From positions 1 through 38,307 of the forward strand of contig CAMEDD010000023.1 of assembly GCA_945913285.1 (NCBI GenBank): a DNA stretch of 38,307 nucleotides. Direction: 5' to 3'. Source of the DNA: Candidatus Sulfopaludibacter sp. SbA3 (GTDB taxonomy: Bacteria > Pseudomonadota > Alphaproteobacteria > Caulobacterales > Hyphomonadaceae). The notes under the pieces were generated by a model, which was not told where the DNA came from, did not search any database, and saw only the letters and a list, made by a program, of their open reading frames with translations. Positions within the stretch are counted from its first letter, which is position 1; every line of letters begins with the position of its first letter. Both the position numbers and the translations under genes were made by a program. Of this stretch, positions 1 through 38,307 are shown piece by piece.

Positions 1-148
1 TTCAGGTGCTGGCCTATAACCTCAAGAGGATGATCGCCATCTTCGGAACTGGCCCGCTCATCAGGGCAATCGCCTGATCAGAACTCGCTGCCGGCGACAG
101 ATCACCACGCACGAGAAGTCAGCGCGTTTTTACACAGCCTCGGCCAAA
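1..148 (+). mobile_element. 3' end of an insertion sequence (IS1182/IS5-like DDE transposase tail)
   Basis: The first 77 bases read in one frame as the last 24 residues of a protein ending at TGA 75-77 (QVLAYNLKRMIAIFG, then TGPLIRAIA). This resembles the C-terminal helix of IS1182/IS5-type DDE transposases, whose tails commonly read LAYNLKR followed by an I-L-G segment. The rest of the transposase lies outside the window. The 70 bases after the stop hold no gene. They include a stretch ending in tttttacacagcctcggcc (about 128-146) that looks like an IS terminal inverted repeat, but the left end and any target duplication cannot be seen. The element ends about 30 bp from the stop codon of the neighbouring peptidase gene. 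The family call rests on a short tail and is tentative. Confidence 0.55.
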
Positions 149-175
149 AGACGCCTCATGACCGAGCCCCGGCCC

Positions 176-2341
176 CTATTCCTTCGCCTCCGGAAACAGC
201 TGGCGTGCCAGATATGCGAACTCCAGCGCCGATCGTCTGGCGCGGGCGGTCTGATCCGCGGCGGCAGCGTGGCCGCCATCGATGTTCTCGAAGTAATAGA
301 ACGCCAGGCCCGCTTCCTCGAACCGCTTCGCCATCTTGCGGGCATGGCCCGGATGCACCCGGTCATCCTTCGTCGAGGTCACGAAGAAGGGGGTCGGATA
401 CGGCCGGGACGCGTCGAAGTTCTGGTAGGGCGAGATTTTCTCGAGGAAGGCGCGCTCTTCCGGAACGTCGGGCGAGCCGTACTCGCCGACCCAGGATGCG
501 CCCGCAAGCAGCAGGTGGTAGCGCAGCATGTCGAGCAGCGGCACCTGCACGACAACCGCGTTCCACAGGTCCGGCCGCTGGTTCAGCATCACGCCCATCA
601 GCAGGCCGCCATTGGAGCCGCCCTGGATGCCGAGATGTTCGGGCGACGTGATCTTCTTCCCGATCAGGTCTTCCGCGACGGCGATGAAGTCATCATAGAT
701 GCGCTGGCGATTGGTCTTCAGACCTGCCTGGTGCCAGTTCGGCCCGAACTCGCCGCCGCCCCGGATATTGGCGAGCACATAGGCCCCGCCCTGCTCCAGC
801 CAGTTGCGCCCCATCACGGCGCTATAGGCCGGGTTCATCGAGACCTGGAAACCGCCATAACCATAGAGCAGCGTCGGCGTCTTGCCGTCCAGCCTGATGT
901 CTTCGCGGTGCACGATGAAATAAGGTACTTTCGTTGCGTCCTTCGATGTCGCAAAGAACTGCTCGACCTTGAGGCCCGCCGTATCGAACTTCGCCGGCAG
1001 GCTCTTCAGCGGCGTTACGGCGCCGGTCGCGATGTCATAGCTGAGCAGCGACGAGGGCGTTAGGAAGTCCTCGTAGTTGAGGAACACGGCCGTCTCGTCC
1101 TCGTTCGCGAAGGCAATGCCGACCTGGCCTGCGCCGGGCAACTCAACGGGCTTGGTTGTCCACCCGCCTGCGGATGGCTCGAGGCGGAGCACCTTGCCGG
1201 TGACATTGTCGCTGATCGCGAGCAGTGCCGCGCCCTTGGCGACCGCCACGCCGTCCACGGCCTGGGTCGCGGCCGGGCGGAAGACGAGGCCGACCTTCGG
1301 CAGTTTGCGCGTCTTGAGGAAGGCTTCAAGCTCGAAGGCGACGAGGTCGCCGGCCATGAAGGCATCCTGCCCTTGCGGCGCCCAGTCCTGCTGAAGCGAG
1401 AAGAGGAACTGCCCTTTGTAAATGCCGTTGACGGACACCATCGGCGGGATCGGCCACTGCACCGGCGCCGTCTCGCCCTCCGGGAACCAGAAATAATTCT
1501 GTGTAAAGAAGGTCTCGGACTGCACGGCGCCTTCGAGGATGCGGCCATCCTCCAGTTCCATTGTCATCGGCCAGACGCCGACATCGGTTGGCTTGCCGCG
1601 GATGAGTTCGGCGGCGCTCTCCAGCGGCGCGCCGCGCGTCCAGCGCTTGACGACGAAGGGATAACCCGACTCCGTCAGCGTGCCCTCGCCCCAGTTGGTG
1701 GCCACCAGCACCGTGTCGCGCCCTGCCCAGGCGAGGCCCTGCTTGGCTTCCGGCGTGACAAATCCGCCGTCCACGAACGTCTTCGTCTCGAGATCGAACT
1801 CGCGGTTGACCACCGCATCCTTGCCGCCATCCGACAGCGACACGAGGCAGCTGTACTTGCCGCCGGCTTTCGGACGGAAACAGTCGGCGCCCTTGTACAC
1901 CCAGTTCTTGCCTTCATCGGCGGCCAGCTTGTCGAAGTCGAGAATGGTCTCCCAGACCGGCGTATCGCCACCATAGCTCGCCAGCGTCGTGCGGCGCCAG
2001 AGACCGCGAACATTCACATCATCCTGCCAGAAATTGTAGACGAGGCCGGCGCGCACCGTGCCGTAAGGGATCCGCTCACTGGAATTCAGCACATCAAGCG
2101 CCGCCTTCTCAAAACCGGCATAGCGCGGATCGGCCTCGAGTTCGGCCAGCGTTCGCGTGTTCTGCGCCGTCACCCATGCGAGCGCCCCAACCCCCTCGAC
2201 CTCTTCCAGCCACAGATGGGATTCGGCATCGAAAGTCGCAGTCGGGGTAGCCATGTTGGACGTCACATCAGTCTCCGGGTTGGGCACGTTGGCGCAGGCG
2301 GCCAGCGCAAGAGCGCTGAGCGAAGCAAGTATGAGGCGCAT
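176..2341 (-). CDS. S9A prolyl oligopeptidase family serine peptidase, lipoprotein
   Basis: Predicted periplasmic or outer-membrane-anchored serine peptidase of the prolyl oligopeptidase family, which cleaves short peptides after proline. Of 721 residues, the first 16 form a lipoprotein signal ending in LALAAC (lipid-attached Cys16). A beta-propeller region spans roughly 40-460. The C-terminal alpha/beta hydrolase domain has the nucleophile motif GGSNGG (Ser576), the acid in KDDRVH (Asp659/660) and the histidine in DGGH (His691). Full length for the family. It is followed downstream only by the IS remnant, so the gene looks intact although an element sits at its 3' side. The ATG at 2341 is chosen because it gives a complete lipoprotein signal. 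The family is certain from the motifs; the natural substrate is unknown. Confidence 0.93.
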   Translation of the reverse strand: MRLILASLSALALAACANVPNPETDVTSNMATPTATFDAESHLWLEEVEGVGALAWVTAQNTRTLAELEADPRYAGFEKAALDVLNSSERIPYGTVRAGLVYNFWQDDVNVRGLWRRTTLASYGGDTPVWETILDFDKLAADEGKNWVYKGADCFRPKAGGKYSCLVSLSDGGKDAVVNREFDLETKTFVDGGFVTPEAKQGLAWAGRDTVLVATNWGEGTLTESGYPFVVKRWTRGAPLESAAELIRGKPTDVGVWPMTMELEDGRILEGAVQSETFFTQNYFWFPEGETAPVQWPIPPMVSVNGIYKGQFLFSLQQDWAPQGQDAFMAGDLVAFELEAFLKTRKLPKVGLVFRPAATQAVDGVAVAKGAALLAISDNVTGKVLRLEPSAGGWTTKPVELPGAGQVGIAFANEDETAVFLNYEDFLTPSSLLSYDIATGAVTPLKSLPAKFDTAGLKVEQFFATSKDATKVPYFIVHREDIRLDGKTPTLLYGYGGFQVSMNPAYSAVMGRNWLEQGGAYVLANIRGGGEFGPNWHQAGLKTNRQRIYDDFIAVAEDLIGKKITSPEHLGIQGGSNGGLLMGVMLNQRPDLWNAVVVQVPLLDMLRYHLLLAGASWVGEYGSPDVPEERAFLEKISPYQNFDASRPYPTPFFVTSTKDDRVHPGHARKMAKRFEEAGLAFYYFENIDGGHAAAADQTARARRSALEFAYLARQLFPEAKE

Positions 2342-2388
2342 GGATACTCCTGGCAGGATTGTGTTTGGCCATTCCGGAACCTAGCGGT

Positions 2389-2970
2389 TCAGGGAAGCCG
2401 TTCAAGCGTGACCCGTTCGATCAGGATCCCGCGGCGCTTCTCCGGCACAACCGGCCGGATCGCAAAATAGTCGACGCCCGGTTCGGCGCCCTTCAGGGGT
2501 ACGTCATACTCGAAACTCAAATCGGTGAAACCGGGCTGCAGGGCGAAAACCTTCCAGCCGGACTCCCCGGCGCGCCCGGCCGAATAATTGGCCTTCACCT
2601 CCATTGCGCCCTGGTCGCCCGCCGGGCGCACGCGAATGGTGGCGCGGATCTTCCGGCCGGAGAACTGCACTTCCAGATCGGGCGCAAGCCGGAAATGCGG
2701 CCCGAGTTCAGGCGCATCTACGAGCGCGTCCGCATCCGCCTCCACTTGCAGCACGTAGCCGTTATCCCTTGTGCGCAACAGCCGCGTACGCGCCTCGCCG
2801 CCGGCAATGATCTTGTTGAGGTAGCGCCCGTCGATGACGATCCGGTCATAGTTGAGGCCGTCACCCGCCACAGCGCCGCTCGGCAGGCGGTTGATCCCCG
2901 GCTGCAGGGCCAGAAACACCATCATGATCGCGAGAAGGCCCGCCAGGGGAAAGAATAAGCGGTCGCGCAT
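2389..2970 (-). CDS. hypothetical membrane-anchored protein
   Basis: A 193-residue protein that I do not recognise. It starts MRDRLFFPLAG and has one hydrophobic segment at about residues 5-23, probably an uncleaved anchor or signal. The soluble part that follows is rich in beta-type sequence and should face the periplasm. The ATG at 2970 is preferred over the in-frame codon 36 bp upstream because a GGAGG ribosome-binding site lies 11 bp before it and it gives a clean N-terminal membrane segment. It stands 47 bp upstream of the S9 peptidase, in the same direction, so the two may be co-transcribed. It is divergent from the AGE-family gene; the 120-bp gap between them must hold both promoters. 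Confidence 0.65.
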   Translation of the reverse strand: MRDRLFFPLAGLLAIMMVFLALQPGINRLPSGAVAGDGLNYDRIVIDGRYLNKIIAGGEARTRLLRTRDNGYVLQVEADADALVDAPELGPHFRLAPDLEVQFSGRKIRATIRVRPAGDQGAMEVKANYSAGRAGESGWKVFALQPGFTDLSFEYDVPLKGAEPGVDYFAIRPVVPEKRRGILIERVTLERLP

Positions 2971-3090
2971 GTCTGGCAGGTCCTCCGAAACGGCCCGGCT
3001 GGCCAAGCCCGGATGCTCCTGTTAGCAGGGTCGCACGCCGATTGGCGAGCCATTTGCGCCGAAGAGCTGCTGCACGGAGGGGGCAACCGA

Positions 3091-4233
3091 ATGTCGACGA
3101 ACGCGCTTCGCCGCCGTGCCAAGGAAGCCCGGCTGTGGCTGACTGAAAGCTGTTTCCCGCTCTGGGCCGAACATGGCCTGACATCCGCCGGCCTGTTCCC
3201 CGAAGTCCTTTCGCTCAGTCATGACGATCTGGCACGCGAGACGACCCGCGTACGCGTCCAGGCCCGCCAGACCTACGTCTTCACTGAAGCCTGGCGGATG
3301 GGGTGGAAGCGCGACAGTGTCGCCCGGCTTGTGCAGTCCGGCGTGTCGATCCTGACAAGCCGCGCGCTTGCGCCGTCCGGTCTTCCGGGGCGCGTGCTGG
3401 ACGCCAGGCGCGGCACGCTCGCCGACGCTTCCGCCGATCTCTATGACACGGCCTTCGTGCTGTTCGCCCTGGCCGAAGCTGCGCGCGGGCCGCTCTCCCC
3501 GGCGGTGCCGATCGCCGCAGCGCAACAGATTCTCGGCGCTCTGGACCGGCTGGCGCGCGACGCGGTGCATGGCGGTTACGCCGAAGCGCTGCCGGCCCCG
3601 GCCACGCGGCTTCAGAACCCGCATATGCACCTGCTCGAAGCCTGCCTGTCCCTGCACCGTGCAGACCGCGAGGGCGGCCACCTCGCCCGCGCGTCGGAGA
3701 TGGTTTCCCTGTTCGAGACGAAGTTCACCGCCGGCCCCGGCGGCCTGCTGGGCGAACGCTTCAAGGCCGACTGGTCCGAGCCGGACGGCGAGACCGCAAC
3801 CCTCGTGGAGCCCGGTCATCAGTTCGAATGGGTCTGGCTTCTGCACACCTGGTCACGCCTCGCCCGGAAGCCCCTGCCCGAGGCCGCAGCGCGCCTCTAT
3901 GCGTTCGGCCTGTCCGCGCTGGATGAAGCGGGTCGCGCCTGCCAGGAAGTCACCCGCACCGGCGCGCCGCATGATCCCTCCCGGCGCACCTGGCCGCAAA
4001 CCGAAGCGCTCAAAGCCCACCTCGCGATGTACGAGCAGCGCGGCGAGGCCCGACATGCTGGCGCCGCCTGCCGCAGTTTCGATGTGCTGATGGACGAGTT
4101 CCTCACCGAGGACGGCGGCTGGATCGACCATTTCGCCGTCGATGGCAGCGTCCTCGCCAAGGACATGCCGGCCTCCACCGGTTACCATGTCGTCCTCGCC
4201 CTCGCTGAACTCATCCGCGTGATGGATGCTTGA
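3091..4233 (+). CDS. AGE-family sugar epimerase/isomerase (mannose-6-phosphate isomerase-like)
   Basis: A 380-residue cytoplasmic protein of the N-acylglucosamine 2-epimerase fold (an alpha6/alpha6 barrel), whose members isomerise or epimerise free or phosphorylated sugars. Family motifs are visible: RVRVQARQTYVF near the N-terminus, HMHLLEA mid-protein, GHQFEWVWLL in the second half and a C-terminal GYHVVLALAEL. These supply the conserved Arg, His and Glu residues of the active-site cavity. The ATG at 3091 is chosen because a strong purine-rich site (ggaggggg) lies just upstream; the longer in-frame reading from 3013 lacks family sequence. It is followed 61 bp later by gpmA on the same strand, which suits a role in hexose-phosphate supply. 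The exact sugar cannot be told from sequence. Confidence 0.85.
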   Translation: MSTNALRRRAKEARLWLTESCFPLWAEHGLTSAGLFPEVLSLSHDDLARETTRVRVQARQTYVFTEAWRMGWKRDSVARLVQSGVSILTSRALAPSGLPGRVLDARRGTLADASADLYDTAFVLFALAEAARGPLSPAVPIAAAQQILGALDRLARDAVHGGYAEALPAPATRLQNPHMHLLEACLSLHRADREGGHLARASEMVSLFETKFTAGPGGLLGERFKADWSEPDGETATLVEPGHQFEWVWLLHTWSRLARKPLPEAAARLYAFGLSALDEAGRACQEVTRTGAPHDPSRRTWPQTEALKAHLAMYEQRGEARHAGAACRSFDVLMDEFLTEDGGWIDHFAVDGSVLAKDMPASTGYHVVLALAELIRVMDA

Positions 4234-4294
4234 AATCACAAGGATTTGCGGCACATAACCCGGCGAGTTTCCCGCCTTTACCTTCAGGACCTGC

Positions 4295-5008
4295 ATGACC
4301 AAGCTCGCTCTCATCCGCCACGGGCAATCCGCCTGGAACCTCGAAAACCGTTTCACGGGCTGGTGGGACGCCGACCTGACCGCGCAGGGCGAAGCCGAAG
4401 CGCGTGCCTCCGGCCAGCTGCTCAGCGAAACCGGCGCGGATTTCCGCTTTGCGTTCACCAGCGTCCAGACCCGCGCGATCCGCACGCTCTGGCTGGCGCT
4501 GACGGAAATGAAGCGCGTCTGGATTCCGGTCGAGAAACACTGGCGCCTGAATGAGCGTCACTATGGCGGCCTGACGGGCCTCGACAAGGCCGAGACCGCC
4601 GCCAAGCACGGCGAGGAACAGGTACACATCTGGCGCCGCAGCTATGACATTCCGCCGCCGCCGCTGGAGCCCGGCTCGGAATTCGACCTGGCGAGCGACC
4701 CGCGCTATCGCGGCCTGGATATTCCGGACACGGAAAGCCTGAAGACGACTCTGGAACGCGTGCTCCCCTATTGGCAGGACCGGATCGCGCCGGTGCTCGC
4801 GAACGGTGACGATGTGCTGATCGCGGCCCATGGAAACTCCCTGCGCGCTCTGGTGAAACACCTCTTCAACGTGCCCGACGAGACGATCACCGAGATCGAG
4901 ATCCCGACGGGCAATCCGCTGCTCATTGAACTCGACAAGACACTAAAGCCGGCTTCGGTGCGCTACCTCGACGCCGCGCGCGCCAAACCGCTGCCCGCGC
5001 TCCCTTGA
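4295..5008 (+). CDS. gpmA: 2,3-bisphosphoglycerate-dependent phosphoglycerate mutase
   Basis: Interconverts 3- and 2-phosphoglycerate in glycolysis and gluconeogenesis through a phosphohistidine intermediate. The 237-residue protein opens with the signature [10 protein letters not shown] (catalytic His9) followed by NRFTGWWD. It also has the ERHYGGLTG motif and the second histidine in AAHGNSLRA, all typical of the dPGM class. Length is close to the bacterial norm of about 230-250. The ATG at 4295 directly begins the conserved [10 protein letters not shown]. The stop overlaps the TTG start of the next gene (ttga), which suggests translational coupling with the small deaminase. Confidence 0.97.
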
Positions 5009-5484
5009 GCGCCGCCCCGTCCCGGCGCCGCGACCGCCGCCTGATGGGCCGGGCGCTGGCGCTCGCAGGCCTGAACCATGGACTGACGGGCAAGAACCCG
5101 TCCGTCGGCTGCGTGATCACGGACGCGCACGGGCACATCATCGGCGAAGGCGTCACCGGCAAGGGCGGGCGTCCGCACGCAGAAGAAACCGCGCTTCAGG
5201 AAGCCGGCGCGGGCGCACGGGGCGGAACGGCCTATGTCACACTCGAGCCCTGCCGCGAACGCTCCAGCGGCATGGCGTCCTGCTCGAGCGGGCTGGTCAG
5301 CGCCGGCATAGCGCGCGTCGTCATTGCGATTGAAGACCCGCACCCGACCGCGCGTGACGGTATAGCGGTGCTGCGCGAGGCCGGCGTGCGCGTCGAGACC
5401 GGCCGGGGCGAGGCCCGCGCGGCGCGCCTCTATGCCTGGTTCTTTGGCAGCGTCCCGGCCTCACGCGCCACGCGCAGCAAATGA
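5005..5484 (+). CDS. stand-alone RibD-like pyrimidine deaminase domain
   Basis: A 159-residue protein matching only the N-terminal deaminase half of RibD, which deaminates a pyrimidine intermediate of riboflavin synthesis. Visible are NPSVGCVI, the zinc-ligand/catalytic motif [10 protein letters not shown], and LEPC with a second Cys ten residues on. In canonical RibD the zinc loop reads PC-x-H-x-G-x-T-P-P-C with the Cys residues nine apart; here it is [12 protein letters not shown], one residue longer and lacking the His-x-Gly. The reading frame stops just where the reductase domain would begin (LYAWFF is the usual linker position). The start is TTG, overlapping the gpmA stop. Its last 55 bp overlap the 3' end of the convergent glycosyltransferase. 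It could be a truncated ribD paralogue or a deaminase with a new substrate. Confidence 0.75.
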
Positions 5485-6566
5485 TCCTGCAGTTTGCGTG
5501 ACTGGCGAGCGAGATTGAACTCCGCCAGCGCCAGGGCGCGGCCCTTTCGGCCCATCTCAAGCGTTGCTTCCGGGTCGGCTATAAGCCTTCCGATCCTGTC
5601 TGCCAGCGCTTCGGCATCGTTCTCCTCAACGAGGTAGCCTGTCTCGTCGTCGCGAACACATTCCGGAATGCCCGCGTGCCGTGTCGCCGCCAGCGCGCAT
5701 CCGGACAGCATAGCTTCGATACAGACGAGCGGCAGGCCTTCGGCGTCACCCGATGGCGCGCGCTTCGACGGAACACAGACAATCATCGCCTCGGCAAGAT
5801 GGCGCGGCATCTCGTCCGCCGCAATCCATCCCGGCAATTCGGCGACAACGCCTGCCGCCCTGAGTTCGGCGACCAAAGGCGCCCTCAGTTCGCCGTCGCC
5901 AAGCAGGCGAACGCGCCAGCCCGCCAGCGCCGGGCCCAGCCGCGCCAGCGCTCCGATCAGCGTGTCGATCCCCTTCTTGGATGTCCACCGACCAGCAAAC
6001 AGGATGATCTTCTGTTTCACACCAGGCTGAAACTGCTCGGGATCGGCGGTATTGTGATGCACGATCATCTTGTTTTCCGGACAACCCTTCGCGGCCAGCT
6101 CGCGCTGGAGAAAGTCCGAACACGGAAGGATCAGCGCTGCCTCGCGCCAGAGCGCTTCCCGCCGCCGGTTGTAAACCCGCAGCAGGCCATCACGCGTATT
6201 ACTGTGCTTCGTCGCGTCGCCGCCATAATAGGTAACCACCAGCGGCAAGCCGAGTTGGCGAGCAATCGGCAAGGCATAGGCGCCGGACTTTCCAAAACTG
6301 GCATGGATCGCCACCGGCTTGGAGCGCGCGAGTGCATTCTTCAGGCGTGCCGACACGATCCCGAACTGCTTGAAACCCGCCTCGCCCGTCAGCCCGTGCA
6401 ATGCGCCGAGCGCGAGCAGGTTCGCGCCGGCGGGCCCGGGCCCGCGAACATCATGCCCCGCATAGACCGGCGTCAGAGCATCGAACGCGCGGTAACCGCG
6501 AACGATGAAACTCTCCGATGGCGTGAAAAGTGTGTCGGCATAGGCGAGGAAGTTGTGCGAGTTCAT
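5430..6566 (-). CDS. GT4-family (group 1) glycosyltransferase
   Basis: A 378-residue GT-B-fold glycosyltransferase, probably cytoplasmic and acting on a lipid-linked or surface glycan. The N-terminal domain begins with LAYADTLFTPSESFI, usual for this subgroup. The C-terminal domain holds the nucleotide-sugar site with ILFAGRWTSKKGIDTLI and the E-x7-E motif in EGLPLVCIEAM. The sugar donor and acceptor cannot be assigned. The ATG at 6566 directly follows a decayed second glycosyltransferase on the same strand (6621-7430), so the pair were probably once a two-gene unit. Its stop lies inside the convergent deaminase gene (55 bp shared). Confidence 0.9.
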   Translation of the reverse strand: MNSHNFLAYADTLFTPSESFIVRGYRAFDALTPVYAGHDVRGPGPAGANLLALGALHGLTGEAGFKQFGIVSARLKNALARSKPVAIHASFGKSGAYALPIARQLGLPLVVTYYGGDATKHSNTRDGLLRVYNRRREALWREAALILPCSDFLQRELAAKGCPENKMIVHHNTADPEQFQPGVKQKIILFAGRWTSKKGIDTLIGALARLGPALAGWRVRLLGDGELRAPLVAELRAAGVVAELPGWIAADEMPRHLAEAMIVCVPSKRAPSGDAEGLPLVCIEAMLSGCALAATRHAGIPECVRDDETGYLVEENDAEALADRIGRLIADPEATLEMGRKGRALALAEFNLARQSRKLQDHLLRVAREAGTLPKNQA

Positions 6567-6620
6567 GCTGATCCAGGCTGTGTTCGGCCCTCTTGTCGGT
6601 ATGGGAGCGCGGCCGGGAAA

Positions 6621-7430
6621 TCAAGTGGCCGGACCCACTGCGCCGGCGGCGATAAGCAGCCGCCCGGCGGCCCGGGCATCGACGCTCTCCGTCCCGAACG
6701 GTTCGTATCGGGACGGAAAGGCCACGATAGCACATGCCGCCAGCAGCGCGCGGACATTGCGCCAACTGAGGATCCTGACGCGGAAACCGAGACCCAGCCG
6801 AGACGCGTGCGGTTTCCGGTCCGCCTCAAGCGGCCCCTCCCCCGCGATCCGGACATGCAGGTCCGGCAACCGGGCTGTCGCATCAAGCAGCGTATCAACC
6901 CCCTCTTTTGCATGCAGGCGCCAGCGCGACCGCGATACCCTCCGGCGTCGACAGGCTTTCGAACGCTACGGGCTCGGCGCCCTGAAAATCCGCATACGTA
7001 TGAATAATGCCGCTTCGCCCCTCGCTGAAGCCCTGCTCACGGATATGCCGCAGCAGATCAATCGTCAGGCCAACATGCCACCCGCAGTTCCGGAACCGGC
7101 GAGCTTGTAATAGCCGCCCTACACTCCGACGGACCGCGCGCGGTGCCCGGCCGGGGCAAACTGGCCCGCGCGGCCCATCCAGGGTTCGATCACGTCCGGT
7201 TTGAACGTACTGATCGCGTCCGCAAACACCGGTCGGGCCGGGAACGGCCAGGTTGTGTTGAAGCTCGCGGTATCGACGCCAATTCCCGCCGCGCTGAACG
7301 TGCCGGAGCGGAACGTGTTTCCGGGCCGCGTCACCACAGGCTGGGCAAAGCCCGCTCCGGAGAGCGCCAACACGGATTCCAGCATGATGTTCCCGGCGCC
7401 GCCCTCGTCTGCGCCCGCCATCACACGCAT
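6621..7430 (-). pseudogene. decayed GT4 glycosyltransferase
   Basis: Reading the minus strand, glycosyltransferase sequence continues through three frames. From about 7430 one frame gives MRVMAGADEGGAG and FKPDVIEPWMGRAGQFAP, and stops at TAG 7119-7121. The next codons give GGYYKL, then sequence resumes in another frame (WHVGLTIDLLRHIREQGF, then GIIHTYADFQGAEPVAF, about 7085-6925). Near 6920 a one-base slip moves it to a third frame reading RLHAKEGVDTLL, HVRIAGEGPL and PSRYEPFGTESVDA. It ends at TGA 6621-6623, before a normal C-terminus. So there are at least one nonsense codon, two frameshifts and a truncated end, while family motifs stay in the correct order. Sequencing error is unlikely to explain all the lesions. 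No intact copy is seen. Confidence 0.85.
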
Positions 7431-7579
7431 CACGCGTAGCAACGTCTCCTGCCCGCTATCTCTTTGCGGGCTTTGCCCGTTGCGCCTGCGATTAGCGGGG
7501 ACCGCGCGCACGGGCAAACTCCGCTTGGCAGTGCTGTCCGAACTGCCTAGACAGGCGCGAACACAGGACCGGTGATCTG

Positions 7580-8572
7580 ATGGCCGAATATCGCCTCTTC
7601 GGGGCAGAGACGTCTCCCTACTCGCTCAAGGTGAGGTCGGCCTTGCGTTACAAGGGGATCGACTTCGAGTGGATCGCGCGCTCGGCCAGAAATGAGGCAG
7701 AGTTCCGCAAGAGCGCGGCAACCCCGACCGTGCCGCTGCTCATCAGTCCGGCGCAGCCGCCGGCCCAGGATTCGACGCTGATCCTCGCCGCGCTCGAGCG
7801 CACGCATCCCGAACCCCCGGCCCGGCCCGATGCACCCGCCGCCGCTGCCGTCGCGGTGATCCTTGAAGACTATGGCGACGAGTGGCTGAACAAGTGCATG
7901 TTCCATCAGCGCTGGGGCCAGCAGCCGGACCGTGACGCGGCAGCCTTGCGTGTGCTGATCCAGCTGAATGACGGCAAGCGCCCGCGCACTTACAAGGCCC
8001 CGTCCAAGCAGATCGCAGCGCGCATGCTGGCCCGCCTGCCCCTTGTCGGGGCGGAGCCGGGCAACGCCGCTGCGCTCGAGAATTCCTACAAGCGCTTTGC
8101 CCTCCGGTTGAACGCGCACCTTCAGAACCAACTCTTCATCTTCGGCGGCCGCCCGAGCGCGGCGGACTTTTCCATTGCCGGGCAGTTCCAGCAAATGCTG
8201 ACCGATCCGACACCGGCCGCCTGGCTGAAGGAACGCGCGCCGTTCGTGGTTGCCTGGTGCGGGTTCATGGATGATCCGAAAGCCTCCGGCCCGTTTGCAG
8301 AATTCGCCGCGCTGTCGCCGACGTTGCTGGCGGTATTCGAAACCGAAGTTTCGCGCACCTACTTGCCCTGGGCCTTCGCGAACGCGGCGAGCGCGGCGCA
8401 GGGCAAGAAGCGCTTCTCGGTCACGCTTGATGACGGCGCCTTCGATCAGGCGACACAATCCTACGCCGCGCGGGCCTTTGCGGCGGTGAAGTCGGGCCTT
8501 GCTTCGCTCACCGACGACGCCGAGCTGACCGCGTTCCTCGATGCAGCCGGGGCGAGCGCGTTCCTTCGCTAA
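7580..8572 (+). CDS. glutathione S-transferase family protein
   Basis: A 330-residue protein with an N-terminal thioredoxin-like GST domain: LFGAETSPYSLKVRSALR carries the SPYSxKVR glutathione-site pattern, TVPLL holds the cis-proline, and DST is the Glu/Asp-Ser gamma-glutamyl-binding pair (here Asp-Ser). A helical C-terminal domain follows (about 90-250, with SAADFSIAGQ). The protein is about 100 residues longer than ordinary GSTs; the tail from about 260 on has no feature I recognise. The role could be detoxification or glutathione-dependent reduction; substrates are unknown. It stands alone on its strand, upstream of the convergent hsp20 gene. The 149-bp gap before it should contain its promoter, but I see no clear -35/-10. 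Confidence 0.83.
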   Translation: MAEYRLFGAETSPYSLKVRSALRYKGIDFEWIARSARNEAEFRKSAATPTVPLLISPAQPPAQDSTLILAALERTHPEPPARPDAPAAAAVAVILEDYGDEWLNKCMFHQRWGQQPDRDAAALRVLIQLNDGKRPRTYKAPSKQIAARMLARLPLVGAEPGNAAALENSYKRFALRLNAHLQNQLFIFGGRPSAADFSIAGQFQQMLTDPTPAAWLKERAPFVVAWCGFMDDPKASGPFAEFAALSPTLLAVFETEVSRTYLPWAFANAASAAQGKKRFSVTLDDGAFDQATQSYAARAFAAVKSGLASLTDDAELTAFLDAAGASAFLR

Positions 8573-8575
8573 GAC

Positions 8576-8605
8576 AAAAACCCCCCAAGCGAAGGGCTGC
8601 GGGGG
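8576..8605 (-). terminator. Rho-independent terminator of hsp20
   Basis: On the minus strand, 30 bp past the heat-shock gene's stop, a run of five C and a run of six G flank a short loop that contains an inner AGC/GCT pair. The stem is followed immediately by TTTTT (aaaaa at 8576-8580 on the plus strand). It lies between the convergent GST and hsp20 genes and fits termination of the hsp20 transcript. Confidence 0.7.
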
Positions 8606-8635
8606 CTCGTCAGTGAACGGAGAATGACGCGTTGA

Positions 8636-9118
8636 TCAGGCCGCGTCGGAGACCTTCTTATTGCCGATCAGTCGGGGCTGGTCCGAAACGGCAGACTGGC
8701 CGATCTCGATCTTGCGGGCTTTTTTCTCTTCCGGGATTTCGCGGATAAGGTCGATCCGCAGGACGCCGTGCTCAAGGCCCGCGCCGGTCACGAGAACGTG
8801 ATCGGCGAGCTGGAAGCGGCGGATGAAGCTGCGCTGGGCAATTCCGCGGTGCAGGAAATTGCGGCCCGCCGCATCTTCGTTTTCGCTTTTCTTGCCGGCA
8901 ACCGTCAGCAGGCCTTCCTTGGTTTCGATATCGAGTTCAGCCTCGGTGAAACCGGCGACCGCGATCTCGATCGCGAAGGCGTTCTCATCAACGCGCTCAA
9001 TGTTATAGGGCGGATAACCCTGCGTGCCGTCGAGGCGGGAGGCCTGATCGATCATGCCGGCGAGGCGGTCGAAGCCGACCATCGTGCGATAGAGGGGGGT
9101 GAGGTCAATTGTGCTCAT
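8636..9118 (-). CDS. small heat-shock protein, Hsp20/IbpA family
   Basis: A 160-residue cytoplasmic holdase chaperone that binds unfolding proteins during heat stress. It has the alphaproteobacterial opening MSTIDLTPLYRTMVGFDRL. The alpha-crystallin domain runs from YNIERVDENAFAIEIAVAGF to the A-x-x-x-n-G-v-L-type segment GAGLEHGVLRIDL, followed by a short tail with EIPEEKKARKIEI. The ATG at 9118 is chosen over a reading 144 bp longer because the conserved N-terminus begins there and a ribosome-binding site (aaagga) precedes it by 10 bp. Regulation is visible: a sigma-32-like promoter and a 5' leader that can fold over the ribosome-binding site (separate entries). Confidence 0.95.
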   Translation of the reverse strand: MSTIDLTPLYRTMVGFDRLAGMIDQASRLDGTQGYPPYNIERVDENAFAIEIAVAGFTEAELDIETKEGLLTVAGKKSENEDAAGRNFLHRGIAQRSFIRRFQLADHVLVTGAGLEHGVLRIDLIREIPEEKKARKIEIGQSAVSDQPRLIGNKKVSDAA

Positions 9119-9124
9119 GGGATA

Positions 9125-9168
9125 ACAGTCCTTTCTTTCAAAGCAACTGTGGGCGGTGAAAACCACCC
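9125..9168 (-). promoter_or_regulatory. ROSE-like RNA thermometer in the hsp20 5' leader
   Basis: In the roughly 140-nt leader the last hairpin (9150 down to 9125) pairs ACAGUUGCUU with AAAGGACUGU, hiding the Shine-Dalgarno. The arm opposite AGGA reads UUGCU, the UYGCU signature of ROSE elements, giving the expected U-G and G-G opposition within the stem. A second hairpin (GGUGG/CCACC type, 9151-9168) lies just upstream. ROSE elements are known in front of alphaproteobacterial small heat-shock genes and melt at high temperature to allow translation. The fold was drawn by eye. Confidence 0.65.
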
Positions 9169-9266
9169 GGTTTGAAGATCGCAGTGGGTCCGTAAGCTCA
9201 GCCCGGTTGCCCGGCACTGTCGGCCCGCCTGCGGCCACGGCCCGCTTGCGGCACCGTGACAATCGC

Positions 9267-9295
9267 TATGTGGGTAGCGTATGACCTGTATCAAG
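9267..9295 (-). promoter_or_regulatory. sigma-32 (RpoH)-type promoter of hsp20
   Basis: The minus strand shows CTTGATA (9295-9289), a 14-bp spacer, then CCCACATA (9274-9267). This is close to the RpoH consensus CTTGAAA with an 11-16 bp spacer and CCCATNT. Transcription would start near 9260, leaving about 140 nt of leader before the hsp20 ATG, enough for the thermometer. Confidence 0.7.
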
Positions 9296-9320
9296 AGCCC
9301 CCCTTAACGGAGACCTGAAG

Positions 9321-10223
9321 ATGAGATCACTGCTACTCGTGGCCGCCTCGGCCCTGGCGCTGGCTGCCTGTACGCCGGCCAAGACACCGGCCCCAGCTTC
9401 GGTTGAAGCGGCCGCGCCCGTGGTGGAGGAAAAGCCAGCGATGACGCTGAACCAAGCGGTCGCCTCTGACCTGCGCAGCGCCGAGGAAAAGGCCCGCGAC
9501 GTCTGGCGCCATCCGGTCGAGACGCTGACCTTCTTCGGCCTGACCTCTGACATGAAGGTCGTCGAGGTGTGGCCCGGCGGCGGCTGGTACACGAACATCC
9601 TCGCGCCCTGGCTCGCCGACGGCGGCGGCACGCTGGTCGCGGCCGGCTTCGACGCCGCCTCGATCGAGGACGCCGAGCGGCGCGCGCGCACCGAGACGCG
9701 GATCGCCGAGTTCAAGGCGACCTATGCCGACCCGAAATTCGGCACGATTGAACACTCGGCCTTCTCGGCCGCCTCCGGTCCGCTAACGGCGCCCGGGACC
9801 GCGGACGCGGTGCTGACCTTCCGCAATGTGCACAACTGGATGTCGGGCGGCTATACCGAGAAATTCTTCGCGGACGCCTACGCCGCGCTGAAACCCGGCG
9901 GCATCCTCGGTGTGGAGGAACACCGCCTGCCGTCTGCCCAGACGCAGGACCCGACCGCGAGCAGCGGCTATGTGCACGAGGACTATGTGAAGACGCTGGC
10001 GATCGCCGCCGGTTTCGAATTTGCGGGATCGAGCGAAGTCAACGCGAACCTGGCCGACACGGCGGACCACCCCTTTGGTGTCTGGACCCTGCCCCCGAAC
10101 CTCGCGGCCACGGGCCGGGACGGCAAGACAGTCGAGGGCTTCGATCCTGAGACGTACAAGGCTATCGGCGAAAGCGACCGAATGACGCTGAAATTCCGCA
10201 AGCCGGAAGCCACGACGCCCTGA
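9321..10223 (+). CDS. lipoprotein with class I SAM-methyltransferase-like domain (COG4798 type)
   Basis: A 300-residue protein with a lipoprotein signal (ALALAAC, lipid-attached Cys17) and a Pro/Ala linker, then a Rossmann-like methyltransferase domain. Motif I is VVEVWPGGGWYTNILAPWL (about 75-93). A post-I region follows, with motif-IV-like sequence DAVLTFRNVHNW and motif-V-like ALKPGGILGVEEHR. It belongs with the predicted methyltransferases of COG4798. A periplasmic location for a SAM-type fold is odd, since SAM is not expected there, so its true ligand and reaction are open. The ATG at 9321 follows a good site (cggagacctgaag). It diverges from hsp20 across about 200 bp and is followed by a strong terminator. 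Confidence 0.8.
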   Translation: MRSLLLVAASALALAACTPAKTPAPASVEAAAPVVEEKPAMTLNQAVASDLRSAEEKARDVWRHPVETLTFFGLTSDMKVVEVWPGGGWYTNILAPWLADGGGTLVAAGFDAASIEDAERRARTETRIAEFKATYADPKFGTIEHSAFSAASGPLTAPGTADAVLTFRNVHNWMSGGYTEKFFADAYAALKPGGILGVEEHRLPSAQTQDPTASSGYVHEDYVKTLAIAAGFEFAGSSEVNANLADTADHPFGVWTLPPNLAATGRDGKTVEGFDPETYKAIGESDRMTLKFRKPEATTP

Positions 10224-10251
10224 CCCTCAGCTGTCTTGATGACCCGTCCAG

Positions 10252-10289
10252 AAACCGTCCACACAAAGGTGTGGACGGTTTTCTCTTTT
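10252..10289 (+). terminator. strong Rho-independent terminator
   Basis: A perfect 13-bp stem (10252-10264 with 10269-10281, arms AAACCGTCCACAC / GTGTGGACGGTTT) with an AAAG tetraloop, followed by a T-rich tail TCTCTTTT. It lies 29 bp after the methyltransferase-like lipoprotein gene and ends that transcript. The A-rich left arm means it could also work on the opposite strand. Confidence 0.92.
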
Positions 10290-10442
10290 GGGCTGGGACG
10301 CCGTCGGGGCGCCGCCCCGGCGACAAGCCTTTGACCCGTGGTTTGCCTTCAGGGCTTCCGCGCTGGCCAAAGGTCAGGGACTGGCCGAAACGCAGGAAGC
10401 ACCGCTTTGAAGGAGGGACTGCTGAGGCTCAGACCAGCCCCG

Positions 10443-11363
10443 ATGCGCACCGAGCCGGTCAAAGACCGCGTCATTGACCGCTTTTTGCGCCGGCGATACC
10501 GTCGCGTACGGCCAAATAGGGAGTGTCAGATTTCTATCCCCCGCGCCCCCGAAGTAGCGATCGCCATAGGTTCCAAAGAGATACTCGACCAGTACCTGGA
10601 GGCGCTGGATCTGAAACCACAGCGCGCAGATTTCGCCTTCCTGCGCGAGATCGTCCAGCGTCACGTTGCACGACTGGCCTTTTGCAGCGTAGGACCACGA
10701 CTGGGTGACGCACTGCCGCTGGACGTCGCCTCGTTGCACGATCGCATCGTGGTACGCCGCCGCGGCGGATACTGCTTCGAGCACAACGGATTGTTATACG
10801 AGATGCTCGAAGCGCTGGGCTTCGAAGTCACGCTCTATCTTGCCCGCGTGATTTATAACCGTGACATTCAACCCGGCCTGACACACCGGATCACGCTGGT
10901 CCATCTCGACGCAGAACGGTATCTGGTGGATGTCGGCTTCGGGCCATTGGGTCCGGACTTGCCGGTGGGGCTGTCCCAGGCATCAGTGGCACGGGGGGGG
11001 CGCGTGTTTCGCGTGGCCGAGCCCCGAGCCGGTGAGTTCCACCTGCAGACGCTGAAAGACGGTGCGTTCTTCTCGCTCTACCGTTTCGAGCTTGCCAGCT
11101 ACGGGCAGGCTGATTGCGAACTCGGTCACTTCTACTCCCACCGACATCCGGCGGCTGTGTTTGTGAACAACCTCGTAGCGTCCCGGATCCTCGATGGCGA
11201 AATACGCTCGCTGCGCAACCGCGAGTACTGGGTCATCACACCGACCGGCGAGCAACGGCGCACGATCAGCGACGGGGCCGGGCTCCAGAGGCTCCTCGCT
11301 ACGCAATTCGATATCGAGATCAGCGCAGAAGAAAGCCTGTTATTGTTCCAGCAGGAACCCTGA
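10443..11363 (+). CDS. nat: arylamine N-acetyltransferase
   Basis: Transfers acetyl from acetyl-CoA to arylamines or hydrazines through a Cys-His-Asp triad. The triad motifs are present: RRGGYCFEHN (catalytic Cys), THRITLVHL (His) and LVDVGFG (Asp). The family domain begins only at about SKEILDQYLEAL, so the reading from the ATG at 10443 adds an Arg-rich stretch of about 40 residues with no family resemblance. No in-frame ATG, GTG or TTG lies closer to the domain. A strong Shine-Dalgarno (AAGGAGGG, 10410-10417) lies 25 bp before this ATG and is followed at once by in-frame CTG codons at 10419 and 10422, so the start is unresolved. The region usually reading PFENL is altered to LAFCSVGPR. The gene has no obvious operon partner. 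Confidence 0.82.
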   Translation: MRTEPVKDRVIDRFLRRRYRRVRPNRECQISIPRAPEVAIAIGSKEILDQYLEALDLKPQRADFAFLREIVQRHVARLAFCSVGPRLGDALPLDVASLHDRIVVRRRGGYCFEHNGLLYEMLEALGFEVTLYLARVIYNRDIQPGLTHRITLVHLDAERYLVDVGFGPLGPDLPVGLSQASVARGGRVFRVAEPRAGEFHLQTLKDGAFFSLYRFELASYGQADCELGHFYSHRHPAAVFVNNLVASRILDGEIRSLRNREYWVITPTGEQRRTISDGAGLQRLLATQFDIEISAEESLLLFQQEP

Positions 11364-11735
11364 CAGCAGCAGCCAGGCCAGCTGCGAAGCCAATCTCCGG
11401 CAAGAGCAGGCCCACCCACGAATGATCAGGTCATCTGGCCCAGCGTAGGGGCCTCGCAAAGCCTGTGCAGCGATCACTACGGATGACGGCAATCGGCGAT
11501 CGCCTGCCGGGTCGTCCGGAAGCCCGATGACCGGACCGGAGTGAATCTGCCGCTGGCGGGCGATGAGCATCGGAGCAGACTTGGCCCAAAACTGCCGGAT
11601 GAGCGCGAGCTTGCGAGCGACCGTTCTTGAACAGGGCTGAAGGCCGGCGGCAGTGCCTGGTTGATGTCCGCTGCGATTTCCAATAGCGTTTTCCGCTAAG
11701 GGTCAGACCGAGGCCTTACGCTAAGGCCGCAAATA
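11364..11735 (+). other. gene-poor intergenic stretch
   Basis: 372 bp between nat and the fkbM gene. Short open frames exist on both strands, but none resembles a known family. Near its right end is a small perfect inverted repeat (separate entry). Nothing else is recognised; it may be debris from insertions. Confidence 0.5.
11712..11728. repeat. perfect inverted repeat upstream of the fkbM gene
   Basis: GGCCTTA and TAAGGCC flank a CGC spacer (7-bp arms), ending 7 bp before the ATG at 11736. It covers the place where a Shine-Dalgarno would be (the only candidate, AAGG, is inside the right arm). It could be a regulator site or a leader hairpin limiting translation. Confidence 0.5.
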
Positions 11736-12506
11736 ATGATAACTCGTCAGGATGCGTTCCTCCTCAGCCGACGGAAGACGGCGCTGGAAAAGCTATTCAA
11801 GGCAACCTTTCTTCGCTCCAAAGCTGTAATGAATGACGGTCAAGCTGAACTTGGCATGCTTCGATCGCTGATCCCTGGGGGGTCTACAACTATAGATGTT
11901 GGCGCGAACGTCGGCGACTTTGCGAGACGTCTCTCGGAGCTTTCATCTGGCGGGCTGGTTATCGCCATCGAACCGCAGTCCATGCCTCGTTCGGTCATGA
12001 CGATGGCTGGCTTTTTCAAGCGTTCGTCGGGAATTCTCGTTGTACCGGTTGCATTGGGTGACAGACAAGGGCTCACGGAGCTGACCGTTCCCATAAAGTC
12101 CAAGGGGAATGTTGGAATTGGTCTCGCCCATATTGGTGATGATCGTGATCTCGCAGCGCGCTTCGAAATCAAAAAAGAACTCGTGGCGCTGACAACGCTC
12201 GACTGCGTTGTGGCTGAAATCGACGTCGGGCACCTTTCCTTTATCAAGATAGACGTCGAAGGCGGTGAACTTGCCGTGCTGAGAGGTGCGGTAAAGACTA
12301 TCGACCAGCACAGGCCGTCCATACTTTGCGAAATAGACCCGCGTGAAGGCCGCTTCAGCGCCACTCAGGGTGAGTTGATCGAATACTTTCGAGAACGTCA
12401 TTATACGCCAAGACGTGTGTGCGATCTGTCGGTTCTGGATTACTCGGCGCTCGAAAAGAACACTGTGTTTACGCCCGACAGTGTCAGCCGGGAGATATCG
12501 GTGTGA
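11736..12506 (+). CDS. FkbM-family SAM-dependent methyltransferase
   Basis: A 256-residue FkbM-type methyltransferase; members methylate hydroxyls of sugars or polyketides. SAM-binding motif I is TIDVGANVGDFARRL (residues 52-66), the post-I acidic residue is in VIAIEP (Glu79), and the family motif SFIKIDVEGGELAVLRGA sits at 168-185. C-terminal YTPRRVCDLS fits the usual end. Base composition is visibly less GC-rich than its neighbours, with more A/T-ending codons, and it stands alone between two gene-poor stretches, all of which suggests horizontal acquisition. The ribosome-binding site is poor and overlaps an inverted repeat. The substrate is unknown; surface-glycan modification is a plausible guess. 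Confidence 0.88.
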   Translation: MITRQDAFLLSRRKTALEKLFKATFLRSKAVMNDGQAELGMLRSLIPGGSTTIDVGANVGDFARRLSELSSGGLVIAIEPQSMPRSVMTMAGFFKRSSGILVVPVALGDRQGLTELTVPIKSKGNVGIGLAHIGDDRDLAARFEIKKELVALTTLDCVVAEIDVGHLSFIKIDVEGGELAVLRGAVKTIDQHRPSILCEIDPREGRFSATQGELIEYFRERHYTPRRVCDLSVLDYSALEKNTVFTPDSVSREISV

Positions 12507-13002
12507 AGGTTGCCTTAGCCTCAGATCTTCGCAAAACTTAAAGCCATGTTGCGCACCTCAAAGCGCCGGCTTGATGCCGACAAAACAGCTTTTCGCCCTA
12601 AAGCCGCAGATGACCGTTATCGGCGATCTCCCGCCTGGCGGCGGTAACCCGGTCGAAAGAAGCGGCCGGATTGAGCCTGCTGGTCGGAGGTGCTGGCGAT
12701 TGGAGCCGGCCTGGCCCAAGTCCGGCAACCTGTGCATTCGTCCAACCCTTTCCCTGCGCAACCCAAAGGCCCTGCCAGCCGGATGTGTCGAAATCACGGT
12801 TCGCGTCAGCGCAGGCGCAAACAGATTGACCTTTTCGCCGACCAACGGGGTCAAGCTAAGATCGTCTGAACGGTAGATGACCCGCAGAACTTAATGGCTC
12901 GGGAGACCCTGCCTTGACCTGTCAGATGAACAAACCCGCTGGGATCAATGAGCCATAAAACCGCAATCTATACGTGGCACCAAGCTTCAAAAGGAAACTC
13001 AC
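12507..13002 (+). other. gene-poor intergenic stretch
   Basis: About 500 bp between the fkbM gene and the nuclease gene. Open frames on either strand (for example minus 12854-12558) have no recognisable domain, and their codon use gives no clear coding signal. No hairpin with a U-tract, no repeat array and no tRNA-like fold was noticed. The last 20 bp carry the ribosome-binding site (aaaagga) of the nuclease gene. Confidence 0.5.
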
Positions 13003-13779
13003 ATGGTCCGCTTGGTCGTTCTGCTGGTCGTCACCGCGTTCACGTCGCTGCCTGCGTTTGCATGGGGCAAGACAGGGCACCGTGTCGTAGGTGAAATTGC
13101 AAATAACTACCTGACCGAAGACGCACGAAAATCCGTTGAGGCCATTCTCGGCCCCGAAGGCCTTGCCGAAGCAAGCACCTGGCCGGACCTCATGCGCTCA
13201 AGCCCGGATCCCTTCTGGGCGAAAGAAGCAGGCCCGTACCACTACATCACGGTGCCACAAGGCAAGACCTATGACGAGGTTGGTCATCCACCTGAAGGCG
13301 ATGCGATCTTTGCCCTGGAGCGGTTCAAGGCAACCCTCAAGGACCCTGGCGCAACGCTCCAGGAGCGCCAGCTTGCCCTAAGGTTTATCAATCACATTAT
13401 CGGGGACCTGCATCAGCCGCTTCATGTCGGCAACGGCACTGACCGAGGCGGCAACGACGTGACCTGCAGTTTCTTTGGCGACACGACAAATCTTCACGCC
13501 ATCTGGGATAGCGGCCTGATTGACCAGGAGCAGCTGTCCTTCACCGAATGGACGGCCTGGTTGTTGCCAACGATCACCGAAACGAACCGAGATGCCTGGA
13601 GCAGTACCGACCCGCGCGTCTGGTCGGCCGAGAGTGCAGCCATCCGCGACACGGTCTATCCGGCCGAATGCGAGCTGTCGTTTGGCTACGTGTACGACCA
13701 CCGCGAGACCCTGCGCCTGAGGCTGTCGCAGGGCGGGGTAAGGCTTGCCGCCTACCTGAATGCTCTCTTCGCAAAGTAG
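13003..13779 (+). CDS. secreted S1/P1-type zinc nuclease
   Basis: A 258-residue exported single-strand nuclease/3'-nucleotidase of the S1/P1 family, which binds three zinc ions. The signal peptide ends AFA, leaving Trp21 as the mature N-terminus, as the family requires because that residue's amino group and backbone bind zinc. Ligands match P1 nuclease in order and spacing: Trp21, His26, Asp62, His80, His131, Asp135, His141, His165 and Asp169 (motifs WGKTGH, WPD, PYHY, NHIIGDLHQPLHVG, NLHAIWD). All are present, so it should be active. The ATG at 13003 follows AAGGA at 8 bp. It likely scavenges nucleotides or phosphate in the periplasm or outside the cell. It stands alone, in a stretch with acquired-looking neighbours. 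Confidence 0.95.
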   Translation: MVRLVVLLVVTAFTSLPAFAWGKTGHRVVGEIANNYLTEDARKSVEAILGPEGLAEASTWPDLMRSSPDPFWAKEAGPYHYITVPQGKTYDEVGHPPEGDAIFALERFKATLKDPGATLQERQLALRFINHIIGDLHQPLHVGNGTDRGGNDVTCSFFGDTTNLHAIWDSGLIDQEQLSFTEWTAWLLPTITETNRDAWSSTDPRVWSAESAAIRDTVYPAECELSFGYVYDHRETLRLRLSQGGVRLAAYLNALFAK

Positions 13780-13920
13780 TTTTGTCGTTTGAGATCAGAG
13801 AGCCGCGCTGCCAAGCCCGATTGGTGCCAGCTATAGGCAAGGGCTGGGACCCGCGAACTGGCCAACCGGCGCGAAGCGGGGCACACTCGCCGTCAGGCGG
13901 CTCAGCCCACGGAGAGGTTC

Positions 13921-14364
13921 ATGGCGGGATTGTTCGGATCGGCAGTCTTTGAAGATCAAGTCCTCGGGCCGCTGAAACGCTCCGGCGGCGTCTGGCGCGG
14001 GAAAGTGGAACTCGGCGGGCGGCCAGACGTGCCCTTGCTTGTGTTCGGATCGCTGCGCGAGCCCGGTACCGCTGCGCTGGACGCGGCGCGTGAGATTGCC
14101 CGCTCGTTCGAGGACTGGCAGCCCGCGATCGAGGCCGCGCTGTTCGATCATTACTCGCCTTATGCCGAGGCGGGCACGGACGTGCCGGTGATTGCGACGC
14201 CCGGCGAGGTGTGGGGGCATGTGTCGTTAGAGTCCGCCGCCATCGTGAAAATGGGCGGCCAGGTGACGACGGAACTCGTCTATGCGGCGGCCTGGGATGA
14301 GGAACACCGTCTGGGCGCGCGGTTCCAGGCGGGACAACTTGTGGAGCTTTGCGGGAGCGTCTGA
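13921..14364 (+). CDS. hypothetical protein
   Basis: 147 residues, no family that I recognise with confidence. It begins MAGLFGSAVFEDQVLGPL, then W-x-G-K-V-E-L, a stretch with AAREIARSFEDWQPAIEAAL, a short FDHYSPYAE and a C-terminal beta-rich part. The pattern of a beta hairpin, a helical middle ending in an H-Y pair and a beta C-terminus recalls DUF6985-type proteins, but that is only an impression. GC-rich third codon positions and a ribosome-binding site (ggagaggttc) before the ATG support it as real. It overlaps the start of the next frame by 16 bp, so the following genes probably share its transcript. Confidence 0.6.
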   Translation: MAGLFGSAVFEDQVLGPLKRSGGVWRGKVELGGRPDVPLLVFGSLREPGTAALDAAREIARSFEDWQPAIEAALFDHYSPYAEAGTDVPVIATPGEVWGHVSLESAAIVKMGGQVTTELVYAAAWDEEHRLGARFQAGQLVELCGSV

Positions 14365-14672
14365 GGGCGTTGCGGCGGCCGGTTTTGAGGGCGAACGGGA
14401 GGGACTTCCCGAATGCCGGAGTGTTTCTGGAGACCGGGCGGATGCGGAAGATTGTCTCGGCGAACGCCTTCCGGGCCCGGTGGGCGGCGTGCGAGCGGGC
14501 GTACATTGGGGCGGGGACGCTGTTTGCGCAGGCCGGGCAAGACCGCACCCATTGCATCTGGCGGGCGCGGCACCGGAGCTCGGAGGCGATGAAAGAACAC
14601 GAGGCCGCGCGCTTCCATAACGGCTGGAGCGAAGCGGCAGCGCAGCTTGAGGCGCTGGCCAAGACACTGTAG
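14349..14672 (+). CDS. hypothetical protein
   Basis: 107 residues if read from the TTG at 14349, which overlaps the previous gene's end. Other in-frame starts (TTG 14370 or 14385, GTG 14421 behind a GGGAGGG at 14397-14403, ATG 14442) are possible. Strong G/C bias in third codon positions over the whole frame (for example GTG TTT CTG GAG ACC GGG) supports coding in this frame over the antisense frames. The content is helical and Arg/Ala-rich with Cys in WAACERAY and THCIWRARH. No family is recognised. It lies between a hypothetical gene and an oxygenase-like gene with 9 bp to the latter, so it is likely in one operon. Confidence 0.5.
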   Translation: MRERLRALRRPVLRANGRDFPNAGVFLETGRMRKIVSANAFRARWAACERAYIGAGTLFAQAGQDRTHCIWRARHRSSEAMKEHEAARFHNGWSEAAAQLEALAKTL

Positions 14673-14681
14673 CGCGGGGTG

Positions 14682-15290
14682 ATGCGACACCTGTTTGCGA
14701 CGACGATTGAAGAACTGGCGCTGGCGGAGGAGTCCCTGCGCGCCGCACTGGAACACTGCGCCTGGGTTTTGTCCGACGAGGATACGGCGGGCAATGACTG
14801 GTGCGAACGCGAGGGGTATCCGGGCTACACGTCCTATGCCTCGCTGGACGACCTGCCCCAGCGGTTTCCGGAATTTGCCGAACTGAAGACCTGTCTCGAT
14901 AAGGCGGCGGCAGAGTTTGCGGCGGCGTTGCACTGGGACATGGACGGCCTGGCGCTGGAGCTTGATGCGATCTGGGTGAACGTGCTCGGCGAAGGCGGGC
15001 ACCATTCCGGACATATCCATCCAGGGTCGGTCATTTCAGGCACTTATTATGTCTGCGTGCCGGAGGGGGCCGGGCGGATCAAGTTCGAGGACCCGCGCCT
15101 CGGACACATGATGGCGGCGCCGCAATTGCTGGATGATGCGCCAGAGACAGCCCGGCGGTTTGTTTATGTGACACCCAGGCAGGGCACGTGCCTCATGTGG
15201 GAGAGCTGGCTGCGCCACGAAGTTGTTGCGGGTACGGGCGAAGCGGCGCGGATTTCGGTGAGTTTCAATTACGCGGCGCGGCGGCGTTAA
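14682..15290 (+). CDS. putative 2OG-Fe(II) oxygenase (TIGR02466-like)
   Basis: A 202-residue protein resembling the double-stranded beta-helix oxygenases of the TIGR02466 group, also found in phage and marine bacteria. Motifs: DAIWVNVLGEGGHHSGHIHPGSVISGTYYV (14964 onward) supplies the first metal His in HIHPGS, and the following VP-x-GAGRIKFEDPR matches the family. TPRQGTCLMWESWLRHEV supplies the second His in LRHE, and ARISVSFNY the 2-oxoglutarate Arg and end strand. GTG 14679 and ATG 14682 are adjacent possible starts; the ATG is listed. The substrate is unknown; members are predicted hydroxylases. It is the third gene of an apparent operon with two unknown genes. Confidence 0.8.
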   Translation: MRHLFATTIEELALAEESLRAALEHCAWVLSDEDTAGNDWCEREGYPGYTSYASLDDLPQRFPEFAELKTCLDKAAAEFAAALHWDMDGLALELDAIWVNVLGEGGHHSGHIHPGSVISGTYYVCVPEGAGRIKFEDPRLGHMMAAPQLLDDAPETARRFVYVTPRQGTCLMWESWLRHEVVAGTGEAARISVSFNYAARRR

Positions 15291-15380
15291 CCTTCTCGGG
15301 CGGCCCTAACCCTTGACGCCCGCGCGGCGGCGCTGCATCGGGGCGGGGTAAATCCCCCTCCCCACCAAAGGACGCGCACG

Positions 15381-15911
15381 ATGGACCTTTCCAAGATCAA
15401 GACCGGGAACAATCCGCCGGACGACATCAACGTGCTGGTCGAGGTGCCGCTGGGCGGGGACGCGATCAAGTACGAGATCGACAAGGAATCCGGCGCAATG
15501 TTCGTGGACCGGTTCCTGTACACCGAGATGCGCTATCCCTGTAATTATGGGTTCGTGCCGCACACGCTGAGCCTCGACGGGGATCCCGTGGATGTGATGG
15601 TAGTGGGCAACCGTCCGCTGGTGCCGGGCTGCGTGCTGCGCGTGCGCCCGGTCGGCGTGCTGCTGATGTCGGATGACAAGGGCCAGGACGAGAAAATCCT
15701 CGCTGTGCCGCACCCGAAGACAACCGCCTACTACGACAAGATCGCCACCTATCACGACCTGCCGCAGATCCTGATCGACAAGATCCAGCACTTCTTCGAG
15801 CACTACAAAGACCTTGAAACCGGCAAGTGGACCAAGGTCGAAGGCTGGTACGGCGTCGACAAGGCGCGCGAGTTGATCCGTTCGGCCGTCGAGCGCGGCG
15901 CAAAAGGCTAA
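15381..15911 (+). CDS. ppa: inorganic pyrophosphatase
   Basis: Cytoplasmic family I pyrophosphatase that hydrolyses PPi to phosphate and pulls biosynthetic reactions forward. The 176-residue length is typical of bacterial hexameric enzymes. Active-site sequence: [26 protein letters not shown], and the signature DGDPVDVMV with the three metal-binding Asp residues. The ATG at 15381 begins the conserved MDLSKI and follows aaaggacgcgcacg. The final 4 bp overlap the stop of the convergent carbonic anhydrase gene, leaving no room for a separate terminator between them. Confidence 0.97.
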
Positions 15912-16531
15912 GGCGCGACGATCTCGAAACGGCGGGAGGCCGGGTTTCGCCAGTGCAATTCGCCGTGCTTTATGGCGAACCAGGCGCCATGAAGCTCCAG
16001 CTTGCCGGCGGCAACGGCCTCAGCGACCCAGGGAAAGCTCATCAGGTTTTCGAGGGACGTCTCGATGCCCTCCAGTTCGAGAGCAAATTGCGGGTTGAGC
16101 GAGCCGCTGTCCATGACACGGGCGCGGGCAGCGTCGAGGAGTTTGACCCAGGGGGCGACGAATTCGCCGATCAGCGCGCTTTTGGACTCAGTCAGCGAGG
16201 CGGTGACGCCGCCGCAACCGCCGTGACCCATGACGACGATGTGGCGGACCTTCAGTACATTCACCGCAAATTCGAGCCCCGCGGAGACGCCGTGCAGACC
16301 GCCGTCCGGCTTGTAGGGGGGTACGAGGTTGGCGACATTGCGCACGACAAACATCTGGCCGGGCGCAGCGTTGAAGATGTCTGACGGCTCGGCGCGGCTG
16401 TCGGCGCAGGCGATCAGCATAACATCCGGGTCCTGCCCCTCGCCCAGCTCCCTGTAGAGCTGGGCCTGCTCAGCGTAAACGCCAGCCCGGAACCGCCTGT
16501 AGCCGGCGATCAGATCATCCACCGTCTTCAT
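15908..16531 (-). CDS. can: beta-class carbonic anhydrase
   Basis: Interconverts CO2 and bicarbonate using a zinc ion, supplying bicarbonate for carboxylases and pH balance. The 207-residue protein has the zinc ligands Cys42 (CADSRAEP, with the Asp44/Arg46 dyad), His103 and Cys106 (MGHGGCGG). It also has the [12 protein letters not shown] segment and the usual [22 protein letters not shown]-terminal portion. The start at 16531 opens [15 protein letters not shown], the regular family N-terminus. It is convergent with ppa and diverges from the TetR regulator gene over about 150 bp. Confidence 0.96.
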
Positions 16532-16680
16532 CCTGGCTCCTGCAGCAATTCCTGTGGCGGGATACGCAATTCTGACTGCGCTGCAAGCAATTTCGAAACC
16601 AATGCCAGTTAGAACGGAACGGTCAGTATCGCGACAGCGCCGATTCCGGTTATAGCTGAGACGCGGGAAGGAGTTTGATC

Positions 16681-17304
16681 ATGGACACGACCAGCGACCC
16701 GCAAAGTTTCCCGTCCCTGCCGGTGCCGGCCAAGTCGCGCAAGGGTCCAACACGCAGCGAGGTGTCGAAGTCTGCGATCCTTGAGGCGGCGCGCGAGGAA
16801 ATGGCCGAGAATGGCTGGCGCGGCTTCAGCGTGGATTCGGTCGCCAAGCGCGCTAGCGCCTCGAAAGAGACGATCTATCGCTGGTGGCCCTCGATCGGCG
16901 CAATGTGCGTGGATGCGGCCCTTGCGCTGATACCGGATGCACCCGAGGGCGGGCGCGACCCGCAGGAGCGCATCACGGCGCTGATCATTCCGCTGGAAGC
17001 CGCCGCCCGGACCGGCCAGGGCCACGCCGTACTGCGCGTTGCGCTCCTGGCCGCAGCTGATGACAAGGAAGCCGGCGAGGCCTGGCGCGCCTGGGTCGGC
17101 AAGGATATCCGGCAACCGTTGCGCATGATCCTTGCGGAACTTGCCGCCAAGCGCGTGATCCGCCGTGATTTCGAACTGGATGATGTGATCGAGCAGCTGC
17201 TGGGGCCGATCTTCCACAGGCTGACGATCATGCGCGCGCCGGTGAAGGAAGGATTCTGCGCTGACCAGTCGGCCGCGTTCCTGCGGACGTATGGGGCGTT
17301 TTAG
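16681..17304 (+). CDS. TetR/AcrR family transcriptional regulator
   Basis: 207 residues. The N-terminal helix-turn-helix domain is at about 20-70 (SAILEAAREEMAENGW, then SVDSVAKRASASKETIYRWW). The C-terminal ligand-binding helical domain, with IRQPLRMILAEL and DDVIEQLLGPIFHRL, resembles the TetR_C_6/C_33 type. The ATG at 16681 is chosen because a GGAG site (gggaaggagtttgatc) stands before it; a TTG two codons earlier is less likely. It diverges from the carbonic anhydrase gene. Tandem AACGG copies at about 16612-16621 in the shared upstream region could be part of an operator, but they are not a clear palindrome. Its target and ligand are unknown; autoregulation is usual. Confidence 0.9.
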   Translation: MDTTSDPQSFPSLPVPAKSRKGPTRSEVSKSAILEAAREEMAENGWRGFSVDSVAKRASASKETIYRWWPSIGAMCVDAALALIPDAPEGGRDPQERITALIIPLEAAARTGQGHAVLRVALLAAADDKEAGEAWRAWVGKDIRQPLRMILAELAAKRVIRRDFELDDVIEQLLGPIFHRLTIMRAPVKEGFCADQSAAFLRTYGAF

Positions 17305-17334
17305 CCTTACTCCGCTTGCCCTCAAGATCGGTGT

Positions 17335-17413
17335 CAGCCCGGCGAAAGCCGGGGTCCGGATATAGCCGTCGCAATGGGGAGAAAGTCTGGGTCCCGGCGC
17401 TCGCCCGGATGGC
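17335..17413. repeat. intergenic palindromic repeat of alphaproteobacterial type
   Basis: Between the convergent TetR and rcdA genes. CCCGGC-GAAA-GCCGGG (17338-17353) forms a hairpin with a GNRA tetraloop followed by GTCC, and a mirrored GGGTCCCGGCGCTCGCCCGG occurs at about 17389-17408. Such dyads are common dispersed intergenic repeats in GC-rich alphaproteobacteria. With no T-tract it is not a classical terminator but could stabilise 3' ends. Confidence 0.5.
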
Positions 17414-17448
17414 AGACAGGTAGAGCGTGAACGAGGCTTCGCGCGCGC

Positions 17449-17994
17449 CTACGTCTTCCGGCGCCAGACTTTCAGCGGATCGAAGAGGCCGGTTTCGGCG
17501 GCCTTCTGGAGCTGGGCCATCTGGTCGGAGACGGGGTTCGGCTGCGGCTTGGCGGAAGTGGCGCGGTAGAGCGCTTCGTCGAGACGGCAGATCTGTTCGT
17601 AAAGCGCCTCGGCGCGCCCGACGAGTTCGAGGAAGCGCGGCGGCAGGCCGCGGTCCTTCTGGGCGGCCGGATCCGGCGGCGGCTCGTCCCGGCGGATGCG
17701 GTACTTGCGGGAATAGGCCTCCTCGCCGCGCATCTCGCCGTCGCGCACGGCCTTCTGCATCACGAGCCAGGACGCCGCCTGCATCAGGCGCGTCGTCAGT
17801 TCCATGCTCGAGGCCGAATAGGTGAGGCTGGCATCTCGCGGCAGCGTCTTGGCCTGGTCGCGGCCGGGGCCGTCCAGATAGGCGGCGGTCTCCTCGACCA
17901 GCGCCATGCCGCGCGTAAACATCGTGTCGAACAGCTTGCCGCCGGTGAAGGATTCTAGCGAACCCGAAGGGTCAACCGGTTCACGCTCTGCCAT
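17449..17994 (-). CDS. rcdA: RcdA (DUF1465), adaptor for CtrA degradation
   Basis: In Caulobacter, RcdA is the adaptor that works with CpdR and PopA to deliver the cell-cycle regulator CtrA to ClpXP at the stalked pole. The 181-residue protein is nearly all helical, as expected for the three-helix-bundle family. It has characteristic sequence FTGGKLFDTMFTRGMALVEE, SMELTTRLMQAASWLVMQKAV and RFLELVGRAEALYEQICRLDE. The charged loop with RRDEPPPDPAAQ is usual. It stands upstream of a DUF1192 gene and beside a quinone-oxidoreductase gene, the standard alphaproteobacterial context. The CtrA-like site in the nearby origin gives it a plausible target system. Confidence 0.88.
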   Translation of the reverse strand: MAEREPVDPSGSLESFTGGKLFDTMFTRGMALVEETAAYLDGPGRDQAKTLPRDASLTYSASSMELTTRLMQAASWLVMQKAVRDGEMRGEEAYSRKYRIRRDEPPPDPAAQKDRGLPPRFLELVGRAEALYEQICRLDEALYRATSAKPQPNPVSDQMAQLQKAAETGLFDPLKVWRRKT

Positions 17995-18055
17995 GGGTCC
18001 ACTCTGCTTTCTGCGTCCGAACAGCGAATCTTAACGACCAGCCCTTTCGCGAGAC

Positions 18056-18241
18056 TTAACTGCCACCCCCAAACAATGAATCTGCCGCCCGCTTCTGGGC
18101 GATCTTGCGCTCGATTTCCGTTTCGCAGGCGGCGATCTCGGATCTCAGCCAGGTGATGTGGTGTTCAAGCTCGGCGACCGACATCTGGTCCAGCGCCTGG
18201 GGGCGCTTGATGCGGATCGGTTCTTCATCCCGGACCGCCAT
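18056..18241 (-). CDS. DUF1192 family small protein
   Basis: A 61-residue protein matching DUF1192, a small coiled-coil family conserved in alphaproteobacteria with no known function. The core is DEEPIRIKRPQ, then LDQMSVAELEHHITWL and a heptad-like region to EIERKIAQKRAADSLFG. The ATG at 18241 is chosen because it begins the conserved MAVRDEEP and follows AGGAG at 6 bp; a longer in-frame reading from 18316 adds only non-conserved residues. It lies 61 bp upstream of rcdA on the same strand, and probably shares its transcript. Confidence 0.85.
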   Translation of the reverse strand: MAVRDEEPIRIKRPQALDQMSVAELEHHITWLRSEIAACETEIERKIAQKRAADSLFGGGS

Positions 18242-18336
18242 GCGCGTCTCCTCTTCCGGAGCTTTCAGAAAAGCAGAAAGGCGGGCTAGAAGCGACTCCG
18301 AATCCCGTGTGCCCAACCCCTGACGGAGGCGAACCC

Positions 18337-19311
18337 ATGACCGCCACGATGACAGCCGCCTTTGCCCCTGCCGGCGAGCCGCTGGTGCTGACCGAAATGC
18401 CGCGCACTGAGCCGGGACCCGGCGAAGTGCAGATCGAAGTGGCGGCGGCAGGTCTCAACCGCGCCGACCTCGCGCAGAAGGCGGGCGCCTATCCGCCGCC
18501 GCCGGGGGCCTCCCCGATCCTCGGCCTTGAAGTGTCGGGCGTCGTTTCGGCGGTGGGGGCCGGCGCCTCCCGGTTCAAAGTGGGCGACCAGGTGGCGGCG
18601 CTGCTGGCGGGCGGGGGCTATGCGAGCCATGTGTGCGCAGATGAAGGCTCCGTGCTGGCGGTGCCGGACGGCTTCGACCTGACGCTGGCCTGCTGTTTTC
18701 CGGAAGCCCTGTTCACAGTGTGGGCGAACGTGTTCGACCGCGCGGGGTTGAAGCCGGGCGAGACTTTCCTCTGCCACGGCGCGACGAGCGGCATCGGCGT
18801 GATGGCGCTGCAGATGGCAAAGGTGTGGGGCGCGCCGAAGATTTTCGGGACGGCGGGATCGGACGAGAAGTGCGCGCTCGCCCGCGAACTGGGCGCGGCG
18901 CGCGCCATCAATTACCGCACTGAAGCCTTCGACGAAGTGGTGAAATCCGAGGGCGGGGCGGATGTGACGCTCGATATGGTGGGCGGCGACTACATCCAGA
19001 AGAACATCACGGCGGCGAAACTCGACGGGCGGATCATCAACATCGCCTACCAGAATGGCTTCGCGGCGAACGTGAACTTCGGACCCGTGCTGATGAAGCG
19101 CCTGTCGCTCATGGCAACCACGCTGCGCGCACGGCCCATACCCGAGAAGCGGCGCATCCGGGACGCGGTGGAGCGCGATTTCTGGCCGCATGTGATCTCG
19201 GGGCGCATTCGTCCGGTACTGGACGGAACGTTTGCGCTGGGCGAAGCGGAGGCGGCTCTTGCCCGGATGGCGCAAGGCGGGCATTCAGGGAAAATCCTGC
19301 TGCGGCCCTGA
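18337..19311 (+). CDS. zinc-free NAD(P)H-quinone oxidoreductase (MDR family, PIG3-like)
   Basis: A 324-residue medium-chain dehydrogenase/reductase of the quinone-oxidoreductase branch, reducing quinones or reactive enones with NADPH. The N-terminal GroES-like domain has GLNRADLAQKAGAYPPPPG and GLEVSGVV. The Rossmann domain has the nucleotide motif HGATSGIGVMALQMAK and ends with GHSGKILL, as in PIG3-type enzymes. No zinc-ligand cysteine set is seen. The ATG at 18337 follows GGAGG with a 7-bp spacer; another in-frame ATG at 18349 is possible. It diverges from the DUF1192 gene, a neighbourhood repeated in many alphaproteobacteria. Confidence 0.92.
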   Translation: MTATMTAAFAPAGEPLVLTEMPRTEPGPGEVQIEVAAAGLNRADLAQKAGAYPPPPGASPILGLEVSGVVSAVGAGASRFKVGDQVAALLAGGGYASHVCADEGSVLAVPDGFDLTLACCFPEALFTVWANVFDRAGLKPGETFLCHGATSGIGVMALQMAKVWGAPKIFGTAGSDEKCALARELGAARAINYRTEAFDEVVKSEGGADVTLDMVGGDYIQKNITAAKLDGRIINIAYQNGFAANVNFGPVLMKRLSLMATTLRARPIPEKRRIRDAVERDFWPHVISGRIRPVLDGTFALGEAEAALARMAQGGHSGKILLRP

Positions 19312-19359
19312 CCGGGCGAAGGTCTGGATAGAGCTGGCGATCGGGGGACACAGCGAATT

Positions 19360-20097
19360 ATGCGAACGGGAACACTGATGGGCGCGCTGCTGGCGCTGGG
19401 CTTGATCGCCGCCTGCACGCCAGCGGCGCCGGCGAGCGGGGCGGTCGTTGCCGAGACGGCGACCCCGGAGCCTGAGGCTGAAGCGCCGGAAGACTTGATC
19501 GAGGAAGAGGAATCCGAAGCGGACCTCGGAAGGCCCTAGACCGAGCAAGGGATGTACTGCTGCCACTACGAGGTGATGACCTATCCGCCGCCGCTCGGCA
19601 TCAACGGCGAGACGACAACTTTCGAGCCCGCTTCAAACACGGCGCGCGGGCTCACCGGCAACGTCAGCTTTTCCTTGCTGCCCATGCCCGAAGGTTGGGA
19701 CTCGCCGACCCACCCTATCCGCATGCAAGGCGAAAACGGGCTGACCTATGACCTGCGTGTCGTCGTTGATGGCGGTGTCAATGCGATCGGCACGCTCGAC
19801 TGGTCCGAAATTATGATGAGACCCATCGGCATGGAGGATTACCTGAACGAGGTGACCGAAGACCCGGGCACCGTGGTGTTCGTCTTTGAGGTGATCAAGT
19901 CCAGCGAGGGTGAAGACATCCCAGGCGATTCTCCGTGCATGACGGACCGATACGTCGCCCTCACGGCTCAATACGGGGGCCCGGACAAGGACTACCTCAG
20001 TGTGGCCATGTTCGGCGACGACTCTTGGCCGGCAACCGAGAACAGGTTTTGTGGCGGTTACAGTTATGCTCCAGGCGTGATTTCCCCCAGAGAATAG
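19360..20097 (+). pseudogene. lipoprotein gene interrupted by one in-frame TAG
   Basis: From the ATG at 19360 a 59-residue frame encodes a lipoprotein signal (LALGLIAAC, lipidated Cys19) and an acidic Ala/Glu-rich linker ending DLGRP at TAG 19537-19539. The same frame reopens at once (TEQGMYCCHYEVMTYPPPLG) and runs to the stop at 20097, giving a 181-residue domain from an ATG at 19552. That domain has paired cysteines and no signal of its own. The simplest reading is one lipoprotein of about 245 residues broken by a nonsense mutation. Alternatives are two separate genes, readthrough or a sequence error. The domain, with YDLRVVVDGGVNAIGTLDWSEIM, is not one that I recognise. Confidence 0.6.
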
Positions 20098-20166
20098 CGG
20101 GCCTTTCCAGACGGCGGCTTCTGGCGTATAGCGCCCCCCAAGGTTCCCAGTTGCCCTGGACCCCAT

Positions 20167-20193
20167 CCGCCCGGCACCCCCAGTGCCGGGCGG
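20167..20193 (+). promoter_or_regulatory. strong hairpin in the trcR leader
   Basis: A perfect 11-bp stem CCGCCCGGCAC / GTGCCGGGCGG with a 5-nt loop, 37 bp before the trcR ATG. No T-tract follows, so it is not a standard terminator of the upstream lipoprotein gene. It may be a Rho-dependent end, a stabilising leader or a binding dyad. Confidence 0.5.
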
Positions 20194-20230
20194 CTGCATT
20201 TCAGGCGCTACCCATTTTGAGGAGATTTCC

Positions 20231-20902
20231 ATGTCCGACGTTCTGATGCCCCGCGCCACCGCGGTCTGGCTGCTCGACAACACGACGCTGACCTTCGCCC
20301 AGATCGCGAAATTCTGCGGGCTTCACCATCTCGAGGTAAAGGGCATCGCGGACGGCGACGTCGCCGAGAACATGCGCGGCGTGGACCCGATTGCCGGCGG
20401 CATCCTTTCGCGCGAGGAAATCGCCCGCGGCGAGGAAGACGGCGCGTATGAACTGAAAGTCGAACAATCGCGCATCGACCATATCCCGCAACCGAAGCGC
20501 AAGGGCAGCCGCTATACGCCGGTGATCCGGCGCGCCGACAAGCCGGACGCTGTGGCCTGGTTCATCCGTAACCATCCGGAAGTCACCGACGCGCAGGTGA
20601 TCAAGCTGATCGGCACGACCAAGGCGACGATCAACAACGTGCGCGACAAGTCCCACTGGAACGCGACCAACATCAAGCCGGTGGACCCGGTGACACTGGG
20701 CCTGTGCAGCCAGATCGAGCTCGACGAGGTGATCGCCAAGGCCGCCGACAAGCGCCGCAAGATGGACGCCGAAAAAGCAGCGCGGTCCGAAGGACCGGGG
20801 CTTGCGCCCGCGCAGGACACGCCGGCGCCCTTCGTTCCGGAGCCGGCTGAGACGTACAAGAAGAACATCTCCGCCGACGACGTGTTCCGCGACTTTGAGT
20901 GA
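20231..20902 (+). CDS. trcR: cell-cycle transcriptional regulator TrcR (DUF1013)
   Basis: A 223-residue cytoplasmic DNA-binding protein of the alphaproteobacterial DUF1013/TrcR family. It has two helix-turn-helix-like segments: TAVWLLDNTTLTFAQIAKFC near the N-terminus, and the region with AVAWFIRNHPEVTDAQVIKLIG followed by TTKATINNVRDKSHWN. The family signature GVDPIAGGILSREEI and the linker ending in a variable Pro/Ala tail (ADDVFRDFE) are present. The ATG at 20231 is chosen for the GAGGAG site just upstream and the conserved MSDVLMPRATAVWLLD start. A strong hairpin lies in the leader. The target genes are unknown; the family is linked to cell-cycle transcription in Caulobacter. Confidence 0.88.
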   Translation: MSDVLMPRATAVWLLDNTTLTFAQIAKFCGLHHLEVKGIADGDVAENMRGVDPIAGGILSREEIARGEEDGAYELKVEQSRIDHIPQPKRKGSRYTPVIRRADKPDAVAWFIRNHPEVTDAQVIKLIGTTKATINNVRDKSHWNATNIKPVDPVTLGLCSQIELDEVIAKAADKRRKMDAEKAARSEGPGLAPAQDTPAPFVPEPAETYKKNISADDVFRDFE

Positions 20903-20918
20903 TCTTGCAGGCGGGTGG

Positions 20919-21437
20919 TCAGTCCGCCCGCCTGAGGAACACATAGAAGGCGCCCGCCCCGCCATGCCGGGGATGGGATTCGGCGTAACCTGACACGAGG
21001 CGCCGGGCGCCGGGCGATTCCAGCCAGAGCAGGAAGTTTCGGCGCAGGACGCCCTGCCCTTCCTTGCCCTTGCCGGTGATGACGAGAACGCAGCGCACAC
21101 CGTCCGCCTGCTGATTTTCCAGGAACGCAGGAAGCGCGCGGGCCGCGCTGGCCTGGGTATGGCCATGTAGGTCGAAACTGGCGGCGATCGTCAGCTTGCC
21201 GCGCCGGACTTTCTTCTCGCCGCTCCGCTCGGCAGGCAAGCCGGGTGTTTTGGGCGCTGGCGGCAGTTTGGGGCGGGCAGCCGGGGTCGGCGCGGGCGGG
21301 TCAAGATCCTGCCCGCCTTCGCCGAGCGCTTCGGAAAAAGCATCGAGATCGGCGGTACGCGGACCAATCGGCCTCACCGTCGCCGCGACCCGCGCCCAAG
21401 CGAGGGCTTCTTCCGGCGACAGGCTGCGGCGTTTCAT
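20919..21437 (-). CDS. Smr-domain protein (small MutS-related endonuclease-like)
   Basis: A 172-residue protein with a variable N-terminus (Pro/Ala-rich to about residue 75) and a C-terminal Smr domain of about 85 residues. DLHGHTQASA gives the conserved DLHG, VLVITGKGKEGQGVLRRNFL the TGKG, and GAGAFYVFLRR the end strand with its GxGxxYVxL pattern. Smr domains cleave or bind nucleic acid; the role of this alphaproteobacterial stand-alone form is not settled. The start ATG overlaps the mltA stop by one base (TGATG), so translation is probably coupled. It is the last gene of the timA-mltA-smr cluster. Confidence 0.9.
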   Translation of the reverse strand: MKRRSLSPEEALAWARVAATVRPIGPRTADLDAFSEALGEGGQDLDPPAPTPAARPKLPPAPKTPGLPAERSGEKKVRRGKLTIAASFDLHGHTQASAARALPAFLENQQADGVRCVLVITGKGKEGQGVLRRNFLLWLESPGARRLVSGYAESHPRHGGAGAFYVFLRRAD

Positions 21438-22663
21438 CAGCCGGGCTGGTCCGTGACGGGCAATGCGGCCACGAGACCGGCCGCAAACATCCGCGCCGCG
21501 ACCGCACGCGGCAACAGAACCCAGAGCCGGCCCGGCGCGTTCATCGTTCCAGCGCGGTTGCCGGCCTCGAAACCGGTGCCGAAATAGATGTCACCCCGCA
21601 CCGGACCCTTGATGGCGCCGCCGGTATCCTGCGCGACCAGAAGGCCTGACCAATCGCCGCCAAGGCTCGGCGCGTTGGTCTGCACGAACATCGGCACGCC
21701 GAGGGCATGGAAAGCCGGGTCCACCGCCATAGACCCCATCGCGGTGAGCGGTGTGTTGTGCGCGCCGACCGGGCCTAGCGCGGGATCGCCTTCCGGGAGG
21801 GACTGGAAGAAGACGAAGCGCGGATTGGTATTCATCGCTTCGCGCACTTCGGCGGCGCTGGCCTGGTCCATCCAGGCGCGGATGCCTTGCATGGAGGCAG
21901 CGCCGCGCGTGATGCGGCCGGTTTCGATCAGCCAGTTGACGACCGACTTGAAGGGCTGGCCGTTATGCGCGGCGTAGCCCGCGCGAAGGGTCTTGCCATC
22001 CGGGAAGGTGAGGCGGCCGGAGCCCTGCACCTGCAGGAAGAAGACATCCGATGGGTGAGCATAGGCAATCGCCGGCCCGCCGCGCGCGGTGATGTCGGCG
22101 CGGGGGGGATAGGGACGGGTTGAACCATCTGCGAGACGCTGCAGCGGCGCGTCGCCGTTTGCGACGAAATCCGGCGGCAGCGCAAAGACCGGCTCAGTGA
22201 AGGGCGCCTCGGGCGACCGGCGCGCTTCGTACATCGGCTCGAAATAGCCGGTGAACTTCTGTTTGCCGTCCTTGTCGATGATCTCAATGGGCACGAACTC
22301 GGTTTCGAAGATCGCCCGGGCGGCGGCTTCGTCTGGTGCGGCGATCAGGGCCGCGCAGCCCGGTTCCCAGTCTCCCGCCGATCCGGCCCACGGCACGCTG
22401 AGCGACAGGGGCGCGTCCCAGGCGCGGCGGGTAAAGCGGTCGCAGGTTCGCCGGAAGGCTTCGACGGGCGCGATCAGAGCCGCTGTGCTCCAGCCCGGCA
22501 GCTCAGAATAAGTGGCGGGGCGCGGGCCGGGCGCGGGGGTGGCCGGCGATGATGGCAGGGCCGGCTCCGCGGGCAGCGGGGCGGTTGGCCCTGCTGGCGG
22601 CGGCGCCGACTGGCAACCAGCGAGCATGACGAGAGTGAGAAGAACGTATCGTGCGGGGTACAT
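21437..22663 (-). CDS. mltA: membrane-bound lytic murein transglycosylase A
   Basis: Lipoprotein lytic transglycosylase that cuts the glycan strands of peptidoglycan, forming 1,6-anhydro ends. The 408-residue protein begins MYPARYVLLTLVMLAGC (lipidated Cys17) with a Pro/Ala linker. The MltA domain has KFTGYFEPMYEA, FFLQVQGSGRL and AAHNGQPF, and is followed by the 3D domain with QDTGGAIKGPVRGDIYFG, which holds the catalytic Asp. An in-frame GTG 36 bp upstream would add 12 residues; the shorter start is preferred because it gives a proper lipoprotein signal. It is flanked by timA upstream and smr downstream on the same strand, a conserved alphaproteobacterial trio. Confidence 0.95.
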   Translation of the reverse strand: MYPARYVLLTLVMLAGCQSAPPPAGPTAPLPAEPALPSSPATPAPGPRPATYSELPGWSTAALIAPVEAFRRTCDRFTRRAWDAPLSLSVPWAGSAGDWEPGCAALIAAPDEAAARAIFETEFVPIEIIDKDGKQKFTGYFEPMYEARRSPEAPFTEPVFALPPDFVANGDAPLQRLADGSTRPYPPRADITARGGPAIAYAHPSDVFFLQVQGSGRLTFPDGKTLRAGYAAHNGQPFKSVVNWLIETGRITRGAASMQGIRAWMDQASAAEVREAMNTNPRFVFFQSLPEGDPALGPVGAHNTPLTAMGSMAVDPAFHALGVPMFVQTNAPSLGGDWSGLLVAQDTGGAIKGPVRGDIYFGTGFEAGNRAGTMNAPGRLWVLLPRAVAARMFAAGLVAALPVTDQPG

Positions 22664-22741
22664 CACGGGTTTATGCCGCGAAAGCCATTCGCCTGTCACG
22701 CTTACAATATGCTCATGCCGCGCCTGACAGGCGAAAGCCCG

Positions 22742-23356
22742 TCAGCCTGCGACTTCAACGTCGTCGAGCAGCCAGTTCGGGTCATCCGCCGTGACGACGC
22801 GTTTGAAGGTCCAGATTTCCCGGGCCGTGCGCGTGGTCTCGCCGTCGCCAAGCTCGGCATCGTAGCGCACGCTAATCCGGGCGAGACTGCCTTCGAGTTC
22901 GGCACGGTCGATTTCCGCGCGCTTGATGCGGAGGAGTTCGAACGCACGCTCGCCCGAGGCGTCGCGTTCGGTGATGGCCGCGTCCCAGGCCTGATAGACA
23001 TCATCATCGAGCAGCGGACGCAGTGCGGCGCGGTCGCCGCGGGCATAGGCGCCGACGATCATTGTGTAGGCGGCCTTGGCGCCGCGCATGAAGTCTTCGG
23101 CAGTGAAGGATTGGTCGACATTATAGATATCTTCGAGACCGCCCGCCGCCGGGCCTGTGAACGAGGGGCGCTCTGGTTCGGCCCGCCGGGCCTGCGGGAC
23201 GGACGGTTCGGGCGCGCTCTTGCGCTGCTCCGGCGCCGGAGACGGACGCTGCATCGGACGCTCATCGCCGCCCTTGCCGAGCGCCACATAAAGCCGCCAG
23301 AGCACGAACAGTGCCACGCCAGCCAGGATGAGGACTTCGATTACGGGGTTCGACAT
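22742..23356 (-). CDS. timA: Tim44-like (TimA) domain protein
   Basis: A 204-residue protein with an N-terminal transmembrane segment (SNPVIEVLILAGVALFVLW, residues 2-20), a Pro/Arg-rich linker and a C-terminal Tim44-like domain (about 75-204). That domain has AEDFMRGAKAAYTMIVGAYARG, LRPLLDDDVYQAW and EIWTFKRVVTADDPNWLLDDVEV. Bacterial TimA proteins share the fold of mitochondrial import component Tim44, but their function is uncertain. The ATG at 23356 is chosen because the membrane segment starts right after it; an upstream in-frame start adds a non-conserved stretch. It diverges from secB across 156 bp and leads the timA-mltA-smr cluster. Confidence 0.92.
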   Translation of the reverse strand: MSNPVIEVLILAGVALFVLWRLYVALGKGGDERPMQRPSPAPEQRKSAPEPSVPQARRAEPERPSFTGPAAGGLEDIYNVDQSFTAEDFMRGAKAAYTMIVGAYARGDRAALRPLLDDDVYQAWDAAITERDASGERAFELLRIKRAEIDRAELEGSLARISVRYDAELGDGETTRTAREIWTFKRVVTADDPNWLLDDVEVAG

Positions 23357-23512
23357 TTTGAGCGCGGGGTCCTTAATCAATCCAAAGGTGTTGGACGTAG
23401 ATAGTGCAGGCAAGACGTCCCTGCCAGCCTTTGCGTTGCGCGGCCAAGGGGCGCATGATAGCGGCGCCGGGAGGGACCCGCCCGACCGGACCTTGAAAGC
23501 AGAGGACTGATT

Positions 23513-24010
23513 ATGACAGATACCAGCGCGCCCGCAAACCCCGGCCCTGACGGCGGGGCGCCTTCCCCGGCTTCTTTGAGGGTGCTCGGGCAGTATGTGA
23601 AAGATCTTTCATTCGAGAATCCGGGCTACGCCCCGGCCCAGACCCAGCCGAACATCGATCTGGGCATTGATGTGGGCGCCGCCCCGCACGTTGACGGCAA
23701 CGGGATGTTCGAGGTGTCGTTGAAGCTGTCAGCGCGGGCGGTTTCGGGCGAGACGACCTTGTTCATCACAGAACTGGACTATGCTGGCCTGTTCCAACTG
23801 CAGAACGTGACCGAAAAACAGATCGAGCCGATGCTGCTGATCGAATGCCCCCGGCTGCTGTTTCCGTTCGCGCGGCGCATCATTGCCGAGATTACCCGCG
23901 AAGGCGGCTTCCCGCCCCTGCTGATCGATCCGGTCGATTTCGTGCAGCTCTACCAGGCGCAGTATCGCAAGGCGGCCGAACGGGCCGCCGGCGCCGAAGC
24001 GGGCAGCTAA
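23513..24010 (+). CDS. secB: protein-export chaperone SecB
   Basis: Cytoplasmic tetrameric chaperone that holds pre-proteins unfolded and hands them to SecA. The 165-residue length is normal. The conserved core YVKDLSFENPGYAP begins at residue 28, and then come PNIDLGIDVGA, ELDYAGLFQLQN and the C-terminal LIECPRLLFPFARRIIAEITREGGFPPLLIDP segment, cut here into its known helices. The ATG at 23513 follows GAGGA at about 8 bp. Its stop overlaps the stop of convergent dnaQ by 4 bp. The neighbourhood with timA and dnaQ is that of the Caulobacter origin region. Confidence 0.97.
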   Translation: MTDTSAPANPGPDGGAPSPASLRVLGQYVKDLSFENPGYAPAQTQPNIDLGIDVGAAPHVDGNGMFEVSLKLSARAVSGETTLFITELDYAGLFQLQNVTEKQIEPMLLIECPRLLFPFARRIIAEITREGGFPPLLIDPVDFVQLYQAQYRKAAERAAGAEAGS

Positions 24011-24708
24011 TTCACCGATTTCCAGAGGGCACCATCGCCGAACGTCTCGATGAAGGCGGCGTGTGCCGCCAGTTCTGCGGGCGTGACAGGCCGCACAATG
24101 GGTTTCGGACGCTGCAAGGCGGGCGGGCGCGCCTCGCTGCCCTCTGCGCCGCTGTCACCATCAAAGCTGAACGCGCGGGCGCGGCCGCCGCGCAGTTCGA
24201 GATAGACGCTCGCGAGCAGTTGGCTGTCGAGCAGCGCGCCGTGGAGGGTGCGGCTTTCCAGTGAGATGTCGAACCGTTTGCACAGCGCATCGAGGCTGGC
24301 GGGCGCGCCGGGGAAACGCTTGCGGGCCATTGCCACGGTATCGATCCAGCGCTCCTGCGGGATGGGCGGGCGGGCGCACCGGGACAGCTCCGCATTGAGG
24401 AAGCCCCGGTCGAACGACGCGTTGTGGGCGACGAGCGTTGCGTCGCCAAGGAAGCTGAGGAAGGCGTCCACGATATCCGGATGTTCGAAAGGCGGCGCGT
24501 CCTTCAGGTCAGCGTCGGTGATGCCGGTGATGCGGATGGTCGCTTCGGAGACCGGCTTGCCCGGGTTGATCCGCCGGCGGAAGGTTCGCCCGGTCGGGAT
24601 ATAGTTGATGAGTTCGACGGCGCCGATCTCGATGATGCGCTCGCCCTGGGCGGGGTCGAGACCGGTTGTCTCGGTATCGAAGGCAATCTCGCGGATCCGG
24701 GGGGTCAT
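24007..24708 (-). CDS. dnaQ: DNA polymerase III epsilon subunit (3'-5' proofreading exonuclease)
   Basis: Proofreading subunit of the replicative polymerase. The 233-residue protein has Exo[11 protein letters not shown] (Asp11, Glu13), Exo[16 protein letters not shown] and the ExoIII-epsilon site [14 protein letters not shown] with the catalytic His and Asp. A short proline-containing C-terminal region (about 185-233) should hold the polymerase-alpha contact. It is last in the leftward chain ppsR-maf-aroE-coaE-dnaQ. Its ATG overlaps the coaE stop by 4 bp. Confidence 0.97.
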
Positions 24709-25313
24709 GCGCGAGCTCCTTCAGCAAGGCGGTGCATCAGGGCGGTGACGCTGCGAACCTGGTCGCGCGCAAAGTCAAAACCGTGAGCAGTTGAGAGAAT
24801 AAAGTCGGCGCGGGCGCGTTTTTCGGCGTCCGGCATCTGGCGGGCGAGGATCGCTTCGAACGCTTCGGGCGTCATGCCGGGCCGCGCGAGGACGCGGGCC
24901 CGCTGAACGGCGGGCGAGGCCGACACCACCAGGGTGAAATCGCAATGCGCATTGCCGCCCGTTTCAAACAGGAGGGGTATGTCCAGCACGCAGAAGCGGG
25001 CGCCGTCCGCGTGAGACTGCTGACGGAACTCGGCCTGCGCGGCGCCCGCAAGTGGATGAACGATGCGCTCCAGCCGCTTCATCGCCTCGGGATTGTCGAG
25101 CACGTGGGTGCGCAGCACGGTCCTGTCGACGGCGCCATTTGCGGTAACGCCCGGAAAGGCCGCCTCGATCGGCGCCACGGCGGCGCCGCCCTCGGCGTAG
25201 AGGGCGTGCACGGCAGCGTCCGCGTCATAGACCGCGACACCGTCTTCCCGGAAGAGGGTCGCCGTTGCGGATTTCCCCATCCCGATGGAACCGGTCAGTC
25301 CAAGGACAATCAT
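24705..25313 (-). CDS. coaE: dephospho-CoA kinase
   Basis: Last step of coenzyme A synthesis: phosphorylates the 3'-hydroxyl of dephospho-CoA with ATP. The 202-residue protein starts [18 protein letters not shown], with the P-loop at about 8-15. [14 protein letters not shown] gives the family's D-A-D motif, and then come [14 protein letters not shown] and the [16 protein letters not shown] lid/base-recognition region. Length is normal. The ATG overlaps the aroE stop by 4 bp and its own stop overlaps dnaQ's start by 4 bp. Confidence 0.96.
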
Positions 25314-26125
25314 TGGACCGCCTCCAGAAGCTTACGTGCGCGTGCGTGCGCCGCAGCGAGATCCGGACGTGTGCCGAACCAGTGCTCAAAACTTAGTGAC
25401 GCCTGCGCGACCAGCATGCCGAGCCCGTCGAGCGCGCGCCAGCCCTGGCGGCGGGCTTCGGTGAGCGCGGCCGCCGCGCCTTTGCCGTAACTTATGTCGT
25501 AGAAGATGCCGCCTGCGGATTTCGGGAGTTCGAATGCGCCGCCGCTGTGGCCGATACTGAGCGTATTGATGATCACGCCCGCCCGGGCCGCTTCGCGCAG
25601 GCCGCTACCCAGTGGAAGGATTCGCGCTGAGGGGGCAAGGTCGAGGGCCAGGGCCTCAGCGCGCGCGATCGTCCGGTTACAGATGGTCAGGCGGGCGCCC
25701 CGGCGCGTCAATACATCCGCCAATGCCCGGGCCGACCCCCCTGCCCCGAGAAGAAAGACCTCGCGGCCTTCGACAGCGATTTCCCCGAAATCCAGTGTCA
25801 GAGCGAAGCCCGGAGCATCCGTATTCTCGGCGCGCCAGCCACCGCCGGGCGCAGGAACAAGTGTATTGGCTGCGCCGATGCGGCGAGCGGTGTCACCCGC
25901 ACTGACCGCCAGGCGCAACGCTTCTTCCTTGTGCGGCAGGGTGATATTGAGACCAGCCGCCTTATGCCCGTCGAGCGATGTCAGGGCGGTGGCGAGTTCG
26001 CCTGTCTTGACCTCAAGCGCCGCATAGACCGCATCAATCCTGTTGAGACGCAGCCAATAGTTGTGGATATACGGCGACAGGGAGTGCGCGACCGGGTCTC
26101 CTATGACGCCGAGCAGGCGGGTCAT
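25310..26125 (-). CDS. aroE: shikimate dehydrogenase (NADP+)
   Basis: Reduces 3-dehydroshikimate to shikimate in the chorismate pathway. The 271-residue protein has the shikimate-binding SLSPYIHN (15-22) and the catalytic Lys66 in [12 protein letters not shown] with Asp103 in ENTDAPGF. The NADP site is at 127-132 (GAGGSARAL), with NRTIARAE on the next strand. Length and order are standard. It is chained by 4-bp overlaps to maf upstream and coaE downstream. Confidence 0.96.
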
Positions 26126-26718
26126 TGCGGTAAGACCTTCCGGACGCGGAGGTAATCGAGCAGAGGCAGAAGCGGCAGGCCGAGGATCGAGAAGTAATCG
26201 CCTTCAATGCTGGAAAAGAGCTGCGACCCGAGGCTTTCCAGCTGGTAGGCGCCGACGGTGGACAGCAGGCTTTGGCCGCAACGATCTACATATCCGTCGA
26301 TGAATTCCGGCGTCAGGTGCCGCATCGTCAGGCGCGGGCGCGCGAGATGACGCCAGACAGGCCGGCCCTCTTCGCAGACAACGATCGCAGTCTCGAGCGT
26401 GTGGCTCTTGCCCGACAGGCGGGTGAGATGGCTGCGGGCTTCGGCGAGGTCGGCCGGTTTGTCGAAGGCCTCGTTGCCGAGGGCCAGCATCTGGTCGCCG
26501 CCGATGACGAGGCCGCCGCGAGCCGAGGATACGCGCACCGCTTTCAGTTCCGCGAGCTGCATGGCCTGGTCGCGAACCGGGACACCTTCGGCGCGCAAGC
26601 TCGTCCGGAACGAGGCTTCATCGACGTTCGGCGCAACGCTTTGTGCGGTGACGCCGGCCGCTGCCAGGAGGGCGCGCCGGCTGGCGCTGCCGGAGGCAAG
26701 CGTGACTTCAAGGCTCAT
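26122..26718 (-). CDS. maf: Maf-family nucleoside triphosphate pyrophosphatase
   Basis: House-cleaning pyrophosphatase that hydrolyses non-canonical or excess nucleoside triphosphates to monophosphates; also called a septum-formation inhibitor. The 198-residue protein opens LASGSASRRALLAAAGV, with the phosphate-binding SxSxRR. It has the base-region GGDQMLALGNEAFDKP and the substrate loop LTRLSGKSHTLETAIVV, then GAYQLESLGSQLF near the end. The set GDQ and KSH suggests the YceF-like subgroup, but this is not certain. The gene is the second of the leftward chain next to the origin. Confidence 0.93.
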   Translation of the reverse strand: MSLEVTLASGSASRRALLAAAGVTAQSVAPNVDEASFRTSLRAEGVPVRDQAMQLAELKAVRVSSARGGLVIGGDQMLALGNEAFDKPADLAEARSHLTRLSGKSHTLETAIVVCEEGRPVWRHLARPRLTMRHLTPEFIDGYVDRCGQSLLSTVGAYQLESLGSQLFSSIEGDYFSILGLPLLPLLDYLRVRKVLPQ

Positions 26719-27557
26719 GCATGGCCCCGGCGTTCATAAAGCAGGTTGAGGATCGCCGCGGCGGTTTCTTCCACCGAACGGCGCGAGACATCAATGGTTT
26801 TCCAGTTGTTGCGCTGGAACAGGCGGTTCGCCTGCGTGATCTCTTCGCGCACCGCTTCTTCATCGGCGTAGTCGCCGGCATCGTCCTGGTTCAGCGACAT
26901 CAGCCGCTGGCGCCGTATCTGGACAAGCCGCTCAGCCGAGATTTTCAGCCCCACAACGAGCGGCCCCTTGTCACCGAGACGTTCGAGAAAGTCCGGCAAA
27001 GGGGCTCCGGGGACGAGCGGAATATTTCCGGCGCGGACTTTCCGGTTGGCGAGATAGACGCAGGTGGGTGTTTTCGACGTGCGGCTGACACCCAGCAAGA
27101 TCACATCGGCGCCAACCAGGCTTTCCATGTTCTGGCCGTCATCGTGCGCGAGGGTGAAGTTGATCGCCTCCATCCGCTCGAAATAGTCCTCGTCCATTGC
27201 GTGCTGGCCGGCGACGCGGTTGTTGGCTGGGACGCCGAGATGGCGGCTGAGCATGGCGATCGAGGGATCGAGCACGGGCAAAGTCGGAATACTGCGCTCT
27301 CGGCAGAAGGCTTCCAGCCGGCCGCGCAGGCCCGCATCCGAGATGGTGTACCAGACGACGCCGGGCGCTGCTTCGATTTCCCGGGTGACCCGCTCAAGCT
27401 GGCGCTCGGAGCGTACCAGGTAGTAGTTGTGCTCGAGCGGCTGGATATTCTCGAACTGGGCGCAAGCTGCCCGCTGCACGGCGTTCAGCGTTTCGCCCGT
27501 CGAGTCCGAGACGAGGTGGACGTTGAAGTAGATGGCGGGCCGGACCGGGCGTGTCAT
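26715..27557 (-). CDS. ppsR: bifunctional kinase/pyrophosphorylase of the PPDK/PEP synthase regulator family (DUF299)
   Basis: Predicted regulator that phosphorylates (ADP- or ATP-dependent) and, by phosphorolysis, dephosphorylates a threonine of pyruvate phosphate dikinase or PEP synthase. The 280-residue protein starts with IYFNVHLVSDSTGETLNA, the family N-terminus, and has the P-loop-like GVSRTSKTPTCVYLANRKV (mid-protein) and the ISAERLVQIRRQRL region. The ATG at 27557 is chosen because the family sequence begins a few residues on; a longer in-frame reading to 27632 would run into the origin motifs and adds unrelated residues. In Caulobacter the equivalent gene also sits directly beside the origin. 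It leads the leftward five-gene chain. Confidence 0.92.
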   Translation of the reverse strand: MTRPVRPAIYFNVHLVSDSTGETLNAVQRAACAQFENIQPLEHNYYLVRSERQLERVTREIEAAPGVVWYTISDAGLRGRLEAFCRERSIPTLPVLDPSIAMLSRHLGVPANNRVAGQHAMDEDYFERMEAINFTLAHDDGQNMESLVGADVILLGVSRTSKTPTCVYLANRKVRAGNIPLVPGAPLPDFLERLGDKGPLVVGLKISAERLVQIRRQRLMSLNQDDAGDYADEEAVREEITQANRLFQRNNWKTIDVSRRSVEETAAAILNLLYERRGHA

Positions 27558-27597
27558 GGTGCTTCTCTTGCCGGGCGTTCCGGCTTTGCACAAGGGT

Positions 27598-27797
27598 TGT
27601 GACTCGCCTGTGAATTGCCTGCCGCTCCACAAGGAGTCACACGGTTTCCACAGGCCTGCGAATCCGACTCCCCGATGATCCCTGCTTGTTCCGCATTGTG
27701 ACTCGGCGCCCGCGTTTACCTAACGTTAACCATTGATCAACGTCAGGAATTCTCCGGCGCGTCCGAATGCCCCTAGCTGTGACTCAGTTGTGGATTT
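27598..27797. repeat. phased TGTGACTC / DnaA-like elements
   Basis: Octamers at 27598-27605 (+), 27634-27641 (-), 27697-27704 (+) and 27778-27785 (+). Three of them have another TGTG element in the same direction one helical turn away: 27598 to TGTGAATTG at 27609 (11 bp); 27778 to TGTGGATTT at 27789 (11 bp); and on the minus strand TGTGGAAAC starting 27652, the octamer at 27641 and TGTGGAGCG at 27631 (11 and 10 bp). Every octamer contains GACTC, a GANTC methylation site. This phasing fits cooperative initiator binding. Confidence 0.7.
27715..27729 (+). promoter_or_regulatory. CtrA-type binding site in the origin
   Basis: TTTA-CCTAACG-TTAA, followed by CCAT, matches the CtrA consensus TTAA-N7-TTAA with one mismatch in the first half. 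The TTAACCAT right half resembles sites in the Caulobacter origin, where CtrA blocks initiation. It lies 11 bp after the third octamer. Confidence 0.6.
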
Positions 27798-27807
27798 TGG
27801 TGGACAA

Positions 27808-27824
27808 GCCCGGATAAACCGGGC
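27808..27824 (+). repeat. short stem-loop between origin elements and hemE
   Basis: GCCCGG-ATAAA-CCGGGC: a 6-bp stem with a 5-nt AT-only loop. No T-tract follows. It may be a leader structure of hemE or part of the origin. Confidence 0.4.
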
Positions 27825-27901
27825 TCTCCAAGAATCCAGCAGCATCATAAGTATAAGCGCCCTCACGGGCTCATTTGAATGGGATTGAAAGGGGTAGAGC
27901 G

Positions 27902-28939
27902 ATGGCCGGCGCCAGCGGGAAGAAATTCTTGGACGTGCTTGCAGGAAAGGCGGTCTCCCCTCCTCCGGTCTGGATGATGCGCCAGGCAGGTCGCCACCTT
28001 CCGGAATACCTCGAAACACGCTCCCGCGCGCGCGACTTCCTTGATTTCTGCTACACGCCGTCCCTCGCCTCAGAGGCAACGCTCCAGCCTGTGCGCCGAT
28101 ACGGCATGGACGCCGCGATCCTGTTTGCTGACATTCTTCTCATCCTCGATGCGATGGGCCTCGATGTTGCGTTTGAGAAGGGCGAGGGCCCGCTGGTGGA
28201 AGTCATTCATTCTGCGTCCGATCTCGCACGGGTTCAGCCGCAGGCCGCAGCTGACAAGCTGTCGCCGGTCTACGAGACGGTGTCGCGTGTCAAAGCGCAG
28301 CTGCCTTCTTCGTGTGCGCTGATCGGTTTTGCGGGATCGCCCTGGACGGTGACGCTTTATGCGGTCGAAGGCCGGGGCAAGACCGACAAGTCGATGGCCT
28401 GGCGCTGGGCGCATGGACGGCCGGATGAACTCGCTGCTGCGATGGATCTCGTGACCGAAGCGACCGCGCACTATCTCGCGCGGCAAGTCGAGGCGGGCGC
28501 TGACGCCCTGATGCTGTTCGACAGCTGGGCGGAGGGCCTTGCTGACAATATCTTCGAGGAAGTGATCATTGCGCCTACGAGGAAGCTGGTCACCCGGCTC
28601 CGGCAAATGGGTGTCATGGTGCCGATCATTGGCTTCCCGCGCGGCGCGGGCGTGATGGTGCCGGCCTATGTGAAGGCCACGGGCGTGACGGGCGTGGGCC
28701 TCGACACGGCCGCGTTGCCCGCGTTCATAAATGCTTCTCTACCCAAAGGATTCCCCGTTCAAGGCCATCTTGATCCGCTGCTGCTGATCGAGGGGGGAGC
28801 GCGTCTTGACGCACGTGTGGACCAGATTCTGGACGCTTACCGGGGTCGGCCCCATATCTTTAATCTTGGGCACGGGGTTCGCCCAGAAACGCCGATCGCA
28901 AATGTCGAGCGCGCGCTGAACCGGATTCGAAAGGGATAA
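27902..28939 (+). CDS. hemE: uroporphyrinogen decarboxylase
   Basis: Decarboxylates uroporphyrinogen III to coproporphyrinogen III in haem synthesis, in the cytoplasm. The 345-residue protein has the signature WMMRQAGRHLPEY (Arg27, Arg31) and FADILLILDAMG with the pyrrole-binding Asp77. It also has GFAGSPWTVTLYAVEG, the DSWAEGL segment and the C-terminal FNLGHGVRPETP with its conserved His. The ATG at 27902 is chosen because AAAGGGG stands 7 bp before it; a TTG 27 bp earlier is in frame but unsupported. It is first of a tight hemE-hemH-hemJ operon (8 and 9 bp gaps), with a leader that lies in the putative origin. Confidence 0.97.
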   Translation: MAGASGKKFLDVLAGKAVSPPPVWMMRQAGRHLPEYLETRSRARDFLDFCYTPSLASEATLQPVRRYGMDAAILFADILLILDAMGLDVAFEKGEGPLVEVIHSASDLARVQPQAAADKLSPVYETVSRVKAQLPSSCALIGFAGSPWTVTLYAVEGRGKTDKSMAWRWAHGRPDELAAAMDLVTEATAHYLARQVEAGADALMLFDSWAEGLADNIFEEVIIAPTRKLVTRLRQMGVMVPIIGFPRGAGVMVPAYVKATGVTGVGLDTAALPAFINASLPKGFPVQGHLDPLLLIEGGARLDARVDQILDAYRGRPHIFNLGHGVRPETPIANVERALNRIRKG

Positions 28940-28947
28940 GTCTGCCC

Positions 28948-30021
28948 ATGGGCCGCAGAATCGCCGTTGTCCTCTTTAACCTCGGCGGTCCGGACAAGCC
29001 CGCGTCCGTGCAGCCCTTTTTGCAGAACCTCTTCCGGGATCCCGCAATCATCCGGGCCCCCCTGCCCTTGCGCTGGTTTCTGGCACGGCTGATTTCGCGC
29101 ACGCGGGCATCGGCAGTGATCAAGAACTATGCGATGATGGATGCTGGCGGGGGCTCGCCGCTGCTGCGCGAAACTGAGGTTCAGGCCAAGGCGCTCGAAG
29201 CGGAGCTGGCGAAACGGCTACCGGACGATGAGGTCAAATGCTTCATTGCGATGCGGTACTGGCATCCCTTCACCGAAGAAGCTGCAGCTGAAGTGAAACG
29301 CTGGCGCGCGGACGGCGTTGTGCTGCTGCCCCTATATCCGCAGTTTTCGACCACGACCACGGGCTCGTCGCTGGAGGCCTGGAAGAAAGCCTTCAACGGC
29401 GCGGCAAAAACAGTGTGCTGCTTCCCGTTCGAGGAAAACTTCGTTTCCGCGCACGTCGACCGCATCCTTGAAGCGCACAAGAGGGCCGGAGCGCCGGAAC
29501 AGGTGACATTACTGTTGTCAGCCCACGGATTGCCTGAACAGGTTGTCCGCGACGGCGACCCCTATCAGTGGCAGTGCGAAACGCTGGCTGAAATGATCGC
29601 CGGCCGGGTGCCTGCACATTGGGAAGTGATCCCCTGTTACCAGTCGCGCGTGGGCCCCCTCAAGTGGATTGGTCCGGCCACGGAAGCTGAAGTCGAGCGC
29701 GCGGCGAACGCGAAAAAGCATATCCTGATTGCGCCGATCGCCTTCGTTTCGGAACATATCGAGACGCTGGTCGAACTTGGCGAAGAATACAGGCTGATCG
29801 CCGAAGCCGATGGCGCGGCGAGCTATACCCGTGTCGAGGCATTGGGTACACATCCCGGCTTCATCCATACACTGGCCCAGGAAACCTTGGCCGCGCTGGA
29901 CATGAATGAGAAAATCCGGTCCTGCGCTGGGGGCAGGCTTTGCCCATCGGGCTGGACGGGGTGCCCGCATGTGGTCACACACCAGAAGGCGGGTGAGCGG
30001 GTCAAGGAACTGGCGGGCTGA
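28948..30021 (+). CDS. hemH: ferrochelatase, probably [2Fe-2S]-containing
   Basis: Inserts Fe2+ into protoporphyrin IX, the last haem step, at the inner membrane. The 357-residue protein starts with the conserved VVLFNLGGPDKP and has the catalytic His193 in SAHGLPEQVV and Glu269 in FVSEHIETLVELG. Cysteines at 157/158 (TVCCFPFEE) and a C-terminal set Cys326, Cys332 and Cys339 (SCAGGRLCPSGWTGCPHV) match in position the cluster ligands described for some bacterial ferrochelatases, so a [2Fe-2S] centre is inferred. It follows hemE by 8 bp and precedes hemJ by 9 bp. Confidence 0.95.
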   Translation: MGRRIAVVLFNLGGPDKPASVQPFLQNLFRDPAIIRAPLPLRWFLARLISRTRASAVIKNYAMMDAGGGSPLLRETEVQAKALEAELAKRLPDDEVKCFIAMRYWHPFTEEAAAEVKRWRADGVVLLPLYPQFSTTTTGSSLEAWKKAFNGAAKTVCCFPFEENFVSAHVDRILEAHKRAGAPEQVTLLLSAHGLPEQVVRDGDPYQWQCETLAEMIAGRVPAHWEVIPCYQSRVGPLKWIGPATEAEVERAANAKKHILIAPIAFVSEHIETLVELGEEYRLIAEADGAASYTRVEALGTHPGFIHTLAQETLAALDMNEKIRSCAGGRLCPSGWTGCPHVVTHQKAGERVKELAG

Positions 30022-30030
30022 GGGCAAGGT

Positions 30031-30462
30031 ATGGACATCTATCTCTGGGTCAAGTCGGCCCACCTCGTGTTTGTTGTGGCCCTGATGGCCGGGTTGCTTA
30101 TCTATCCGCGCTATAAGATCCACCAATTGGCGAGCCGTCCGGGTGAACCGCTTTTCGAGACGATGCGGGACGCCTCGGCCCGCCTGAAACGCATCATCCT
30201 AAATCCCAGCCTCATCCTGGTCTGGGGTCTGGGGCTCTGGATGCTGTATCTGAACCCATCTCTGCTCGAGCAGGGCTGGATGCATGCCAAGCTCGCCCTG
30301 GTGCTCGCCATCACCGGCGTGCACGCCTATTTTACGGTCCTCGGCAAGAGGGTGGACGCGGTGACGGGCACGGTTGAGGCCAAGATGCTTCGAATGCTCA
30401 ACGAAGTGCCGTTCATCCTGATGATCGGGGTTGTGATCCTCGTGATCGTCAAGCCGTTCTGA
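30031..30462 (+). CDS. hemJ: HemJ-type protoporphyrinogen IX oxidase
   Basis: A 143-residue integral membrane protein that oxidises protoporphyrinogen IX to protoporphyrin IX in organisms without HemG or HemY. Four hydrophobic segments are visible: LVFVVALMAGLLIY; LILVWGLGLWMLY; the LALVLAITGVHAYF stretch; and FILMIGVVILVIVK. The conserved His of WVKSAHLVFVV and the Lys of MHAKLAL, known to be needed in the family, are present, as are RDASARLKR and LRMLNEVPF. Its place after hemE and hemH explains the missing terminal oxidase in this operon. Confidence 0.93.
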   Translation: MDIYLWVKSAHLVFVVALMAGLLIYPRYKIHQLASRPGEPLFETMRDASARLKRIILNPSLILVWGLGLWMLYLNPSLLEQGWMHAKLALVLAITGVHAYFTVLGKRVDAVTGTVEAKMLRMLNEVPFILMIGVVILVIVKPF

Positions 30463-30602
30463 GGCTCGCGCCTTTCAGGCTTGACCTTTCAGGCCAAATT
30501 GACGATGACGGTGCCTGCCGGTGCGCCCGATCCTTGCGGCGCCCCTAGATTCTCCCTAACCGGCTCCCCCTTTAGCTAAATCCAAAATCCGGACCGCTCC
30601 GA
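30463..30602 (+). promoter_or_regulatory. rho leader with direct repeat
   Basis: 140 bp between hemJ and rho. CCTTTCAGGC occurs twice (30471-30480 and 30485-30494, 14-bp period), each with GCC-TTTCA-GGC-like self-pairing. TTGACC and TTGACG occur at 30481 and 30499 as possible -35 elements, but no clear -10 follows. rho is usually autoregulated through its leader; whether these repeats take part is not known. Confidence 0.3.
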
Positions 30603-31892
30603 ATGGCTTCCTCGATGCTCGACAACCTTACCAGCGTGACCCTTCGCGAACTCAAGGCAAAAACGCCGGAGGAGTTGCTGCTCTATGCTGAAGAACTCGA
30701 GGTCGAAAATGCCTCGTCCATGAGGACGCAGGACATGCTGTTTGCGATCCTCAAGGAGCTGGCCGACAGTGAAGTCGAGATCACAGGCCTTGGCGTTCTG
30801 GAAGTGCTGACCGACGGGTTCGGGTTCTTGCGCTCGCCGGAATCGAACTACCTGCCGGGCCCGGGCGACATCTATGTCAGCCCCGAAGTGCTGAAGAAGG
30901 CGAACATCCGCACGGGCGACACCGTCGAAGGGCCCATCATCGCCCCACAGGATCCCGAGCGCTACTTTGCGCTCACCGATGTGAGCCGGATCAATTTCGA
31001 AGATCCGGACAAGGCCAACAAGAAGGTCCACTTCGACAACCTGACACCGCTTTACCCCGACCGCCGCCTGAAAATGGAAAGCCGCGATCCGACCAAGAAG
31101 GACCGCTCCGGCCGCGTCATCGATATCGTCGCCCCGATCGGCAAAGGTCAGCGCGCCCTGATCGTTGCCCCTCCCCGGACCGGCAAAACCGTCCTCATGC
31201 AGAACATCGCTGCCGCGATCGAAGAGAACCATCCTGAGTGCTACCTGATCGTGCTGCTGATCGACGAGCGCCCGGAAGAGGTGACCGACATGCGCCGCAC
31301 GGTGAAGGGTGAAGTGGTTGCTTCGACCTTCGATGAGCCGGCGACCCGCCACGTTCAGGTCGCCGAGATGGTGATCGAGAAAGCCAAGCGTCTCGTTGAG
31401 CACAAGCGCGACGTGGTCATTCTTCTGGACTCGATCACGCGCCTCGGCCGCGCCTACAACACAACCGTACCTTCCTCCGGCAAGGTGCTGACGGGCGGCG
31501 TGGACGCCAACGCCCTCCAGCGTCCGAAGCGCTTCTTCGGCGCAGCGCGCAATGTTGAGAATGGCGGGTCCCTGACGATTGTCGCCACCGCCCTGATCGA
31601 TACGGGCAGCCGGATGGACGAAGTGATCTTTGAGGAGTTCAAGGGCACGGGTAACTCCGAGATCGTCCTTGACCGGAAGATCGCCGACAAGCGCACCTTC
31701 CCGGCGCTGGACATCATGAAATCCGGAACACGCAAAGAGGAACTCATCACGCCGCAGGACCAGCTCTCGAAGATCTACATCCTGCGCCGCATCCTGGGCC
31801 CGATGGGCACGAGCGACGCGATCGACTTCCTGATCGACAAGCTGCGCCAGACCAAGAACAATGACGAATTCTTCGAAGCGATGAAGAACTGA
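30603..31892 (+). CDS. rho: transcription termination factor Rho
   Basis: Hexameric RNA helicase that ends transcription at Rho-dependent sites. The 429-residue protein has the N-terminal helical domain ([20 protein letters not shown]), and the cold-shock-like primary RNA site with [23 protein letters not shown] (about 71-93, in pieces). The P-loop [10 protein letters not shown] is at about 188-197, and then come [26 protein letters not shown] and the Q-loop/R-loop parts with [10 protein letters not shown] and [19 protein letters not shown]. Length is normal with no insertion. The start has a weak ribosome-binding site. mnmE follows after 13 bp, so they are likely co-transcribed. Confidence 0.98.
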
Positions 31893-31905
31893 CGGCGGGC
31901 GCTGC

Positions 31906-33237
31906 ATGGGCGCTCGGGATACAATCTGTGCGCTCGCCTCGGGGCCCCTGCCCTGCGCAATTGCTGTGTTGCGGATTTCGGGCCCGGCCGTCTGTGAGAT
32001 TGGCGCCCAGTTTCTGGCGAGTGGTTTGCCGCCCGCCCGGCGCGGCTCACTCACGAAACTGATCGACCGCGAGGGCCGGCTCGTTGACGAGGGCATCGCG
32101 CTTTTTGCTCCGGCACCGAACTCTTATACCGGGGAGGACACACTCGAACTCTTCCTGCATGGCGGACCCGCCGTTGTGGCTCATGCGCTAGAGGTACTGA
32201 CATCCTTGCCTGACGTCCGGCTTGCCGAGCCCGGCGAGTTTACCCGGCGCGCGTTCGAGGCTGGCAAGCTGAACCTGACCCAGGCCGAAGGTGTCGCCGA
32301 CCTGATCGAAGCCGAGACCCTGGCCCAAAAGGGTCAGGCCCTTCGCCAGCTGTCGGGTGGATTGTCAGAAACGTATGCCCGGTGGCGCGACGAGCTCATG
32401 GGTCTTCTCGCCCTTGTCGAAGTGATGGTCGACTTCCCGGACGAGGGGGACGTTGCCTCCAATGCCGCCTCGCCCGCCCACGCAAAAGTTAGCGTGCTTA
32501 TGCGCGAGGTCGAAGCGGCGCTTGGCGACGGCGGCATCGGCGAACGCATCCGCGACGGCTTCCGGCTCGCTATCATCGGCGCGCCAAACGCGGGCAAATC
32601 GACCCTCCTCAACCGGCTTGCCGGACGCGAGGCGGCTATCGTCACGGCCCGGCCGGGTACCACCCGCGACGTGATCGAGATCCGGAAAGTGCTCGGCGGC
32701 CAGGTCGTCTGGATTGCGGATACGGCTGGCCTCAGGGAGACTGATGACGAGATCGAGGCGGAGGGGATCCGCCGGGCACGGATGACGGCGGACGATGCCG
32801 ACCTCTGCATCCAGCTCGTCGATGCCTCCGATCCGGCCGCCCCCCCTCCCCTCCCCTACCCAGCGCCGAAAGGCATCCGGGTCGTGAACAAGAGCGACCT
32901 GGTGAGCCCGGCAGCGGCCGCATCGGCTGACTTTATAGTCAGCGCGAAGGACGGCGCGGGGATCGATGTCCTCGAAGCCGGGCTTGCCGAAAGGATCGCG
33001 GCGCTTGCCGGATCGGTCGAGGCGCCGGTCATTACCCGGGCGCGCCACCGGGAAAAACTGACCCGGGGCCTCACGGCGCTGGCGTCCGCCAAAGCGGCGC
33101 TCGAAGGCGATCTGGGGTTTGAACTCGTGGCCGAGGACCTTCGCCTGGCCATCCGGGAGATGCAGGGCATCATCGGAGAGATCGGAGTTGAGGACGTGCT
33201 GGGCGCGGTCTTCTCTCGCTTCTGCATCGGGAAATAG
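31906..33237 (+). CDS. mnmE: tRNA-modification GTPase MnmE
   Basis: With MnmG, makes the 5-carboxymethylaminomethyl group on U34 of certain tRNAs. The 443-residue protein has the N-terminal formyl-THF-binding domain ([40 protein letters not shown]). A helical domain holds the inserted G domain: G1 [14 protein letters not shown] (225-238), G2/G3 PGTTRDVIE and [10 protein letters not shown], and G4 VNKSDL. The C-terminal FCIGK provides the catalytic Cys. Length is a little below the E. coli protein. It follows rho and precedes mnmG by 65 bp. Confidence 0.97.
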
Positions 33238-33302
33238 GCTATAGGGTTCGGGGGGCCGCGGCGCTATATAGCGCCCTCCCCCCCCTGCTTAAGAGATGGT
33301 TA

Positions 33303-35168
33303 ATGCCCACCCCGGCCGGCTTTGATGTGATCGTGATCGGCGGCGGCCATGCCGGCTGCGAAGCCGCGGCAGCGTCCGCGCGCTTCGGTGCGCGCACCGC
33401 GCTCGTCACCCACAAGCGATCGACCATCGGCGAGATGAGTTGCAACCCGGCCATCGGCGGCCTCGGCAAGGGGCATCTCGTCCGCGAGATCGATGCCCTC
33501 GACGGCGTCATGGGGCGCATGGCGGACAAGGCGGGCATCCAGTTCCGGATGCTTAACCGTTCGAAGGGTCCCGCCGTCTGGGGCCCCCGCGCGCAGATCG
33601 ACCGGAAGCTCTACCGCGCGGCGATGCAGGCCGAGCTCGCCGCTTATTCAAACCTGACGATCATCGAAGACGGCGCCGAAGACCTGATCCTGGAAAACGG
33701 AACCGTCGCCGGAATCATCGGTTCGACAGGGACCCCCTACCGCGCCGCCAGAGTGGTCATCACTACCGGTACCTTCCTGAAGGGCGTTATTCATATCGGC
33801 GCGAAGCGCATCCCGGCAGGCCGGGTCGGCGAGGCGCCTGCCATCGGATTGTCGGACCGTCTGTATGCGCTCGGCCTTCCGATGGGTCGCCTCAAGACCG
33901 GCACGCCTGCGCGTCTCGACGGGCGGACGATCCATTGGGACCGTCTCGAGATGCAGCCCGCCGATGACGCGCCGATCCCGTTCAGTTTCCTGACGGACCG
34001 GATTGATGTTCCCCAGGTCGCGTGCGCCATCACCTGGACGACGCCCGAGACCCATGCGATCATCGACGCAAACCTCTGCCAGTCGGCGGTCTATTCGGGA
34101 GCGATCGCAGGACGGGGCCCCCGCTATTGCCCATCGATCGAAGACAAGGTGCATCGCTTCGCAGACCGCGACCGGCATCAGATCTTCCTCGAGCCGGAAG
34201 GCCTGGATGATCACACGGTCTATCCGAATGGTATCTCGACCTCCCTTCCGGAAGAGATCCAGGACCAGTTCATCCGGACCATTCCGGGCCTCGAGGATGT
34301 GGTGATCCTCCAACATGCCTATGCCATCGAGTATGACTATGTAGACCCGCGTGCACTTTCGCCGGCGCTCGAAGTGAAAGCCATGCCGGGCCTGTATCTC
34401 GCCGGCCAGATCAACGGGACGACCGGATATGAAGAGGCGGCTGCCCAGGGACTGATGGCGGGATTGAACGCGGCCCGCTGCGCCGCTGGAAAAGACGCGG
34501 TCATCTTCGACCGCGCGCAAGCCTATATCGGCGTCCTGATTGACGATCTCGTCACCCGCGGTGTGACGGAGCCGTATCGCATGTTTACATCGCGTGCCGA
34601 ATACCGCCTCGCCCTACGCGCCGATAACGCTGATCAGCGGCTGACCTCTGGTGGGATTGAAGCCGGTGTGGTCGGCCCGGACCGGGCGGCGATGTTTCAC
34701 GTGAAACATCGCGCACTCGAAGAGGCCCGCGCACAGCTCAAACGTCTGACTCTGTCCCCGGCCGCAGCGGTGAAAGCCGGATGGGCGATCAATCAGGATG
34801 GCCGGGTCCGGTCAGCCTGGGAGTATCTGGCCTACAAGGACATCACGTTGAGCCATCTCCGCCAGGTCTGGCCAGAGTTGGTCGCGATCCAGGACGAGAT
34901 CGGCGCCCAGATAGAAATCGAAGCCCTCTATGCCGCATATATTAACCGCCAGTCGGAAGACGTCGCCGCTCTGCGCCGCGACGAGTCGCTGACACTCCCG
35001 GGCGACCTCGACTATGATGCCATCGGTGGGCTTTCGAACGAGGTCCGTTCGAAACTCAAGACCGTCCGGCCGATCACGCTCGGGCAGGCGGCACGCATTG
35101 AAGGCATCACGCCCGGGGCCTTGACCGCGCTTCTCGGCTACGTGAAACGCGTCCGACGCACAGGCTAG
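33303..35168 (+). CDS. mnmG: tRNA uridine-34 carboxymethylaminomethyl enzyme MnmG (GidA)
   Basis: FAD-dependent partner of MnmE. The 621-residue protein starts with the FAD motif [14 protein letters not shown] (13-18 core). It has [24 protein letters not shown], the [10 protein letters not shown] segment, [37 protein letters not shown] and the C-terminal helical domain ending [13 protein letters not shown] 24-bp palindrome at 34689-34712 (parS) is embedded in the coding sequence and encodes AMFHVKHR in a variable loop. The ATG at 33303 is the family start. Confidence 0.98.
34693..34708. promoter_or_regulatory. parS site 1 (inside mnmG)
   Basis: A perfect TGTTTCACGTGAAACA, the bacterial parS consensus bound by ParB. 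Symmetry extends to 24 bp (34689-34712). It lies about 7 kb from the putative origin and 2 kb before parB, as expected of a centromere-like site. Confidence 0.95.
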
Positions 35169-35186
35169 GCCCGGACAGGATTGGCA

Positions 35187-35810
35187 ATGACAAGTATGGA
35201 CGACCGCGCGGCCTTCCTCGCCGCTCATGATGTTTCACGTGAAACATTGGCAAGGCTCGACACCGTGATTGCGACCCTCGACGACTGGCGCACGCGGAGC
35301 AATCTGATCGGTCCGAAGGAGTGGCCGCAGATCTGGACGCGGCATGTCGGGGACTCGGCCCAGTTGCTCGACCGGATTCCCGATACGGCCCGTGTGGTCG
35401 ATCTCGGATCGGGGGCGGGCTTTCCCGGATTGATTCTCGCGGCCGCCCGTCCGGCGGGACATGTGACCATGATCGAGAGCATCGGAAAAAAATGTGCGTT
35501 CCTTCGCGCAGCCATTTCGGCAGCCGATTTGCCAGCTGAGGTCTGGCAAGGGCGGGTTGAGGCGGCGCCCCCGATCGCCGCGTCCTATGTCACGGCCCGG
35601 GCATTTGCCCCGCTGCCGGCACTGATGAATTATGCCGCGCCTTGGCTGCTGAAAGGCGCGACAGGGGTTTTCCCGAAAGGCGAACGCTGGAAAGAAGAAT
35701 TGACGTCAGCCCAGCAAAAGTGGAGTTTCGCTTATCAAGCGATTCCAAGTCGCATCGGTGGTGACGGGGTCATTTTAATCGTCAGGGAAGCGGCACATCG
35801 TCATGGCTAA
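35187..35810 (+). CDS. rsmG: 16S rRNA (guanine-N7) methyltransferase RsmG (GidB)
   Basis: Methylates G527 of 16S rRNA using SAM; loss gives low-level streptomycin resistance. The 207-residue protein has WRTRSNLIGPKEWPQIWTRHVGDSAQL, cut here by its helices, then the SAM motif VVDLGSGAGFPGLILA and the MIESIGKKCAFLR post-I region. The parS palindrome at 35231-35246 encodes DVSRETL near the N-terminus, a sequence known from many RsmG proteins. ATG 35187 follows AGGA; ATG 35196 is possible. It follows mnmG by 18 bp and overlaps parA by 8 bp. Confidence 0.96.
   Translation: MTSMDDRAAFLAAHDVSRETLARLDTVIATLDDWRTRSNLIGPKEWPQIWTRHVGDSAQLLDRIPDTARVVDLGSGAGFPGLILAAARPAGHVTMIESIGKKCAFLRAAISAADLPAEVWQGRVEAAPPIAASYVTARAFAPLPALMNYAAPWLLKGATGVFPKGERWKEELTSAQQKWSFAYQAIPSRIGGDGVILIVREAAHRHG
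35231..35246. promoter_or_regulatory. parS site 2 (inside rsmG)
   Basis: A second perfect TGTTTCACGTGAAACA (18-bp symmetry with flanking A/T), 538 bp from the first. It is read in a different codon phase from site 1: it encodes DVSRETL here and MFHVKH in mnmG. Confidence 0.95.
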
Positions 35811-36609
35811 GCCTAGGATATTTGCAATTGTGAATCAAAAGGGCGGGGTCGGGAAAACGACCACGTCCATCAATCTCGGGACGGCTCTGGCCGCCGTCGG
35901 TCGCCGCGTTCTGATCGTCGACTTCGACGCGCAGGGGAATGCATCGACGGGTCTGGGAATCTCGCGCGCGGATCGTTTGCGCACGTCCTACGATCTGGTC
36001 GTGGACCGGATTCCGCTCGAGGAGGCCGTGCTCTCCACGATCGTGCCGCGCCTAGATATCGTTCCGGGCGATGAGAACCTGTCGGGTGTCGAGACCGAAC
36101 TCGCCGGTGACGGCCGCCGGTCGTACCGTCTCAAGGAAGCGCTCCAGGCCTACGTTGCGCGCGCCGAGTCTGGCGACCTCGTTAAGTATGATTACGTCTT
36201 GATCGACTGTCCGCCTTCGCTTTCGGCTTTGACCGTCAACGCAATGACAGCGTCCGACGCTTTGCTTGTTCCGCTGCAATGTGAGTTCCTGGCGCTGGAA
36301 GGCCTGTCCCAGCTTCTGCGCACGGTCGAAGTTGTTCGCTCCGGTCTCAACCCGGCCCTCGAGATCCAGGGCGTCGTGCTGACGATGTACGACCGCCGCA
36401 ACTCGCTGTCTGATCAGGTCGCCAACGAAGTGCGCTCCTTCTTCGGCAGCAAAGTTTATGACACCGTCATCCCGCGCAACGTGCGCTTGTCTGAAGCGCC
36501 CTCGTTCGGCAAGCCTGCGCTCCTCTATGATTATCGCTGCCCGGGCAGCGAGGCTTACATCCGCCTCGCGTCGGAAGTCCTGCAGCGTGAGAAGGCGAGG
36601 GTGGCATGA
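35803..36609 (+). CDS. parA: chromosome-partitioning ATPase ParA
   Basis: Walker-type ATPase that drives movement of ParB-parS complexes. The 268-residue protein has the deviant Walker A NQKGGVGKTTTSINLG (Lys13, Lys18), Walker A' LIVDFDAQGNASTGLG, Walker B VLIDCPPSLSALTVNA and the family C-terminal PRNVRLSEAPSFGKPALLYD. Length is that of chromosomal ParA (Soj-like). It overlaps rsmG by 8 bp and parB by 4 bp, so parAB is translated as a coupled pair. Confidence 0.98.
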   Translation: MAKPRIFAIVNQKGGVGKTTTSINLGTALAAVGRRVLIVDFDAQGNASTGLGISRADRLRTSYDLVVDRIPLEEAVLSTIVPRLDIVPGDENLSGVETELAGDGRRSYRLKEALQAYVARAESGDLVKYDYVLIDCPPSLSALTVNAMTASDALLVPLQCEFLALEGLSQLLRTVEVVRSGLNPALEIQGVVLTMYDRRNSLSDQVANEVRSFFGSKVYDTVIPRNVRLSEAPSFGKPALLYDYRCPGSEAYIRLASEVLQREKARVA

Positions 36610-37547
36610 GCAGCGAACCACTGGATGACGGCCGCAAGGTTTCCCGTCTCGGCCGGGGTCTCTCCGCCCTGATTGGCGAAGTCGAATCGATGGGCGGCCG
36701 CCAGGCGGACCCGGCCCCGCTTCCGGTTCCCGATCTGCCCATCGTAGACCGGCCGAACGAGATTGCGCTCGAGCTTATCCGGCGCAACCCAGCCCAACCC
36801 CGGCGCAGCTTTGATGACGGCGAACTGGGTGAGCTCGCCGAGTCCCTCAGGACGAAGGGCGTGCTCCAGGCGATCCTGGTCCGGCCCGATCCGAAAGAGG
36901 CGGGCAAGTTCCAGATCATCGCCGGCGAGCGCCGCTGGCGCGCCGCGCGCATGGCGGGCCTCACGCACATTCCGGCGGTCGTCCGCGAAGTGGATGACCT
37001 CGCCCTCCTTGAGATCGGCATCATCGAAAACGTCCAGCGGTCCGATCTCAATCCGATCGACGAGGCCGAGGCCTATGACGCGCTCATCAAACGGTTCGGA
37101 CGGACGCAGGACAGCCTCGCGACCAGCGTCGGCAAGAGCCGGGTCCACATCTCGAACACGCTCCGTCTTCTCCAGCTTCCTGAAGGCGCGCGTGTCCATG
37201 TCCGCGCCGGACGGATCTCGGCCGGCCATGCCCGCGCGGCTCTTGGCAGCGCGAATCCGGAAGCCTTGATCGAGCTCGCTATCGAGCGTGGCTTCAGCGT
37301 CCGCGAGGTTGAGGCCCAGGCGCGCGAGTCCCGCGAAGCGGGGACCGGTTCCAAATCATCGCCGCCAAAAGTGGCGCCTGAAAAGGATGTCGATACCGAA
37401 GCGCTTGAAGCCGACATCAGCCGTGAGCTCGGCCTTGTGGTCGATATCCGGCACGGCAAGGATGGCGGTGAGATCCGGATCAAGTACCGCGACCTCGAAC
37501 AGCTCGACGAAGTCTGCAAACGGCTGACGGCGAAACGCAAGCTCTGA
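36606..37547 (+). CDS. parB: chromosome-partitioning protein ParB
   Basis: CTP-dependent DNA clamp that loads at parS and spreads. The 313-residue protein starts with LGRGLSALIGE (15-25, the ParA-interacting segment). Then come RRNPAQPRRSFDD, the CTP-binding GERRWRAARMAGL (from residue 107), and ENVQRSDLNPIDEAEAYDAL. The helix-turn-helix with SLATSVGKSRVHISNTLRLLQLP recognises parS, and a C-terminal dimerisation domain ends ELDEVCKRLTAKRKL-like. Two matching parS sites lie 1.4-1.9 kb upstream. holA follows convergently after 3 bp. Confidence 0.98.
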   Translation: MSSEPLDDGRKVSRLGRGLSALIGEVESMGGRQADPAPLPVPDLPIVDRPNEIALELIRRNPAQPRRSFDDGELGELAESLRTKGVLQAILVRPDPKEAGKFQIIAGERRWRAARMAGLTHIPAVVREVDDLALLEIGIIENVQRSDLNPIDEAEAYDALIKRFGRTQDSLATSVGKSRVHISNTLRLLQLPEGARVHVRAGRISAGHARAALGSANPEALIELAIERGFSVREVEAQARESREAGTGSKSSPPKVAPEKDVDTEALEADISRELGLVVDIRHGKDGGEIRIKYRDLEQLDEVCKRLTAKRKL

Positions 37548-37550
37548 AGG

Positions 37551-38307
37551 CTACTGCGCCGCTTCGGCAACCCTTGCCAGATCGTTAATCAGTAGACGGA
37601 TGATCGGGTCGGCCGTTGCGCCCGCCCTCTTAGCCTGGGTCTCAGCATCATGGATCCGCTCGAGGATTCTGAGCAGCCGTTTCGGTGGCCAGGTATTCAT
37701 CCGTTTACGGAAGTCCGGCCATTCGTTCGGCCAGACCGGCGGACGCAGGCTCCGCCCCGGATTGGCATCACCGGCAGCGATCTTTTCGTGGGCATTCAGC
37801 ATCCGGAGCACCTCCAACTGCAGAGACCGCAGAACTGAAATCGGGCTCGTGCCGGCGTCGGTCAAACGGTCCAGCGCCGAGTGTGCTTCCGGCGGCCGCC
37901 CTTCCAGTGCAGCCAGCAGGACACCGCTCATGTCCTGGTTCAGGCTTGTCGCGGTCAGGGCAAGGACGTCCTGGACGTTGACCGGACGGCCGAGGCCGCG
38001 GGCATAAAGTGCGAGCTTCTCGATCTCCGAATTGGCAATCGCACGGTGGCCGGGCAGGCCGGCGGCAAAGAGGGTGAGGGCGTCCTCGTCGATGACAGCG
38101 CCGTCGGCCATCAGGGCGGCGCGCACCCGCTCGCCGATATCGGCGGCCTCTTCCTCGAACAGTTGCAGGCAAGCTGTCCGCGTCGCCTTCTCGGCGGCCG
38201 CCCTCAGTTTCGACTTTGACGCCAGGCTTCCCGCCTCGATGACCAGCCGCGCTGCATAGCGCCCCGGATGGGCGTCGCCCATTTCGATGGCTTCGATCAG
38301 CAAGGCG
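37551..38307 (-). CDS. holA: DNA polymerase III delta subunit, C-terminal part (runs off the window)
   Basis: Clamp-loader subunit that opens the sliding clamp. At least 250 C-terminal residues are present. LPGHRAIANSEIEKLALY, the segment with ALTATSLNQDMSGVLLAALEG, then PISVLRSLQLEVLRML and the alphaproteobacterial RPPVWPNEWPDFRKRMNTWPPKRL match HolA. The frame stays open to the window's end, so the N-terminal AAA-like part (about 90 residues) is beyond it. A TTG at 38303 is not the real start. It converges on parB with a 3-bp gap. Confidence 0.9.
   Translation of the reverse strand, partial: ALLIEAIEMGDAHPGRYAARLVIEAGSLASKSKLRAAAEKATRTACLQLFEEEAADIGERVRAALMADGAVIDEDALTLFAAGLPGHRAIANSEIEKLALYARGLGRPVNVQDVLALTATSLNQDMSGVLLAALEGRPPEAHSALDRLTDAGTSPISVLRSLQLEVLRMLNAHEKIAAGDANPGRSLRPPVWPNEWPDFRKRMNTWPPKRLLRILERIHDAETQAKRAGATADPIIRLLINDLARVAEAAQ

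Follow-up and report, generated by a model that had tools for sequence, protein, structure and literature searches.

The intergenic region upstream of hemE in a Hyphomonas species carries an array of composite boxes, in which a TGTG core of DnaA-box type overlaps a GANTC site, the target of the CcrM methyltransferase. The composite, TGTGANTC, recurs at the same slots in the corresponding region of nearly all Hyphomonas genomes studied. The boxes are predicted to be low-affinity initiator boxes with built-in methylation sites, and the methylation state may act on initiator loading.

Composite boxes in a candidate replication origin

The window, that is, the whole stretch of DNA analysed (38,307 nucleotides), was scanned for the octamer TGTGACTC. 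Four copies are present, at 27598–27605 (+), 27634–27641 (-), 27697–27704 (+), and 27778–27785 (+), without a fifth anywhere in the window. They span 188 bp, and the coordinates agree with the sequence-only reading of this DNA, which had reported four identical octamers, each holding GACTC, within that distance. We refer to the copies as boxes A, B1, C, and D, respectively.

All four lie in the intergenic region 27558–27902, bounded by the minus-strand ATG of PPSR at 27557 (NCBIfam NF003742) and by the ATG of hemE at 27903 (TIGR01464; the ORF finder starts hemE at a TTG at 27875). This arrangement, with parAB nearby and the segment flanked by hemE and a PPSR-type gene, is the origin setting of Caulobacter type, and the PPSR/hemE intergenic region is the place of the Caulobacter origin. 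In the window, parA, parB, maf, hemH, rho, mnmE, mnmG, and rsmG were read by eye from translations. Gene context supports the octamer site as a candidate for the chromosome origin region of a Hyphomonas species. hemE flanks ori in C. crescentus, and the H. neptunium origin, from which replication initiates once per division cycle, was mapped close to hemE by marker frequency (PMC6650430).

Further elements surround the four octamers. Upstream of box A, the sequence CACAAG (27589–27594), a minus-strand TGTG, is invariant in the aligned species described below. Box A is followed by box A2, TGTGAATTG (27609–27617, +), in which the run of TGTG columns is invariant; the form TGTGAATT at 27609 is a variant, and relatives often have TGTGGATA or TGTGGAAT instead. 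Judged by sequence only, TCCACAAG (27626–27633, -) is a further DnaA-core-like element. Box B1 is accompanied by box B2, GTTTCCACA (27644–27652, -), which has the DnaA-core form here, and box D by the DnaA-box-like D2, TGTGGATTT (27789–27797, +), with an invariant TGTGGA run. The sequence-only reading had paired three octamers with another TGTG element in the same direction at 10–11 bp. Three same-strand TGTG pairs are indeed present (27598/27609, +; 27778/27789, +; 27638/27649, -); the range falls away, as all are exactly 11 bp apart.

Between boxes C and D, TTTACCTAACGTTAACC (27715–27731) contains CtrA-like half sites in the form TTTA-N7-TTAA, and its TTAA run is invariant in the aligned species. 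The CtrA motif is TTAA-N7-TTAA (PMC4285127), and in H. neptunium a CtrA ChIP site adjoins ori (PMC7200025).

GANTC sites also occur outside TGTG boxes. GAATC and GACTC, 6 bp apart, are located at 27660–27670, where GANTC is found in 29/40 and 33/40 aligned species, and a single GAATC at 27832–27836. Tandem pairs of GANTC, spaced 5–6 bp and not within a TGTG box, are seen repeatedly among the representatives printed for several genera, with the form GAATCCGACTC in the window and GACTCGACTC in G073, G093, G107, G115, and G120. Directly before hemE, the block TATAAGCGCCCTnACGGGC (27852–27870) is strongly conserved in Hyphomonas and may be a promoter, an unwinding element, or a hairpin.

A promoter and terminator scan gave a single promoter-like match, on the minus strand, and no terminator. 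No RNA element was identified in an Rfam scan of 26500–29000, which returned no match at the gathering score. Two parS-like palindromes (GATGTTTCACGTGAAACAT) lie at 34691–34710 and 35229–35248, within the mnmG and rsmG frames and upstream of parAB.

Array density and genome-wide frequency

The octamer cluster exceeds chance expectations. Four or more copies of TGTGACTC were found in none of 100 shuffles of the whole window (mean 0.69). Dinucleotide shuffling of the segment 27557–27874 (318 bp) gave the same picture for its parts: none of 5000 shuffles reached the observed seven GANTC sites, the four TGTGANTC, or the three same-strand TGTG pairs at 11 bp, and two of 5000 matched the nine TGTG/CACA. 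GANTC occurs 1.28 times per kb across a 400 kb genome sample, versus 8 times in 455 bp at the origin.

The genome from which the window derives (G000) is a draft of 3,022,554 bases in 98 contigs. It holds six copies of TGTGACTC, four of them at the origin locus, so the objection that the octamer might simply be common genome-wide does not hold. Of the two others, one, at C39:10732, falls within a long open frame, and one is at C63:2855. A strong genome-wide depletion of the octamer was considered as well and rejected as weak: outside the origin there are two copies, compared with 5.7 expected for the genome from a fourth-order Markov model of the 400 kb sample, and the depletion is overstated by the 30 copies of the reversed-pattern control. 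In addition, genomes of other Hyphomonas species hold between 3 and 31 copies (42 genomes). The maximal-order Markov estimate is 0.17 per 400 kb, at sparse counts. The composite TGTGANTC is not rare, with 55 copies in the genome, four of them at the origin, and 63 for the reversed control. What stands out is therefore the clustering of TGTGANTC rather than its frequency. No TGTGANTC was found at the dnaA and gcrA loci of the same genome (L188, L324).

Conservation among Hyphomonas origins

For comparison, hemE was searched in 105 genomes of the same family and matched in 103 (G041 and G106 gave no match), and the region upstream of hemE was read in 119 genomes, including 16 from other families of the order. 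Upstream sequence is available in 41 of 42 Hyphomonas genomes; G011, with 77 bp before hemE, was excluded from site counts, and G038 (197 bp) and G113 (268 bp) are covered over less than 455 bp. All 41 regions were aligned, and G090 was dropped from slot and tree counts, leaving 40 species. In the latter genome (contig C18, locus L071) slot D alone is recognisable upstream of hemE, and the sequence farther upstream is unalignable, indicating rearrangement or misassembly.

At least one TGTGANTC is present in 41/41 Hyphomonas hemE upstream regions and at least three in 40/41, and absence from the origins of relatives is thus no argument against the motif. The alignment defines five slots, A, B1, B2, C, and D, in which TGTG is retained in all 200 cells. 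The composite form is found in all 40 species at B1, in 39 at C, 38 at D, 34 at A, and 16 at B2, and GANTC is correspondingly missing in 1 species at C, 2 at D, 6 at A, and 24 at B2. In slot A the six species that lost GANTC kept TGTG. Slot B2 is occupied by TGTGANTC in 16 species, TGTGGA in 13, TGTGGG in 9, and other TGTG sequences in 2. Judged from this distribution, GANTC is dispensable at single slots.

The exact octamer, proposed as the unit by the sequence-only reading, is present four times in the window as described and was rejected as the motif: its middle base can be any of four in Hyphomonas relatives, and TGTGANTC is the unit that is conserved. In slot B1, N is A in 15 species, C in 9, T in 9, and G in 7.

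Changes at the composite were counted by parsimony on a hemE tree (FastTree, 81 genomes); as the tree rests on one gene, the counts are approximate. Summed over B1, C, and D, the positions T, G, T, G, and A show no changes each, N shows 14, the following T none, and the final C three, while the six positions flanking the core show 9–21 changes. The 316 intergenic columns average 3.22 changes per column, or about 9.7 for three, and 95 of them are invariant. Invariant columns form 12 runs of four or more, nine of which are TGTG, CACA, or TTAA. GANTC recognition sites are characterised by an N that varies freely between constant GA and TC, and the slots show this CcrM-site constraint. This pattern makes it very probable that GANTC is under selection inside the boxes.

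The register of the two motifs is also distinctive. In the 42 Hyphomonas genomes, 168 GANTC sites begin three bases into TGTG, compared with 9.9 expected, in genomes that are related and not independent. Another 90 GANTC at offset -8 from TGTG appear, in our reading, to be mostly the same sites measured from the partner box. The commonest same-strand TGTG spacing is 11 bp, with 121 cases in Hyphomonas and 56 in the 61 other genomes of the family.

In one origin (G079; L073, L225) N is G in all five composite boxes, where relatives mix bases. Post-hoc permutation gave p 0.008 for the five-G pattern and p 0.035 for identical pairs, using 15 hand-made lineages. N may therefore not be wholly free, and a trans-acting protein could be reading it.

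Distribution in sister genera and beyond the family

In the 61 other genomes of the same family, TGTGANTC occurs once or twice before hemE in 10 and is missing from 51. None was found upstream of hemE in the 16 genomes from other families of the order, which is weak evidence of absence because the chance expectation is only 0.4. A wider survey, for arrays outside the family, covered 59 (L224–L282) of 80 named loci. Among these 59, at least three TGTGANTC are present only in L224 and L225, which are Hyphomonas contigs; the composite was also detected in L226, and once or twice in L238, L249, L253, L261, and L265.

Box pairs are distributed more widely than the composites. Inspection for pairs covered 8 of 29 g13, 7 of 14 g20, and 5 of 42 g1 genomes; the 5' member was allowed to be T[GA]NG where the 3' member was TGTGG, and slots were assigned from their location and spacing, without alignment. 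Pairs spaced by 11 bp were found in g13 at about -271 to -292 (8/8 genomes inspected) and about -104 to -114 (5/8), and in g17 at about -287 to -296 and -111 to -119 (7/7 at both). The 5' member of the second g13 pair is TATGGA or TGGGGA, not TGTG, and sister genera often have a sequence other than TGTG as the 5' member of the D pair (TATGGACAG, TGGGGATTG). Composites are absent from the 29 g13 genomes except for one site. GANTC sites in these genomes occur at offsets 5, 10, and 11 from TGTG 11, 8, and 14 times, against 2.3 expected, an arrangement unlike that of Hyphomonas. In 11 of 14 g20 genomes (e.g. L132, L117, L115), 10–15 GANTC are present in the 455 bp before hemE, with at most one TGTGANTC each.

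Partial arrays were observed in several genera. The single g16 genome, whose hemE has the highest identity outside Hyphomonas (70%), carries B1 and D. One B1-like site is present in 2/3 g19 and 5/14 g20 genomes, g15 has one near -111, and g12 none. On the hemE tree g19 adjoins Hyphomonas and g16 groups with g12; therefore, a stepwise gain of the array would need some loss or repeated gain.

Relation to DnaA boxes

The E. coli DnaA box consensus is TTATnCACA; its TnCACA part is read through the major groove, by the recognition helix, and its TTA part through the minor groove, by Arg399 (PMC5742627). Position 5 is immaterial to the DnaA proteins of E. coli and M. tuberculosis (PMC5043019). Read on the opposite strand, the composite is nGANTCACA. 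The CACA/TGTG core of a DnaA box is kept in each slot of each aligned species. A full match to TTATnCACA or to the Caulobacter G-box TGATCCACA is not found, since position 4 is free and position 2 is G. The affinity of the composite for DnaA is probably low because position 4 is free; boxes A, C, and D should be poor DnaA sites, as E. coli DnaA reads T at position 4 and C is the commonest base there on the TGTG strand.

Slots in relatives are occupied by DnaA-box-like sequences spaced as a 9-mer plus 2 bp, and the 11 bp pairing fits this layout, comparable to the E. coli array, in which boxes are 2–4 bp apart (PMC5742627). Taken together, slots and sequences make it likely that these are initiator boxes, as predicted. 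The proposal of the sequence-only reading, methylation sites placed in initiator-like elements, holds for what can be read in the DNA, i.e. the origin location, the box-like slots, the selection on GANTC, and the 11 bp phasing.

The DnaA proteins themselves differ at one residue that may be relevant. In an alignment of 21 DnaA sequences, numbered by our own count and leaving out G103 (DnaA frame not found) and G042 (domain fragment), the residue aligned with Arg399 is Lys in all eight Hyphomonas proteins, in g13 (2/2) and g16 (1/1), and in G027 from another family. It is Arg in g14, g15, g17, g18, g20, G025, and G026. Chain 3pvp also aligns a Lys at this place. Lys here could relax reading on the TTA side; its role is at most permissive because composites are almost absent from g13, which also has Lys. 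The DnaA of the studied genome falls below the NCBIfam cut-off of 343.9, with a score of 307.6 bits.

No clear origin emerged in H. neptunium from a published search for DnaA sites (PMC6650430). Such an outcome is expected if most boxes are non-canonical, and the boxes described here offer a reason for it.

CcrM and GcrA

The RAMA domain, presumably the C-terminal domain of CcrM, was detected in all 23 genomes searched and in one of 14 control genomes (Caulobacter). The CcrM frame with the RAMA domain is truncated at a contig edge in the studied genome, and full-length CcrM was read in G003 and G019 of the same genus. The G019 protein matches the CcrMI structure 6pbd at 7.7e-161 and scores 615 bits with the NCBIfam CcrM model, below its cut-off of 830. 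GcrA, which acts at methylated GANTC promoters (PMC7987155, PMC8116508), is present in the studied genome.

Control of initiation by CcrM in alphaproteobacteria is disputed. A 2008 model for Caulobacter requires a fully methylated origin (PMC2217572), versus normal initiation control after loss of ccrM (PMC3973325). Over-expression of CcrM in Caulobacter was reported to yield extra chromosome copies, which leans opposite to the deletion result (PMC3973325). CcrM depletion in Agrobacterium causes no obvious change at ori1 (PMC11514494). The Caulobacter and Agrobacterium ori1 results are evidence against a general involvement of CcrM in initiation that depends on DnaA. Hyphomonas has methyl targets inside initiator-like boxes and 51 of 61 sister-genus genomes lack them, and this difference therefore offers a matched comparison on CcrM control.

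Comparison with known systems

Methylation sites over weak DnaA boxes are already known from E. coli, and the GANTC form in Hyphomonas would be a variant of that arrangement. In E. coli oriC, GATC overlaps the weak DnaA boxes R5, I2, I3, tau1, and tau2, which are blocked by SeqA (PMC4285127). Shared features, as predicted for Hyphomonas, are adenine methylation sites overlapping weak initiator boxes in close arrays, and hemimethylation following replication. The systems differ in the site and enzyme (GATC and Dam, as opposed to GANTC and CcrM), in lineage, and in the single register inside every composite box, which is a Hyphomonas feature. Sequestration by SeqA is described as confined to a small number of proteobacteria that carry Dam (PMC4285127).

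The Caulobacter origin, Cori, contains G-boxes, W-boxes (TCCCCA), CtrA sites, and GANTC sites (PMC4468827, PMC4285127, PMC3973325). Like the region studied here, it has a hemE flank and several GANTC; its weak DnaA boxes and CtrA-type TTAA sites have putative counterparts in the composite boxes and the CtrA-like TTTA-N7-TTAA half sites. G2, A3, and CACA are common to the composite and the G-box. In contrast to the composite, the G-box sequence is without GANTC, and initiation control there is normal after CcrM loss. The box of Helicobacter and other Epsilonproteobacteria, with the core TTCAC (GTGAA on the opposite strand), is a genuine DnaA box with a TGTGA-type core, but T at position 4 is conserved there, whereas the matching base is free in Hyphomonas (PMC5043019). 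Promoters controlled by GcrA and CcrM (YGAKTCK, PMC7987155) would share a methylation-sensitive readout of GANTC with the Hyphomonas boxes, for which it is a prediction; the latter differ in forming an origin box array.

The sequence-only reading knew of no named origin motif of this composite form, and none was found in the literature searched, to which subscription papers mostly do not belong. Accessible passages of PMC6090056, PMC2217572, and PMC8959179 do not describe GANTC inside DnaA boxes, and the passages searched on Cori mention none within its DnaA boxes. Matches listed in a literature search by the octamer letters were unrelated.

A proposed mechanism and its alternatives

We propose that TGTGANTC boxes are low-affinity DnaA boxes, each with a built-in CcrM site, and that their methylation state acts on initiator loading; as a whole, this prediction seems to us somewhat better than an even bet. 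A change of C to T at position 5, which is hardly read by E. coli DnaA, would create GANTC, position 4 becoming free as well. With three box pairs at 11 bp, a 9-mer plus 2 bp, neighbouring DnaA molecules could load next to each other. Before initiation the boxes would be fully methylated, and passage of the fork would produce two hemimethylated copies. Absence of a methyl group, or its presence on one side only, in the groove read by the recognition helix could then lower or alter DnaA loading on weak boxes, and loading would stay altered until the late-cycle action of CcrM, providing a brake on re-initiation without a SeqA-like protein. DnaA binding, methylation of the box sites, and the direction of the effect are all inferred; whether the loading of DnaA responds to methylation we regard as roughly balanced, leaning slightly to yes. 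The same boxes could signal whether origin DNA is newly copied.

The most serious alternative, although unlikely, is that TGTGANTC is read by a protein other than DnaA, such as a methylation-sensing regulator or a stand-alone DnaA-domain-IV protein, that competes with DnaA or helps it. The departure of the composite from the DnaA consensus at position 4 is in line with such a reader, and so are short frames that consist of DnaA domain IV alone (88–185 aa, most 114–146), listed in 31 of 42 Hyphomonas genomes; examples are G016:C1:752044, G003:C1:412898, and G078:C1:37739. However, a frame of this kind is not listed in the other 11, including G000, G001, and G014, which carry the same boxes. DnaA-core sequences can also replace the composite in its slots, where the 11 bp spacing is retained.

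A rather improbable explanation gives the GANTC sites a role in transcription, controlled by GcrA and CcrM, of hemE, PPSR, or an origin small RNA, with the overlap with TGTG being secondary. GcrA is encoded in the genome and acts at methylated promoters, as noted, and transcription of hemE is described as important for Caulobacter replication (PMC8959179). A GcrA promoter reading of the boxes was nevertheless rejected, as YGAKTCK, on either strand, fits none of the four sites here and 14 of 167 composite sites in the 40 species. It would also leave unexplained the constant TGTG before GANTC and the TGTG partner at 11 bp.

We give slightly less credit still to the case in which the DnaA boxes are real and GANTC provides only methyl marks that are read elsewhere, e.g. 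by nucleoid proteins, without an effect on DnaA. Genera rich in GANTC without the TGTG overlap, as in g20, and the tandem GANTC pair in representatives of several genera would suit this explanation, but it does not account for the favoured register inside the TGTG box in Hyphomonas (168 vs 9.9). Chance or shared ancestry alone, with the octamers as unselected leftovers, is very improbable: the region is shared by descent and 95 of its 316 columns are invariant, yet at B1, C, and D the N changed 14 times next to a GA and a T that never did and a C that did so three times, and shuffles fall short of the observed counts.

Returning to DnaA boxes with a built-in CcrM site, a far more speculative extension concerns the two sister origins. 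Because the box is asymmetric, hemimethylation would yield two chemically different boxes, depending on whether the TGTGA strand or the GANTCACA strand bears the methyl group. Boxes A, C, and D are oriented one way and B1 and B2 the opposite way in the 40 aligned species. Replication of such boxes would give opposite patterns on the sister origins and possibly unequal initiator loading, which we hold to be a long shot. If true, sister asymmetry in a budding, asymmetrically dividing bacterium would amount to a DNA-encoded staggered firing of sister origins.

Elsewhere in the genome, TGTGAATC/GATTCACA were observed in close or inverted pairs, on contigs C44, C62, C77, C78, and C79 and at C52:20887–20924. 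Several of these pairs are positioned at contig ends, and their pattern resembles that of a dispersed repeat.
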